DNA of 64,000 nt from Akkermansiaceae bacterium. GTDB taxonomy: Bacteria; Verrucomicrobiota; Verrucomicrobiia; Verrucomicrobiales; Akkermansiaceae. The stretch lies in the NCBI GenBank assembly GCA_026421245.1, contig JAPKDJ010000002.1, positions 62,001-126,000 of the forward strand, written 5' to 3'. The translations under genes were made by a program, and so were the position numbers. The notes beneath the pieces are model-generated. The model was given only the letters and a program-made list of their open reading frames with translations. It was not told the origin of the DNA and searched no databases. Positions within the stretch are counted from its first letter, which is position 1; each line of letters starts with the position of its first letter. Positions 1 through 64,000 of the stretch are shown here, one piece after another.

Positions 1-1397
1 ATCGAAGTCAAGTCGAGGTGGGTTGTCGGCTCATCCATCAAAAGTAAGTTCGGAGGATCGACCAAAAACTTCACCAGCGAGAGACGCGATTTCTCACCAC
101 CCGAAAGAATCTTCACCCGCTTGGAAACGTCATCTTTCTTGAACAGGAAAGATCCCAAAATCGACCGCGCCTCATTTTCCCGCATCCCGCCACCCGCTTC
201 CACAACCTCCTCGAGAACCGAATTATTCTCGTTGAGAGTGACCGCGCGGTGCTGGGAAAAGTAACCAATCTTCGTAGTGGTTCCGACGTTCCGTTTTCCA
301 GTGTCTCCTTTTTCGATGCCCGCAAGCATTTTCATGAGAGTCGATTTACCAGCGCCGTTCGGACCCACCAGCACGATGCGATCTCCACGTTCAATATGAA
401 CATCAAGGTTCTTGTAGAGAACGTTGTCGCCATAGGATTTGTCGACATTCTCAAGTGAAATGACCCGCTGGGTCGAGCGCGGCGGCTGGGGAAAATGGAA
501 GTGGAAGAGCTTGCGCGGCTTGCGCGGCTTGGGAAGCTTGTCCATCTTCTCGATCATCTTAAGACGGCTCTGCACCTGCGAGGCCTTCGAACCAACCGAG
601 CGGAACTTATCGATAAACTCTTGAATCCGGGCGATCTCCTTCTTCTGGTTTTGGAACCCCTTCATCTGCTGATCGTAGCGCTCGTCCTTCAGTTGGAGAA
701 ACTTGGTGTAGTTCCCCTCGTATGCGATGAACTTTTGCTCATCGATCTCGTAAACTTTTTCGACAACCCCATCCATGAAGGAACGGTCGTGGGAAATGAT
801 CAGGAGCGCGCCGGGATATTGATTGAGGTAGCGCTGGAACCACATCAGCGAGTTTAGATCGAGGTGGTTCGTCGGTTCATCGAGCATGAGGAGATCGGGC
901 TCCTCCACCAAAAGACGAGCCAAATGGGCCCGCATGACCCAGCCACCGGAAAACACATTCGCAGGCCGTGCAAAGTCTTCCTGGGAGTAGCCGAGACCAG
1001 CGAGGATCTTCTTGGCCTTGGGTTCCAGTTGATAGCCGTTGAGTTCCTCGAAACGATCTTGGGCGACTCCAAATTCTTCCGCATCCTTGGCAGCGGTCCG
1101 CATCGTCTCCATCACCTTGATCAGCTCTTCGCTGATCCCCATTGAAATCTCGAGAATAGAAGCTTCTCCGGGGTTGCCCGCTTCTTGCGCGAGGTAGCCT
1201 ACGAGACCGTATTCTTCGCGATCCACTGTTCCTGCATCGGATTCCTCTTCGCCGAGGATGATCTTAAAGAGAGTCGATTTCCCAGCGCCATTGGGGCCGA
1301 CAAGGGCAACGCGTTCCCCCCAGTTGATCGTCAATGCGGCGTTTTCAAAGAGAACACGACCACCGAGGGCCTTGGTCATTTTTTTGATCGTCAACAT
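1..1397 (-). CDS. ABC-F family ATP-binding protein (two ATPase domains), truncated by the window edge
   Basis: My translation from ATG at 1397 on the minus strand gives MLTIKKMTKALGGRVLFENAALTINWGERVALVGPNGAGKSTLFKIIL..., with a second GPNGAGKSTLMKML and an LSGGEKSRL signature. It runs off the left edge, so it is absent from the ORF track. Confidence 0.9.
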   Translation of the reverse strand, partial: MLTIKKMTKALGGRVLFENAALTINWGERVALVGPNGAGKSTLFKIILGEEESDAGTVDREEYGLVGYLAQEAGNPGEASILEISMGISEELIKVMETMRTAAKDAEEFGVAQDRFEELNGYQLEPKAKKILAGLGYSQEDFARPANVFSGGWVMRAHLARLLVEEPDLLMLDEPTNHLDLNSLMWFQRYLNQYPGALLIISHDRSFMDGVVEKVYEIDEQKFIAYEGNYTKFLQLKDERYDQQMKGFQNQKKEIARIQEFIDKFRSVGSKASQVQSRLKMIEKMDKLPKPRKPRKLFHFHFPQPPRSTQRVISLENVDKSYGDNVLYKNLDVHIERGDRIVLVGPNGAGKSTLMKMLAGIEKGDTGKRNVGTTTKIGYFSQHRAVTLNENNSVLEEVVEAGGGMRENEARSILGSFLFKKDDVSKRVKILSGGEKSRLSLVKFLVDPPNLLLMDEPTTHLDLTS

Positions 1398-1480
1398 GGC
1401 GAGAGGGATGTCGGACGAGATCGCCTGAGAGTCAAGAAGTTTGCGGAGTGGCGGGGCTTGAATAGCGCCACTCCCACAAA

Positions 1481-1510
1481 AAAGCCGCCTCGGTTTCCCG
1501 AAGCGGCTTT
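1481..1510 (-). terminator. Rho-independent terminator downstream of rpsA
   Basis: Read on the minus strand: AAAGCCGCTTCGGGAAACCGAGGCGGCTTTTTT, a GC-rich hairpin followed by a T run, just past the rpsA stop. Confidence 0.8.
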
Positions 1511-1532
1511 GAAGGTTTTTATCCGGTGAGAA

Positions 1533-3248
1533 TTACTCCTCGGAAGGACTCCACTCCTCGGAATCGTTGTTGCTGGTTGCAAGGTTGAATGCTTGCTCCA
1601 GACCAACAAGATCGCTGGATGGGCGGAGGGTCTCGAAGGACTGGCTCTCTTTCTGCAGCTGGTCTTCCGAGTAGGAAACTGCCTTGATGGAGAGACCGAT
1701 GCGGCGCTCGATCTTGTCGACCTTGATGACGCGGGCCTCGACTTCGTCGCTGACCTTGAGGACATCCTTGACGCGCTCCACGTGCTCTTCGCTAAGCTGC
1801 GAGATGTGGATGAGGCCGTCGATGTCGCCATCGAGGCTGACGAATGCCCCAAAGGATGCGATCTTGGCAACCGTTCCGGTGACTTTGTCGCCCACCTTGA
1901 ACTTGCCGTCGATGTCGGACCAAGGGTCGTTATCAAGCTGCTTGATACCAAGGGAAACACGCTGGTTCTCCTTGTCGATGCTGAGAACAACTGCCTCGAC
2001 CTCGTCGCTCTTCTTGAGCATCTCGGATGGGTGGTTGATCTTGCGGGTCCAGGAAAGATCGGACACATGGATCATGCCGTCGATACCCTCTTCGAGGCCA
2101 ACGAAGGCACCGTAAGCGGTAAGGTTGCGCACCTCGCCCTTGATTTCCTTGCCTATTGGGTAACGGGCTTCGATCTCGGACCATGGATTCTCTTCGAGCT
2201 GGCGGACACCAAGGGAGATTTTCTGCTCCTCGATGCTGATTCCAAGCACAACGGCTTTGATCTCCTGATCGAGTTCGAGAACATCGCTGGGACGCGTGAT
2301 GCGCTTGACCCAAGAAAGCTCGGACACGTGGACGAGACCTTCGACGCCTTTTTCGATTTCGACGAAAGCACCGTATGGAAGAAGTTTGGTGACCTTTCCG
2401 GCAACCTCGGCTCCGATTGGGAAGCGAGCTTCGATGTCGGCCCATGGGTTGTCGGTCATCTGCTTGAGACCAAGTGAGACACGCTCCTTCTCGCGGTCCA
2501 CGTCGAGGATCTGAACCTCGAGTAACTGACCAATGCGAAGCATCTCGGATGGGTGAGCAATGCGTCCCCAGCTCATATCGGTGATATGAAGGAGGCCGTC
2601 CATGCCCTGAAGGTCGACGAAAGCACCAAAATCGGTGATATTCTTGACCTGTCCCTCGACCTTGTCGCCAACCGTGACGGTTTGGAGGAACTTCTGACGA
2701 AGCTCGGCGCGCTCGGCTTCGATGACTTCGCGACGGCTAAGAACGAGGTTCTTGCGGTCGTCGTTCACCTTTACAATTTTGAATTCGTAAACATTGCCGA
2801 CGTATTCCTGAAGGTCGCGGGGAGGAATGATGTCCACTTGGGAACCGGGGAGGAAGGCCTCGACACCGACGTTCACCATCAGGCCACCTTTGACAGCGCC
2901 TTTGACTTTTCCTTTCACAAGGCCACCGGACTCGTAAACTTGCATAATCTTGTCCCAGTTCTGCTTGTGAGCGGCCTTCTCTTTGGAGAGGACAATCAGT
3001 CCTTCATCATCTTCGAGGCGCTCAAGGAGAACTTCAACTTCGTCACCGACTTCGATATCTTCATCTTCGAATTCGGAAACAGGGATGGCTCCCTCTGATT
3101 TATATCCAATGTCGACAACAACGACTTGGGGGCGGATGTCAAGAATCGTGCCATTGACAATCGATCCTTCTTTAAACTCGCGGAAGTGCTCGTCGATCAA
3201 AGCGGAAAGCTCTGCATTCGCGGACTCCGCAACTGCGGTATCACTCAT
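1533..3248 (-). CDS. rpsA: 30S ribosomal protein S1 (multiple S1 RNA-binding repeats)
   Basis: 571 aa with repeated S1 motifs such as VKNITDFGAFVDLQGMDGLLHITDMSWGRIAHPSE and LLPYGAFVEIEKGVEGLVHVSELSW. Confidence 0.97.
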   Translation of the reverse strand: MSDTAVAESANAELSALIDEHFREFKEGSIVNGTILDIRPQVVVVDIGYKSEGAIPVSEFEDEDIEVGDEVEVLLERLEDDEGLIVLSKEKAAHKQNWDKIMQVYESGGLVKGKVKGAVKGGLMVNVGVEAFLPGSQVDIIPPRDLQEYVGNVYEFKIVKVNDDRKNLVLSRREVIEAERAELRQKFLQTVTVGDKVEGQVKNITDFGAFVDLQGMDGLLHITDMSWGRIAHPSEMLRIGQLLEVQILDVDREKERVSLGLKQMTDNPWADIEARFPIGAEVAGKVTKLLPYGAFVEIEKGVEGLVHVSELSWVKRITRPSDVLELDQEIKAVVLGISIEEQKISLGVRQLEENPWSEIEARYPIGKEIKGEVRNLTAYGAFVGLEEGIDGMIHVSDLSWTRKINHPSEMLKKSDEVEAVVLSIDKENQRVSLGIKQLDNDPWSDIDGKFKVGDKVTGTVAKIASFGAFVSLDGDIDGLIHISQLSEEHVERVKDVLKVSDEVEARVIKVDKIERRIGLSIKAVSYSEDQLQKESQSFETLRPSSDLVGLEQAFNLATSNNDSEEWSPSEE

Positions 3249-3429
3249 AACTGTAGGTTAGAATTTGGGTTAGTTTGGTTAATCGTCCAGACGACAGGTG
3301 CCCCACTGGAAGGAAACAAACATTACGGGGCGCCAACGTGTTCATTCCCGGCTCACTATCATCCTTCGAAAAGAACGAGCCATTCGCGTTTCCTACTCCT
3401 CGAAAAAAACGAAGACTAAAAAACGCGAA

Positions 3430-3506
<77 letters not shown>

Positions 3507-3597
3507 TAATTCGCGTGGCGGGACTCTAGGAAGAAACCAAGCTCCGTCAATACTTTAAGCGGGATTTTTAGCGATTTCCCCTTCAGCTCGAAACACC

Positions 3598-3801
3598 CTA
3601 TTTCCTAGTCCAACAGACAAGGAGGGGACAGATTGTAATAACCGCAAGGATCAAGATGCGTCCTCCCCATGAACTTTCGGCTTTCTCCGACTCGAGTTTC
3701 AGGCTCAGTTTGAGCGTTTCGTCACCATTGACCTGAATCTTACGGGTAAAGATCACCGACTCCTCGTAGGCAGGAATGACGGGATCCAGCATCTGGCTCA
3801 C
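3598..3801 (-). CDS. Small protein with one C-terminal TM helix; GTG start overlaps the stop of the upstream sigma-factor ORF
   Basis: 67 aa ending WGGRILILAVITICPLLVCWTRK. Its GTG overlaps the upstream TGA (GTGA). Confidence 0.4.
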   Translation of the reverse strand: MSQMLDPVIPAYEESVIFTRKIQVNGDETLKLSLKLESEKAESSWGGRILILAVITICPLLVCWTRK

Positions 3802-4106
3802 CGGCTCGGTAATTCGCGTTTGGATTTCCGAAGAATGTTAAAGGAGAAATTTCTCACGCAGCGAAAGAGCCACGCGCGGGGAATCTCGACCTCATCCCAA
3901 TGTTCGTGAAGTTTGAGAAAAGCATCGTGCACCACCTCTTCGGCAAGTTCCCGCCGTCCCAATAGTCCGAAGGCATAGCGAAGCAACGGACTTTCCTCAT
4001 TGGAAAAGACCTCTTCGAGAGATCGTCGCTCATCAAGCGCCTTCCTTTTACCGGGGAGACGCATGATAGCTGGCTGTGAGGCCTTCTGTGAAATTGATTG
4101 GGACAC
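3798..4106 (-). CDS. ECF-like sigma-70 factor containing region 2 only (truncated or short)
   Basis: LLRYAFGLLGRRELAEEVVHDAFLKLHEHWDEVEIPRAWLFRCVRNFSFNILRKSKREL matches sigma-70 region 2. The stop comes before any region 4. Confidence 0.65.
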   Translation of the reverse strand: MSQSISQKASQPAIMRLPGKRKALDERRSLEEVFSNEESPLLRYAFGLLGRRELAEEVVHDAFLKLHEHWDEVEIPRAWLFRCVRNFSFNILRKSKRELPSR

Positions 4107-4253
4107 AATAGAGCATTCTTTTCATAGGAGAAGACAGCACAAGGCGCTAATCATTGGAAAAAAGATGAAAAAAATCCAAGAACAATTTCTAGGGAGGGCG
4201 TTCTTCAAAAACCTCACTGGTTCGGTTACCGACCCAAGAGCGTCACTCCATTT

Positions 4254-5165
4254 TCATCCCCCGATCTGCCGCGTGATCTCCAGTGCAATTGCCAGAGCAT
4301 CAGCGCCTTGTTGACCGGTCACCGCCGGAGTTTTTCCTTCGCGGACACTTTCCGCAAAGGCCGCCAGTTCCAGCTTCAAAGGTTCATCCTTTTCGACCTC
4401 CACTTTCGCCTGCTGAATAGCGCCTCCTTCTTTCCAATACATCTCCCCAGTCTGCTCCTGATAATCAAGCGAGAGGTAACCATCATCCTGAAACACCCGG
4501 ATTTTCCTCATCCGTTCCGGACTAATCCGACTCGCAGTCACGTTCGCCACACAGCCGTTCTCAAATCGAAGCCGGGCATTGGCAATATCCTCGCTTTTCG
4601 TGAGCACCGGCACTCCCACCGCATCAATGCTGGCAACCGGAGATTTCACAAGATGCAAAATAATCTCCAGATCGTGGATCATCAAATCCAGCACCACTCC
4701 GATATCGATACTCCGGTTTGGAAACGGTGAAAGCCGGTGAGATTCGATGAATTTAGGACGATTCAACTTCGCTTCCAGCTCCCTCATCACCGGATTAAAA
4801 CGTTCGATGTGACCAATCTGAAGAATCCGATCATGCTCGGCCGCTAAGGTCACCAATTCCTTGGCCTCTTCGACACTTGGCGCAATGGGCTTTTCCATCA
4901 ACACATGGACTCCTCGCTTCATCAAATCTCCTCCCACTTCCAAATGCGCAACCGTCGGCACCGCCACACTCGCCAAATCACAAGCCTCGGCCAGTGCTTC
5001 CAATGAATCGACGGCCTCAGCCCCGAATTCATCGGCCACCGCTTTGGCGCGTTCCAGATCGGCATCGTAGACCGCCGTAAGCTCGACTTCTCCCAATAAA
5101 GAGTAGCATCTGGCGTGATTTCGCCCCATTGATCCTGACCCCGCAACTCCGGCTCTCAAACTCAT
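4254..5165 (-). CDS. Gfo/Idh/MocA family NAD(P)-dependent oxidoreductase
   Basis: MSLRAGVAGSGSMGRNHARCY N-terminal Rossmann motif, VLMEKPIAPSVEEA and IGHIERFNP. Start set at the ATG at 5165. Confidence 0.9.
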   Translation of the reverse strand: MSLRAGVAGSGSMGRNHARCYSLLGEVELTAVYDADLERAKAVADEFGAEAVDSLEALAEACDLASVAVPTVAHLEVGGDLMKRGVHVLMEKPIAPSVEEAKELVTLAAEHDRILQIGHIERFNPVMRELEAKLNRPKFIESHRLSPFPNRSIDIGVVLDLMIHDLEIILHLVKSPVASIDAVGVPVLTKSEDIANARLRFENGCVANVTASRISPERMRKIRVFQDDGYLSLDYQEQTGEMYWKEGGAIQQAKVEVEKDEPLKLELAAFAESVREGKTPAVTGQQGADALAIALEITRQIGG

Positions 5166-5301
5166 GTTCGAAGTCCTCGCAGATCCCGCCTGCCTTGCCA
5201 ATCAACTTTCCTCTTGAAAAATTTGATTTATCCCCAAGATTCCTGAACAACTTTGAGCGGCACATCGCTTACAACGTGCATACTAAGCAAATTGACATCC
5301 C

Positions 5302-6027
5302 ATGATTGAAGTAACCGGTCTCACCAAACGTTTCGGCTCAAAAGTAGCCGTCGATGATCTCTCATTCTCAGTCAACAAAGGCGAAGTCCTTGGATTTCTA
5401 GGGCCCAATGGCGCTGGTAAGTCCACCACCATGCGCATGGTGACCGGATTCCTGCCCGTCTCCGCAGGAAAAATTAAGATCTGTGGCATCTCCATGACCG
5501 GCAGACCGAAGGCCGCCAAGCGCAAGATCGGATATCTCCCCGAATCTGCTCCTCTCTATAAGGATATGACCGTTCAGGGGTTCCTGAAATTCTGTGCCTC
5601 CTTGCGCGGACTCGGCGGCTCGGCAAGGCGACAGGCCGTCGAAAAATCAATCGAGACCTGCTTCCTCGAAAATGTTGCCCGCCAATCCATCGGCACCCTT
5701 TCCAAAGGATACCGGCACCGAACCTGTCTCGCGCAATCCCTCCTTCATGACCCCGAGGTTCTCGTTCTCGATGAACCGACCGATGGGCTCGACCCCAACC
5801 AAAAACTTGAGGTCCGTAAACTCATCAAAAATCTCGGCAAGGAAAAGGCCATCCTCTTCTCCACCCACATTCTTGAGGAAGTCACAGCCGCCTGCACCCG
5901 CGCCGTCATTGTTGACCAAGGCGTCATCGTCGCCGATGGCACCCCGGAACAACTCACCAAAGAAGGCGGAGGCTCGCTCTACGACCTCTTCCACAAAGTC
6001 ACCACTTTTGAAACCCCTGCTGCTTAA
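5302..6027 (+). CDS. ABC transporter ATP-binding protein (GldA-like)
   Basis: GPNGAGKSTTMRMVTGFL (Walker A), LSKGYRHRTCLAQSLLHDPEVLVLDEPTDGLDP. Confidence 0.93.
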   Translation: MIEVTGLTKRFGSKVAVDDLSFSVNKGEVLGFLGPNGAGKSTTMRMVTGFLPVSAGKIKICGISMTGRPKAAKRKIGYLPESAPLYKDMTVQGFLKFCASLRGLGGSARRQAVEKSIETCFLENVARQSIGTLSKGYRHRTCLAQSLLHDPEVLVLDEPTDGLDPNQKLEVRKLIKNLGKEKAILFSTHILEEVTAACTRAVIVDQGVIVADGTPEQLTKEGGGSLYDLFHKVTTFETPAA

Positions 6028-6048
6028 TCATTCCACTTCTTTTTCAGC

Positions 6049-6786
6049 ATGAACACTTTGACCATCTTCAAACGCGAGCTAACGAGCTACTTCACGCAGC
6101 CAACCGCTTACGCCATCGTCATCATCTTTGGATTCCTCTCAATCCTCCTTGCCTTCACGATCGGAAACTTCTGGGCCATCGACGATGCCAGCCTCCATGG
6201 TTCATTCTTCCGCTCCATTCCCCTCCTCCTCATGATTCTCGTCCCTGCAGTCAGCATGAGACAGTGGTCTGACGAGCACTACACCGGCACCATCGAACTT
6301 CTCGGAACGTTCCCGATTAACCTACGTAGCGCCATCTGGGGCAAGTTCCTCGCTTCAGCCATGGTCTGGGCCCTCGCCCTCGCTCTCACCTTCCCCATCG
6401 TCTCGGCCGTCAACTACCTCGGCGATCCAGACAACTGGACCATCTTCTCCGGCTACCTGGGGAGCTTCCTAGTCTGCCTCACCTTCCTTGCCATCACCAC
6501 CTTGGTTTCGGCCTTCACTCGCGACCAGGTTGTTGCCCTAATCGTGTCAGTCGCGATCTGCTGCCTCCTCACCATCTGCGGATGGGAGCCTGTCATCAAT
6601 GAAGTCCGCCGCACTGGTCCAGACGCGGCTCAAGCTGTCGACATTATGACCAAGTTCGGCATCTACAGTCACTTCTTCGAAGCAACCCTCGGTAAGATCT
6701 CGATCACAAGTCTCCTCTACTTTTTCGGACTCATCATCATCTGTCTCCTCGGCACCAACCTGGTTCTCAAATCCCAGCGCGCCTAA
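6049..6786 (+). CDS. ABC transporter permease (GldF-like)
   Basis: Multi-TM protein beginning MNTLTIFKRELTSYFTQPTAYAIVIIFGFLSILLAF and containing RQWSDEHYTGTIELLGTFPI, typical of ABC-2/GldF permeases. Directly follows the ATPase. Confidence 0.85.
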   Translation: MNTLTIFKRELTSYFTQPTAYAIVIIFGFLSILLAFTIGNFWAIDDASLHGSFFRSIPLLLMILVPAVSMRQWSDEHYTGTIELLGTFPINLRSAIWGKFLASAMVWALALALTFPIVSAVNYLGDPDNWTIFSGYLGSFLVCLTFLAITTLVSAFTRDQVVALIVSVAICCLLTICGWEPVINEVRRTGPDAAQAVDIMTKFGIYSHFFEATLGKISITSLLYFFGLIIICLLGTNLVLKSQRA

Positions 6787-6822
6787 TCATTCTCTCAACT
6801 CCAAATTCATCACATTAGAATC

Positions 6823-8913
6823 ATGAATCCCTTGAAGCCCATCCTTATTGGCCTCACCGGCGTTGGCCTCCTCTTCTTCGGCCTTTCCTTCGGCAACGAA
6901 GGTTTGGAACCCTACCGCTGGTTTTGTCTCCTCTTAGCAGTCGTCGCCCTTTCGTTCGCTCCGAACAGCCGGCTCATCAGAGCGGCCTTCGGAATCGCCA
7001 CCCTCGCCACCATTGTTTTCTTTGCCACCCAATTCATTTCCAAGACCTCTGTCGGCACCAAGAACATCGATCTCACCGAGGACAATCGCTACACCCTCAC
7101 CGATGGAACCCGCGCCATCCTCTCGGAACTCACCGAACCCGTCACCATCAACTACTATGTCACTCGTGACGTTGACGGAACTCCAGCTCACTTCAAGCGC
7201 CACATTCCCCGGGTCGATAATTTCCTCAGAGAGATCGAAAATCTCGCGGAGAACGATTTAATCACCCTGAATTTCGTCGATCCCGAGCCGAACACTGACG
7301 AAGAAGACGCAGCTCTTCTCGATCAGGTCCAGCAAATCGATGTCACTCAGGATGATAAAATGATCTTTGGAGCTTCCATCAGCTCTCTCGATAAAAAAAC
7401 CGTCATCCCCGTCTTCGACCCTGATCAGGAAACCCAGCTTGAATTCCAGATCATCAGCGCCATTGCCGAGGTCACCACCCGCAATGCTCCAGTGGTCGGC
7501 CTCATGTCCGCCCACAACATGGCGATGGGTGGCCAATCCCAACGAGGCTGGCTTTTCCATCAAGTCCTAAAACGTAGCTACGACCTCATCGACCTCGGCA
7601 TGATGCCAACAGCGTCTCTCGAAGATGCCTACGAAGACCGTAAATGGGGCGAAGCTCCCGACTACCTTGATCCGGAAAAAATCCCTCTCATGCTTGTCAT
7701 CCACCCGGCCGGCATCACACCCGGGGCTGAATTTTCCCTCGATCAATACATCCTTCGTGGAGGCACCGTCATTGCCTGTGTCGACCCCATGTCGATGGTC
7801 GCTCAGCAATCCGGACGCTCGCAGATCCCGGGAATGCCTCCTCAAGGTGGCACCCCTCCGTCCTCCACCCTTCCTGCGATCTTCAAGAAGCATAATATCG
7901 AGTTCAGCGGATCCCAGGTCATGATCGACCGGGCCTATGCCACAAAACAAAATCCGGGCGTCCTTCTCCTCAACAAAGAGGCCATGCCGATTGAGGACGA
8001 CATCTCTCTCTCCTCCATCCAGAACCTCGCCCTCCTCTTCTCAGGAGGCTTCTCAGGAGCCAATGGAAAGCCCATTGGAACTGGAGTCGAAAGCTCCCGC
8101 CTCGTCGAATCATCCTATCAATACACCTTCGTTGACGGACAAACTATGACCTCCCGTGAGGGCGCCGAGCAACTCCGCTTCGCTCTTGGAAGTCGCCGCG
8201 AGGACGATGAAAAACAAGCCTTCGTCACCCTCCTCAGTGGCACCTTCGAAACCGCCTTCCCGGATGGTGATCCCGCCACAAAAGAAGAGGAAGATACAAA
8301 AGAAGGAGAGAAGAACGAGGAGGTGAAACCAAAGTCCTCCGGTCTCGCAACCGGAACTGCTCGCGGAAACCTCTACCTTATTGCCGATTCCGACTTCCTC
8401 TATGACGGTATGGCCTACCAATTCCAACGATTCGGAAACAGCGGCTTCATGCAGACCGTCAGCGGAAATGGACCGTTCGTCTTGAATATCATCGACCAAG
8501 CCGTCGGTTCAAAATATCTCATCGGCGCCCGCGCCCGCACTCCGGTCTATCGTAACTTCACTGTTCTCAAGGACAAGGAAGCCGAGCTTGAAAAAGTCGC
8601 AGGAGAGCGCATCAAGGAATTTGAAGCCAAGGCCGCTGAGGCCGCACAGGAGATGCAAAAGATCCGCTCTCAGCTGACCCAAAATAACTCGGCTCAACTG
8701 ACTCCTGAATATCAGGCCCAGATTACAGAATATCGGAAAGCCGAGGTCGATGCCCGCAAGGCCATCCGTAAAGAACAAAAATCTTATCAGTCCGAAATCG
8801 ATGCCCTGAAAGCGGGCGTCTTCTGGAAATCTATTCTCATCGTTCCCCTCATCGTCATCATCATCGGCCTTGCCGTCTTCTTCTGGCGTAGAGCTCAGAC
8901 CAACGCCCGCTAG
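6823..8913 (+). CDS. Gld-family auxiliary ABC transport protein (GldG-like)
   Basis: N-terminal TMs, then KNIDLTEDNRYTLTDGTRAILSELTEPVTINYYVTRD, a C-terminal coiled coil and a TM. Adjacent to the ATPase and permease genes. Confidence 0.85.
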   Translation: MNPLKPILIGLTGVGLLFFGLSFGNEGLEPYRWFCLLLAVVALSFAPNSRLIRAAFGIATLATIVFFATQFISKTSVGTKNIDLTEDNRYTLTDGTRAILSELTEPVTINYYVTRDVDGTPAHFKRHIPRVDNFLREIENLAENDLITLNFVDPEPNTDEEDAALLDQVQQIDVTQDDKMIFGASISSLDKKTVIPVFDPDQETQLEFQIISAIAEVTTRNAPVVGLMSAHNMAMGGQSQRGWLFHQVLKRSYDLIDLGMMPTASLEDAYEDRKWGEAPDYLDPEKIPLMLVIHPAGITPGAEFSLDQYILRGGTVIACVDPMSMVAQQSGRSQIPGMPPQGGTPPSSTLPAIFKKHNIEFSGSQVMIDRAYATKQNPGVLLLNKEAMPIEDDISLSSIQNLALLFSGGFSGANGKPIGTGVESSRLVESSYQYTFVDGQTMTSREGAEQLRFALGSRREDDEKQAFVTLLSGTFETAFPDGDPATKEEEDTKEGEKNEEVKPKSSGLATGTARGNLYLIADSDFLYDGMAYQFQRFGNSGFMQTVSGNGPFVLNIIDQAVGSKYLIGARARTPVYRNFTVLKDKEAELEKVAGERIKEFEAKAAEAAQEMQKIRSQLTQNNSAQLTPEYQAQITEYRKAEVDARKAIRKEQKSYQSEIDALKAGVFWKSILIVPLIVIIIGLAVFFWRRAQTNAR

Positions 8914-8955
8914 AAAATCTCATCTCTCTAAATTCTCGAACCAGTCATTGAAACC

Positions 8956-10428
8956 ATGTCACGACTACACCTCTTGATTCTCTGGATCCTAGCCATCGGC
9001 GCCGGAGTCTTGTTCCTCAACAACAAAAAGACCCTCGAAGATGCCTCTTCGGAAACCAAACTGGAAACCGGATCTTCCCTCTTCAAAGGAAGCTTGGTTG
9101 ATACCATCGACGGTCTCAAAATCGAAACCAGCGAAGATTCAGTCAGCCTCAAGAAAGCCGACGGCAAGTGGGTGGTTGGAGAACAGCAGAACTTTCCCGC
9201 CAATCTGAATTCCGTCACCCGAGTCATCGAAGCTCTCCGCGACACCAAGGTGGCCCAAGGAGTTATTGCCTCCGACGAATACTACGATCGCTTCAACCTC
9301 GACCCTGAGGCGGAGGACACTACGGAACGCCCCGAAGTCATCACCTTGATGATCGAAGGCAAGGAAAGCGGAAAACTCTACCTCGGAAAATCCCGGGAAT
9401 CAACCGGAGGAGGAGGCAGCACCGCCGGCCGCTTCATCCGCCTCGCAGATGACAACAGCGGCGTCTACATCGTCCAGCAAGATTTTGGTTTTCTCGGAGC
9501 CAACCCTGAAAACTGGATCAACAAAGTCCTCTCGCCCCTTGAAGAAGGAAGCATCAAAATGGAAGTGAGTGCCCCCAACGATACAAACTTCAAGCCTTGG
9601 ACAATCTCCCGCAAGTCCGTTCTGGACGACTTCCTCATCGAAGGACTGAGCGAAAAGGAAGAGACCAAGACCAACGAAACCGCCACCCTTAAAAACGGCT
9701 TCGCCCGCGCCACTTTCATTTCTCTCCTCACTGAGGAAGATGCTAAGAATCGCTCCGATGAGAAAGGAATCCGTGAGCTCAAAGCCACTGACTCTGCCGG
9801 ATCCACGTTTCTGATCACCATCATCCCGGAAAAGAAGGATGAGAAGAAAGAGGACGATAAGGACAAAAAAGATGAAGCCGCTGTGCCCCCGGCCATTAAC
9901 TTCATCCTCACCGTTAAAGTCCTCGACGGCCCCACCAAACCCGAAACACCGACCGCAGATGCCAGTGTTCAGGACAAGGCCGTCTATCAGCAGCGCGTCG
10001 AAAATCTTGCCGAACTTTCCGCCAGCGTAAACCGCATGCGCGAGACCTATGAAGGCCGCTACTTCCTTGTCAACACAGCCGCTATTGGCTCTCTCACCAA
10101 AAATCGTGGAGAATTCATTAAGCCGAAGGTAGAAAAAAGAAAGCCAGTTTCTGTAACGACTGATCCCATCCCGGTCCCCACCCCGAGTTCCTCCGGTGCC
10201 CCGAATCTCATCATTCCCGGAACTCCTCCCCCAGGCATCGCCCGGCCAGTGGAAAAACCAAAAATCGAGGCCGTCACTCCGCCAATTCAAGTTCCTCCCG
10301 CCAAAGTACCAAAAACTCAACAAGACCCTCCCCCACTTCCCGGTTCTCAACCTACTCCTGAGCCTCCCAAGAAGCCGGAAGAAGCTAAGAAGCCTGCCGA
10401 GAAGGAGAAAACCGAAGAGGTCGAATAG
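8956..10428 (+). CDS. DUF4340 domain-containing protein with Pro/Lys/Glu-rich C-terminal tail
   Basis: N-terminal TM, then SSLFKGSLVDTIDGLKIETSEDSVSLKKADGKWVVGEQQNFPANLNSVTRVIEALRDTKVAQ, a DUF4340 pattern. Same operon as the Gld-like genes. Confidence 0.75.
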   Translation: MSRLHLLILWILAIGAGVLFLNNKKTLEDASSETKLETGSSLFKGSLVDTIDGLKIETSEDSVSLKKADGKWVVGEQQNFPANLNSVTRVIEALRDTKVAQGVIASDEYYDRFNLDPEAEDTTERPEVITLMIEGKESGKLYLGKSRESTGGGGSTAGRFIRLADDNSGVYIVQQDFGFLGANPENWINKVLSPLEEGSIKMEVSAPNDTNFKPWTISRKSVLDDFLIEGLSEKEETKTNETATLKNGFARATFISLLTEEDAKNRSDEKGIRELKATDSAGSTFLITIIPEKKDEKKEDDKDKKDEAAVPPAINFILTVKVLDGPTKPETPTADASVQDKAVYQQRVENLAELSASVNRMRETYEGRYFLVNTAAIGSLTKNRGEFIKPKVEKRKPVSVTTDPIPVPTPSSSGAPNLIIPGTPPPGIARPVEKPKIEAVTPPIQVPPAKVPKTQQDPPPLPGSQPTPEPPKKPEEAKKPAEKEKTEEVE

Positions 10429-10450
10429 AACTCACATTTCAGAGAACTTC

Positions 10451-10481
10451 AAACGCCGATCACCTTGTGTGATCGGCGTTT
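10451..10481. terminator. Bidirectional-type intrinsic terminator between convergent genes
   Basis: AAACGCCGATCAC-CTTGT-GTGATCGGCGTTT: perfect 13-bp stem followed by TATTTTTATT. Confidence 0.85.
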
Positions 10482-10697
10482 ATTTTTATTCTAATATATT
10501 TGCCAACGTGTGAGCGACCGCAATCCTACTTATCAATCACAAGCGGTGAACCACCCGCCATACTCTGGACGTAGCATCTGGAGGCCTAATTGTTCATGAA
10601 GGTCCCTGAAAATGAGGAATTTGTCAGAAACAGACGTTCTTCAGCCTAAGGAAGCGGCAAACAATCATCCAGATCTCTTCTCGCAGAGACTCCCTGA

Positions 10698-13064
10698 CTA
10701 GCTCAGCCCCCCACGTCGCCGGATCACCCACTCTACGGTCAAGAGAATCGCAAGAAGCAAAAACACCGGCCAAATATCCCAAAGGGAGGTTTCCCGCAAC
10801 TCCGTGCGAGTTTCATCACCACGGAGAAAAAGTTCAGCTAAAGTCCCCTCTCCGTCAAAAACACGACCACCCGACATTCTGGCAATCGAATCGAGGAGCG
10901 GCTGATTCAAGGTCGTTTCAGAAAGTTCCACGGCACTGCGGGCTCCCACCACCCTGAAACTTGTGATGACTTCATCGCGAACTTTTACCTCATACGTTCC
11001 GGGCCTTCGAAACGGGCCGGCCAGGTTTTCATAAAGTCCATTGGAGTTTTCACGGAACTTCAGCGGGACCTGCGTCACCTCACCGGACTCGTGAGTGACT
11101 TCGGCAACCGGATCCTGATCCACGATCGGGTTAAGATTGTTGTCCCGCAGACGGGTCATGATGCGGACACGATCATCGCCGGTGTAGGTCAATTGATCAG
11201 TGCCAAGGCGGATTGTCTCAGTGCCTGCTCGGAGATTTGGCCCCGCTCCCCAACGGACAAGTTGCCCCCAAAAACGATGATGATAAATATCACCCACACC
11301 TTCACGAAGACGCCAGGTTCGGTCCGCCAAAAGCATGGCCACCTTTCCAGATCCAGTCTGGCGAGTCACTAAGAGCGCCTTTTTAGCTTCACGTTCCCGA
11401 CGCTTGGCCACCTCCGAAAGAGCAGACTCAAGGCTTTCAGCCGAGGTCACCTTCGTCTTCTTCTTATTGGCATCCTCGGCATAAAGGAGCACCTCAGCAC
11501 CAGGCTGCAGTCCCTTCACCGGATGACGCCAACGAATGACCGGGAATTCCTTCCATAGCTTTTCATTGTACATCTGCCCCTCCACCTGAGCTGTGATGGG
11601 ATGATTGCGGCCTGTATTCGTCAGCGCAAAACGGAAGGTCTCATCACTTCCATAAAAAGTTCTCCGGGAAGATTCGTAATTCACTGGAATCAATTCCTTG
11701 GCGACATCCGAGTCAAAGGCGTGCGGCATCGATTCAGGACCGGCCACCAACACAAGCAAGGCCGCACGCTCCTTCACACAGTTCGAGAGGATATTCCATT
11801 GTTCGTTACTGAGGGAATCTGGCCCGATGTCCCCAATGATAATGACATCAAATTTCCGCCATTCATCTTCGCTCTCCGGCAGGTGGGTCGCATTCGCGTC
11901 TCCAAAAGGACGACTCGCTGATGCCACAACCTTCGGAGGAGTGTGGCCCGAGATGCGATCGGGCTTGAGAAGAACCGACTGCAGGTGAATGGACTGATCC
12001 CTGCCGTAGAAGAGGTTCCGCAGATAACGAAACTCCCATCGTGGATGCTGATCAATCAAAAGCACGTTCGTTCGGGCATCACTGACCACCGTTTGGAAGT
12101 TCCATTGATTGTTGTTCTCGAAAGTCTCATCTTCCAGCCCACTCAAGACGACCCGATACTCCCCCACGCCACCTTCTTCAGGAGCATGACGAAATTTCAC
12201 CTCTTCGCGGTAGTTGTCCTGCGGAATTGATATCTCCCGCGAGTCCAGTTCCTTGTCTCCGGCAAAAAGTTGGAGCTTAGCTTTCTTTCCCCGATACCCG
12301 TCAAACTTCAGGAGCGCGCCAACCCGAATACGATCCCCCAAATAAACCGAATCCGGCGAGCGCACCGAAATGATAGCTGCATCCTTGGGAGGAACATCGC
12401 TCCCCGAAGGAATGACCGCAATTGGTGCATCCAAAATTCCAAAACGCCGCGCGACATCCTCCACACTCCCCGGCCTGTTGTGACGTCCATCACTCAACAA
12501 AACGACACCCGCCAATTGATCGGGCGGAACCTGATCCAAAACAGTCTCAAGTCCTCCGGATAAATCAGTGGCCTGATCCCAGCCTTCCACTTCGGTCTTG
12601 TCATCCATGAGAGCACGACGCGCAGCCCTGATCTCCCGAATCCCGACTTTGCCGTCCAGCTCCTCAAGCACTCCGCTGGCTTCCAATTGCTCACGAGCCA
12701 ACTCCAACCGAGTCTTGGTTTGGCCATCATCAACCAAGTCCATTGAGGCCGAGTCATCAATCATGATAATGACTTCACGCTCGATTTCGCGTTCGACAAA
12801 ACGGCTCCACACCGGCTGCAAAAGAATCCACAGCAAAAGACCCAACGTGGCCAGTCGCAGCCCCAGTAGCCACCCTCCGCGACGGGGACTAACTGCCGTT
12901 CGCTCGTAGCGGTAGCTCCAAAACACCAGCTCGGCACCAAGAGATCCAATCAAGGGAATCACCCAGGCCGGCCAAAATGGATTCACCTCCAGCCAACGGG
13001 AGAGAAGAATGATGACACCCCAAAGCACAAAGAAAATTGCTGTTCCGCGAAGAATCACTTTCAT
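10698..13064 (-). CDS. VWA-domain membrane protein (BatB-like, glutamine amidotransferase-like)
   Basis: N-terminal TMs, MIDAS-like VIMIDDSASMDLVDD, VVLLSDGRHN, C-terminal TM. Overlaps the upstream BatA-like gene by 4 bp. Confidence 0.75.
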   Translation of the reverse strand: MKVILRGTAIFFVLWGVIILLSRWLEVNPFWPAWVIPLIGSLGAELVFWSYRYERTAVSPRRGGWLLGLRLATLGLLLWILLQPVWSRFVEREIEREVIIMIDDSASMDLVDDGQTKTRLELAREQLEASGVLEELDGKVGIREIRAARRALMDDKTEVEGWDQATDLSGGLETVLDQVPPDQLAGVVLLSDGRHNRPGSVEDVARRFGILDAPIAVIPSGSDVPPKDAAIISVRSPDSVYLGDRIRVGALLKFDGYRGKKAKLQLFAGDKELDSREISIPQDNYREEVKFRHAPEEGGVGEYRVVLSGLEDETFENNNQWNFQTVVSDARTNVLLIDQHPRWEFRYLRNLFYGRDQSIHLQSVLLKPDRISGHTPPKVVASASRPFGDANATHLPESEDEWRKFDVIIIGDIGPDSLSNEQWNILSNCVKERAALLVLVAGPESMPHAFDSDVAKELIPVNYESSRRTFYGSDETFRFALTNTGRNHPITAQVEGQMYNEKLWKEFPVIRWRHPVKGLQPGAEVLLYAEDANKKKTKVTSAESLESALSEVAKRREREAKKALLVTRQTGSGKVAMLLADRTWRLREGVGDIYHHRFWGQLVRWGAGPNLRAGTETIRLGTDQLTYTGDDRVRIMTRLRDNNLNPIVDQDPVAEVTHESGEVTQVPLKFRENSNGLYENLAGPFRRPGTYEVKVRDEVITSFRVVGARSAVELSETTLNQPLLDSIARMSGGRVFDGEGTLAELFLRGDETRTELRETSLWDIWPVFLLLAILLTVEWVIRRRGGLS

Positions 13065-15922
13065 AATGTTCCTCCTTTCGTCCCTTTGGTTTTGGCCACT
13101 GATTTTAAAAACGCCTCGGGAATTTCGTCCCGCTTCTCAAAGTCCACCTTCACCTCCTCACCTGCTTTTCGCGACTTGGAAACCCAGCGGGCTAAAATCC
13201 CCTCCAAGAAAAACAAAGCCAAAGCCGCGATTGCGAGAACTTTCCAAATCTCCCGGCCAAATCCCTCGCCCCGCAAAGCCGCCAAGACATCCTTGATCGA
13301 GCCAAGCTCAATCAGATCGATCTCACGACGAATCAGACTACGGTCATCGTCATTCCATGCTTCGAGTCGACTCTCACCACCTTCACGGAGAACCACCAGT
13401 GGAACCTCCTTCTGATCAGAAAGTTCCTCTCGCACGCTCTCGGGAATCTTGACGAGATATTCGCCGGGAATCGCAGAGCCATCCACTTGTAGAGATTTGC
13501 CACGCCGACCGAGAAGAGCCGTGACGTCCCGGTCACGCCCCATGGGATCGCGGGCTGAAGACTCCCCCAGAATCACACTTCCTTCTTCCTGGCTAACTGC
13601 CATGAATGCCGAAGAAGGAACGATCTCCTTCACTCCATCAGGCCGGACCCAGCTCAAGGTCACATAAGCATCGCCCCAATCTTCCGTGTAGGTCGCCGAG
13701 ATCGAAACAGGCTTCCCGGCCACCAACGGGATCTTGTCACTGCGACCTTCCGTTCCCTTGCTCTCGTAGATCGTGTCGGCATTAAGAACAATCGTCATTT
13801 TTTCATCCGCAACCACCGCAAAGACATAGTCGCCGGACATCGGAGGTAATAAGGAACCAGTCCAGGTCACTTGAAACTTATCCTGGCCCAGTTCTTTAGA
13901 GGGCGCTCCTCCTTGCCAATTGAAATCAATGACCGGGTCAATACGATCAAAGCCATCACGACGTCCTTCCAAAGGACGATACTCGGCGCTTAAACCACCA
14001 CCACCGGGCAAGCCAAGAGTCGGACTCCAACTGGCACGAACGTTTAGATCGACCGACTGTCCCCCAGCCAACCAGTTTGTCAGCTCATGAACAAAGGGAA
14101 CGAAACTAGGACGTGCCGGGAGGTTTCCCATTCGGGCATCCAAGGCGGTAGTTGTGACGATAATGCGACCGTTGCCGTAGTCCCGGGTTGCTAAAAATAT
14201 TTCACCATCACTGTATCGCGCCGCCGCAATCGCGCCCTCAACGAGATCCGATGAGGAACGATACCCATCGATCACAGCATCCCCCAAATCCTGTCCTGCT
14301 TCATCTTTGAACAGGCGAAGCACCGGATGATCAAAACTCCCGGGAGCAGCCTGCACTCCGTTCTTGGGTAAAGTCATTTCCCCGATCTTCAGGGGCATCA
14401 CCTGTCCGTCGCCCCCCAGCCATCCCTGATAAAACTCGGGTTCTACCTTGGGGCCCGCAATCACCCACAGGCCGCCTCCCTTAATCACAAAATCGGAAAT
14501 CTTGGAAGCTACCGAAGCAGGTAGTCTCGCCACATCAGCCAGAATAATGACCGCGTCATCTTCCAACTTCTCCCGGGTCAGAGCCGCCGCATCAATGACT
14601 CTCGGGTCAACAAAGGTCTCTTCCTCTCCGCTCACCGGAGCCAGGGCAAGACCAAGGTATCCGCCTCCCCGTTGGAAGAAGGATGCCCCGCTATTCCCTT
14701 CGACAATCAAAACCGGTAGCGTCTTCTTGACCCAAATCGCCCGTTCAGCAGCATCGTCACCTGCCAAGTCATCATTCCCTTCAAGATCCACTTTGATCAC
14801 CTGTGGCCCGACTTCCGGAAACTGATACCGGTAGTCAAGAATGGTATTCTCACCCGGAGTCATTTGACCAAGCCCCTTCGGTTCAAGCTCTTCTCCTCCG
14901 GCCGTGACACGCATAATGCCCGGTGTCACCACTTCGGTTCCCGTATTTTCCACGCGCACCCGAATTGCCACTTCACGATCTGTTCCCACCACATCGCGGG
15001 ACATCTCAATCCCGATCACGGAAACATTTCGAAGTTTTTCAGGTGGAGCAAAAGTCCGGAGCAAAAGCCGCGGTTTTGAGCCATCCGGCAACCCATTCCA
15101 AGCATCACCGAGATTCCCCCACGAAGTTGCGCTATCAAGCTGCCAGCCGATTCGTTGCAGATCGGTAAACACCACCAGGTCCTTGGTACTTCCACGGCCT
15201 TCGGCAAGAGACAAAGTCGCGACGCCGAGAGCGTCGTGTGCTCTAAAAGGGCCACCGACAGGCTCCAATTGATCAAGCACTTCGAGAACATCCGCCCGAT
15301 GAGTCAGAGGCGTTCCGGTTTTTAACTCAGGAGCAGGACCGCCCAGCACCACCGAAAAAGCCGTCCCCTTGGGCGCTTCTTTCACAAAGTCACGGGCTTC
15401 TTCGATCGCCCGCTCAAAGGCAGTCTTCCCGCTATCCCGTAAAAGCATCGAAGTCGACCCATCAATCACGAGCGCCACGTCTCGGCGCTCGCTGGTCTGA
15501 AATCGCTTTAAGTTCAGGTTTTTCTCCTGCCAGATGAGAAAGCCCGCACCCACAATCATCACGAGGGCAAGCATCCGCATGAGCCACTTCCATTTCACGG
15601 CAGATAAAACGAAAGACCCTCCAAAAGCAGCCATTCCAATCAAACCCATCGGTAAAACAAAGAGCCAGGGGATTTTCGAATCGGGCGGAACAAAGGGCCT
15701 TGCCACCGCAAGAGTAATCAGTGCAATGAGGAGACAACGGGCAATCATAAGCAGGAAATCCTCCCACTCCATTCGTTTGCGGCGCGCCGCCACGGTATCA
15801 AAAAGAAATCGCATTGCCCCCCAATCGTAGGGCTTGGCAGCCTGACGACGAATCAGGTGTAAGATGACCGGAATCAAGACACCAGCCAGCCCCGCTAGAA
15901 GCCATGGATTTCGAAAAAGCAT
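13061..15922 (-). CDS. BatA-domain/VWA membrane protein with internal PA14-like domain
   Basis: N-term MLFRNPWLLAGLAGVLIPVILHLIRRQAAKPYDWGAMRFL (BatA motif), VALVIDGSTSMLLRDSG (VWA), internal PA14-like segment, C-terminal TM. Confidence 0.85.
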   Translation of the reverse strand: MLFRNPWLLAGLAGVLIPVILHLIRRQAAKPYDWGAMRFLFDTVAARRKRMEWEDFLLMIARCLLIALITLAVARPFVPPDSKIPWLFVLPMGLIGMAAFGGSFVLSAVKWKWLMRMLALVMIVGAGFLIWQEKNLNLKRFQTSERRDVALVIDGSTSMLLRDSGKTAFERAIEEARDFVKEAPKGTAFSVVLGGPAPELKTGTPLTHRADVLEVLDQLEPVGGPFRAHDALGVATLSLAEGRGSTKDLVVFTDLQRIGWQLDSATSWGNLGDAWNGLPDGSKPRLLLRTFAPPEKLRNVSVIGIEMSRDVVGTDREVAIRVRVENTGTEVVTPGIMRVTAGGEELEPKGLGQMTPGENTILDYRYQFPEVGPQVIKVDLEGNDDLAGDDAAERAIWVKKTLPVLIVEGNSGASFFQRGGGYLGLALAPVSGEEETFVDPRVIDAAALTREKLEDDAVIILADVARLPASVASKISDFVIKGGGLWVIAGPKVEPEFYQGWLGGDGQVMPLKIGEMTLPKNGVQAAPGSFDHPVLRLFKDEAGQDLGDAVIDGYRSSSDLVEGAIAAARYSDGEIFLATRDYGNGRIIVTTTALDARMGNLPARPSFVPFVHELTNWLAGGQSVDLNVRASWSPTLGLPGGGGLSAEYRPLEGRRDGFDRIDPVIDFNWQGGAPSKELGQDKFQVTWTGSLLPPMSGDYVFAVVADEKMTIVLNADTIYESKGTEGRSDKIPLVAGKPVSISATYTEDWGDAYVTLSWVRPDGVKEIVPSSAFMAVSQEEGSVILGESSARDPMGRDRDVTALLGRRGKSLQVDGSAIPGEYLVKIPESVREELSDQKEVPLVVLREGGESRLEAWNDDDRSLIRREIDLIELGSIKDVLAALRGEGFGREIWKVLAIAALALFFLEGILARWVSKSRKAGEEVKVDFEKRDEIPEAFLKSVAKTKGTKGGTL

Positions 15923-15923
15923 C

Positions 15924-16847
15924 TTACTTCTTCCTCCTTCCCAAATATCGCACGAGAGCTTCTGAAACCGGCGTCTTGGTCGTCACGGGAACATAGTCGG
16001 CACGGAGGTTTCCACAGACACTTTCAATCGACGCGATGAATTCCTTCAGTTTCTCAAGATAGGCCGCCCGCACAGCCTGTGGATCAATCTTGAGCATCTC
16101 CTCAACCCCTTCCAAATCTCGAAACCTCTGAAAGTTACGAAATGGAAAGCTCAGTTCCTCTTCCGCCAGCAAGTGAAAGACCACCAACTCATGCTGACGG
16201 TAATCAAAGTGGTGCAAGGCCTCAACGATCTCAGCGGGGTCATCGAAAAGATCACTAATCAAAACAACGAGACCTCGCTTCGGAATCCGTTCCGCCACTT
16301 CATGAAGAACCTTTCCGACACCGGTTTCTTTGCCCGGTTCGGTATCATGAAGCTCCTGGCAAATACGCCGCACCTGACTCGGTCGATTCTCGGCACGCAT
16401 CGATGTCCGGAGGGTGTCATCAAAGGTCACCAGCCCCGACGCATCACCTTGTTTAATAAAAAGATAGGAAAGTGCTGCCGCTAAATATTGGCCGTATTCG
16501 AATTTTGAGAGATCCGACTCCTCGCCCTTGAAGTTCATCGAGCCGGAAACATCGAGCACGATGGTGGCCCGTAGATTGGTCTCCTCGATGTATTGCTTGA
16601 TCACATTACGATCACTCTTGGCCATCACCCGCCAGTCGAGGTTCCGCAAGTCATCACCGAGGGTGTATTCACGGTGCTCGGCAAATTCCACCGAAACCCC
16701 TTTATCAGGACTCGTATGACGGCCTGTCAAAGTTCCCTGTTTCCGCAAGCGTGAGAGCCATTCCAATCGACGCAGTGAGCCGACGACCTCGGGCGCAAGC
16801 AATCGCATGCACTCGGGCATCTTCAAATGATCAGCAGCTTCAGCCAT
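15924..16847 (-). CDS. DUF58 domain-containing protein
   Basis: EFAEHREYTLGDDLRNLDWRVMAKSDRNVIKQYIEETNLRATIVLDVSGSM, the DUF58 signature. Confidence 0.93.
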   Translation of the reverse strand: MAEAADHLKMPECMRLLAPEVVGSLRRLEWLSRLRKQGTLTGRHTSPDKGVSVEFAEHREYTLGDDLRNLDWRVMAKSDRNVIKQYIEETNLRATIVLDVSGSMNFKGEESDLSKFEYGQYLAAALSYLFIKQGDASGLVTFDDTLRTSMRAENRPSQVRRICQELHDTEPGKETGVGKVLHEVAERIPKRGLVVLISDLFDDPAEIVEALHHFDYRQHELVVFHLLAEEELSFPFRNFQRFRDLEGVEEMLKIDPQAVRAAYLEKLKEFIASIESVCGNLRADYVPVTTKTPVSEALVRYLGRRKK

Positions 16848-16864
16848 TCGTGTCGCTACAGTGA

Positions 16865-17872
16865 CTAAATCTTAATGTCGGCATCCTTCCCGCCGAGTTC
16901 CTCGACAAGCCGTTTGATGATGTCATCGCTCTTCACTCCCGCCGCCTCGGCATTGAAAGTGGTGAGCACGCGGTGGCGAAGCACCGGCAGGGCCACTGAC
17001 GCAACGTCGCCCGTGGTGGCGTGAACCCGACCACGCAGCACTGCATGAGCCTTGGCTGCCGAAATCAACGAGATCCCGGCCCGTGGACCGGCCCCCCAAC
17101 CAACCATTTCCTTCACAAATTCAGGAGCTTCATCAGAAGCCGGACGGGTCGCTCGCGCTAACTTGGCCGCAAAATCAATGACGTGATCTCCTACCGGAAC
17201 TCGTTTCACGATATTCTGCAGGTAAACGATCTCCGGCCCCGTCATGATCGGTCTGACCTTTGCTGAATTTGGGCTTGTGACCCGACGAATGATTTCCCGC
17301 TCTTCCTCTTCGCTCGGGTAATCAACAATAATATTAAAAAGGAATCGGTCCAGCTGTGCTTCCGGCAGCGGATACGTTCCTTCTTGTTCAATTGGGTTCT
17401 GCGTCGCTAACACAAAGAAAGGATCTGGCAAATAAAGCGTTCGGTCTCCAACTGTGACATGGCCTTCCTGCATCGCCTCGAGCAAGGCGGCCTGCGTTTT
17501 CGGAGGCGTCCGATTAATTTCATCCGCTAAAACCATACTGGCGAAAAGCGGTCCGTTCACAAATCGAAAGCCGCGATGCCCGGTCTCAGGATCCACCTCC
17601 AAAACATCCGTTCCCGTAATATCCGCCGGCATAAGGTCAGGAGTAAACTGAATCCGCTTATACTGAAGGTCCAAGGCCTGGGAAACCGTCGACACCAGCA
17701 AGGTCTTCGCCAGCCCCGGAACTCCCACCAAAAGCGCGTGCCCCCGACAAAACATTGCCATCAAAACCTGCTCCACCACCTCATGCTGACCCACAATCAC
17801 TTGGCCCAATTCCTCCTTCATTCGCCCATAGCTCGCATGGAGCTTCTCTACAGCAGCTTTGTCGTCACTCAT
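16865..17872 (-). CDS. MoxR family AAA+ ATPase
   Basis: GQVIVGQHEVVEQVLMAMFCRGHALLVGVPGLAKT, LADEINRTPPKTQAALLEAMQE, ATQNPIEQEGTYPLPEAQLDRFLF. Confidence 0.95.
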   Translation of the reverse strand: MSDDKAAVEKLHASYGRMKEELGQVIVGQHEVVEQVLMAMFCRGHALLVGVPGLAKTLLVSTVSQALDLQYKRIQFTPDLMPADITGTDVLEVDPETGHRGFRFVNGPLFASMVLADEINRTPPKTQAALLEAMQEGHVTVGDRTLYLPDPFFVLATQNPIEQEGTYPLPEAQLDRFLFNIIVDYPSEEEEREIIRRVTSPNSAKVRPIMTGPEIVYLQNIVKRVPVGDHVIDFAAKLARATRPASDEAPEFVKEMVGWGAGPRAGISLISAAKAHAVLRGRVHATTGDVASVALPVLRHRVLTTFNAEAAGVKSDDIIKRLVEELGGKDADIKI

Positions 17873-17942
17873 GTTAGAACTTCCCTACGGATCCCCTCCA
17901 GTTTCTCTTGCTCATTTTTAAAAAGAAAATTGGGAATCTCCT

Positions 17943-18923
17943 TCATTCCCTCAGCACCTTCGCCGCATTTTTTGCGAAGTAGGTCAAAATAATATCTGCT
18001 CCCGCTCTCTTAATCGAGATCAGACTCTCCATCATCACCGCTTTTTCGTTCACCCAGCCGTCTACCGAGGCACTCTTAATCATCAGATACTCCCCGCTCA
18101 CCTGATACGCAGCCACCGGCAGCGTGGTGTGTTCCCGAACGTCGCTGATAATGTCCAAATAAGCCCCAGCCGGCTTCACCATTACCATATCTGCACCCTC
18201 TTCCTCATCGAGCATGAGTTCGCGAAGCGCCTCCCGACGATTCGCCGGGTCCATCTGGTAAGTTTTCTTATCTCCCGCCTTCGGAGCCGATCCCAAGGCC
18301 CCACGAAACGGGCCATAGTATGCCGAAGCATATTTCGCGGTGTAGCTGCAGATCGAAACATTTTCGTACCCCGCCGCATCCAACGCCCCCCGCAAGGCCG
18401 CCACCCGACCATCCATCATATCACTCGGCGCCACAATTTCAGCCCCCGCTTCCGCCTGACACACCGCCTGCTTGCACAAAACTTCCACTGTCGCGTCATT
18501 CAAGATCTCCCCGTCCTCCACAATCCCGTCGTGGCCATCAATATTATAAGGATCCAGTGCCACATCCGTCATTACCACCAACTCAGGATACGCTTCCTTC
18601 AAGGCCCTTATCGCCCGCGGCACCAATCCCATGCCATTAAAGCACTCTTCCGCCTTCTTCGTCTTCAAGGATTCTTCAATCGCCGGGAAAAGCACCACCG
18701 CCGGAATCCCCAGCGCCAAAGCCTCACCCGCCTCCTTCACCAAACCATCCAGTGACCACCGCATGCACCCCGGCATCGACTCAATCGCCTCGTCCACCTC
18801 CAAATCGTGTAAAAACAGCGGCAGCACAAAGTCCCCCGCGCTCAGCAAGGTTTCACGGGTCAAAGCCCGCACGCCGGGGCCCTTTCGATTACGTCGAGGT
18901 CGATTCGGTAAGTTCACGTGCAA
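17943..18923 (-). CDS. hemB: Delta-aminolevulinic acid dehydratase (porphobilinogen synthase)
   Basis: RPRRNRKGPGVRALTRETLLSAGDFVLPLFL, IVAPSDMMDGRVAALRGALD, KTYQMDPANRREALRE, DMVMVKPAGAYLDII. Confidence 0.97.
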   Translation of the reverse strand: MHVNLPNRPRRNRKGPGVRALTRETLLSAGDFVLPLFLHDLEVDEAIESMPGCMRWSLDGLVKEAGEALALGIPAVVLFPAIEESLKTKKAEECFNGMGLVPRAIRALKEAYPELVVMTDVALDPYNIDGHDGIVEDGEILNDATVEVLCKQAVCQAEAGAEIVAPSDMMDGRVAALRGALDAAGYENVSICSYTAKYASAYYGPFRGALGSAPKAGDKKTYQMDPANRREALRELMLDEEEGADMVMVKPAGAYLDIISDVREHTTLPVAAYQVSGEYLMIKSASVDGWVNEKAVMMESLISIKRAGADIILTYFAKNAAKVLRE

Positions 18924-18972
18924 ACTCTAATTTCGAAATTCCAAAATCCGAATCCTAAATTAAGGTCCCTCC

Positions 18973-19572
18973 GTGGCCCACTCTCCTTTCACCGAACTCC
19001 TCCAAGGCGATCTCAAAACCCTGGAAACAAACCTCCGTAACGTCCTCGGCCCACATCTCTTGGAAAAAGACCACCTTTCGCTCCTCAATCTCGCCTGTGG
19101 CCGTGGTGACGAAACTGGGGTCCTCGCCAAACTTCTCTCCGAAAAATCCTCATCCGCTCACCTCCAGGGCCTCGACATCCGCGCCGCCGAAATTGGCCAA
19201 GCCAACTCACGCTGGAAAAAGGAACTTGCTGAAAAGAAAGCGAGCGTCGACTTCATCACCCACCGTGGCGACCGCCTCCTCGACCTCGCCGAAATCGGCA
19301 CGCCCGATATCGCTTTTCTCCGTCACCAAAACTACTGGAACGACAAACCCGTCTGGACCCGGATTTTCGACCAAGCCCTCGAGCGACTCCACGAAGACGG
19401 CCTCCTCGTCATCACCTCCTATTTCGACAAAGAGCACGAACTCGCCACCGCCGCCCTCGAAAACCTCGGTGCCATCCAAGTCGGATCCATCATCAACCCC
19501 AACTCCCGCGCCCTCTCCGACGCCCCCGGAAAATCCGTCGACAAACACCTCGCCGTCTTCAAGAAAAAGTAA
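18973..19572 (+). CDS. SAM-dependent methyltransferase-like protein (GTG start)
   Basis: LLNLACGRGDETGVLAKLL motif I-like; LEDDGLLVITSYF-like C-terminal segment (ERLHEDGLLVITSYFDKEHELA). Confidence 0.6.
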   Translation: MAHSPFTELLQGDLKTLETNLRNVLGPHLLEKDHLSLLNLACGRGDETGVLAKLLSEKSSSAHLQGLDIRAAEIGQANSRWKKELAEKKASVDFITHRGDRLLDLAEIGTPDIAFLRHQNYWNDKPVWTRIFDQALERLHEDGLLVITSYFDKEHELATAALENLGAIQVGSIINPNSRALSDAPGKSVDKHLAVFKKK

Positions 19573-19620
19573 AGGAGCCGCGGCGCCCCGCCGCATCTAC
19601 CCCGCATCCAAGTTCATCGC

Positions 19621-20628
19621 TCAAATCGCACCCTTCACCAGCAACAGCCTCTCTTCACTTGGATAAAGATTCGGCTCAAAATGATTCATCACGAATGCGA
19701 ACGACTCCCCTGTTTCGGCGTTTGCCATTCCGTAGCTTCCTCCTGCTCCCGGATGGCCAAAGCAATTCTTCTCCGGCCCCAGCCCCAACATCATCCCAAA
19801 CCCAAACAAGTTCTCCACCCGCTGAATCACATCCATCCCCTCCACCCTTTTCCTCACCAACTCCTCCAAAAAATCCTGCCTTAACACCCAGTCGTAATAC
19901 TTCGCCAGCCCGCGCGCTGATCCCACTCCCCCCATCGCAGGAAACCCCGCCTCCCAGGCCCTTGGCTGATTCATCTCACTCACCCCAGCCAGATCAGACG
20001 GCGAAGAAAACGCCAACCTCGTCAGCGACTTTTTATCCAGCAGCGCCTCATAAAACGGCTTCGGTTCACCCGCTTTCCCAAACCTCGCCGGAATCAATTC
20101 CGCCACCCGATGATGCTCTATCTCGGGCAGCCCAATCCAAAAATCAATCTCCTCCGGCTCCCCAATCTCCTCACGCCAAAACGTCCCCAACGGTCGCCCG
20201 TCAACCCGGCGTATCACCTCATCCGCCAAAAAGCCAATTGTGCGGGGATGGTAGCCATGCGTCCCCACTTCCCAAAGCGGCTCCTGCTTTTCCAACGAAG
20301 CCACCACCGCCTCGCGATCCCAGATCGAGCACTTCTCATTCAGCCCCGCCAGCCCTCCCTGATGCGAAAACATTTCCTCAAAAGTCAAACTTCCCACCTG
20401 CAACTCCGGCCACACCCACTCCACCAACGATTCCCCGTCCATCCCCGCGCGACGCAACGCCATCAGCACACACCCCGCCATCGGTCCCTTCGTCGCCGAC
20501 CACACCGGCACCAATGTCTCCGCCGACCATAGCGCCGTCCTCTCCCGGTCCCGCCAACCCTCATGACGCTCCACCACCACTTCCCCATCCCTCATCGCGA
20601 CAAACGACCAACCAATCTCGTCCTTCAT
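19621..20628 (-). CDS. Serine hydrolase, class C beta-lactamase-like family
   Basis: VWSATKGPMAGCVLMALRRAG (SxxK), EMFSHQGGLAGLNEK, GGVGSARGLAKYYDWVL, FGHPGAGGSYGMANAETG. Confidence 0.85.
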   Translation of the reverse strand: MKDEIGWSFVAMRDGEVVVERHEGWRDRERTALWSAETLVPVWSATKGPMAGCVLMALRRAGMDGESLVEWVWPELQVGSLTFEEMFSHQGGLAGLNEKCSIWDREAVVASLEKQEPLWEVGTHGYHPRTIGFLADEVIRRVDGRPLGTFWREEIGEPEEIDFWIGLPEIEHHRVAELIPARFGKAGEPKPFYEALLDKKSLTRLAFSSPSDLAGVSEMNQPRAWEAGFPAMGGVGSARGLAKYYDWVLRQDFLEELVRKRVEGMDVIQRVENLFGFGMMLGLGPEKNCFGHPGAGGSYGMANAETGESFAFVMNHFEPNLYPSEERLLLVKGAI

Positions 20629-23600
20629 AAATCAAGCTCTCCTTGCGGGTTCACCTCGCTCACCCCAACCACTTCTCCCAGATGAGTCGAGACGAACCGG
20701 CACTCGACCAACTCCGGTCCAATCCCAAACACATCAGCAACCGCCGCCTGATAACTTATCATCTGCCCAGCATACCGAGCCACTAACTCCACGCCCGATT
20801 TCACTCCGTCGGTTTTAAAATCAATCACTTCCACCTTCGTTACCGCACCGCTCTCTCGAAAAATATGCATGCGATCAATCACGCCACTCATCCATTTCCC
20901 TTGATAGATTAGTTCGAAAGCCTGCTCCCGAAAAAGCTCCCCGCCACGATCCTCAAAGACCGCATGAATCTCCGGAATTTTCAAGGCGTCTTCAACAATC
21001 TTTCCGGCCCTCGAAAACGGTTGCGCAGGAATCTTCCCAACTTGCAGCCACTCAATCTTTTCAAACAAGGCATGCGCTGCGATGCCAATTCTACGACCAC
21101 TTCCGCCACCTTTCGCCACCTCCTCCTTCTTCGCTGAAGGACTTGTTCGACTCCGCTGCGCCCTCCCTTTCGGCAGCGCAGGCAAGGATTTCACCTCCGG
21201 CTTCTCTGCCTCATCAACATTCTTTGCCCACTCGGAATTTGACTCCGGGAAATCAATCCCCGTCGCCTGCCTCACCAAGTTTCCCGGTGTCGCGAAAACC
21301 TCCTTTTCCTTCCGCGTTTCCGGCTCTTCAGGCAGATAGACATAGAGCCCCCGCTTCGCCCGCGTCAGCGCCACGTAAAGCAAACACATCGTCTCATACT
21401 TCTGCGTCTCCCCCCACCGTTCAAAAGCAGCATTGGTCTCAGGATGCTTCTGATAAGCCCATTTTCCCGGCACTTGCAAAAGCCAACCGACCCCTCGTGC
21501 CACCTTGAATTTCGTCGCATCCGGCACTCGCGTTCGGTCCGACATTTCAGGCAACATCACAACGTCAAACCCCAGCCCTTTCGACTTGTGAATCGTCATC
21601 ACTTGAATCGCAGCGACACCTGGAGCTGAGTTTACCTTGAGATCTCGGATCCAATCCGCCGCCGCTCTCGGACACGCCTCACCCGTTCCATCGAACTCCG
21701 CCAAGGATCCAATCAAATCCTCTGCCCGACGTCTCCCATACAACTCCAACTTTCCCCACTCCGGTGCGATCAAAGCACTGACAAAGCGGGTATATCCCGT
21801 CGCTTGAATCTCTTGTAAAACCCGATCCCAACGCGTCCCCCAGTGCTCGCCATATTTTTCCAGTACCGCCATCACAGGAGACATCGCCAGCACCTCTCGA
21901 CTGTATTCATCAGCCGGATTCGCAAGCCACTTAATGAGGTGAGTAATCACCACACCCACCGCATGATCCGTCCCCGGATCCCGCTGCCCGGCCTCGATGA
22001 CATCGAAGCCCTCCGCCCTCAGTAAATTCGCATACTTCTTCACCAAGTCCCCCGTCCGAACCAAGACTCCGCAACTCAACATCTTCTCCCCGATCCCAAG
22101 ACGCCGCAGCTCTGCCACCAGGACCTCGCCCTCTTCATCTTTCGACACCACCGTCACTTTGGCCTCCCCCGAAACATCCGGATCCGCCGACTCATGATTC
22201 TTCCACCGCCACTGATCGCGAACCGATTTCCCGAACATCGTTTCAATCAACGACAGATTCCCACACACCGCATTCACCAACGCCAGCACCGCCGGACACG
22301 ACCGATAAGAAACGTCCATCGGTTCCACCTCCAACCCATGCTCATAGCGGTCCAAGACATCATCAAAAAGACTCACATCGCCTCCGCGCCACGCATAAAT
22401 CCCCTGCTTCCGATCCCCCACCACAAAAAAGCTCCCTTCCGGATCTCCCACCGCCTCATCGATCAGCGGTTCAAGCCCGCGCCACTCCGCTCGGCTCGTA
22501 TCCTGAAATTCATCGAGCAACCAATGATCATATCGCCCATCAAGTCGGTAATCGATCAACTCCCGCCGCAACCTTGCCTCCTCATCCTGACTCCACTCGC
22601 CGAGCAACATCTTCACATCGTCAAAGCTCAATAATCCCCGCTTCCGCAGCTGCTCCGCATGCTCATGATCGATCTGCTCCATCAACTCACCCACCGCCTG
22701 AGTCTTCGCCACCGCGCTCGCCATTTCACACCCAATCGCGAGACGAAAAAGAGCCTGCCAATTCACCCACTGCTCGTAGGGAATCGTCAGCATTTTTCGT
22801 CCCTCCTTGATTTCAACCGGACCCGGCTCATTCAAAACCTCCAGGAGTCGTTTCCCAAACGCGTTCGTTTTCAGCGAAGTCCCCACGGTGTGCTTTCCAA
22901 AGTTTTCAAGCTGCACCGCCCAAGCCTTCGGTTGACTCTCATCCCGCAACGACGAAATCAGCCCCCCCTTCTGCTCCGACCAATCCTCCACCTGCGGCAA
23001 CTCCGCAAAGACCTCGGCGTTACCAAAGGCCGCCTTCCTTGCACCCGATTTCCAGATCCGATGCCATGTCTCGATAAAGTCCTCCAACGACCGCTGCACG
23101 CCCTGCTGTCCACGCCCCAATGTCGCCTTCCGGAAGGCATGATAGAAGTCCTCGCGCTCGCCAAATCCATCTCGTAACACGCCTTGCAGAATTTCCCCTT
23201 CCGCTATTTTTAACCGCGCGCCCTCCAGAAGATCAAACGTCCCCCCACTCAAGCCCAACTCGTACTGGAAACCCCGTACTATCCGAGAAAAGAACCCGTC
23301 CAAGGTCGTCAGTTGTAGTCGGGGCAAAGCCTTGATCACCTTTCCCAACACCTCCGCGATATCGACCTGAGCCCGAATATCCCGACAAATCTCCGCCGCT
23401 TTCTCCGCATCCAAACTCCCCTCCGCCAACTTCGTCAGAACAGAATCCGCAAACTCTCCCGCCGCTTTCCGCGTAAAAGTCAAAGCCACTATTCGCTCCG
23501 GCTCCACGCCCTCCTTGCCAATCTTCCCAATAACCCGGTTCCCCAGCTGATAGGTCTTTCCCGATCCCGCCGACGCGAGGATCAAGAGGTTCTTTGCCAA

Positions 23601-23630
23601 AATATCTTTCATACTGTGCCTCCCTTCCAA
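20625..23630 (-). CDS. UvrD/Rep-family helicase-nuclease (AddA-like)
   Basis: NLLILASAGSGKTYQLGNRVIGKI, VALTFTRKAAGEFADSVL, WLLDEFQDTSRAEW, MTIHKSKGLGFDVVMLPEM, C-terminal VEVIDFKTDGVK nuclease motif. Confidence 0.9.
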   Translation of the reverse strand: MEGRHSMKDILAKNLLILASAGSGKTYQLGNRVIGKIGKEGVEPERIVALTFTRKAAGEFADSVLTKLAEGSLDAEKAAEICRDIRAQVDIAEVLGKVIKALPRLQLTTLDGFFSRIVRGFQYELGLSGGTFDLLEGARLKIAEGEILQGVLRDGFGEREDFYHAFRKATLGRGQQGVQRSLEDFIETWHRIWKSGARKAAFGNAEVFAELPQVEDWSEQKGGLISSLRDESQPKAWAVQLENFGKHTVGTSLKTNAFGKRLLEVLNEPGPVEIKEGRKMLTIPYEQWVNWQALFRLAIGCEMASAVAKTQAVGELMEQIDHEHAEQLRKRGLLSFDDVKMLLGEWSQDEEARLRRELIDYRLDGRYDHWLLDEFQDTSRAEWRGLEPLIDEAVGDPEGSFFVVGDRKQGIYAWRGGDVSLFDDVLDRYEHGLEVEPMDVSYRSCPAVLALVNAVCGNLSLIETMFGKSVRDQWRWKNHESADPDVSGEAKVTVVSKDEEGEVLVAELRRLGIGEKMLSCGVLVRTGDLVKKYANLLRAEGFDVIEAGQRDPGTDHAVGVVITHLIKWLANPADEYSREVLAMSPVMAVLEKYGEHWGTRWDRVLQEIQATGYTRFVSALIAPEWGKLELYGRRRAEDLIGSLAEFDGTGEACPRAAADWIRDLKVNSAPGVAAIQVMTIHKSKGLGFDVVMLPEMSDRTRVPDATKFKVARGVGWLLQVPGKWAYQKHPETNAAFERWGETQKYETMCLLYVALTRAKRGLYVYLPEEPETRKEKEVFATPGNLVRQATGIDFPESNSEWAKNVDEAEKPEVKSLPALPKGRAQRSRTSPSAKKEEVAKGGGSGRRIGIAAHALFEKIEWLQVGKIPAQPFSRAGKIVEDALKIPEIHAVFEDRGGELFREQAFELIYQGKWMSGVIDRMHIFRESGAVTKVEVIDFKTDGVKSGVELVARYAGQMISYQAAVADVFGIGPELVECRFVSTHLGEVVGVSEVNPQGELDL

Positions 23631-26320
23631 TCAAATGCGCCCTTCAAATCGCGACCATACGCGAGATCTTCAAAATCATCATACCTCACCTTCTCAGCCG
23701 GGGGCCAAAAGACCTTCGCCTGCACTTGTCCCACAATCCACTCAGCACACTTGCGAGCCGAAATTTTCTCTTCTTCGCCAAACCCCACCCACCGCGTGAT
23801 TTTCACATTCCCCCGATCCTGACCAAGTGCAAAGTATCCCACTTCATCGACTTCGCCTTCCATTTCGCCCAGAGCATCCGCATAAAAGGGCACCTGCAAA
23901 TCCGTCCAAACCTTCCCACCTGGCGCCACCACTTCTTCCCCACGCAGATGCTCCGGTGGATCATCGCGATACAACTTCTGATGTTCCTTCACGACATCTT
24001 TCGCCTCCTTGCTGCTCTTGTAATCCAGCACCCGAATCCTTCCGTCCTCATGACGCTCAATCCGATCAATCTGCCCCGTCACCGTCGCTCCCGCGATCTC
24101 CAGTTCAAAATATTTTTCCACTTCAAAAATTTGCCATCCATTCGCACGGGTCTCAGCCTGTTCTTCGGCAAACCAACCCAAACGCAAGCGCATCGACTCG
24201 ACCTGTAAGGAAACTGCCAGCGGTAGCTCTTCGCCAAAATGCCGCGCCACCAGTTTATCGAGCGCTTTCAAAAGCCACCCCTCAATCCCCTTCGCATCCG
24301 CCGAGTCCCGCGCCACCTCATTGCGGCCCCACTGCTCAAGCACCTCGTGCAGAACATTTCCAAAATCGCGATGATTCCACTCCACCCGCTCCGGCTCCGG
24401 CTCGTTCATTCCAACCACCCGTTGCAGGTAGTATCGAAAAGGACACGCGAGGTATTTCGAAAAAGCCGTCACCGACATCCTCAGCCTCGGTTCTGCCACC
24501 CGTGGTTTCCATCTCCAGTGATCCTCCAGCGTCCAGGCCACGCCAGAGTCCGCCGGTTCCACGTTCGCAAAAAGCTCCTTCACCTGCTCCGCCAAATCTT
24601 TCCCTTTCGCTGTCAGCAAAAGCCGCGAGGGCATGAGAACATCTCCGCCGAGCGACGACTTCCCCACAATCAAATCCACCCGCCCATTCTCACGTCGCAT
24701 CTCCAAAAGCGCATTCAATAAATAAGCATCCCGCGCCGCCCGGCTCTCCTCACAAGGAAGACCCAACGCCTGTCTTGCACTCTCCGGCAGCCAGGAATCA
24801 CTGCTCGAGCGCGAGGGAACCCTCCCCTCATTCATCCCACAAACAATCAAGTGCGGAGCCGGCTCATGAAGCAGTTCCAGCCAACCCTGCACATCCAGAA
24901 CCCGACCCTCCGGAGCCTCCTCCGGCACCGGTCCTAAATCCCGCAAAAGCAAATCAATCCAAAACCCCGGCGACCGTTTCACCGCCTTTGCCGCCTCCGC
25001 CGTCGATTCCAGCCAACCTTCCAATTCCGCCTCATCATCGCGATCAACCTTGTTCAACAGTGTCCGCATTCCCGCATGAAATCCCTGCCCCAAAAAACGC
25101 TTCCGTAATACCGCAAAGTCCTCCATCACCTTTTCAGCGACCAAAGCCGCATCACGTTGATACCCCAGACGGTTCTTCTTACTCTCACTTGTCGTCCGCT
25201 CCAATCCCTCTTCGATTAAAATCCGCGCTCGCGTGACATCCTCTAGCGACCGGACCAGATGCGAATCAAGCAGCGCTGAGAGAGCCTCGACTTGCTGCGC
25301 CCGAATCCCCGCAACCAAAAACCGCCCCTGATCAAAGGCCAGCAAATCAATCACCTCCTTCACCCCCGGCGTCTGCAAATACCGCCGCCAACAACTCAAC
25401 CAACCCGCCACCGACGAAGGCAGCGAAGCCCCTGGATCATGAATGCCCCAACCGGCCCGACCAAAGGATCGCACTAATTCCGTCGCCACTTCCTCATCTC
25501 CCGTTCCAAGCCCCACCGACTCACTCCCCGAACCAGAAGCCGCCACATGCGCCATCGCCAAGTCTGCCTGCTGACGCGGATCGCCCGTCAAAGTCACGCT
25601 CCCATTTTCCGGCCAGCCAATCTCCGCCTCATTCCACTCCAATCCCGGGCGCCCCCACTCATCCACCCGCGCATCGGGCACCAGCACCGAGACTGGCACT
25701 CCCACTTTCTCAAGAAAACGCGTGACCACTGGCGGCAGATCCAACACCCCCGCAATCACCACCCTTGTCACCCCGCCCGGCAATTCCATCGCCTCACTTG
25801 CCAACTGCGACGACTTGCTCTCGTATCCCCACCGTTTCAAAGCCCCCTCCACCACCGTCTCCAACCTCGCCAGCTGTTCCCACCGTTCCTGTTCCAGCGA
25901 CGCTATCAACCTGGCCGCTGAAGCCAAAAGGAGCCCGTTTTCCTGCAGCCCCTTCCGTAAATCCACAAAAGCCTTGGCCAAGCCCAGTGCCCACCCCGGC
26001 CCGTCACTCGCAGGCGAGGCCGGAAAAATCGCCCCGTAATCCTCCCAATCCTTCACCGCTTCGAGCGCTTCTGTCCAAGCCAAGATTTCAACCGCATCGG
26101 GCGCGAAATTCTCAACAGACATCAAAATTCCCGTCGTCACGACCTTGGGAGCCAGCAAGCCCCCCCGCTCCGCCAATCCCTGCCGCAACCGACGACTACT
26201 CTGCGCCGTCGGCACCACCACCATATACCCTGGAAGCTCCTCTTTCCGCTCCAACAGCCATTCAATCACGGCGGTTCCGTAGGTCATCGACGACGCCAAG
26301 GTCACAAGCTCAGAGGGCAT
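23609..26320 (-). CDS. PD-(D/E)XK nuclease family protein (AddB-like)
   Basis: FSKYLACPFRYYLQRVVGM, HEVLEQWG, RIRVLDYKSSKEAKD. Overlaps the addA-like gene by 22 bp. Confidence 0.85.
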   Translation of the reverse strand: MPSELVTLASSMTYGTAVIEWLLERKEELPGYMVVVPTAQSSRRLRQGLAERGGLLAPKVVTTGILMSVENFAPDAVEILAWTEALEAVKDWEDYGAIFPASPASDGPGWALGLAKAFVDLRKGLQENGLLLASAARLIASLEQERWEQLARLETVVEGALKRWGYESKSSQLASEAMELPGGVTRVVIAGVLDLPPVVTRFLEKVGVPVSVLVPDARVDEWGRPGLEWNEAEIGWPENGSVTLTGDPRQQADLAMAHVAASGSGSESVGLGTGDEEVATELVRSFGRAGWGIHDPGASLPSSVAGWLSCWRRYLQTPGVKEVIDLLAFDQGRFLVAGIRAQQVEALSALLDSHLVRSLEDVTRARILIEEGLERTTSESKKNRLGYQRDAALVAEKVMEDFAVLRKRFLGQGFHAGMRTLLNKVDRDDEAELEGWLESTAEAAKAVKRSPGFWIDLLLRDLGPVPEEAPEGRVLDVQGWLELLHEPAPHLIVCGMNEGRVPSRSSSDSWLPESARQALGLPCEESRAARDAYLLNALLEMRRENGRVDLIVGKSSLGGDVLMPSRLLLTAKGKDLAEQVKELFANVEPADSGVAWTLEDHWRWKPRVAEPRLRMSVTAFSKYLACPFRYYLQRVVGMNEPEPERVEWNHRDFGNVLHEVLEQWGRNEVARDSADAKGIEGWLLKALDKLVARHFGEELPLAVSLQVESMRLRLGWFAEEQAETRANGWQIFEVEKYFELEIAGATVTGQIDRIERHEDGRIRVLDYKSSKEAKDVVKEHQKLYRDDPPEHLRGEEVVAPGGKVWTDLQVPFYADALGEMEGEVDEVGYFALGQDRGNVKITRWVGFGEEEKISARKCAEWIVGQVQAKVFWPPAEKVRYDDFEDLAYGRDLKGAFDWKGGTV

Positions 26321-27103
26321 GTTCAGACCATCCGCAATCCATCCCTTTCCTCCAATCTCAAACCGCGCATTTCGTTCGAAATCTCCTCGCCAACCCGATC
26401 TCTCTTTTGCGACGTCCTATCCAGCTATTAGGCCTATCGTCCAATGGTTCTACGCCGACGCCCAACAACAGCAGCAGGGGCCCGTCACTTTCGAGCAAAT
26501 TCAGCAACTCGCCGCAAGTGGCCAGATTCAACCTGCTACCCTCATTTGGAATGAGGGAATGTCCAACTGGTCTGCGGCTAACCAAGTCAATGGAGTATAC
26601 AATCAAGGATCCCCTCAGCCGGCAGCTGTCCAGGCTCCCGGCAATCCATACGCCGCTCCGGTTTCCGGAGGTCAAATGGGCGCTCCAGCCGCTGACGGAA
26701 ACTATCCCATCCCTAAAGTCAAAAAGGTCTCCTATCCCCTATTTCTAATCACCTTCCTTGCGGGCATCATTCTGTCTTTTGTCGCCGTCGGCATTTTGTG
26801 GCCCACGCCGCCAAGACAGCCACGGAAATGGAAAACAACCGAGCCTCCCAACCTCCCATTGAAACTATTGAAGATATCGAAAAATTTAATGCCCAACAAC
26901 AGGCTCAGGCAAATGAACAAGCGGAAAAAATGATGGCAGATTTTTCGCTTGCTGCCATCGCAGTGAGTGGAATTGGTCTACTCCTGATGTTTGTTGCCGG
27001 TATTCTTGGCCTCATCTTCATCTACCGTGCCTGGTGCTGTATCCAGCCCCGTGGGGCTCGAACCACTCTAGGCAAGGCCGCCGCTTCCCGCCAGACCTCC
27101 TAA
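26319..27103 (+). pseudogene. GYF-like (DUF4339-type) membrane protein, frameshifted and C-terminally truncated
   Basis: Frame A: VQWFYADAQQQQQGPVTFEQIQQLAASGQIQPATLIWNEGMSNWSAANQV...FLITFLAGIILSFVAVGILW. Near 26800 the coding signal moves to another frame: TATEMENNRASQPPIETIEDIEKFNAQQQAQANEQAEKMMADFSLAAIAVSGIGLLLMFVAGILGLIFIYRAW. Confidence 0.6.
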
Positions 27104-27176
27104 GACCAAATCCTGTAATCCTTGTCTTTCGAGGCCTCCACGCGTATGCCGGAGACCTCTTCTTTCTCCCAAAATC

Positions 27177-28550
27177 ATGCCTACCCAGATTGGACTCATT
27201 TCCCTTGGCTGTGCCAAGAACCTCATCGACTCCGAGATCATGCTCGGACACCTGCAAGATGAAGGCATGACTCTCGTGCCTGATCCCGAGCTTGCCGATG
27301 CTCTCATCATCAATACCTGCTCTTTTATCGATGTCGCCAAAGACGAATCCGTCGGCACCATCATCGACGCCGTCAACGCCCGACAGGAAGATCCCGCGCG
27401 CGAAAAACAAAAAATCATTGTGGCAGGCTGCCTCTCCCAACGTTTTCAAAAAGACCTTCCCGGCCTCCTCCCCGAAGTCGATGCCTTCATCGGTCTCGAC
27501 CAAATCACCGACGTCGCCTCCATTGTCCGCCAGACTTTACAGCGTGATCTTGAGAAAGACGGGTCCCTCGACACCGTCACCGCCAAGTCGCGATACATTC
27601 CCGACTACACCACCCCCCGCTTCCGCCTCACGCCGAACCACATGGCCTACATCAAAATCGCCGAAGGCTGCAACCATACCTGCGCCTTCTGCATCATCCC
27701 CAAGATCCGCGGCCAGCATCGTTCCCGCACCCAGGAATCCATCATCCGCGAAGCCAAGGGCCTCATCGCCCAAGGCGTGAAGGAAATCAACCTCATCTCG
27801 CAAGACACGACCTACTTTGGCATGGACAAATGGCAAGGCCTCGGCAACCGCCCCAAGCCCACCTCCGGCGTCGATTCTACTCGCGGAGAATCCCTCACCT
27901 CCCTCCTTCGCGCTCTCAACGGGCTCGAAGGTGATTTCTGGATCCGCCTCCTTTACACCCACCCGGCCCACTGGTCCGACGAACTCATTCAAACAATCGC
28001 GGAGTGCCCAAAAATCGCGCGCTATGTTGATATTCCCTTGCAACACATCTCCGACCACATGTTGGATAAGATGAACCGTAAGACCGATGGGAAATACATC
28101 CGTGATCTCCTCCAGCGCATGCGCGACGGCATCCCCGATCTCGCCATCCGCACCACTTTCATCACCGGCTTCCCTGGCGAAACGGACGCCGATTATGAGG
28201 AACTCCTTGAATTCATTAAGACCTTCAAGTTCGAGCGCTGCGGTATCTTTCAGTATTCCAAGGAAGAGGGAACCCGTGCTCACAAAATGGACGACCACGT
28301 CCACCACGCCACCAAGAAAAAGCGCCATCGTGAACTCAGTTCCGCGATCGACGAAATTGCCCAGGACGTCAACGAACGACAGCTCGGCAATCCAAAACGC
28401 GTCCTCGTCGAGGAAGAAGGGATTGCCCGCTCGATGTGGGATGCGCCTGACATCGACGGCCGCATCTTCGTCCCCATCGACTCCGAAGTTGGCGAGTTCC
28501 TCGACGTCGAAGTCAAGGACCACCGCGGCTACGATTTGGTCGCAAGCTAG
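27177..28550 (+). CDS. rimO: Ribosomal protein S12 methylthiotransferase
   Basis: IGLISLGCAKNLIDSEIMLG, INTCSFIDVAKDES, IAEGCNHTCAFCIIPKIRGQHRSR (radical SAM), DIPLQHISDHMLDKMNR, C-terminal TRAM-like region. Confidence 0.97.
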   Translation: MPTQIGLISLGCAKNLIDSEIMLGHLQDEGMTLVPDPELADALIINTCSFIDVAKDESVGTIIDAVNARQEDPAREKQKIIVAGCLSQRFQKDLPGLLPEVDAFIGLDQITDVASIVRQTLQRDLEKDGSLDTVTAKSRYIPDYTTPRFRLTPNHMAYIKIAEGCNHTCAFCIIPKIRGQHRSRTQESIIREAKGLIAQGVKEINLISQDTTYFGMDKWQGLGNRPKPTSGVDSTRGESLTSLLRALNGLEGDFWIRLLYTHPAHWSDELIQTIAECPKIARYVDIPLQHISDHMLDKMNRKTDGKYIRDLLQRMRDGIPDLAIRTTFITGFPGETDADYEELLEFIKTFKFERCGIFQYSKEEGTRAHKMDDHVHHATKKKRHRELSSAIDEIAQDVNERQLGNPKRVLVEEEGIARSMWDAPDIDGRIFVPIDSEVGEFLDVEVKDHRGYDLVAS

Positions 28551-28562
28551 GAGACTTGGAGT

Positions 28563-28580
28563 GCGGGAGCTTGCTCCCGC
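28563..28580. terminator. Short palindromic hairpin between convergent rimO and rnr
   Basis: GCGGGAGC-TT-GCTCCCGC, an 18-nt perfect palindromic hairpin in a short convergent gap. No strong T run. Confidence 0.4.
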
Positions 28581-28639
28581 CTTTCCAATAGATCGGCCAG
28601 TGCTTTACTCTGTAAAAGTGCGAGTAAGCTACTCCAAAG

Positions 28640-30952
28640 TCATCTCCGCCTCCGCGCATTCTTCCGCGCTGACCTATTACCCGGGGTAGATTTCGGCTTC
28701 CCTTGTTCTGATTTACCCTTCGATTTTGAAGCCCCCTTTTTTGTCGGGGCGACCTTTTTCGCGACTTTCTTTTTTGCCGAACCACCGGTCACTTCCACAA
28801 TCTTGAAGTCCACTTTCATCCCGATGCGGTCCACCTCGTCAACGACCACCTTCAAACGCACTCCAGCCTGTAAGACCTCTCCCCGGCTGTTTGAAAAACG
28901 ATCCGAGTTATTTTCGAAGAACCAACGACCCGTCGGAAACCCTTCACGCTTGATGAGTCCACGCTGTAAAATATCGGTACATTCCATGAAAAGACCCATC
29001 GCCCGGACTTCAGTGATGATGGCTTCAAATACCAGTGGAGTTTCCTCACGCGAAGAAAGATCCAGCCATTCCAACATTTTCATCCGCCGGCTCTCTGTTT
29101 CGGCATCAGCACTCGTTCGCTCAGTTCCTGAAATATGTTCCGCAATTTCGACACAACGTTTCGCATCCGGTGTCCGGTCAATCTTTTCAGGCCGGTTTTG
29201 AAGCAATGATTGAAGCGCTCGATGCATCACCAAATCAGCGTATCGACGAATTGGACTCGTAAAGTGACAGTAGTCCGTTTTCGCCAAACCATAGTGACCC
29301 TCCGGCGCCGAAAGATAACAGGCTCGTTTGAGACTCTTCAACAAGCCCACTTTAATTGCGGGCTCTTCCAAACTTCCCTTGGCTGAATCAATGAGCTTCT
29401 GAATGTGTTTCCGATTACTGAGATCTCCCGGCTCGTATCCGTATGAACGTGCCAGCTCGGCAAAATCCTGAAGCTTGTCGGGATCCGGATCTTCGTGAAC
29501 CCGGTAGATCGCGGGACGTCCGGAGTTTTTCACCTTGCGCGCCACCGCCTCATTGGCGGCCAACATGAACTCTTCAATCAGCTGGTGACTCTCGTTATAC
29601 TCTTCACGATTGTAGCCGGTAGGGATTCCCTTTTCATCTAGGATGATACTCACCTCGGGCATGTCGAGGTCGAGACCACCATTTGCAAAACGACGTTTCC
29701 GCAAGAGGGCTGCCAGTTTCCACGCTTCCCGAATGCACTCGCCAAGCTCGCCACCTTTACTCGGACTCTCGAGAATCTCCTGAGCCTCTTCATAGGTATA
29801 CTTACGCGGAGTACAAATCACCGCGTCGCAAAAGTAGCTCTTCATTATCTTTCCTTTCGGATCAAGATACATCACGGCACACTTGGTGAGACGGTCTTTC
29901 TGGGGAACCAACGAGCAAATCCCGTTACTTAATTCCTCAGGCAACATTGGAATGACCCGGTCGACGAGATAGGTGGAATTCCCCCGCTCCCGTGCCTCAA
30001 GATCAAGAACGCTCTCCGGTTTTACGTAGTGCGAGACGTCGGCGATGTGCACCGCAAGAAGCCAGCCTTTCTCAGTTCTCTCCACAAAAACAGCATCGTC
30101 AAAGTCTTTTGCTGTTTTCGGATCAATCGTGATCACCTTGCGCTTCCGCCAATCTTCACGACGAGCGATTTCCTCCGCCGGAATCTTCATCGGAATCTTT
30201 TGAGCGGCCGCCACGACTTCACGCGGGAAGGTCGCATTGATTCCGTGCTGATGGACAATCGCTTCGACATCGACTCCCGGATCACCAGGCCAGCCGAGAA
30301 CATCAACAATGTGCCCTTTGGGAACTTCTTTCGCGCTGGTCCACTCGGTAATCTCCGCTGCCACCAATTGGCCGGACTTAGCATCGAGCGTGTTTCCAAC
30401 CCGAATTGATGGAGGTAGCCGCTCATCTTTGGTGCGAACCGAGGAAAATTTCCCTTTCTTCACAAAAATCCCCGTCACTTTGCTGGACCGGCGCTCGACA
30501 ACTTCGATCACGCGTGCACGAAGGTCATTGTGTTCCTTCGAGCTGCTGTTGTTCTCCACCAACTTGGCCCGCACGATATCACCATCCAACGCAATCCCCA
30601 TCGCCCGCGGGGAGACGTAAAAGCGATCCTGTTCATCGAAATCGATGCCCATTGCCAGGTTCCCCTCATCCGTCTTATTGGCGTAGAACCATCCGTGCCC
30701 GGCCGCATTCACCTTGAGCTTTCCAATCAGGCCCTCACGGGAACGGCCTTGCCCGCCCAACGCATAACGTGTTTTTTTTCCGAGTGAAATTTCTCCGGCC
30801 TCTAGCATCTGGGCCAAAGTCTCGCGTAGCTTCTTGCTCATGCTTCCCGGAAGCTCCAACGCACGCGCAATCTCGCTCTTATTGAGCGGTCGTCCACCGT
30901 CCTTACCCAAGAGCGCAATAATGCGCTTCTTCATTTCCTCTGGTTTCGACAT
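28640..30952 (-). CDS. rnr: Ribonuclease R (RNB-domain exoribonuclease)
   Basis: ITIDPKTAKDFDDAVFVERTEKGWLLAVHIADVSHYV, CHFTSPIRRYADLVMHRAL, C-terminal S1-like region and Lys-rich tail. Start set at ATG 30952. Confidence 0.95.
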   Translation of the reverse strand: MSKPEEMKKRIIALLGKDGGRPLNKSEIARALELPGSMSKKLRETLAQMLEAGEISLGKKTRYALGGQGRSREGLIGKLKVNAAGHGWFYANKTDEGNLAMGIDFDEQDRFYVSPRAMGIALDGDIVRAKLVENNSSSKEHNDLRARVIEVVERRSSKVTGIFVKKGKFSSVRTKDERLPPSIRVGNTLDAKSGQLVAAEITEWTSAKEVPKGHIVDVLGWPGDPGVDVEAIVHQHGINATFPREVVAAAQKIPMKIPAEEIARREDWRKRKVITIDPKTAKDFDDAVFVERTEKGWLLAVHIADVSHYVKPESVLDLEARERGNSTYLVDRVIPMLPEELSNGICSLVPQKDRLTKCAVMYLDPKGKIMKSYFCDAVICTPRKYTYEEAQEILESPSKGGELGECIREAWKLAALLRKRRFANGGLDLDMPEVSIILDEKGIPTGYNREEYNESHQLIEEFMLAANEAVARKVKNSGRPAIYRVHEDPDPDKLQDFAELARSYGYEPGDLSNRKHIQKLIDSAKGSLEEPAIKVGLLKSLKRACYLSAPEGHYGLAKTDYCHFTSPIRRYADLVMHRALQSLLQNRPEKIDRTPDAKRCVEIAEHISGTERTSADAETESRRMKMLEWLDLSSREETPLVFEAIITEVRAMGLFMECTDILQRGLIKREGFPTGRWFFENNSDRFSNSRGEVLQAGVRLKVVVDEVDRIGMKVDFKIVEVTGGSAKKKVAKKVAPTKKGASKSKGKSEQGKPKSTPGNRSARKNARRRR

Positions 30953-31179
30953 GCGCAGACTTTGGACTGGCTTTGCCGACGCCACAACCACGGATGCAAG
31001 ACGATTTCTTTTTGAATCCGTGCCCTCATGTTTTGCGCCCCTTTAAAAAATTACTGGTCTTCTTTCAATTTTCATTCCAACTTGTAGGCACAATGTAAGG
31101 TCAGAAAAGGCTTTGATTGCCAAGCGTCCTAAATTCATTTTATTCTCCACCAACGATCGACCGAATCGAAACTAAAACT

Positions 31180-31794
31180 ATGACACACACTCCTTCAATC
31201 TCTTCCAAACGACGCGGTTTCACCCTTGTGGAACTTCTCGTTGTGATCGCCATTATCGCCGTTCTCGCAAGCCTTGGATTCGCCGGGTTCAACATCGCAA
31301 TCATGAAGGCCAAGCAGACATCGGCCAGAACCTGTATGAGTTCGCTCATCATGGCCTCCGATGACTACTACGAAGCTTATCAGACTCTTCCCCTTGGCAG
31401 CATCACCAACGCTGATGAGGAAAAAGATACTGACCATCAGCTTATGGCCGCTCTTCTCGGACTGAAAAGTGCCGAAGACGAGAACTACAAGCTCGAGAGC
31501 TTCTTTTCCTTCAAAGGCGCAAAAGGCAAAGGGCCGGCCGCTCATGACGGACTTGACCGCTCCGACAACCGTGCCGAACTCCTCGGACCATGGATGAACT
31601 CTCAGAAAAGCGATCGCTACTACCGGATCTTGTATGATTATGACTATGACAGCGAGCTCCGTGAGCCTCAGGCTCTGGGCAACGAGATCAAATATGACAC
31701 CAAAACCCTAATCTATCACAAGGGCAAGGACGGCAAGATCGGCACCGGAAAGTACGATCAGGACAACGTCTACAGCTGGAGCAAGAGCGGCTAA
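31180..31794 (+). CDS. Type II secretion/type IV pilin-like protein with prepilin N-terminal cleavage motif
   Basis: SSKRRGFTLVELLVVIAIIAVLASLGFAGFN. Confidence 0.9.
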   Translation: MTHTPSISSKRRGFTLVELLVVIAIIAVLASLGFAGFNIAIMKAKQTSARTCMSSLIMASDDYYEAYQTLPLGSITNADEEKDTDHQLMAALLGLKSAEDENYKLESFFSFKGAKGKGPAAHDGLDRSDNRAELLGPWMNSQKSDRYYRILYDYDYDSELREPQALGNEIKYDTKTLIYHKGKDGKIGTGKYDQDNVYSWSKSG

Positions 31795-31817
31795 TCCAAA
31801 TCAACCCCAAATTTCCA

Positions 31818-31854
31818 AAAACCGGGCTTCCTTCAAAGGTTGCCCGGTTTTTTT
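31818..31854 (+). terminator. Intrinsic terminator after the pilin-like gene
   Basis: AACCGGGC-TTCCTTCAAAGGTT-GCCCGGTT followed by TTTTTT. Confidence 0.85.
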
Positions 31855-31857
31855 CGC

Positions 31858-33159
31858 TCACATGCAGGGAACGAGTACGCCGTCACGCATCCCGTGGATC
31901 TTCTTCTTGTCGGCCGGCACGATGGTGGCAAGGCAGCCTCCCAATTTCGTCCTCCCCTCACGATCAACAAAATAATACGGACACAGCCGCGCACGCCCCA
32001 CCATGATTCGGCGCTCTCCGGTCTCCGGATCGAAGTAGGGGTGCTCCACCAACTTCGTCTCCTTAAATTCCTGCACCACCCACGACTGGCTTCCAAATTC
32101 CTCCAGCGCACGCCTCATCATCGCCTTCCACTCGGTCGAGGAAATATCATGACCAATCGTCACTCCGCGGGAACCCCAGGCCAGTTCACTAAAACCGCTG
32201 ACTTTCAAAACAAGTCTCCGGTCCTTTTGACTAAAATCGCCCACTTCATCCCACGAACTCACATCGAGCCGGGGAAGTGCCGCATGAGGGGGGATTTCCG
32301 AAGGATCAATCGGCCAACCATAGGGCACGAGTTTTTTTAGCATCTCCAAATGACTTCCCCGAAGTTCCTTTTCCCAGATTTTGCGAAGCGAGGGTGTCCA
32401 AAAGAGAGCCAGCCAAAGTTTTTCCTCAAAATGCGGTTTCAGCGGAGGCGTCACTCCCCCCTTCCGGGCCAACTCACGGATCGATGGAATCGACTCCCAA
32501 TCGAAAAGCTCGAAAAAACGATAAGCCTCACGATCCCCCGGCTTCCAGGTCTCGGCCTCATGAACGGAAAATTTATCCCCCAACTCGCCAGCCAACCAAT
32601 CCATCTCCGGGCGATAGTCACCCGATTCCTCGGACACCAAAATCTCGGCCCCATCCTCGAAAAGCGAGGCAAACCCCTCAAGCATTCCGGTCGCTCCCCC
32701 AAAGATCTCAAATCCCGCCGCCGCATACGTCTTGCTCAGCCAGGCCAAAGTCCCAATCCCTCCCGGCACTCCATCCAGCTCCGACGCTGAAAAACCCTCT
32801 TCCGTAAGCAGTAAATCTGGCCGGATCACTCTCGGCGCCACTCCACGTTGTCCTTCGGAGCGCTGATGATCAATGATCCAATCTGGCTTCCCCGCATCAA
32901 AAAGACGTGAGATCCACTCCGGCCGACGGCCCTCCCCACTCAATCGATAAAGTTCATCACAAACTTGCTGAAAGCGATGCAAGGGGTGTCCCAGTCTGGT
33001 TAGCAATTTTCGCTGCCCCTTCGAGAGCAAAAAAGGCTCGGGCGACCAAATCCATTCGCGGTCGACAAAAAACCCTGCCTTGGGTGCAGCATTCTTGAGG
33101 TCATCGAGAGTCAAATCGGACATCTGCGATGAATCTATCAAGCCATCGAAAGACATCAA
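31858..33159 (-). CDS. Conserved hypothetical protein, possible circularly permuted ATP-grasp-like enzyme
   Basis: RRLVLKVSGFSELAWGSRGVTIGHDISSTEWKAMMRRALEEFGSQSWVVQEFKETKLVEHPYFDPETGERRIMVGRARLCPYYF resembles an ATP-grasp ligase core. Confidence 0.5.
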   Translation of the reverse strand: MMSFDGLIDSSQMSDLTLDDLKNAAPKAGFFVDREWIWSPEPFLLSKGQRKLLTRLGHPLHRFQQVCDELYRLSGEGRRPEWISRLFDAGKPDWIIDHQRSEGQRGVAPRVIRPDLLLTEEGFSASELDGVPGGIGTLAWLSKTYAAAGFEIFGGATGMLEGFASLFEDGAEILVSEESGDYRPEMDWLAGELGDKFSVHEAETWKPGDREAYRFFELFDWESIPSIRELARKGGVTPPLKPHFEEKLWLALFWTPSLRKIWEKELRGSHLEMLKKLVPYGWPIDPSEIPPHAALPRLDVSSWDEVGDFSQKDRRLVLKVSGFSELAWGSRGVTIGHDISSTEWKAMMRRALEEFGSQSWVVQEFKETKLVEHPYFDPETGERRIMVGRARLCPYYFVDREGRTKLGGCLATIVPADKKKIHGMRDGVLVPCM

Positions 33160-33258
33160 CCATCAGCTTGAAAGCTTGTCTCCCAACCCCCGTAAATTGA
33201 TCCATTGTGAAATTTCCATTGTCCTTAGAGAAATCCCGCGTATTCAACTCCCCGTCGC

Positions 33259-34698
33259 ATGTTTTTTCTCACTAAAATGTTCAAGCTCCGGGACAAGGCC
33301 AACCCGGAAGAGGAAAAGCCATTCCTCGATCACCTCGAAGATCTGAGAATCATGGTCACTAGGGTCGTCCTGACCCTCCTTATTTCCACCCTTGTCTGCT
33401 TCGTTTACAAAGACGAGCTGATGAAGATTATCCGCAAGCCTGTCGAAGAGGTCTGGGTGGATCGACACGAGGCCACCCTTCCCGAGGATGAGGACATCTC
33501 CCTCGACGACTGGGAGAACGCTCTCTCCTTTTCCCAGATCTCGGCCCCACTCGGCCAATACGACCCAGAACTCGCCGAACTCTGGTGGGCCAAGGCCACC
33601 GATGAACGAACCCGACGACTCACCGAGGCCGCCATCATCTACCGCGCCGCCCAAAAACTCGAAGAAGATCAACAGCAAGACTTCATCAAGTCCTTGCCGG
33701 ATGAAAAAAATGGAGCCCGCGAGCTGGCCCTGAAACTCCTCGAAACCAAACCCAGCGATGACCTCAATGCCGAGGGCAACCTCCGGCTCATGAGTTCCCT
33801 GAAGCCAACGGAGACCTTCATGCTCACGATGAAGCTGGCCTTTTTTGCCGGCATCATCGTCTCCTTTCCCTTCCTCCTCTATTTCCTGCTCCAATTCATC
33901 GTTCCCGGACTCAAGGCCAAAGAACGAAAAGCCCTCTGGCCCGCGCTCTTGATTGGCTTCGGACTCTTCCTTGGGGGGGTCTTTTTCGCCTACTTCTTCG
34001 TCCTACCGAACGTCCTCACCTTCTTCTATGAGTGGGGTAAGGACATGGGAATTTCCAACGACTGGCGGATCGGCTACTACATCTCCTTTGCCACCACCTT
34101 TGTCCTCATCTTTGGTCTGGCCTTCGAACTTCCCGTCGTGGTGATGACCCTTGTGAAGATTGGCTTGCTCAGTCACAGCATGATGCGTGAGACCCGCTCC
34201 TATGCGATTCTCGCCATCTTTGTGATCGCCGCCCTCATCACACCGACTCCCGACATGATGACCCTGTCCCTCCTTGGCGTTCCAATGGTGATTCTATACG
34301 AAATCTGTATTTGGCTCTCCTACTTCCACGAGAAGAAAGTCAACCGCGAGGAGGCGGAAGAAGAGAAGGAACGTATGAAGTGCCTCTTGTCCGAGCCAGA
34401 GGGCAACGATGACCCGGAAGATGATCCGCATCATGACGACCACGATCATCATCATGACGACCACGATCATCATCATGACGACCACGATCCGCATCATGAC
34501 GACCACGATCCGCATCATGACGACCACGATCCGCATCATGACGACCACCTCGACCTGACCGAAGAGCACGAACATGAGGACATCAGTGACGACTACATGA
34601 ACTATCCCGGTGAGCATCATGCACCCGAGGAGGATCCCAACTACGACCCATTGCTCCCGGACGAAGACATTCCCGACGAGGAAAAAGACCGTAAGTGA
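33259..34698 (+). CDS. tatC: Sec-independent protein translocase TatC with enlarged loop and His/Asp-rich C-terminal tail
   Basis: FLDHLEDLRIMVTRVVLTLLISTLVCFVYK, FAGIIVSFPFLLYFLLQFIVPGLKAKERKAL, FGLAFELPVVVMTLVKIGLL, AILAIFVIAALITPTPDMMT. Confidence 0.95.
   Translation: MFFLTKMFKLRDKANPEEEKPFLDHLEDLRIMVTRVVLTLLISTLVCFVYKDELMKIIRKPVEEVWVDRHEATLPEDEDISLDDWENALSFSQISAPLGQYDPELAELWWAKATDERTRRLTEAAIIYRAAQKLEEDQQQDFIKSLPDEKNGARELALKLLETKPSDDLNAEGNLRLMSSLKPTETFMLTMKLAFFAGIIVSFPFLLYFLLQFIVPGLKAKERKALWPALLIGFGLFLGGVFFAYFFVLPNVLTFFYEWGKDMGISNDWRIGYYISFATTFVLIFGLAFELPVVVMTLVKIGLLSHSMMRETRSYAILAIFVIAALITPTPDMMTLSLLGVPMVILYEICIWLSYFHEKKVNREEAEEEKERMKCLLSEPEGNDDPEDDPHHDDHDHHHDDHDHHHDDHDPHHDDHDPHHDDHDPHHDDHLDLTEEHEHEDISDDYMNYPGEHHAPEEDPNYDPLLPDEDIPDEEKDRK
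34429..34548 (+). repeat. 21-bp in-frame tandem repeat (~5.7 copies) encoding HHDDHDH/HHDDHDP
   Basis: catcatgacgaccacgatcat x2, catcatgacgaccacgatccg x3, then catcatgacgaccac. Confidence 0.97.
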
Positions 34699-34737
34699 TT
34701 CTGGTCAAAGGCTTGCTTTCCCCGTAATTCTTGGGGC

Positions 34738-35613
34738 ATGCAATCAATGACCGGATTCGGCCGCGCCGAACACGCCAGCGAGGGAATCATCGCCCGCGTG
34801 GAAATCGCAACGGTGAACCGAAAACAAGCTGATATCCACTTCAGCCTGCCACGGGAGCTGGGTGAACTGGAAGCTGGTCTAAAGAAGACCGTTCTCGGTG
34901 TGGTCTCCCGGGGCCGGGTCAACATCTCCATCAACCTGGAGCGAGCCTCCGGAAATGACGAAAGTCTCAATCTTGATCCGAGTCGTGCCCAAGCACTCGA
35001 AGCCGCATTTATCGAACTTTCCGATGTCCTCAACCGCACCGTGAAGCTTGAGGCCTCCGACTTCCTCCGCGCACCCGGCGTCATCACCTTTGAAGACTCA
35101 GGGTGGGACGTTGAGGAAGCACGGACCGCCATCGAACCGGCCCTATCGACCGCTCTGGAGAAGTTGGTGGAAATGAGGACTGCCGAGGGAGCTGACCTCA
35201 AGACTGACCTCCTCGTCCGCCTCATCATTCTCGAAGAGCATGCCAAGGTCATCTCCGTCGCCACCCCAAAAGTGGTCGCCCGGCAGCGTGAGCTCCTTCA
35301 CAATCGCCTCCGTGAGGCTGACATCGATCTCGATCTCAATGATGAACGACTTTTGAAAGAAATCGCTATTTTCGCCGAGCGCTGTGACATCTCGGAAGAG
35401 ACCACCAGACTCGACTCACACATCGGTCGTTTCCGCGAGTATCTCGATTCTGATGAACCGGTCGGCCGGTCGCTCGACTTCCTCTGCCAGGAGATCAACC
35501 GCGAGTTCAATACCATTGGTTCAAAAGCCAACGATTCCGGCATTGGTCAAAACGTGGTGGGAGCCAAAACGGAACTCGAAAAGATCCGCGAGCAAGTCCA
35601 AAACATTGAATAG
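34738..35613 (+). CDS. yicC: YicC family protein (putative endoribonuclease)
   Basis: MQSMTGFGRAE start, VEIATVNRKQADIHFSLPREL, DFLCQEINREFNTIGSKANDSGIGQNVVGAKTELEKIREQVQNIE end. Confidence 0.95.
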   Translation: MQSMTGFGRAEHASEGIIARVEIATVNRKQADIHFSLPRELGELEAGLKKTVLGVVSRGRVNISINLERASGNDESLNLDPSRAQALEAAFIELSDVLNRTVKLEASDFLRAPGVITFEDSGWDVEEARTAIEPALSTALEKLVEMRTAEGADLKTDLLVRLIILEEHAKVISVATPKVVARQRELLHNRLREADIDLDLNDERLLKEIAIFAERCDISEETTRLDSHIGRFREYLDSDEPVGRSLDFLCQEINREFNTIGSKANDSGIGQNVVGAKTELEKIREQVQNIE

Positions 35614-36194
35614 CAATGAAGTCCGGCACTCTCCTCTCCTTGGTGCGCCATCGGAAGTCCCTCGTCTGCGGGCTTTAGATGTAGTTCTCTTGAAATCAGC
35701 AAGACCTACCTTCCCAAAGGCCGGTAGGGACGACACGAGCCCCGTTACATCACGATTCAAGCCCAAAACCGGATCTCGGGAGCAGGAGCCCGCACCCACG
35801 CCCGCCTCCTCCAGCGCGGTGGTTTGAAATCCAATTACAATTCTCTCGGATACCTCACTTGGCATTTCACAGTCGATGCCTACTCCATCTACCAGACGCT
35901 TCCTACCAACGAACCGGAAAAACTCCCGCTCCGCCATCCTTGACCGACGCGCCCTTGGCCATAAAAAATGCCCGCCACTTTCTCATCACCAATCGCAAAC
36001 CTGGAGCCAAATGGCAGGCCTTTCTCAGGTAGGTGAAAAGCTACCTCTAGGCCGGCTTCCAAAGGTTCACTCGTAAAAAAAACGGAGCCGCTTTTTTGGC
36101 TGGGCAGGGAGTGGAGCGGGCTCCATGACCGGGGAGTAACGATCGCCGGACGAAATAAGCGGCAAGTTTCACGAATAGACTTTAAGAAAACGGT

Positions 36195-37364
36195 CTAAGC
36201 CTCTACCTCGATATACTTGCTCCGGTGCACCCAAACACTCTGCACCAGCCCCAGAAGGAACATACAAATCACCACAAAGGTTCCCGAGTAGCTCACCAGC
36301 GGTAATGGAATTCCCGTGATCGGAGTCAGCAAAACACACATGCCAATATTCTCAAACATGTGGGCAAAAAACAGTCCCACCACGCCGCCGACAATAATCC
36401 TCCCAGCGAGATCACGACTGTAAAACGCGATAAAGAGGCATTGAATGAGCAACAGCGCGAATGCCGTCACCAAGAGCAAGGCGCCTCGAAACCCCTGTTC
36501 TTCAGCGATAACGGCAAAAATGTAGTCGTTATGCGCCGTCTTCCACGGAATGTATTTCTTGTCGTGCAATGAGCCCCGCTCATCGGTCGCGCCCCACCCC
36601 AGTCCTTTCCAGCCCGCCTTTCCAACCGCAGTGGAAACCCAGTAAGGAGCCCAGTTTTTATCGGTCTTCTCGACGATTCCGCTATCCACCGATTCCAAGT
36701 ACATTTCAATACGCTCGGTGCCTCGCTCCGAGACCGATGGCAGCACCATAAAGTAAGCGATCGGTGTCATCCCAACCGCAATCCCCGTGAGGAAAATGAG
36801 GTATCGCCAGGGAATTCCACTCACCAAAATGGCAACAATGGCCACTGGAACCCAGACCAACGCAGATCCCATATCACCCAGCTTCACCACGAGAAGGAAA
36901 GGAATTCCCGTCAGCGCCGCAATCAACAACACCCGAAATGACGGTTCCGTAAAAAATCGATGAATCTTTGGCAAATCCTGAGCCAAGGTCGCAATCGCGA
37001 TAATTCCTGCTGCGATGGCCAACTGTGCCGGCTGAAAACTAATTTGCCCAAAGTCCAGGCGGTGCACTCCGTCATCCACTCCCATCGCCTTCACCGTCAG
37101 TGCCAGGCCGATCACATACATCGGCACCCCCAACCAACGCACCCAGCGGTAGTCGATTAACGCCGAGCAAAAATAAACAATGGTGCCAAGCCCCATCCAC
37201 ATCTTGTGGCGGCTTGCAAAAAACTCCCCACCTGACATCCCGTCCTGTCCCGGCAAATGGCGTGCCGCACTCTCAATCGCAAAGATCCCAAAAATGAGGA
37301 GCCCGTACATCGTCAGTACGAGAACCCAGTTCATTCCGAGAATTTTACGAAAAAGCGGCGTCAT
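36195..37364 (-). CDS. rodA: SEDS-family rod-shape-determining protein RodA
   Basis: GMNWVLVLTMYGLLIFGIFAIESA, FQPAQLAIAAGIIAIATLAQDLPKIH, KLGDMGSALVWVPVA, TAHNDYIFAVIAEEQGFRGAL, PLPLVSYSGTFVV. Start set at ATG 37364; the track extends further upstream. Confidence 0.92.
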   Translation of the reverse strand: MTPLFRKILGMNWVLVLTMYGLLIFGIFAIESAARHLPGQDGMSGGEFFASRHKMWMGLGTIVYFCSALIDYRWVRWLGVPMYVIGLALTVKAMGVDDGVHRLDFGQISFQPAQLAIAAGIIAIATLAQDLPKIHRFFTEPSFRVLLIAALTGIPFLLVVKLGDMGSALVWVPVAIVAILVSGIPWRYLIFLTGIAVGMTPIAYFMVLPSVSERGTERIEMYLESVDSGIVEKTDKNWAPYWVSTAVGKAGWKGLGWGATDERGSLHDKKYIPWKTAHNDYIFAVIAEEQGFRGALLLVTAFALLLIQCLFIAFYSRDLAGRIIVGGVVGLFFAHMFENIGMCVLLTPITGIPLPLVSYSGTFVVICMFLLGLVQSVWVHRSKYIEVEA

Positions 37365-37736
37365 AGTCTCCGGCGCGCGGACTCTACCCAGTGGAAACGT
37401 TCCGGAACACTCTAAAAGTTCAAGCTCCCTTGGAATTTCTGGAAAAGAGCGCCATGAACTCATTCTCTTTCTATCTTGGAACAAGCGCCCCTCATCGACC
37501 GCCTCAACTTCAGTTGAAAGAGTCTCCCCAATCATGAAGCCACAAGCCTGCCACAATGTGGTGGGATCTCTCAACCGACCCAAAGGGGCCTGATATCCGC
37601 TCACACACAACCAGCACCCTGAAGAGCCGCGATACAAAATCACTCACTCCACTCCTCTTCGTTTCATCTTTCGCAATGTGAAAAGCCCTCCTTCATCTTC
37701 CCTATTCTCATCATTCCTCCTTCATGATGCTAGAAA

Positions 37737-40643
37737 CTATGAGAAGAACCCCATCAACTCATCTACCTCAAGACCGGGGACGAGGGCACCGCCGCCATCG
37801 AGCACGACCTCCATCATCTTCTTTTTCTCCTCTTGGAGAGCGAGGATCTTCTCCTCCACGGTGCCACGCGTGATGAGTTTGTAGCTTGTGACGACGTTTT
37901 TCTGACCAATCCGGTGGGCACGGTCGGTTGCTTGGGCTTCCACGGCAGGGTTCCACCACGGATCAAGGTGGATGACGGTATCCGCAGCGGTCAGGTTAAG
38001 TCCAACGCCACCGGCTTTGAGCGAAATCAGGAAGACCGGAGCATCCCCCTCTTGGAACCGCTCCACCACTTCGGCCCGCTTTTTAGTAGAGCCATCAAGG
38101 TAACAATAATCCCACTTGTTCTCAATGAGAATGGGAACAACCCCCTGGAGAAGTTGCACAAACTGACTGAAGACGAGAACCCGATGCCCCCCCGCTACCG
38201 CTTCGGTGACAAGATCTTCGAGTTCGTCGAGTTTCACTCCGGCATCCTTGTCCTCTATTTTCAGACCGGGAAGAAGACGAAGATCGCAACACGCCTGGCG
38301 AAGCCGCAATAAGGCGGTGAGAGCGACCATCCGCTTCCGGCCATCGTCAGCGGCCTCAACCAGTGCTCGGCTTTCCTGAAGAAGCTGCCGATAGATCGTT
38401 GCTTGTTTCGGAGCAAGATCGCAGTAGCGGACCTGCTCGATACGATCAGGTAGATCTTTGGCGACCTCGGTCTTCAAACGACGAAGAACAACCGGCTTGA
38501 GGCGCCGGGCCAAACGTCGGGCCAGAGCTGGATCGCCCCCCTTCCGAAGCGGCTTTTCAAATCGTTCCATAAAGGCCTTCCGTGGACCAAGATAACCCGG
38601 GAGCGCAAACTGCATGATGGACCAGAGATCCTGTAAGGAGTTCTCGACCGGTGTTCCCGAGACGGCGAAGCGATGAGTCGCCTTAATCCGATGAGCTGCC
38701 AGCGAGATCTGCGCATCCGGATTCTTGATTTGCTGAGCTTCATCAAGCACCGCGATATCGAACTCCCGGGTGTGAAATTTTTCAGCATCGATCCGAAGAA
38801 TGGCGTAACTTGTGATGACCAGATCGACCTCGGGAATCTCACCCCGTTTCCCTCCCACATGTTGCGCCACGGAGAGAGACGGCACCCATTTCTGAGCTTC
38901 CGCCGCCCAGTTGGACACCAGAGAGGAAGGGCAAACCACGAGCGCTTGCCCTCCTTTTTTCTCAATAAAGGTGAGTGTTTGTAGGGTTTTGCCTAACCCC
39001 ATGTCATCAGCCAAAACACCGCCCATACCCAACTCACTCAGGTGATACATCCAGCGGACTCCCGTCGCTTGATAAGGACGGAGCACGCCCGGAAGATCAA
39101 GATCAGTCTTGGCCTCCTCCTCGATCGCCATCCCGAAATCACGCGCGCTCGTTTTCAAGAATGCGGCCTGCTGCGCGCTCACTTCAAAAACACCTGGCGC
39201 ACTTTGGGTGGCCTCGGAATCACTCAAGGTCTCATTGACCTCTTCGATAAAGTCCGAATCGATGACCGCTATTTTACCTCGACCGAAGGCCTGCTCGACA
39301 CTTCCCATGCGAAGCATCCGTTGCACTTGATCAGAATTAAGCTCTTGCCCTCCGGCATGAAAACGGGTCTCGACCGAAAACCAATCGCGGCCGGCATCCT
39401 TCCATTCCCAATCAGGCTTGACCGCCACGACTTGCTCGGCGGCCGTTTGAAATCGCTCGCCTTTCTCGGCCCTCCATTGGGGAGGCAGTTCGGCAAAGGC
39501 ATGAAACTTTAAAATATCCTCGCGCTCGCGCAGCGCCATCCGCCCACCCTTTACCGGCCCCTCGAAACCCCAGGCATGGAAGAAATCAATGACCGCATTT
39601 TCCTTCGAAAGATTGGTGAGAATCCCTCCAACCAATTGAGGCTCGCCATTTTCACAGGAGGCTTTTTTCCCATCGTAGTGAAACTCGAGTCGGGCTTCCA
39701 GATGACGAAGCGAACCTTCCAGAACCACGGTCACCTCAGGAACTCCTTCTTCGGGGAGAGAATTCCAAAGTTCATCAGGCACATCAAACCACTGCTCAAG
39801 CTTGCTTAAGGTGAAGCGCGCTTCGGCCGCACTCACCCGGAGTCCCTGCCCCAGCACGGCGGAAAACTTTGACGGCAATCCTGACGCCAGCGGATAGAAC
39901 TCGGTTCCGTTCAATTCCCACGCGCCCAGATTCCCAGACTTCACGACCACGCGCTCTCCTCTCAATCGGAGCGGTCGACGCGGTGCTCTGCCATGAATCA
40001 GGGCCGCTTCTTTCTTCCCAAACTCCACCCGTGGATGCCCCACCAGCCCTTCCAATAATTCGACAAATTGTTCCCGGTTAAAGTTCACAATCCCCGGCGG
40101 CTCACCCGGAAAGACTTCCCGTAAAACCCGCCACAATTCCTCATCATGTGAATCGATCTGATAATTCCCTTCCGGAAGCGCACTGAGAAGAACTTCATCG
40201 CCATTCACCACCGCTCCGAATCCAAGCATCAACTGCCCCCGCTCCCAAGATGTCTCCACTTTGAGAGGAAGCATCACCCGCATCTCAAGAGGAGACCCTT
40301 CCCCGGACAAAGCGGGCCATTTGTCTTCCACTGGCTCCAGGAGCTCAGCCGGCTTGATTTGCGGGTCAATGACCTCCAACCCAATCGCCATGACGTGAGC
40401 ACAAACACGACCATCCTGCCGCACCATCAAACAGGTGCAGTGATTTTCCATGTGAGTCCGGGAGATCATCTCCATGCTCACGCGCTTGATTTTACCACTG
40501 ACCCGCGTCTCGCCGGAAAGCACACCGTCTTTGTACTCGGCAGACTTGACCCCGCCATCGCGATGAATGGCGCGGGCTTTTTTCATTTCGACGTGACCGC
40601 CCGCATCCATGAGGAGGTCGCGGGTTAGTTCGAGATGACTCAT
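37737..40643 (-). CDS. SNF2-family DEAD/DEAH helicase with SWIM zinc finger
   Basis: CTCLMVRQDGRVCAHVMA (SWIM CxC...CxH), GGVLADDMGLGKTLQTLTFIEKKGG, VLDEAQQIKNPDAQ, LNLTAADTVIHLDPWWNPAVEAQATDRAHRIGQ. Confidence 0.95.
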   Translation of the reverse strand: MSHLELTRDLLMDAGGHVEMKKARAIHRDGGVKSAEYKDGVLSGETRVSGKIKRVSMEMISRTHMENHCTCLMVRQDGRVCAHVMAIGLEVIDPQIKPAELLEPVEDKWPALSGEGSPLEMRVMLPLKVETSWERGQLMLGFGAVVNGDEVLLSALPEGNYQIDSHDEELWRVLREVFPGEPPGIVNFNREQFVELLEGLVGHPRVEFGKKEAALIHGRAPRRPLRLRGERVVVKSGNLGAWELNGTEFYPLASGLPSKFSAVLGQGLRVSAAEARFTLSKLEQWFDVPDELWNSLPEEGVPEVTVVLEGSLRHLEARLEFHYDGKKASCENGEPQLVGGILTNLSKENAVIDFFHAWGFEGPVKGGRMALREREDILKFHAFAELPPQWRAEKGERFQTAAEQVVAVKPDWEWKDAGRDWFSVETRFHAGGQELNSDQVQRMLRMGSVEQAFGRGKIAVIDSDFIEEVNETLSDSEATQSAPGVFEVSAQQAAFLKTSARDFGMAIEEEAKTDLDLPGVLRPYQATGVRWMYHLSELGMGGVLADDMGLGKTLQTLTFIEKKGGQALVVCPSSLVSNWAAEAQKWVPSLSVAQHVGGKRGEIPEVDLVITSYAILRIDAEKFHTREFDIAVLDEAQQIKNPDAQISLAAHRIKATHRFAVSGTPVENSLQDLWSIMQFALPGYLGPRKAFMERFEKPLRKGGDPALARRLARRLKPVVLRRLKTEVAKDLPDRIEQVRYCDLAPKQATIYRQLLQESRALVEAADDGRKRMVALTALLRLRQACCDLRLLPGLKIEDKDAGVKLDELEDLVTEAVAGGHRVLVFSQFVQLLQGVVPILIENKWDYCYLDGSTKKRAEVVERFQEGDAPVFLISLKAGGVGLNLTAADTVIHLDPWWNPAVEAQATDRAHRIGQKNVVTSYKLITRGTVEEKILALQEEKKKMMEVVLDGGGALVPGLEVDELMGFFS

Positions 40644-40660
40644 GAAAATAAAACGCTCGA

Positions 40661-41269
40661 TCAGTCGAGATGCAGGTGAGTCGGAATCACGACAACTTCC
40701 ATCCCAGCTTCGCGGGCCGCGATGATTCCGGACCGAGCATCTTCAAAGACAATGCAATCCCCTGGCTCAACGCCAAGGCGCTTGGCCGTTTCGAGAAAAA
40801 TATCAGGTGCGGGCTTTCCCTTCTTCACCTCGGTGCAGCTCACCACTTCATCAAACCAATCCGAGATCCCCAGTTTCTGAAGAGTCTTTTCAACCACCTC
40901 CCGTGATCCTCCGCTCGCCACAGCCATAGGAACCTTGCCACGATGGGACTCGGCAATTGCGGCGACTTCGGGAATTAGCTCCACCGAATCGAGGTATTTT
41001 AAAAAATGACGCTTCTTAGCTGATCCCACCTCATCGGGATCAAGATGCAGCCCTTGCTCACCGTTGATCACCTCGACAATGTCACGGGTAGGACGCCCTC
41101 CCATCGCATAAAAGACATCCTCCGGGAACACATCACCGTGGCCCTGGTCTTTGAGGGCTTTGCACCATGCCTTGAAATGAACCGGCATCGAATCGACCAG
41201 CGTTCCATCAAGATCGAAAATTAGCGCTTTGTAATCAGAGGTGGGAAGTTTCAGCTCAAGTTGACTCAT
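40661..41269 (-). CDS. HAD-superfamily phosphatase, beta-phosphoglucomutase-like
   Basis: ALIFDLDGTLVDSMPVHFKAWCKAL, VASGGSREVVEKTLQKLGI, KGKPAPDIFLETAKRLGVEPGDCIVFEDARSGIIAAREAGM. Confidence 0.93.
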   Translation of the reverse strand: MSQLELKLPTSDYKALIFDLDGTLVDSMPVHFKAWCKALKDQGHGDVFPEDVFYAMGGRPTRDIVEVINGEQGLHLDPDEVGSAKKRHFLKYLDSVELIPEVAAIAESHRGKVPMAVASGGSREVVEKTLQKLGISDWFDEVVSCTEVKKGKPAPDIFLETAKRLGVEPGDCIVFEDARSGIIAAREAGMEVVVIPTHLHLD

Positions 41270-41353
41270 CGGCGCACGCGAAATGCAGCAAAGCAGGCAA
41301 CCTGACAAGCAGCAATCACATCAGTGACAAAAGTCCCGTCCAAGTCCCCTCCT

Positions 41354-42745
41354 TTAGAGAGTCATTGTCTCATTTGAGTATTCCCCGGCTGCCACGGTTT
41401 TCGTTTCGCCTGAAATATTCTCAATTTTCACCTTACCCTTGATCACCACCCCATGTTCGAATGTCACGAGGCCGGAGATCGTCAATTCCTCGGTCTCAAC
41501 CAGAGAAGGCTGTCCCAGACCGTCGAGAGCATCGACGAGCTTGTATTCGGAGGAGAAATGAACCACCGGCGGCTTTCCTTCACGGGATGCCACAAGCTGA
41601 ACGCTTCCGTCTTCTCCCACATCGTAGGCGTCGGAACGGAGAGCAAAGAGATCGGTCGTCCCCTTCACGGGAGCAAACCGGGAACGAGGCACGTTGACTG
41701 CAGCGGATCCATCGAAGCACTCAATCGCCGCCCCCATGGCCTGCTCCAATTGATAAACCGCAGTAGTCGACGAATCACGCGGATCCACCGTCTTGGCATT
41801 TCTGATGACCGGAAGTTCAAGCACTCCACCGGTTTGGCCCATCACGTCTTTCAACTTCTCCAGATTGACCCAGATATTGTTGGTGTTGAAAAACTGATGC
41901 CTTTCGATGTTCTGAAAACTTTCAAGATCTTCCTCCGGACATTGCGCAACTTCCCGAAGTAAAAGACGACCGTCCACCTTGCGCGTCGCAAGGTGCCCGC
42001 CTTTCTTATCGGCCTCGGTGCGACGGGTTACCTCCATCAGAAAAGGAGCGTCCCCTATGGCAAAAAAGGAAAGGAGAGTCGGATCAAGGACTGCCCCAAG
42101 ATTGTCGCTGTTCGAAATGAAGGCATATTTCACCCCATCTGCCAAAAGGCAGTCCAACCAGCCACTTCCCTCAAGAGTCGGGTAAACATCGGCATGTCCG
42201 GGCGGGCACCATTCCAAATCAGGATTTGCCGGATGACTGACAGGCTCCAAAGAATCGCGCTCCAGCTTGGGAGCCCAGTTTTGCAAAAGCTCCAGATCTG
42301 CGGGTTCGCCGATCTCAGGAACCGACTTCCTCAAATAATTCTGCGTGTCGTCGCTGCTGGCATTACTGTTCATCAGCAGGAATCGAACATCGCCGCCGGT
42401 CGCGGCACGCACCGAAAGGATTTGCCGGGCCATAAGATCCAGAAACGCAACTCCGGGACGAACCTCAAGCAGACTCTTCACTTTTTCCAACCCCATGCTA
42501 GTTCCAAGACCACCATTCAATTTGATGACAACAGTTTGAGCCAAAAGCGCCGGATCAAACTCCCTCGCACTAGGAAGATCATGGTAGTCAGTCACCGAAT
42601 CAGAAGGGGAAATCTCACTTTCAGAAACCTCCCCTTTGCTTCCATTGGCAATCAGTTGATGAGCTCTTAGGAAAGCTAGGATAGCAGAGTTCATCACTCC
42701 TTTTTCTTCCATCTTCTGGCGAATGCGATCTGCGGTATCAGTCAT
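41354..42745 (-). CDS. UTP--glucose-1-phosphate uridylyltransferase (UDPGP family)
   Basis: VVIKLNGGLGTSMGLEKVKSLLEVRPGVAFLDLMARQIL, LLMNSNASSDDTQNYLRK, PPGHADVYPTLEGSGWLD, FISNSDNLGAVLDP. Confidence 0.93.
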   Translation of the reverse strand: MTDTADRIRQKMEEKGVMNSAILAFLRAHQLIANGSKGEVSESEISPSDSVTDYHDLPSAREFDPALLAQTVVIKLNGGLGTSMGLEKVKSLLEVRPGVAFLDLMARQILSVRAATGGDVRFLLMNSNASSDDTQNYLRKSVPEIGEPADLELLQNWAPKLERDSLEPVSHPANPDLEWCPPGHADVYPTLEGSGWLDCLLADGVKYAFISNSDNLGAVLDPTLLSFFAIGDAPFLMEVTRRTEADKKGGHLATRKVDGRLLLREVAQCPEEDLESFQNIERHQFFNTNNIWVNLEKLKDVMGQTGGVLELPVIRNAKTVDPRDSSTTAVYQLEQAMGAAIECFDGSAAVNVPRSRFAPVKGTTDLFALRSDAYDVGEDGSVQLVASREGKPPVVHFSSEYKLVDALDGLGQPSLVETEELTISGLVTFEHGVVIKGKVKIENISGETKTVAAGEYSNETMTL

Positions 42746-42811
42746 AAATCTCGGTTGGAAATTGGTATGCTCAACCTCCTTAACAGCCACCCAGTTAAAG
42801 AAAATGATAAT

Positions 42812-42828
42812 TTGGCACATTTTCTGCT
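42812..42828 (+). promoter_or_regulatory. Predicted sigma-54 (-24/-12) promoter upstream of rpoN
   Basis: TTGGCACATTTTCTGCT against consensus YTGGCACGrNNNTTGCW. GG at 42814-42815 and GC at 42826-42827 are 12 bp apart, ~50 bp upstream of the rpoN ATG at 42877. Confidence 0.6.
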
Positions 42829-42876
42829 TAGCGCTTTACTCAGTCTGGAAAGGCGATATTTGTCTCTTATAACGCC

Positions 42877-44283
42877 ATGGCCGACGCCTCACTCCATCAG
42901 TCGCTCTCGCAGCAACAAACGCTCGCGCCGCAAATGCGCCAGAGTCTGGAGATTCTGCAGGCCAACACTCTTGAGCTTAGCCAACTCCTCAATCAGGCGA
43001 TGGAAATCAATCCCGTCCTTGAGGACGTCACGGAGAATGAGTCGCTCGACGAGATTACCGACTCTGAGAAGGAGGATTCGGAAAACTTCGATGATTGGCA
43101 AGAAACCTACGATGACGACCTCCGTGAACTCGCCATCATGGAACGCCGCAATCAGGGGATGAGCCAGGATTCCATCGAGGCGAGGGAACATTTCCACAAC
43201 TCTATTGTCGCTCCCCTCACCCTGCAGGAGCACCTCACCGAACAGATTCGCGAAGGCGGTCTTGATAGAAACGCTCAAGCCGATGCCGTGATCATTGTCG
43301 GAAATCTCACGGATCACGGTTACCTCGACGCGCCTCTTGAAGACCTTGCCGCCCGACTTCAAATTCCGCTCGATCGCCTCGAGAATGCCTTGGCCACCAT
43401 TCAAAATTTCGACCCTTCTGGAGTTGGTGCCGCCGACCTGAGAGAATGCCTCCTTCTTCAACTCGACTTCCTCGGCCTGGGCAACGGACTTGAAGCTGAG
43501 ATCGTTGATGAGCATCTCGCTGAAGTCGCTCGCAACCACTTCCCCCAGCTTGCCAAAAAGCTCCACCTGCCACTGGACACGATTATCGAGGCGGTCGAGC
43601 ACATCAGAACTCTCGATCCTTCACCCGGCTCCCGCTTCCAAAACAACGGAAATCCCTACGTCCAACCCGATGTCGAGATCGCCCGAGGAGACCACGATGA
43701 ATGGATCGCTTCTCTCACTGGAAGTTACCTTCCCCGCCTTCGTATCAACGACGAATACAAGGACCTCCTCTCGGCCTCCTCCGACGACCGAAAAACGCGC
43801 AATTATCTTCGCAATCAGATCCGTGATGGGCGCGCCGTCATTCGCGCCATTGATCAGCGGCAGGAGACCATCCTCGCCATTGCCCGTGAGATCGTGGACC
43901 GCCAGAAACCCTTCCTCGAAAACGGCTCCCGTCATCTCAAGCCAATGACTATGAATGACATCGCAGAAGTCATCGGGGTGCACCCCACGACCGTCTCCCG
44001 CGCCGTCGCCGGAAAATACGTCACCACTCCGCACGGCTTGATGGAGATGCGAAAATTCTTTGCCACCGGCTACCAAACCTCCGATGGTAAGGACGTGTCC
44101 AACGAGGGGGTTCGTGAAGCCCTTCAGTCACTCATCAACAGCGAGGACCGCTCCAAACCACTCTCCGATTCCAAGCTTGAGAAACTCTTGAACGAACAGC
44201 GAATCAAAGTGGCCCGCAGAACCGTGGCAAAATACCGCGAGCAACTCGGTATTTTACCGTCACACTTGCGCAAGAAATACTAG
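42877..44283 (+). CDS. rpoN: RNA polymerase sigma-54 factor
   Basis: LHQSLSQQQTLAPQMRQSLEILQANTLELSQLLNQAMEINPVLE, MTMNDIAEVIGVHPTTVSRAVAGKYVTTPHGLMEMRKFF, VARRTVAKYREQLGILPSHLRKKY (RpoN box region). Confidence 0.97.
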   Translation: MADASLHQSLSQQQTLAPQMRQSLEILQANTLELSQLLNQAMEINPVLEDVTENESLDEITDSEKEDSENFDDWQETYDDDLRELAIMERRNQGMSQDSIEAREHFHNSIVAPLTLQEHLTEQIREGGLDRNAQADAVIIVGNLTDHGYLDAPLEDLAARLQIPLDRLENALATIQNFDPSGVGAADLRECLLLQLDFLGLGNGLEAEIVDEHLAEVARNHFPQLAKKLHLPLDTIIEAVEHIRTLDPSPGSRFQNNGNPYVQPDVEIARGDHDEWIASLTGSYLPRLRINDEYKDLLSASSDDRKTRNYLRNQIRDGRAVIRAIDQRQETILAIAREIVDRQKPFLENGSRHLKPMTMNDIAEVIGVHPTTVSRAVAGKYVTTPHGLMEMRKFFATGYQTSDGKDVSNEGVREALQSLINSEDRSKPLSDSKLEKLLNEQRIKVARRTVAKYREQLGILPSHLRKKY

Positions 44284-44314
44284 CGGACTGGCTGCGGGAC
44301 GCTACCTTCGCGCT

Positions 44315-45355
44315 ATGACGAGCGACGACCTCCGCAACGCCCTTTCAAAAATCAAATATCCCGGCTTCTCCCGGGACATCGTTTCCTTCGGCCTCGTGAA
44401 GGGATGCGAGATGAAAGAGGGCTCGGCTCACATCCAGATCCAGATCCAAACCAAGGACCCTAAAATCCCCCAGCAGATCTTTCAAGAATGCCACGACGTC
44501 CTCGATCCGCTCCTTGGAGATCCGAGCAAGGTTCGCATCGAAATCGACGTCCAAAACCCCACTTCTTCTGGCGAAGCCTCCACCGGAGGCACTTCAATTC
44601 CCGGAATCAAGCGCATCATTGCAGTCGGGTCCGGGAAAGGTGGCGTTGGCAAGTCCACCGTGTCCAGCAACCTCGCCATCGCCCTCTCGCAACAGGGGCT
44701 CAAAGTCGGCCTTCTTGACTGCGACCTCTACGGCCCATCGGTTCCACTCATGTTTGGCGTGACGCATCACCAACCGAATGCCGACGACCAGGATCGCATC
44801 ATTCCAATCGAAGCCCACGGACTAAAATTGATGTCAATGGGCTTTCTCGTCAGCGATAACTCACCTGTCATTGTCCGAGGCCCCCTCGCCAACCGCTACA
44901 CTCAGCAATTTCTTCAGCAAGTCGCCTGGGGAGAACTCGATGTTCTTGTGATCGATCTCCCGCCCGGCACCGGAGACATTCAACTCACCCTTGTGCAAAC
45001 AGTCTCGCTGGACGGTGCCATCATCGTCACAACCCCTCAAGAAGTCGCCATGATCGATGCCCGCAAAGCCGTTTCCATGTTCTCCAAGGTCAATGTTCCC
45101 ATCCTTGGCCTGATCGAGAACATGTCCTACTTCGAGTGCGCCCACGGAGAACGCTACCATCTCTTCGGACAAGGCGGCGCCGAGCGGGAGTGCGAACGCA
45201 TCAAGGTCCCCCTTCTGGGGAAAATCCCCCTCGAACCCATCATCGGGAAACGGTGTGACGGTGGAGAACCGACCGCCCTTCTCAGCCCCTCCGAATCCAA
45301 AGCGTCAGCCGCATTTCACGATGCGGCAAAAGCCCTCCTCGATCACGTTTCATAA
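44315..45355 (+). CDS. Mrp/NBP35-family iron-sulfur cluster carrier ATPase
   Basis: IIAVGSGKGGVGKSTVSSNLAIALSQQGLKVGLLDCDLYGPSVPLMFG, LVIDLPPGTGDIQLTL, N-terminal DUF59/MIP18-like region. Confidence 0.95.
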   Translation: MTSDDLRNALSKIKYPGFSRDIVSFGLVKGCEMKEGSAHIQIQIQTKDPKIPQQIFQECHDVLDPLLGDPSKVRIEIDVQNPTSSGEASTGGTSIPGIKRIIAVGSGKGGVGKSTVSSNLAIALSQQGLKVGLLDCDLYGPSVPLMFGVTHHQPNADDQDRIIPIEAHGLKLMSMGFLVSDNSPVIVRGPLANRYTQQFLQQVAWGELDVLVIDLPPGTGDIQLTLVQTVSLDGAIIVTTPQEVAMIDARKAVSMFSKVNVPILGLIENMSYFECAHGERYHLFGQGGAERECERIKVPLLGKIPLEPIIGKRCDGGEPTALLSPSESKASAAFHDAAKALLDHVS

Positions 45356-45741
45356 AAGCATCGAATCGAGTTGAGCCAATGACAGATGACACCGAAGCAG
45401 ACAGGTCATTGCGCCAGGATTCATGACACCCGAGACTTGCTCGATTTTTCGTTTTTCGATCTGAAGGGTGCTTCATTTTTGGCCCCGTTTTCTACGGACT
45501 GGCACGACTCGAAATTTCGGCCTCACTTTTTTGGGAATAGACGATCGCAGCACATGGATCAAAATCGGAGTAATTGATGCTTCCGGCCCCTCAACCACCT
45601 TCACCGACTCCGACCCAGACGTGAATCAAGCCCGCCATTTTACCGGATTGTCCAACTTTGAGCGACATTCCTTTCTGCCAACTCTCGATTCTTCCCTTGG
45701 CAGCCCCCGTAGTAATCTGATAGTCCTCCCCCCTCCAAACC

Positions 45742-46653
45742 ATGAATAGACGTAATTTCAGCCAAGTCACCGGAGCCTCCCTTCTCTCATTGATGGGCTC
45801 CTCCGTTCTCGCACAAGAAGTCACCAAAGGCACTGCCTTCAAAGCCAAGTTCGGTCCCCACCCCGGCCTCCTTTTCGGCGGCAAAGGCAAAAAGCTCAGC
45901 TATGTCGATCAACTTAAGTTAGCCTACGACCTCGGCTTCCGCGCCTGGGAAGACAATGGACTCAAGGGACAGAAGAACGAAACGATCGAAAAAATCGCCG
46001 AGTTCATGAAGGACAAGAAAATGGAACTCGGCGTCTGTGTGATCACAGGAGGGGCCGGAGCCATGTTCAACAAGCCCACCGATGAGCAAAAGGAGCGGGT
46101 AAAGAAGGAACTCGAGCGCGGCATCGAAGTCGCCAAGATCACCGGCCAAACCAATATGACCATGATTCCCGGCGCACGGGATAAGTCCATGACTCGTGAA
46201 GCGCAGATTAAGGCATCCGTCGATTCCATGAAACTCTGCTGCGACCTCGTCGAAGAGCACGGCATTATCATGGCTCAGGAGCCCCTTTCCCACAACGTGC
46301 GTGGCGGAGAACCTCTCATCAGATCTTTCGAAGACGGTCACCTCCTGTGTAAATTGGTCAACCGCAAGTCCTGCAAGCTTCTCGCCGACTTCTACCACGA
46401 AGGCCAGATCGGCAATGGTGACAAACTCATCGAAAACGCCGAGAAAGTATGGAATCAAGTCAGCTACGTGCAATACGGAGCATCACCAGGACGCAAGGAG
46501 CCAGGCACTGGAAAGCTCGACTACATCGCCGTCACAAAATTCCTTCGCAAGAAGAATTTCACTGGTGTCATCGGTATGGAACATGGAGCCAGCAAGAAAG
46601 GTCAGGAAGGCTTGGATGCGCTCATGGCTGCTTACCGCAAGATTGACGCCTAG
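45742..46653 (+). CDS. Hydroxypyruvate isomerase-like TIM-barrel protein with Tat-like signal
   Basis: MNRRNFSQVTGASLLSLMGSSVLAQ leader; LADFYHEGQIGNGDKLIEN; VIGMEHGAS. Confidence 0.8.
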   Translation: MNRRNFSQVTGASLLSLMGSSVLAQEVTKGTAFKAKFGPHPGLLFGGKGKKLSYVDQLKLAYDLGFRAWEDNGLKGQKNETIEKIAEFMKDKKMELGVCVITGGAGAMFNKPTDEQKERVKKELERGIEVAKITGQTNMTMIPGARDKSMTREAQIKASVDSMKLCCDLVEEHGIIMAQEPLSHNVRGGEPLIRSFEDGHLLCKLVNRKSCKLLADFYHEGQIGNGDKLIENAEKVWNQVSYVQYGASPGRKEPGTGKLDYIAVTKFLRKKNFTGVIGMEHGASKKGQEGLDALMAAYRKIDA

Positions 46654-46679
46654 ACTTCCGTTCGCGTTCGAACATTTGG

Positions 46680-46713
46680 AACCGCTTCGACCCACAGGTC
46701 GGAGCGGTTTTTT
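46680..46713 (+). terminator. Intrinsic terminator after the TIM-barrel gene
   Basis: AACCGCTTCGACC-CACA-GGTCGGAGCGGTT followed by TTTTT (one G-U pair in the stem). Confidence 0.85.
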
Positions 46714-46743
46714 CACCTCTTCAAAGAGTTCCCGGTCCTCGCT

Positions 46744-47070
46744 TTACTCCGGAATACGATACTTCGATTGATACTCTTCAAGCCTCTCCTTCGCCTCCTT
46801 CGCGGCCTTCTCAAGCCCGGCCTGATCCTCGTACAACTTCGTGAGTGCAGCCTCTTTTTCTTCGAGCTGTTTCTGAAGATCAGCGACAGATATTTCAGGC
46901 GGATCATTCTTTGTTGAAGCTATCTTGGCTCGAAGTTCGTCAAGTTTTTCCTCCAGAGCTTCCAACTCCTTCTCCTGCTCTTCGTATTTAAGAATATCCT
47001 GCGGGGTTGCCTTCTCCTGACAAGAAGACAAAGCCAAGACCGCAACCAAAGAAAGAACGATTCGTGACAC
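46744..47070 (-). CDS. Small coiled-coil lipoprotein, copy 1 (GTG start)
   Basis: MSRIVLSLVAVLALSSCQEKATPQDILKYEEQEKELEALEEKL...; lipobox ALSSC. Confidence 0.7.
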   Translation of the reverse strand: MSRIVLSLVAVLALSSCQEKATPQDILKYEEQEKELEALEEKLDELRAKIASTKNDPPEISVADLQKQLEEKEAALTKLYEDQAGLEKAAKEAKERLEEYQSKYRIPE

Positions 47071-47076
47071 ACACCG

Positions 47077-47096
47077 AGTGTGACTTTTGTCACACT
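47077..47096. promoter_or_regulatory. CRP/FNR-like palindrome AGTGTGAC-TTTT-GTCACACT
   Basis: Contains TGTGA-N6-TCACA (47079-47094), in the divergent gap between the lipoprotein and the adjacent pseudogene. Confidence 0.4.
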
Positions 47097-47166
47097 TAAG
47101 TCAATGTCAGCCCGTTTTCTTGACCGGAGTCCATTGACAAAGTCAATCCGTGGCAAAACTCACCCC

Positions 47167-47666
47167 ATGCCCTGGAACGAAAAATTTCTCGAACCTTTCC
47201 GCCGACCAGAGAGGAAAGGATGATTTTATAAGCGACTACTCGGAAGACGATCTCTCCTTTCTCTCCAGCATCGGCTACAACCCGCGTGACCTTTCCGATT
47301 TTGTCGAAGACCTGGCTGACGAAGGTGCCCCCACCGAATCAACAGCCCTGCTTATCGCCTCCGTGCGTCGGGATTATTTTCTTGTTGTCCAAAATAGAAC
47401 GGCCAGCCAGTGGGGTCCTCCGGGGTGACCTTCCCTCATTCAGCGAAGAATTCGACACCCTCGCCTATCTTCCGCACATCATAGCCAAAGCGCCCGAAAA
47501 ACTTCGGAGCGAACTGCATCGAGACGTCATGTTCAGTTGCGGAAGAGACCAAAAATTCCTGCGCAAAAACGGTGATATTCATCCGGCGGACTTCCTTCGT
47601 CATATATGGTCGGCCGATGGCGATCCTCAAAAGATGGCTGACTTTGTCCGCCAATCAGTCTCATAG
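47167..47666 (+). pseudogene. Decayed paralogue of the 48334-48849 gene
   Basis: From ATG 47167 the frame hits TGA after 18 codons (MPWNEKFLEPFRRPERKG*). Against the right copy there is a net -14 nt indel near 47205 and a net -2 nt change near 47410. The homologous reading continues across three frames. Confidence 0.85.
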
Positions 47667-47675
47667 GAGGGAACC

Positions 47676-48236
47676 CTAGCGAATTCCCAATCGCTTGAGG
47701 TCCTCCAACTCATTATTGAGACGGGCGAGCTCGATATAGGAATTCGAGTTCTCGTCAGCGAGTTCTTGTGCTTTGTCTCGATAAACTTCGGAATAGCCTA
47801 TCGCCTTTTTCCGTCTCGCCTGATTATTCTCTTTAAATGCATTGGCTTCCCATTGGGAGGCCTTGGACTTCCAGCCTTTGATTTCCCCGATTTTGATCCG
47901 AATCACATCTTCTCGTTCAAAAATCTCAGCCTGCATGTCCTTCATTTTCTGAAGAATGGCCGTTTTCCTTCCCTCGTCCTTTCCCCCGGCCAATCCCTCA
48001 GCTAACTTCGTGATTGCAACCTCTTCTTCGAGCTGTTTCTGAAGATCCGCGACAGGTATTTTAGGCGGATCATTCTTTGTGGAAGCTAGCTTAGCTCGAA
48101 GCTCCTTAAGTTTTTCCTCCAGAGCTTCCAGCTCCCTCTCCTGCTCTTCGTATTTAAGGATATCCTGCGGGTTTGTCGTCTCTTGACAAGAAGACAAAGC
48201 TAAGATCGCAACCAAAGAAAGAATGATTCGTGACAC
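47676..48236 (-). CDS. Coiled-coil lipoprotein, apparent chimera (N-terminal half like copy 1, C-terminal half like copy 3)
   Basis: N-term MSRIILSLVAILALSSCQETTNPQDILKYEEQERELEALEEKLKELRAKLASTKNDPP matches 46744-47070. C-term EGRKTAILQKMKDMQAEIFEREDVIRIKIGEIKGWKSKASQWEANAFKEN...LEDLKRLGIR matches 48859-49785. Confidence 0.8.
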   Translation of the reverse strand: MSRIILSLVAILALSSCQETTNPQDILKYEEQERELEALEEKLKELRAKLASTKNDPPKIPVADLQKQLEEEVAITKLAEGLAGGKDEGRKTAILQKMKDMQAEIFEREDVIRIKIGEIKGWKSKASQWEANAFKENNQARRKKAIGYSEVYRDKAQELADENSNSYIELARLNNELEDLKRLGIR

Positions 48237-48333
48237 ACATTAAGTCTGACTTTTGTCATATTAAAGTCAATGTCAGACCATTTTCTTGACCGGGGCCCAT
48301 TGACAAAGGTCGATCCGTGGCAAAACTCACCCC

Positions 48334-48849
48334 ATGTCTTGGAACGAAAAATTTCTCGAACTTTTCCGCCGCTGCCTTTCCAACTACCAGGGAGGAAAGG
48401 ATGATTTTATAAGCGACTACTCGGAAGACGATCTCTCCTTTCTCTCCAGTATCGGCTACAAACCGCGTGAACTTTTCGATTTTGTCGAAGACCTGGCTGA
48501 CGAAGGTGCCCCCACCGAATCAACAGCCCTACTTATCGCCTCCGTGCGTCGGGATTATTTTCTTGTTGTCCAAAACGGAACGGCCAGCCCAGTGGAGGTC
48601 ACCCGAGGGGACCTTCCCTCATTCAACGAAGAATTCGACACCATCGCCTATCTTCCGCGCATCATAGCCAAAGCGATCGCAAAACTTCGGGGCGAACTAC
48701 ATCCAGACGTCATGTTCAGTTGCGGAGGAGACCGAAAATTCCTGCGCGAAAACGGTGACATTCATCCGGCGGACTTCCTTCGCCATATATGGTCGGCCGA
48801 TGGCGACCCTCAAAAGATATCTGACTTTATCCGCCAGTCAGCCTCATAG
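48334..48849 (+). CDS. Conserved hypothetical protein (tentatively DUF5069-like), intact copy
   Basis: 171 aa MSWNEKFLELFRRCLSNYQGGKDDFISDYSEDDLSFLSSIGYKPRELFDFVEDLADEG...DVMFSCGGDRKFL...DIHPADFLRHIWSADGDPQKISDFIRQ. The DUF name is from memory. Confidence 0.65.
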   Translation: MSWNEKFLELFRRCLSNYQGGKDDFISDYSEDDLSFLSSIGYKPRELFDFVEDLADEGAPTESTALLIASVRRDYFLVVQNGTASPVEVTRGDLPSFNEEFDTIAYLPRIIAKAIAKLRGELHPDVMFSCGGDRKFLRENGDIHPADFLRHIWSADGDPQKISDFIRQSAS

Positions 48850-48858
48850 GAGGGAATC

Positions 48859-49785
48859 CTAGCGAATTCCCAATCGCTTGAGGTCCTCCAACTCATTATT
48901 GAGACGGCTGAGCACGATATAGGAATCCGAGTTCTCGTCAGCAAGTTCTTGAGCTTTGTCTCGATAGACTATGGAGTAGCGTATCGCCTTTTTCCGTCTC
49001 GTCTGATCATTCTCTTTAAATGCGTTGGCTTCCCATTGGGAGGCCTTGGACTTCCAGCCTTTGATTTCCCCGATTTTGATCCGAATCACATCTTCTCGTT
49101 CAAAAATTTCAGCCTGCATGTCCTTTATTTTCTGAAGAATGGCCGTTTTCCGTCCCTCTTCCTTTCTCTCGGCCAATCCCTCTTTCCACTTCTTATATTT
49201 TTCGGCCCTGAGCGCGGTATTGGACTGAAGTTTTTCGGTGAATTTATTGGCTTCCTCCTCGCTCATCTGAAGTTTCGCCAGAATTTCCGGAGTGAGCTCC
49301 TTTAGCGGAATCTCCTGCGGACCGGAAGGCATGTAGACGCGTATCCGAAGTGGACTGATGGACAAAATACGGACGTCTTTGTATTCGTCCCCCTTGGTTG
49401 CCGACAAGTCGATCGACTCCCCAATGGCATCCTTTCGAAGAATCGCCCGATATCTTGCTTGATACTTTTCAAATTCCTCACCAATCAAGTCGATCGACTC
49501 CCCAAGTTCCTCATTGCGGAGCTTGGCTTCCTCAAAAATAATTGTCTTCTCGTCCAAACTTTCTTTGATTTTGACGGCCAGCTTGATGTCTTCCCGGGCT
49601 TTTTCGTGCTTCGCGAATTTCACTTGCTCCTCTGCGAGGTATTTCTTCTTGTGGCGAAGATCATAACTTTGCCCATCGAGCTTCTTATCCAGATTTTCAA
49701 TCTTGGCTTCGCCATCCAACTCAAAGCACCCCACCAGAGCAGTGGACGCCACCACAGGCAGGGCAAAAAGATTCCATATTCTCAT
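48859..49785 (-). CDS. Coiled-coil lipoprotein, copy 3
   Basis: MRIWNLFALPVVASTALVGCFELDGEAKIENLDKKLDG with lipobox ALVGC. Internal DVRILSISPLRIRVYMPSGPQEIPLKELTPEI followed by coiled coil. Start set at ATG 49785. Confidence 0.7.
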   Translation of the reverse strand: MRIWNLFALPVVASTALVGCFELDGEAKIENLDKKLDGQSYDLRHKKKYLAEEQVKFAKHEKAREDIKLAVKIKESLDEKTIIFEEAKLRNEELGESIDLIGEEFEKYQARYRAILRKDAIGESIDLSATKGDEYKDVRILSISPLRIRVYMPSGPQEIPLKELTPEILAKLQMSEEEANKFTEKLQSNTALRAEKYKKWKEGLAERKEEGRKTAILQKIKDMQAEIFEREDVIRIKIGEIKGWKSKASQWEANAFKENDQTRRKKAIRYSIVYRDKAQELADENSDSYIVLSRLNNELEDLKRLGIR

Positions 49786-49898
49786 GGAGAGAAAACTAGG
49801 TCTCATTCCCCTATCTATCAAGAATCTAGACCACTCTTGCGATGAAAACTCCGCGCCAAAGATTGGACACCCTCCCTTCCCGCTGTCAAACTTCGCCC

Positions 49899-50519
49899 AT
49901 GCGCGACTACAACGGCGAGGAGATTCTGGTGATTCCTCGCGAATTATTTGACGAACTGGGATCATTCCAAGGCATCGAGAGCGATATCGACCGGTATTTG
50001 GAAGCTCTTCTTGACCCTGCCAATAATTTTTTTATGGACCGAGGCAAAGCTGAAGAAGATCCTTCCTTCAAGCAAATTATTCCCTACGCCCTCTTCCATC
50101 ACGAAGGACAGTATCTCCACTACACTCGTGGAAAAAGTGGCGGTGAAAGCCGTCTTCATGCCCAGGGATCTGTCGGAATTGGAGGGCATATCAACCCCAT
50201 CGATGAACGTGCCGATCCACTGGGACGCGAAACCTACCTGGCCGGTGTCGAACGTGAAATCGACGAAGAACTCAACATCTCTGGTGCTCATAGAAACCGC
50301 ATTGTTGCGCTTCTGAATGATGACAGCAACGATGTCGGCAAGGTCCACCTGGGAGTGGTCCACGTCTTTGAACTCGAAAATAACGAAGTCTCGTCGGCCG
50401 AAGACGCTCTCGCCAATCTTGCCTTTCAATCCGCAGCCTCTCTCAGAGGGGAGCTCTATCGCTCACTCGAAACCTGGTCCAGATTCTGCGTGGACAAGAT
50501 CGTCGAATCACCCGGTTAA
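49899..50519 (+). CDS. NUDIX-like domain protein
   Basis: GSVGIGGHINPIDERADPLGRETYLAGVEREIDEELNISG...NDDSNDVGKVHLGVVHVFEL; REIDEEL matches the Nudix REUxEE core. Confidence 0.65.
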   Translation: MRDYNGEEILVIPRELFDELGSFQGIESDIDRYLEALLDPANNFFMDRGKAEEDPSFKQIIPYALFHHEGQYLHYTRGKSGGESRLHAQGSVGIGGHINPIDERADPLGRETYLAGVEREIDEELNISGAHRNRIVALLNDDSNDVGKVHLGVVHVFELENNEVSSAEDALANLAFQSAASLRGELYRSLETWSRFCVDKIVESPG

Positions 50520-50652
50520 CCCGGCAACTACCTACTTGGCGGCAACTGTCGGGGATGATCACCTATCACATCAAGCAGGGGGCTTTACGAAAGGAGAAAA
50601 AGTCCGATCTCTTCAACAATTCTTTCCTGCATGAGTGGTTGATCAGATACCA

Positions 50653-51651
50653 CTAGTCGATGCAACACGGACACTTCTGCACCCAGTGCCCTGGAGCCAC
50701 TTCCTCGAACGGGAGCTCCTGCCCAACACTCTCCTCATATCGCTCGTGACCCACCCGGTGGCCAAAGGCACACCCGGCGGGAGGATGAATGGGGCTTGGG
50801 ACATCACCCTCCAGAATCACGCGCGCCCGTTTTGCAGTAGGATCAGGCACGGGAATGGCAGAGAGCAATGCCTTGGTATAGGCATGGCGCGGGTTACGGT
50901 AAATCTCCTCCGCAGGAGCGAGTTCAACAATCTTACCAAGATACATCACCGCGATACGGTCACTCATGTGCTTCACCACCGCAAGATCGTGCGCAATGAA
51001 AAGGTAAGACATTTCAAAATCCCTTTGCAATTCCAGCAGCAGATTCATGACCTGCGACTGAACAGAAACATCAAGCGCAGAAACCGGCTCATCCAATACA
51101 AGCAGATCTGGATTGAGAGCAAGGGCCCGCGCAATACCAATCCGTTGGCGTTGTCCTCCTGAAAACTCAAAAGGAAATTTGCCAGCGGAGTTCCCGGGAA
51201 GTCCGACCCGATCCAAAAGCTCAGCCACCCTCTTCTGTCGAGAAACGCGATTCCCAATCCCCTGAATGATCAGAGGCTCGGCAACCAACTCTCCAACCGC
51301 CATGCGGGCGTCGAGTGATTCAGCAGGGTCTTGAAACACCATTTGAAAATCCTGGCGCAGCGGACGGATTCTCCCCTGCCTCATGTGGGTGATGTCGTGC
51401 CCCTTAAAACGAATCCTCCCGCCGGTCGGATTCAGAAGACGAACGAGAGCCTTCCCCAAGGTCGACTTACCGCACCCGGACTCCCCCACGAGCCCCAGGG
51501 TTTCTCCGGTTTCGATATCGAAACTCACCCCATCGACCGCCTTCACGGCACCAATCTGCTTCATCATCACTCCTCCCCGAATGGGAAAGTGCTGACGCAA
51601 GTTTTCGACCTCAAGTAGTTTTGATGAATCGTTGTTCATGCCAGAAAACAT
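50653..51651 (-). CDS. Oligopeptide/dipeptide ABC transporter ATP-binding protein (OppF/DppF-like)
   Basis: [83 protein letters not shown]. Confidence 0.95.
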
Positions 51652-52613
51652 TCGGGACAGGTTTCGACCCAGTGGCCAAGTGCGATTTCACGATAGTCGG
51701 GACGTTGCCGAAGGAGAACGGAATTCTTGCGATCTATCCTCTGACAAAATCGACAGCCAGAAACAAAATCCTGAATGGAGGCTACCTGTCCGGGGATCGT
51801 ATTCAACTCGCTCTTGCGCTCACTCTCAATACGCGGAATGGAATTTAAAAGCCCCTTTGTATAGGCATGGCGGGGATGTGCAAAAAGCTCCCGGACCGGA
51901 GCCCGCTCCACCACACGACCGGCATACATCACAACCACCTCGTCGCAGTTTTGGGCAATCACTCCAAGATCATGGGTGATCATCAAAACGGCCATCCCCA
52001 ATTTGGCCTGCATCGATTGAATCAGCTCCAAAATCTGAGCTTGTACTGTCACATCAAGAGCAGTCGTCGGTTCATCGGCAATCAAAAGATCCGGCTCACA
52101 GGCCAATGCAATCGCAATCATGACGCGTTGCCGCATGCCACCTGAAAGTTCGTGAGGATAACTGGAGATCCGTTCTTCGGGCGCTGGAATTCCCACGGCA
52201 TCTAATAACTGCACTGCTTTTTGCAACGCTGCCCGTGATGACATTTTCTCGTGCAGTTTGAGAATCTCCACCAGTTGCTTTCCGATCCGGTGAACGGGAT
52301 TTAATGCTGCCATCGGCTCCTGAAAAATCACGCCAATCTCTCCACCCCTGATCTTTCTTTTTTCAGCCCCTGTCACCTTGCAGAGATCACGTCCTTTGAA
52401 ATTAATCTCGCCTTCGAGAACATGTCCCGATGGTTTTGGTAATAGATCGATGATCGACATCGCGGTCACTGTTTTTCCGCAACCGGACTCTCCCACCAGG
52501 CCAACCGTCTTTCCCTTCTCAACCGAAAATGAGATTCCATCGACCGCTCTGACCCAACCGGAATCAGTGTCAAAGCTGGTCACCAGCCCTTTGATATCTA
52601 ATAAGGTGCTCAT
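51636..52613 (-). CDS. Oligopeptide/dipeptide ABC transporter ATP-binding protein (OppD/DppD-like)
   Basis: [83 protein letters not shown]. Confidence 0.95.
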
Positions 52614-54646
52614 TTCTTCCGGTATTTCTCGATCACATTCTGCACCTCGGGAAAGGTCTTTCCCGACCTCATCGCCTCGAGCGTTTCCTCCTGCATCTCG
52701 ATATCAATCCAGAAGCTGTAATGCTCGTAGGGATAAGACACCACCGGGGGGCAAAATTTCACCGTTTCCGTATTCGGCCAACGCATCCAGCGCCAGCACG
52801 CCACTCGCTCAAAATCGCGTTTCCAACCGGGAACGAAAACACCCCGCTCGTAAACCTGCTGCTGGATTTTGTGCGCAAGCTCCTTCTTAAACTCGTTGTC
52901 GGAAGTCTGCCGATACTCCTCCACCCATTTGTCCATCTCGGGATCGTTGTAGGCGAAAACGTTATTGGTCTTTGGCTTGATATTGCCCTGCTCGTCATAG
53001 GCATTGCGGGAGTGAAAGTATTCGTAGAAGGCGAAGTAAGGTGGCTGAACAGACCACGCGACCGCAGTGAGTTCAAACTTCTTGTCCATCGCATCGGTGA
53101 AAACGATACTCGGGTCTTTTCCATCTAGGATCAGGTCAACTCCGGCACTCCGAGCCTCTGTCTTCAAAATCGACATGATATCGGCATAGGTTTTCACAGA
53201 GTAATGGCTGAGGGTGAATTCCAACCTCGATCCATCCGGCTTCCGCAGAATCCCGTCATTCCCTTCCTCAGTGAATCCGGCCTTTGCGAAATACTCGCGG
53301 GCTTTTTGCGGAGAAAATGGCCGGGGCAGAACGTTGGGATTCACAAAGTCTCCGAAGCCATCGACAAATCCGGGAAGCCGGTTGTAGTCTCCCCAAAATT
53401 GAACCTTGATCACTTTATCGTAGTTAAGCGCATGGGCCAACCCGAGACGGACATTGATGTCCTTGAGCTTTTCCTTATCGAGGTTCATCTCGACGCCGAA
53501 CTGTGGTCGCGGAAAATCGTTGTACCACCAATGCCGTTCAATGTAGCCATCGTAAACCTTTGGAATTTCGGTCTTCTCATACCAGGACTTCGGGCCTGAA
53601 ACGAGAGCCATATCAAGCTGACCCGCGCGGAAAAGCTCGAAGCTCTTGTTAATGTCGCGAATCACTCTCCAGACGATCTTATCCGGATTATATCGGTAGC
53701 GGTAAAATTTCTTGTCATTCCCCCACCAGTTTTTGTTCCGAGTCAAAGTGACGGAAACACCTTTGTCGATGTCTCCATCTCGCACAAAATATGGTCCGGT
53801 GTTCGGCTGATGTTTCCAATTATAGCGCTCTTCATAGTCCGGCCCAAACTCCCCATAAAAATGTCGAGGAGACGGGGCGAAATCCCCAATTTTGTTATAC
53901 ATTCCGAGTTCACTCTTGGCCTCAGGGAAGGTCACCGAAAGGGTGTGCTCGTCGTAGATCGCAATCTGGGCAATCTCTTCCCGCAGGTATTGTTTGTAGA
54001 AAGGCGAATTCGCGTAGTCCGACATGCGAAGGTATGCCGAAACGGCAAAGTCCCGAGCCTCTACTTCCACTCCATCAGAATAAGCCGCATCCTCATGAAT
54101 CTTGAAATACCAGGTCCGCTTGTTTGGGCCATGGGCCCATTTTTCCGCCGTCGCCGGGATGACCGAACTATTCAAACGGTTCAAGGCTACCAGCCCAAGT
54201 TGAACATCATCGTATAGCTCTCCTCTCATCCCGCTGTTGGAAGCGGGACCGAAGGGCCGTAAAGTGGGGGGGAAACTCGCCACGTAATAACGAAACACTC
54301 CGCCCTTTTTTGCAGCAGGATCTGAATCTTCCGGTTCATCAAGACCGTCCTTCCACTCAAGATCATCCGGAAGATCAGCGGGTGTTTTGAAGCTGAAGTA
54401 TTCGCCAAGCGCCACCCGACGTTCAAAACGCTCGACTAGTTTCGCGGAATCCTTCGCCGCCGCCGAATCCGGCTCGGCCATGGTCAACTCCTCTTGAGCC
54501 TCCGCCAGTTTATCGGCATTCCACGTTTTCATGTAGTCATTGAAGACAGGCACAAATTCATCAAAGCCAAGCCCCGCAACATAGGCTTCCTCTTCCCTTT
54601 GGCAGGACAAAAGAAGAAGGGAAAAAATCAGAATAAGCCAACGCAT
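52610..54646 (-). CDS. Extracellular solute-binding protein family 5 lipoprotein (YejA-like)
   Basis: MRWLILIFSLLLLSCQREEE lipobox; GGVFRYYVASFPPTLRPFGPASNSGMRGELYDDVQLGLVALN; HQPNTGPYFVRDGDIDKGVSVTLTRNKNWWGNDKKFYRYRYNPDKI. Confidence 0.88.
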   Translation of the reverse strand: MRWLILIFSLLLLSCQREEEAYVAGLGFDEFVPVFNDYMKTWNADKLAEAQEELTMAEPDSAAAKDSAKLVERFERRVALGEYFSFKTPADLPDDLEWKDGLDEPEDSDPAAKKGGVFRYYVASFPPTLRPFGPASNSGMRGELYDDVQLGLVALNRLNSSVIPATAEKWAHGPNKRTWYFKIHEDAAYSDGVEVEARDFAVSAYLRMSDYANSPFYKQYLREEIAQIAIYDEHTLSVTFPEAKSELGMYNKIGDFAPSPRHFYGEFGPDYEERYNWKHQPNTGPYFVRDGDIDKGVSVTLTRNKNWWGNDKKFYRYRYNPDKIVWRVIRDINKSFELFRAGQLDMALVSGPKSWYEKTEIPKVYDGYIERHWWYNDFPRPQFGVEMNLDKEKLKDINVRLGLAHALNYDKVIKVQFWGDYNRLPGFVDGFGDFVNPNVLPRPFSPQKAREYFAKAGFTEEGNDGILRKPDGSRLEFTLSHYSVKTYADIMSILKTEARSAGVDLILDGKDPSIVFTDAMDKKFELTAVAWSVQPPYFAFYEYFHSRNAYDEQGNIKPKTNNVFAYNDPEMDKWVEEYRQTSDNEFKKELAHKIQQQVYERGVFVPGWKRDFERVACWRWMRWPNTETVKFCPPVVSYPYEHYSFWIDIEMQEETLEAMRSGKTFPEVQNVIEKYRKK

Positions 54647-54652
54647 GAATCC

Positions 54653-56224
54653 TTAGCGATAATAGGTATACTTCTTGGGGTCAAATGCCTCGCGAATCGC
54701 TTCTCCCACAAAGGTCACCAGCACCAGCATGATGACAAGACATGAGAAAGCGGAGGTCACTAGAAGAGGTGATGAAAGAGAACTTAGACCATCTTTGAGG
54801 AGCTTTCCCCAGCTCGCATATTGCACCGGGAGGCCAAAGCCCAGGTAGTCGAGTGCAGTCAATGAAAGTACTAATCCCGAGATCGAAAACGGAACCAGAG
54901 TTACCAGAATCGCGACCGAGTTGGGCAGCAAATGACGAAACAAGATCCGAGGCACCCCCGCCCCGATAACCCGGCTCGCCGCTATGTAATCCCGCGCTTT
55001 TTCTTTCAGGGCCGACGTCCGCATGAGGTAGGTCATGCCCATCCAACCGAAGATCGAGAGGATCCCGAGGATGAGGTAAAATCCCAACCGATCCTTGTAT
55101 TGGGCCGGAACGCCCAGCGTGATGATAATGACGAGGAAGAGGAAAGGGATGTTAGAGAGAATTTCAATGATCCGTTGCACGACCAAATCAAACCATCCGC
55201 CAAAATATCCCATCAGAAGCCCCACCGTAATTCCAATGAGGTAGACGATCGGGATGTAAATGATGGCGGCCTGGAAATTCACCTGTAAGCCACCGTAGAG
55301 ATAAGCAATGACGTCATCCCCCTGGGAAGTGGTTCCCAAAAGATGCGACATCTTCGGCTCAGAAGGCGGATAGCTGACATCGTATTCCTCCTGCACTTTG
55401 GAGTTGGACAAAAAGTCTACCAGAGCCCCTTCGCCTTCCCATTCCTGTGATCTTTCAACGAGTTCGCCATCCCGATATTTCACCTTGTAGACGCGGTCCC
55501 CTTCCTTGTTCCAACCCTGCGCATCCCCTTGGCGAATGCCTTTTCGATAGGTGAAGCGGAGGTGCGGCGCTTCCGGCTGCGCTGGGCTGTAGAGACGTGT
55601 TCCCAGTCCACTGTAATCCGACTCCGCCGGATCGATCTCCTTGGCCAAGGCACTGATGGTATCTTGGGTCGGATTGTAGGGGCGTAGTGGGAGGATCACA
55701 CTGGCGTCAGCCTTGTCTGCGAAGACCTTCTTTAATTCACGGTAGTTAGGCTCAAGATCAGCCTGAGCCGGATCTGTGATGCCAAAGTCCTTGTTCTTCT
55801 CCAGCTTTGTCGTGAAAGCCGGGAAATGCCACTCCCCCTCGAATTTCACCGCAAGCGCCTCTTTGCCCACAATCAACTGGTCCAGCGCTGCCAGTCCGGC
55901 CAGGCCCACCAAAATGAGGAAGGAATAATACCCCCGTTTGATCGCTTTGAAGCGCTGGATCTTGCGGATCGTCACCGGGTTTGGCGGACCGCTTGTGAGC
56001 TTGCTCAGAACAAGCCACGCTCCCACCAGAAAAAGAATGATTGCGGTGATGAAGCCGGCCTTCGAAACCAGCCACTCCAGAAAGTCAAAGGGCAGATTTA
56101 AATCACCGGCCGAGCGGGAAAAATTATACCCCCAGCTGATCGTAGGGAGCTTCAAGTCGGCGCGGTCAGCCAAGACACTGGCAACCGAGGCAACGATGAG
56201 GGAGATTCCAATTCCGAGCTTCAT
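54653..56224 (-). CDS. Peptide ABC transporter permease (OppC/YejE-like) with enlarged periplasmic region
   Basis: MSHLLGTTSQGDDVIAYLYGGLQVNFQAAIIYIPIVYLIGITVGLLMGYFGGWFDLVVQRIIEILSNIPFLFLVIIITL; YIAASRVIGAGVPRILFRHLLPNSVAILVTLVPFSI. Confidence 0.92.
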   Translation of the reverse strand: MKLGIGISLIVASVASVLADRADLKLPTISWGYNFSRSAGDLNLPFDFLEWLVSKAGFITAIILFLVGAWLVLSKLTSGPPNPVTIRKIQRFKAIKRGYYSFLILVGLAGLAALDQLIVGKEALAVKFEGEWHFPAFTTKLEKNKDFGITDPAQADLEPNYRELKKVFADKADASVILPLRPYNPTQDTISALAKEIDPAESDYSGLGTRLYSPAQPEAPHLRFTYRKGIRQGDAQGWNKEGDRVYKVKYRDGELVERSQEWEGEGALVDFLSNSKVQEEYDVSYPPSEPKMSHLLGTTSQGDDVIAYLYGGLQVNFQAAIIYIPIVYLIGITVGLLMGYFGGWFDLVVQRIIEILSNIPFLFLVIIITLGVPAQYKDRLGFYLILGILSIFGWMGMTYLMRTSALKEKARDYIAASRVIGAGVPRILFRHLLPNSVAILVTLVPFSISGLVLSLTALDYLGFGLPVQYASWGKLLKDGLSSLSSPLLVTSAFSCLVIMLVLVTFVGEAIREAFDPKKYTYYR

Positions 56225-56227
56225 GGT

Positions 56228-57619
56228 CTAATGGAATTTCACCCTCGGATCGATGAGGGCAACGATGATGTCAGAGAGGATGTTTCCCATGACCATAAGA
56301 AACGAGGCGACGGTCAATGTCCCCATGATGAGCATTTGATCGGGACCAGTAATGGCTCGAAATTGCAACAGGCCGAACCCCTGAATATCGAAAACCGTTT
56401 CGATCAGAAGGCTGCCGGAAACGATAAGGGTGATCAATTGGCCCAAGCTGGTGGCGATTGGGATGAAGGAATTCCGAAAGGCATGACGAAAAACGGCTCG
56501 GTTAAAGCTCACCCCTTTTGCCACCGCTGTGCGAACGTAGTCGGCGGCAAGATTGTCCATGAGGTTGTTTTTCATCATCATCGTCATCCACGCGAAAGAT
56601 CCAATGACGTAGCTAATCAGCGGGAGGACAGTATGCCACGCGAGATCTTTTATTTTCCCGAGGAAGGTCATGGAGTCAAAGTTCTGTGACACCAATCCGA
56701 CCATTGGAAAGATCGGCTTGTAGGCTCCAAGGTAAACGAGCAGGAGCGCCCCGAGAGCGAAGCCCGGAATGGCGTAACCAAAGAAGATGAGAACCGAGCT
56801 CAGGTTATCAATGGGCGTGCGGTGCTTGATTGCCTTGAGAATTCCGAGAGGCAAACACACTCCATAAGTCAGAATGGTCGTGAGGATGCCAAAGTAGAGA
56901 GCAACCGGCATGCGCGACTTGATCAAATCCAGAACCGGCTCTCCAAAAACCGAGGATTTCCCCATATCGCCCTGTAGCAACCCGGAGATCCGGGACTTAT
57001 AGATGACCGCCCGAGGAAGATAATTATCAACGGTTCGATTTGTCACGCCATCCTCCCGCTCCTTGTGAACTTCAAACCGCTGCTCGGCTGTTTCGTAGCG
57101 ATATTCCCAGCTGTCTTCGGTGATATCCTGCCACTCGGCGATTGGCTTCGAGCGATCCACGTAACGTGCCCATTCGATTTCACCATTGTCTTTCTGCACC
57201 ACTACCGGGCGGCCGGTTCCCGCAAGACTGACGAGAACTTGTTTTGAAGGATCTTTGACAAGACTTCCCCCGATCATCTCCTCACTGAGTTGGTCGCCCT
57301 GTTTCGAAGGTTTAAATTCGGCCTCACTGTAAAGCCGTTCGCGTGGATACAGGCCCAACCACGTCATATAGGCGATGACTACATTCTTGTCATATAGGTA
57401 TTCACGCTCAAAGGCCTCGATCTGCTCCTCGGACAAAGCGCCGCTCTGTCCCCCGCTGCCGCCACCACCACCGCCTTCGGAGGTCCCGGCCGCCGCGGCC
57501 TGCAATTCCCGTTCCAGTGGGCTTCCGGGCATCACCCGGGTAATGGCAAAAACAAGGAAAGTCACTCCCAGCACGGTCAATGGGACCAGTAGCAAGCGGC
57601 GGAGGAAATAAACTTTCAT
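56228..57619 (-). CDS. Peptide ABC transporter permease (OppB/YejB-like)
   Basis: MKVYFLRRLLLVPLTVLGVTFLVFAITRVMPGSPLERE; ADYVRTAVAKGVSFNRAVFRHAFRNSFIPIATSLGQLITLIVSGSLLIETVFDIQGFGLL. Start set at ATG 57619. Confidence 0.92.
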   Translation of the reverse strand: MKVYFLRRLLLVPLTVLGVTFLVFAITRVMPGSPLERELQAAAAGTSEGGGGGGSGGQSGALSEEQIEAFEREYLYDKNVVIAYMTWLGLYPRERLYSEAEFKPSKQGDQLSEEMIGGSLVKDPSKQVLVSLAGTGRPVVVQKDNGEIEWARYVDRSKPIAEWQDITEDSWEYRYETAEQRFEVHKEREDGVTNRTVDNYLPRAVIYKSRISGLLQGDMGKSSVFGEPVLDLIKSRMPVALYFGILTTILTYGVCLPLGILKAIKHRTPIDNLSSVLIFFGYAIPGFALGALLLVYLGAYKPIFPMVGLVSQNFDSMTFLGKIKDLAWHTVLPLISYVIGSFAWMTMMMKNNLMDNLAADYVRTAVAKGVSFNRAVFRHAFRNSFIPIATSLGQLITLIVSGSLLIETVFDIQGFGLLQFRAITGPDQMLIMGTLTVASFLMVMGNILSDIIVALIDPRVKFH

Positions 57620-57740
57620 TCGGGGTGTTAGCGTCTTTGACGCATAAGGTTTTCTTTCTATTCGAACCCCATTGTCAAATGAAAGTCCCAGAATACAAAA
57701 ATTCATTCCCTTTCTCTCTCATTTGTCCAAGGTTTCACCC

Positions 57741-59762
57741 GTGTTTCGGAACCTGCTCTTTCCAGCCCTCGCCAGCCTCGCTTTCGTGTCATGCGAGAAT
57801 CGATCCGACGTCGAGATCGCCAATGAGGAAAACATTCTCATCATCGGTAACAGCAACGAGCCCAAAGGACTCGATCCGCACCTCGTCTCGGGAGTCCTAG
57901 AGTCCAACATCATCCGCGCTCTTTTCGAAGGCCTCTGTGTCGAAGACCCGGCAAAGGACAGCACCTCACTACCGGGCGCTGCCCTGACCTGGGCCCCTTC
58001 CGATGACTTTACAGAGTGGATTTTCAACCTCAATCCCGAAGCCAAATGGTCCGACGGCGTACCTGTCACGGCCGTCGATTTTGTCTTCTCCTACAAGCGC
58101 CTCCTCTCACCGGACCCCAATTGGCCCGCTGAATATTCCGAAATGCTCTACTTCCTCAAAAACGGAGAAGCCTACAACCGCAGCCACTTCGGCCATATCC
58201 TCTGCGGAAATGACCCGGACTTCCCTCTCGACTGGGAGACTCTCAAAAAAGCGAACTTCGAAGGTGAACGCAGCCTCAAACTCGAGAACTTTGTCGGCAA
58301 GAAATTCTCCGACTTGAAGGAAATCGACCTGAAAAAGCTGAAACCCTATCTCAAGGAAGACGAAACCATCGATCTCGCGAAGATCACCGCCGAGAAAGTT
58401 GATCTGAAAAACCTCTCTGAGACCGAGAAACGTATCTTCTGCAACGCCAAGGGAATCGACAAACTGAGCAAGGAGCAACTTCAGTCCCTCAAATCCGACT
58501 CCAGCCTCGTGACGTGGACCGACGTTGTCCCTGAGGAGGTCCGCCAGATTGTTCTCGACCGCCTCATCGCTCATCACGAAGCCGGCAAACCCAATCTTTG
58601 GGAAGAAGCCCAGGTCGGCGTGACCGCAGTCGATGATTTCACTCTCAAGATCACCCTCCGTGGGCCGGTCCCGTTTCTGCCCGAAATCACCAAGCACTAC
58701 ACTTGGTATCCCGTTCCAAAACACATCGTTCTTCGATACGGAAAAATCAACACCGCCTTCTCCTCGCAATGGACCCGCCCGGGCAACCTCGTCTCGAACG
58801 GCCCCTTCAAGCTTAAGACCTGGCGTACCAACCACTTTCTCGAGGTCGAGAAAAACCCCCACTATTGGGACAGGGATCAGGTGGACTTAAATGGCATCCG
58901 CTACCTTCCCATCAAGAATTACTATACCGAAACCCGCATGTTTGGGGACGGACAACTTCATATGACCTATACCGTGCCCTCGGAGCTCATCCCGATGGCC
59001 AAGAAAAAATACCCCGACCAACTCCGCCAGGAACCTTACGTGGGCGTCCGATTTATTCGAGTCAACACCCGCAAGGAACCACTCAACAACCCCAATTTCC
59101 GCCGCGCTCTTGCGACTTCCATCGATCAAAAAGCAATCTGCGAAAAAATCCTTCTCGGTGGCCAAAAACCCGCTTCCGGAATCGTCCCGCCCTTCGGCGA
59201 ATACAAGGTCCCCGGGCTCATCCAGTTCGACCCCGAGAAAGCCCGAGCCCTCCTCAAAGAGTCCGGTTACTCGACCGACTCCAAGTTCTCGGAAATCAAA
59301 CTTCTCACAACCAATTCAGAATCCGGTCTTCGCGAAGCGGAAGCCCTGCAAGAAATGTGGAAACAACAGCTGGGCATCAAGGTTCGCATCGTCCAACGGG
59401 AATGGACGACCTACCTCCAAAAACAATACGATGCCGACTACGACCTCTGCGTGGCAGGCTGGATCGGCGATTACCTAGACCCGACAACCTTCCTCGAAAT
59501 GTGGGTGGCGGACGGCGGAAACAACAACACCGGATGGGGATCAAAAGAGTTTGAGAACCTTCTCACCAAAGCGGAAAACACGGCTGACGTTGCCGCCCGC
59601 ATGGACGTCCTTTCACAGGCGGAAAAAACGATTCTCGCGGACACTCCCGTCCTCCCCATTTACTGGTACACCACCAATTACCTGATCCGCCCCGAGGTCA
59701 AAAACTGGAATCCCCTTCTCCTCAACAATCATCCGTTCAAATTCGTTAAAATCGAAAAATAA
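57741..59762 (+). CDS. Peptide ABC transporter substrate-binding lipoprotein (OppA-like)
   Basis: GTG start giving MFRNLLFPALASLAFVSCENRS (lipobox AFVSC). NEPKGLDPHLVSGVLESNIIRALFEGLC; FRRALATSIDQKAICEKILLGGQKPASGIVPPF. The ORF extends to TTG 57672; start uncertain. Confidence 0.9.
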   Translation: MFRNLLFPALASLAFVSCENRSDVEIANEENILIIGNSNEPKGLDPHLVSGVLESNIIRALFEGLCVEDPAKDSTSLPGAALTWAPSDDFTEWIFNLNPEAKWSDGVPVTAVDFVFSYKRLLSPDPNWPAEYSEMLYFLKNGEAYNRSHFGHILCGNDPDFPLDWETLKKANFEGERSLKLENFVGKKFSDLKEIDLKKLKPYLKEDETIDLAKITAEKVDLKNLSETEKRIFCNAKGIDKLSKEQLQSLKSDSSLVTWTDVVPEEVRQIVLDRLIAHHEAGKPNLWEEAQVGVTAVDDFTLKITLRGPVPFLPEITKHYTWYPVPKHIVLRYGKINTAFSSQWTRPGNLVSNGPFKLKTWRTNHFLEVEKNPHYWDRDQVDLNGIRYLPIKNYYTETRMFGDGQLHMTYTVPSELIPMAKKKYPDQLRQEPYVGVRFIRVNTRKEPLNNPNFRRALATSIDQKAICEKILLGGQKPASGIVPPFGEYKVPGLIQFDPEKARALLKESGYSTDSKFSEIKLLTTNSESGLREAEALQEMWKQQLGIKVRIVQREWTTYLQKQYDADYDLCVAGWIGDYLDPTTFLEMWVADGGNNNTGWGSKEFENLLTKAENTADVAARMDVLSQAEKTILADTPVLPIYWYTTNYLIRPEVKNWNPLLLNNHPFKFVKIEK

Positions 59763-59774
59763 GTCCGACTCCCG

Positions 59775-60695
59775 ATGCTCAAAATCATCCTTTCCCGTGT
59801 GATCCAGACCATTGTCGTGGTCTTTGTCCTCGTCACCTTCGTCTTCTTCGCCGTTCGCGCCATTCCCGGCAATCCCTTCGCCAGTGACAAGGCAACTTCA
59901 GCTGAAGAAGAAGCCGCCCTCAAGGCCTACTACGGACTCGATAAGCCGCTGCCCGTCCAGTATGTCAACTACTGGAAAAATATCCTGGTCGATGGTGACT
60001 TTGGCGACTCGCTGGCGATGAAAGGCCGGAAGGTCTCCACGTTGATTTCCGAGTCCTTCCCGGTCTCATTAAAACTTGGCGTGATCTCTCTTATCCTCGG
60101 GATGTTGATCGGAATCCCACTGGGAATCGTGGCCGCCCTCTTCCACAACCGATGGCAGGACTATCTCGCCATGGTAGTCGCGATGGCGGGAATTTGCGTT
60201 GTCGCCTTTGTCCTCGGCCCCATTTTCCAAATCTCCATCGCCGCGCCCCTCGACTGGTTCAATGTCGCAGGCTGGAGCCGCACCAGCGACATTATCCTCC
60301 CCTCCATAACTTTGTGCTTCGGAGTCGCGGCCTACCTCGCCCGACTCACCCGGGGAGGCATGCTTGATGTCCTCTCACAGGATTACATCCGAACCGCACA
60401 CGCAAAAGGAGTCCCCACTCTCCAAATCATCGTGAAACACGCCATACGGCCGGCCCTCATGCCCGCCGTCACCTTTCTGGGCCCTGCCTTTGCGGCCATT
60501 ATCACCGGCTCGTTTGTTGTCGAAACCATCTTTCTGGTTCCCGGGATGGGCCAATACTTCGTCCTCGGGATCCAGTCGAAGGACTACAATCTCGTCCTCG
60601 GACTTGTTCTTTTTTACGGCATCCTCATGGGCATCGCCAACCTGCTCTCGGATATCGCCCTCATCTTCATGGACCCCAAACTTCGCACCGCATAA
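59775..60695 (+). CDS. Peptide ABC transporter permease (OppB-like)
   Basis: MLKIILSRVIQTIVVVFVLVTFVFFAVRAIPGNPFAS; DYIRTAHAKGVPTLQIIVKHAIRPALMPAVTFLGPAFAAIITGSFVVETIFLVPGMGQYFV. Confidence 0.95.
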   Translation: MLKIILSRVIQTIVVVFVLVTFVFFAVRAIPGNPFASDKATSAEEEAALKAYYGLDKPLPVQYVNYWKNILVDGDFGDSLAMKGRKVSTLISESFPVSLKLGVISLILGMLIGIPLGIVAALFHNRWQDYLAMVVAMAGICVVAFVLGPIFQISIAAPLDWFNVAGWSRTSDIILPSITLCFGVAAYLARLTRGGMLDVLSQDYIRTAHAKGVPTLQIIVKHAIRPALMPAVTFLGPAFAAIITGSFVVETIFLVPGMGQYFVLGIQSKDYNLVLGLVLFYGILMGIANLLSDIALIFMDPKLRTA

Positions 60696-60701
60696 GACAC
60701 C

Positions 60702-61679
60702 ATGAGTTCCTCTGCAACTGTTCAGAACAGCGAACCGGCAGCGATCGAAAAAGGTTCCAGCCTTTGGACCGACGCCTTTGTTCGCCTTAAGAAAAACAAA
60801 CTCGCCGTGCTGGGCGGGATCATTGTCATCGTGATCCTATTCCTCTGCTTCATCGTCGCTCCCATCATGTCGATGGCCGGAATGAAGGCCAATGATCAGG
60901 ACCTCGCCAACCGCTTTGCCGGAATTGGCGAAAAGGGCGTCCTTGGCACCGACCAACTGGGCCGCGATCTTTTCATGAGGGTTCTTGAAGGAGGTCAAAT
61001 CTCCCTTCTCGTCGCCTTTCTCGCCACTATGATGACCGTCACCATCGGCGTCATCTACGGCGGAGTCGCAGGTTACATCGGCGGCAGGATCGGCAACATT
61101 ATGATGCGAATCGTCGATGGCCTCCTCGCCATGCCTTTCCTGATCATCGTGATCCTCTTCCGCGAGATCATCACCGGACGAATCGATATCGTGGCCCGCT
61201 TTCTCGTCAACGAATGGAGCTGGGACAACGACACCGTGACGCGCTTCGCCAACCTCATTCCGCTCACCATCGCCATTGCCGGATTTGGCTGGCTCTCGAT
61301 GGCCCGGATTGTGAGATCATCTGCGGCTTCTCTCTCAAAGCAGGAGTTTGTGGAAGCCGCCCGTTCGCTGGGCCTCAGTCATCGACGCATCCTCTTCCGC
61401 CACATGCTCCCTAATATGCTCGGCCCGGTCATCATCTATGCCACCCTGACCATCCCCAGTTTCATTCTCTACGAAGCGACTCTTAGTTTCATCGGACTTG
61501 GTATCGAGCCACCGAACTCATCGTGGGGCAAACTCATCATGGAAGGAGCCAATTTCCTCGAAACAAATGTCATCGTCCTCGCCATCCCGGCAGTGATGTT
61601 CTCGCTCACCCTCTTCGCCTTTAACTTCCTCGGCGACGGCCTTCGGGATGCCCTGGATCCCAAAGCATCAAAGGACTAA
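60702..61679 (+). CDS. Peptide ABC transporter permease (OppC-like)
   Basis: LGTDQLGRDLFMRVLEGGQISLLVAFLATMMTVTIGVIYGGVAGYIGGRIGNIMMRIVDGLLAMPFL; FVEAARSLGLSHRRILFRHMLPNMLGPVII. Confidence 0.95.
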   Translation: MSSSATVQNSEPAAIEKGSSLWTDAFVRLKKNKLAVLGGIIVIVILFLCFIVAPIMSMAGMKANDQDLANRFAGIGEKGVLGTDQLGRDLFMRVLEGGQISLLVAFLATMMTVTIGVIYGGVAGYIGGRIGNIMMRIVDGLLAMPFLIIVILFREIITGRIDIVARFLVNEWSWDNDTVTRFANLIPLTIAIAGFGWLSMARIVRSSAASLSKQEFVEAARSLGLSHRRILFRHMLPNMLGPVIIYATLTIPSFILYEATLSFIGLGIEPPNSSWGKLIMEGANFLETNVIVLAIPAVMFSLTLFAFNFLGDGLRDALDPKASKD

Positions 61680-61714
61680 GCACGAAAGGGAGCCTTTCCC
61701 GTCAAACAAAAAAT

Positions 61715-61737
61715 CCGCCTCGACCGAATCGAGGCGG
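61715..61737. terminator. Perfect hairpin after the peptide-transporter operon
   Basis: CCGCCTCGA-CCGAA-TCGAGGCGG, a 9-bp perfect stem. The T run lies on the minus-strand side (ATTTTTTG). Confidence 0.6.
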
Positions 61738-62117
61738 TTGGAAATCTGGATTGCAGTCCGAGGACCTATTGCTTGCGGCGAGCAAGTGCACAAAACCCGA
61801 CAAGAAGAAGCCGCACCGAGCTTCAAGGCTCTGGAAGATTGAAGCCAATACAAACGGTGAAACTTCTAAGAGGTCGGCTGCCCTTGGCAGGGCCGCGGCG
61901 AATCCGCCCAGAACGTTCTCAAGATCACCGACACTCATGGAGCGTCCCCTTGACTGTCCCGTAATCTTCAGGTGGCTTCAATATCCTCCCTCATTTCTTG
62001 TGGCACTGTATCATCAGATCTCCAAGGCCCGTCATTTCGCCAAAGCTAATCCTCAAAAGCCACCTGCTCTTCCTTGCCCATCCAGTCACTCGATTCGGCC
62101 TCCATCACTCTTTCTTT

Positions 62118-62468
62118 TTAACTGTTTCGAATTTCTGCCACCGCCTCTTGCATCTCGTCGTAATAGCTCTTCATTGCCTTTGCCCGCGCCAGTCCTGCCG
62201 CAGTGAGTCGATAATATTTCCGTGCCGGACCGCTTTCACTCTCTACCAAGTGCGATTGCAAAAGCCCCTGCTTCCTCATCCGCGATAGCAGTGGATAGAT
62301 ACTCCCCTCCGACACATCCAGTCCTTTGACCTTCACCAATCGTCGCGCGAGATTATACCCATAGGTTCCATGTTCATCCGCCTCAAACTCCATCGCCGAC
62401 AACACGCAAAACTCCAGAACCCCCTTCCGAAGCTGCACCGTCCAATTGTCAAATAACGCCTCCATCAC
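62118..62468 (-). CDS. PadR family transcriptional regulator
   Basis: LRKGVLEFCVLSAM...TYGYNLARRLVKVKGLDVSEGSIYPLLSRMRKQGLLQSHLVESESGPARKYYRLTAAG. Confidence 0.95.
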   Translation of the reverse strand: MMEALFDNWTVQLRKGVLEFCVLSAMEFEADEHGTYGYNLARRLVKVKGLDVSEGSIYPLLSRMRKQGLLQSHLVESESGPARKYYRLTAAGLARAKAMKSYYDEMQEAVAEIRNS

Positions 62469-62570
62469 TAAAAATAACTATTACCAGCTACCTTGTATAG
62501 CAAGGCACTAATATTCGATCTCCGCTTTTTCTTTCTCAACCACCCTCGAATTTGTCAAAGTCCTCTGCAG

Positions 62571-63554
62571 ATGGATCCGCAGGAACTTCAAAAACAAATC
62601 TCTGACTCCAGCGCGTGGGTTGGAGCCATTCGTAACGAAATGGGCCAAGTCCTTGTCGGACAAGAAAATCTTGTCAACAAGCTCCTCATCGGCCTTCTCA
62701 GTCACGGCCACATTCTTCTTGAAGGCGTCCCGGGCCTTGCCAAAACCTTAGCCGTCAAGGCCCTTGCGGGATCGTTGCAAGCCAAGTTTTCCCGAATTCA
62801 ATTCACCCCGGATCTTCTCCCCGCCGACCTCCTCGGCACCATGATCTATCATCCCGATCAGAAAACATTTACTCCCAAGCTCGGTCCCATCTTCGCCAAC
62901 CTCATCCTGGCCGACGAAGTCAACCGCGCACCCGCAAAGGTTCAATCCGCTCTACTCGAGGCGATGCAGGAACGCCAGGTCACCATTGGAGATCAAACCC
63001 ATGCTCTTCCCCACCCCTTTCTTGTCCTTGCCACCCAAAACCCCATCGATCAGGAAGGAACTTATTCTCTCCCGGAAGCCCAGCTCGACCGCTTCCTTTT
63101 AAAAGTCACCGTCGATTATCCCAGCCGCGAAGAGGAACTCGATATCCTTGACCGAATGTCTTCCTCCAACGCCAACGAAGCCACCACCCCGGTCACCACC
63201 CCCGAAGCCATCTCAGCCAGCCGCGAACTCGTTGACCAAATCTACATCGACTCCGCTGTTCGTGGCTACATCGTCGATCTCGTTCAAGCCACCCGCACCC
63301 CGGGCAACTACGAAGGATCTCTGAAAAACCTCATCATGGCCGGCGCTTCACCACGCGCTTCCATCAACTTCGCGCGCGCCTCCCGCGCCCGGGCTTTTCT
63401 TCAAGGCCGAGCCTTCGTCACTCCAGCCGACGTTAAGGAACTCGCCCCCGAGATCCTCCGCCACCGCATCATCCTCTCCTACGAGGCGGAAGCGGAAAAC
63501 GTCACCACTGATCAAATCATCGAACGCCTCATGGGCCGTGTGCCCGTCCCTTGA
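62571..63554 (+). CDS. MoxR family AAA+ ATPase (second copy)
   Basis: GQVLVGQENLVNKLLIGLLSHGHILLEGVPGLAKTLAVKALAG; LADEVNRAPAKVQSALLEAMQERQVTIG; ATQNPIDQEGTYSLPEAQLDRFLL. Start set at ATG 62571. Confidence 0.95.
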   Translation: MDPQELQKQISDSSAWVGAIRNEMGQVLVGQENLVNKLLIGLLSHGHILLEGVPGLAKTLAVKALAGSLQAKFSRIQFTPDLLPADLLGTMIYHPDQKTFTPKLGPIFANLILADEVNRAPAKVQSALLEAMQERQVTIGDQTHALPHPFLVLATQNPIDQEGTYSLPEAQLDRFLLKVTVDYPSREEELDILDRMSSSNANEATTPVTTPEAISASRELVDQIYIDSAVRGYIVDLVQATRTPGNYEGSLKNLIMAGASPRASINFARASRARAFLQGRAFVTPADVKELAPEILRHRIILSYEAEAENVTTDQIIERLMGRVPVP

Positions 63555-63891
63555 AAACTTGACGTCTTAAGGAATCAGGTCAGTCTCACTGGATCGTTTT
63601 TCAAACAAGTCACGCGAAATACAACTGATAATGATGCTCAAAAAACACGTTCCTCTCCTCCCTCTCGGCTGCGCCTTTTCCGGGGAGGCCGCCATTGATG
63701 ATGACACTTCCATTCTAATGGCTCCAACCCTGCGGGCATGAGCCTGCTTGACGACATCTCGTTTGCGGTGGGTGCCAGCATTGTATTCCCAAATGTCGAT
63801 GCCGACGGCTTGGCCTTTGACCGGACCGGATGGGGCGCCCCTGTGAGCGACAGCAATGACGCCATTGGTGCCGAATTCGACTCTGGGGAAG

Positions 63892-64000
63892 TCACATCCG
63901 GAAAAGCCCTCCCTTTTTCCCGCCAAGAATCACCGCTCCGATGATAGAAATCCCCAGGAAAACCATCGCCCATACTCCGAGAGCGGAAGCGAGCTCGTAG
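63892..64000 (-). CDS. C-terminal end of a membrane protein running off the right edge
   Basis: Minus-strand frame YELASALGVWAMVFLGISIIGAVILGGKKGGLFRM* (TM helix plus basic tail). No start in the window. Confidence 0.5.
   Translation of the reverse strand, partial: YELASALGVWAMVFLGISIIGAVILGGKKGGLFRM

Follow-up and report, generated by a model that had tools for sequence, protein, structure and literature searches.

The window analysed here, a 64-kb stretch of DNA from one marine verrucomicrobial species, contains a locus in which three genes for lipoproteins on the − strand alternate with two copies of an ORF on the + strand (Table 1). From left to right these are lp1, the left ORF copy, a chimeric lipoprotein gene, the right ORF copy and lp3. 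An initial annotation of the sequence had already given this five-part order, which holds except that the left ORF is not intact but frameshifted. The products of lp1 and lp3 are lipoprotein-like and helix-rich, and their lipobox cysteine is kept in orthologues. The start codon of lp3 is an ATG (at 49785), and those of lp1 and of the chimera are GTG. Both lp1 and the chimera score under the cut-off of the model for the lipoprotein attachment site (PF08139); searches of Pfam and NCBIfam returned coiled-coil background matches only for lp1 and nothing significant for lp3. Within lp3, an imperfect 36-nt repeat (49405–49440 and 49486–49521) encodes GESIDL twice, 27 residues apart.

Table 1. Features of the duplicated lipoprotein locus (positions in the window)
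Feature	Positions	Strand	Remarks
lp1, intact 108-aa lipoprotein, lipobox LSSC, left parent of the chimera	46744–47070	−	ORF list, orthologues
Left breakpoint inside lp1, CCTC, codon phase 0	46827–46830		Matches lp3 49179–49182
Duplication unit 1, 1169 bp	46831–47999		Head to tail with unit 2
Left ORF copy, pseudogene	47167–47675	+	14-bp deletion near codon 13, 2-bp deletion near codon 87
Chimeric lipoprotein, 186 aa (1 to ~79 from lp1, ~81 to 186 from lp3)	47676–48236	−	
Novel joint CCTC; left side lp3-derived, right side lp1-derived	47996–47999		
Duplication unit 2, 1183 bp	48000–49182		
Duplicated divergent promoter region	48237–48333		Alignment of eight sequences
Intact ORF copy, 171 aa, DUF5069-like	48334–48849	+	ORF list
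lp3, intact 308-aa lipoprotein, lipobox LVGC, right parent of the chimera	48859–49785	−	Orthologue in G026 74% identical

The + strand ORF was found in 52 of the 58 genomes searched, including each of the 39 whose completeness is 90% or more, and, the window's genome aside, it is single-copy in every matching relative except one (G012, considered below). Relative to the right copy and to the nearest relative (G026, whose ORF is 84% identical), the left copy lacks 14 bp and 2 bp, and no frame reads through it. It is a frameshifted pseudogene, which leaves one working copy of a conserved DUF5069-like gene. The ORF of the window scores 15.2 bits against DUF5069 (PF16798), under the Pfam cut-off of 27, and the same model was matched by all 25 family members tested, with E-values of up to 0.1 (best 1e-9); it is a relative of DUF5069 and at most a candidate member of the family. 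Structure prediction gave a compact helical fold for the ORF product (mean pLDDT 93.8), for which a fold search of the PDB returned no significant match. In many more distant relatives, outside the group that bears lp1 and lp3, a NUDIX-like gene directly follows the ORF, and lp1 and lp3 are missing or elsewhere; in the window lp3 intervenes between the two (48334–50519). This pairing suggests a shared function. The NUDIX-like gene was so called from its motif and has no Pfam match.

When the region from 45.5 to 51.0 kb was compared with itself, it displayed a single strong off-diagonal of the 1.17 kb that the initial annotation had foreseen for a dot-plot: 46835–47999 against 48004–49182, a direct repeat with 90.8% identity over 1182 columns including gaps (E = 0). 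Cut at the joint, the repeat consists of two direct and adjacent copies (46831–47999 and 48000–49182), the arrangement of a short-junction tandem duplication. These units are 91.7% identical (97 mismatches among 1170 aligned bases); in their alignment the left copy has gaps of 1, 14 and 2 bases and the right copy has one of 3 bases. Within the window this 1.17-kb tandem repeat is by far the largest repeat. The spacing of the units is 1166 bp on the lp1 side, the value estimated earlier, and 1183 bp on the lp3 side, where about 1182 had been given.

The middle gene changes its affinity within its reading frame. On the + strand it is lp3-like through CGGCCAATCCCTC, which ends at 47999, and then lp1-like (AACTTCGTGA...) from about 48004. 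The tetranucleotide CCTC is common to both parents and to the chimera (46827–46830 in lp1, 47996–47999 in the chimera and 49179–49182 in lp3) and its codon phase is identical in all three genes; since the frames of lp1 and lp3 are also open, the fusion is in frame and both parents have been kept. The initial annotation had noted that the N-terminal half of the middle lipoprotein resembles the left gene and the C-terminal half the right one, and had placed a novel joint and a fused frame inside the gene. That joint can now be set at CCTC, at residue ~80 of the product (the residues spanning it lie around KLAEGLAGGKDEGR): the promoter region, signal peptide, lipobox and first ~79 codons come from lp1, and the last ~107 codons from lp3. 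Near the joint, the parents share no exact match longer than 7 bp, and the one of that length lies away from the joint itself, so that the parental end points share little or no homology beyond the 4-bp CCTC. The exchange is an illegitimate, short-junction event, and recombination between long repeats was not the route.

Upstream of the chimera lies a duplicate of the lp1 upstream region. An alignment of eight sequences that includes the two window copies shows no variation in TTGACA (+) and TTGACT (−); a scan for sigma-70 promoters found nothing above chance, and Rfam gave no match. In the divergent intergenic copies (47071–47166 and 48237–48333) these elements are close to the ORF start, so the ORF transcript may have a very short leader. 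An inverted repeat, GTGTGAC-TTTT-GTCACAC, is also present in the left intergenic copy, where it is perfect; its counterparts in the right copy and in G026 are degraded.

The relatives used for comparison are Verrucomicrobiales by their named records, several of them labelled Akkermansiaceae, and are mostly environmental metagenome assemblies. G026 and at least seven other members of the genus (G020, G009, G018, G021, G003, G016 and G019) have the unduplicated order sugar-isomerase-like gene(+)/lp1(−)/ORF(+)/lp3(−)/NUDIX-like gene(+); the lp1 orthologue of G026 is 68% identical and those of the other seven occupy the same place. The comparison with sister genomes that had been recommended with the initial annotation therefore bears it out: the same flanking genes enclose lp1, the ORF and lp3 without duplication. 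No clear duplicate was found at this locus in the other relatives (57 searched), which, together with the unduplicated order, settles the direction of change. An ancestral family of the middle form had been named as the observation that would contradict the duplication; no relative searched encodes the fused form, and with the chimera as query its two halves match two separate genes in genomes of the genus. The chimera is derived, and specific to the window's species among the genomes compared, because the relatives are unduplicated and its halves match separate genes. A second, independent duplication was considered for G012, where two ORF copies lie on two contigs. The ends of these contigs (L125 and L126) overlap across this locus by 539 bp at 98.5% identity and one of them turns into unrelated sequence, which makes an assembly break, probably from strain variation, likelier than a duplication.

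Each copy of the unit is about 80% identical to G026. The duplication is younger than the split from G026, because dS between the copies (0.11–0.16) is far below dS to G026 (0.52–1.10). Divergence is enough at this locus to compare the fate of each copy, and changes after the duplication were polarised with G026 as outgroup. The ratios of nonsynonymous to synonymous changes were 5:3 for lp1, 4:4 for the C-terminal part of lp3 and 6:4 for the right ORF, or 15:11 for these intact genes pooled (about 0.4 when scaled by sites). They were 20:6 for the left ORF and 13:4 for the chimera, and after scaling both are about 1 (about 0.96 for the chimera). At these small counts the chimera does not differ significantly from the pooled intact genes (Fisher P = 0.33). 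Apparently the chimera evolves like the dead ORF copy and unlike its parents, with counts too small to decide the matter. A neutral frame of the chimera's composition remained stop-free in 30–51% of simulations with 15–25 substitutions, so an open frame does not by itself testify to function. One segment of the chimera (47830–47929) differs from lp3 at only 2 positions per 100 bases, against an average of about 8, and may reflect local constraint or gene conversion. On balance the chimera is probably constrained weakly at most, and our best estimate is a gene that is predicted to be expressed but dispensable.

The structure of the chimeric product was predicted with AlphaFold2 from an alignment that combined C-terminal relatives of lp3 with relatives of lp1. 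The model has a signal helix, a low-confidence N-terminal hairpin (23–53 and 62–80) and a confident C-terminal hairpin (85–135 and 139–185; pLDDT about 90 within residues 85–185). Between the two hairpins, a low-confidence break (78–84) coincides with the joint; it is partly expected, because only the chimera's own row in the alignment covers both halves. The fusion would thus lack the signal peptide and the N-terminal and middle regions of lp3 and retain its C-terminal hairpin whole. The joint thus separates two helical hairpins at what is predicted to be a hinge, which makes it plausible that the product folds and is lipidated. Fold hits of the model (VIPP1, SMC and axoneme coiled coils) had E-values of 0.1 or more and were set aside as reflecting long helices. 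The copied upstream region of lp1 leads us to predict that the chimera is transcribed, exported and lipidated, and its localisation is likewise a prediction.

The units, the CCTC ends and the unduplicated relatives agree on the structure of the locus and on its history: a tandem duplication with end points inside lp1 and lp3, as had been proposed. We are highly confident that this duplication created the chimeric lipoprotein gene. The ancestral locus had the order still present in the relatives, from the sugar-isomerase-like gene to the NUDIX-like gene. In the lineage of this species, the CCTC in lp1 paired with the CCTC in lp3 by short-junction exchange, and the ~1.18 kb between the two sites was duplicated in tandem, leaving lp1 and lp3 intact and giving rise to a second ORF copy. 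At the novel joint, the upstream region, start codon, signal peptide and lipobox of lp1 became fused in frame to the C-terminal helical hairpin of lp3; the left ORF copy was later lost through frameshift deletions. With its frame open, the chimera would be made under the upstream region of lp1 as a lipidated coiled-coil envelope protein without the N-terminal and middle region of lp3.

Three other accounts of the locus itself were weighed against this duplication. Two strain haplotypes joined head to tail by the assembler could produce copies that differ by 8%; the genome is a draft of 192 contigs, and strain variation appears to break this very locus in G012. Yet a 4-bp illegitimate junction leaves little room for a misjoin, as the parental match near the joint is off-joint and, at 7 bp at most, too short for a k-mer misjoin. 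Moreover, the joint is codon-exact mid-way in two different genes, one ORF copy is dead and the other intact although no relative with a genome at least 90% complete lacks the gene, and the locus sits in a 166 kb contig; an assembly artefact is highly improbable. A duplication older than the split from G026, since homogenised by gene conversion and lost in G026, is very unlikely too. It could account for the variation in identity within the unit, where mismatches range from 2 to 13 per 100 bases, but it requires losses in G026 and possibly in other relatives, and genes and intergenic DNA have diverged to a similar degree (6 to 12.5% between units). Nothing was found in favour of the middle form being ancestral, with lp1 and lp3 arising from it by fission or partial duplication. 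This idea is refuted by the relatives compared, G026 among them, which have separate lp1 and lp3 genes and no middle form, and the copies arose well after the lineage separated from G026; the probability of this idea is negligible.

Given the tandem duplication, one may still ask whether purifying or adaptive selection acts on the chimera as a new functional gene, which would put the hairpin module of lp3 behind the promoter and export signal of lp1, and whether the duplication was retained on its account. The 186-codon frame has stayed open at ~8% divergence between the copies, its sole gap being an in-frame one of 3 bp; the joint lies at a predicted hinge between complete helical modules, the conserved promoter elements are retained and 47830–47929 is almost unchanged. 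Against this stand the near-neutral polarised ratio and the frequency with which neutral frames escape stop codons in the simulations. We regard such a function as possible but improbable, and we are more doubtful still that the chimera is a young gene kept by selection in which the lp3 hairpin, detached from the remainder of lp3 and controlled by the lp1 promoter and export signal, has taken on a separate envelope role.

The route to a chimeric gene by tandem duplication is already known, and the present locus is a new example. The closest precedent is that of sigH in Staphylococcus aureus, where short-junction tandem duplications gave nusG'-'sigH and rplK'-'sigH chimeras that were in frame and left the parent genes in place (PMC3486894). 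In one clone the unit was 1210 bp with an 8-bp direct repeat at its ends, and the fusions used the promoter and start codon of the other gene, their product being detected by western blot (PMC3486894). Short-repeat ends, an in-frame fusion at the joint and two intact parents are common to both systems. However, the S. aureus event was laboratory-selected and reversible (PMC3486894), whereas the present duplication is natural, persistent, 8% diverged and joined at 4 bp, and is known from its sequence; furthermore, lp1 and lp3 run in the same direction and flank an ORF on the opposite strand. Promoter-capturing tandem duplications in Salmonella (Anderson and Roth 1978, as cited in PMC11111574) likewise put a gene behind a new upstream region through the novel joint; as that citing article presents them, they were selected laboratory events that joined genes to promoters, while here coding sequences are fused. 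Tandem duplications also produce chimeric genes, and thus serve as a source of new gene structures, in Drosophila (PMC4503668), where the cases are eukaryotic and segregate in populations, unlike the present locus.

Age has made the origin of many fused genes unreadable. In the present case a single 3-kb stretch displays the parents, the 4-bp joint and the fate of each copy, and sister species display the prior order, which amounts to a clean natural example, from an environmental bacterium, of a gene born by tandem duplication. The locus is also a useful test case for distinguishing a chimera that has survived from one that has simply not been broken so far. Elsewhere in the window, at 34402–34590, lies an array of a 21-bp unit rich in GAC, CAT and CAC, one frame of which encodes a His/Asp-rich stretch that is possibly metal-binding.
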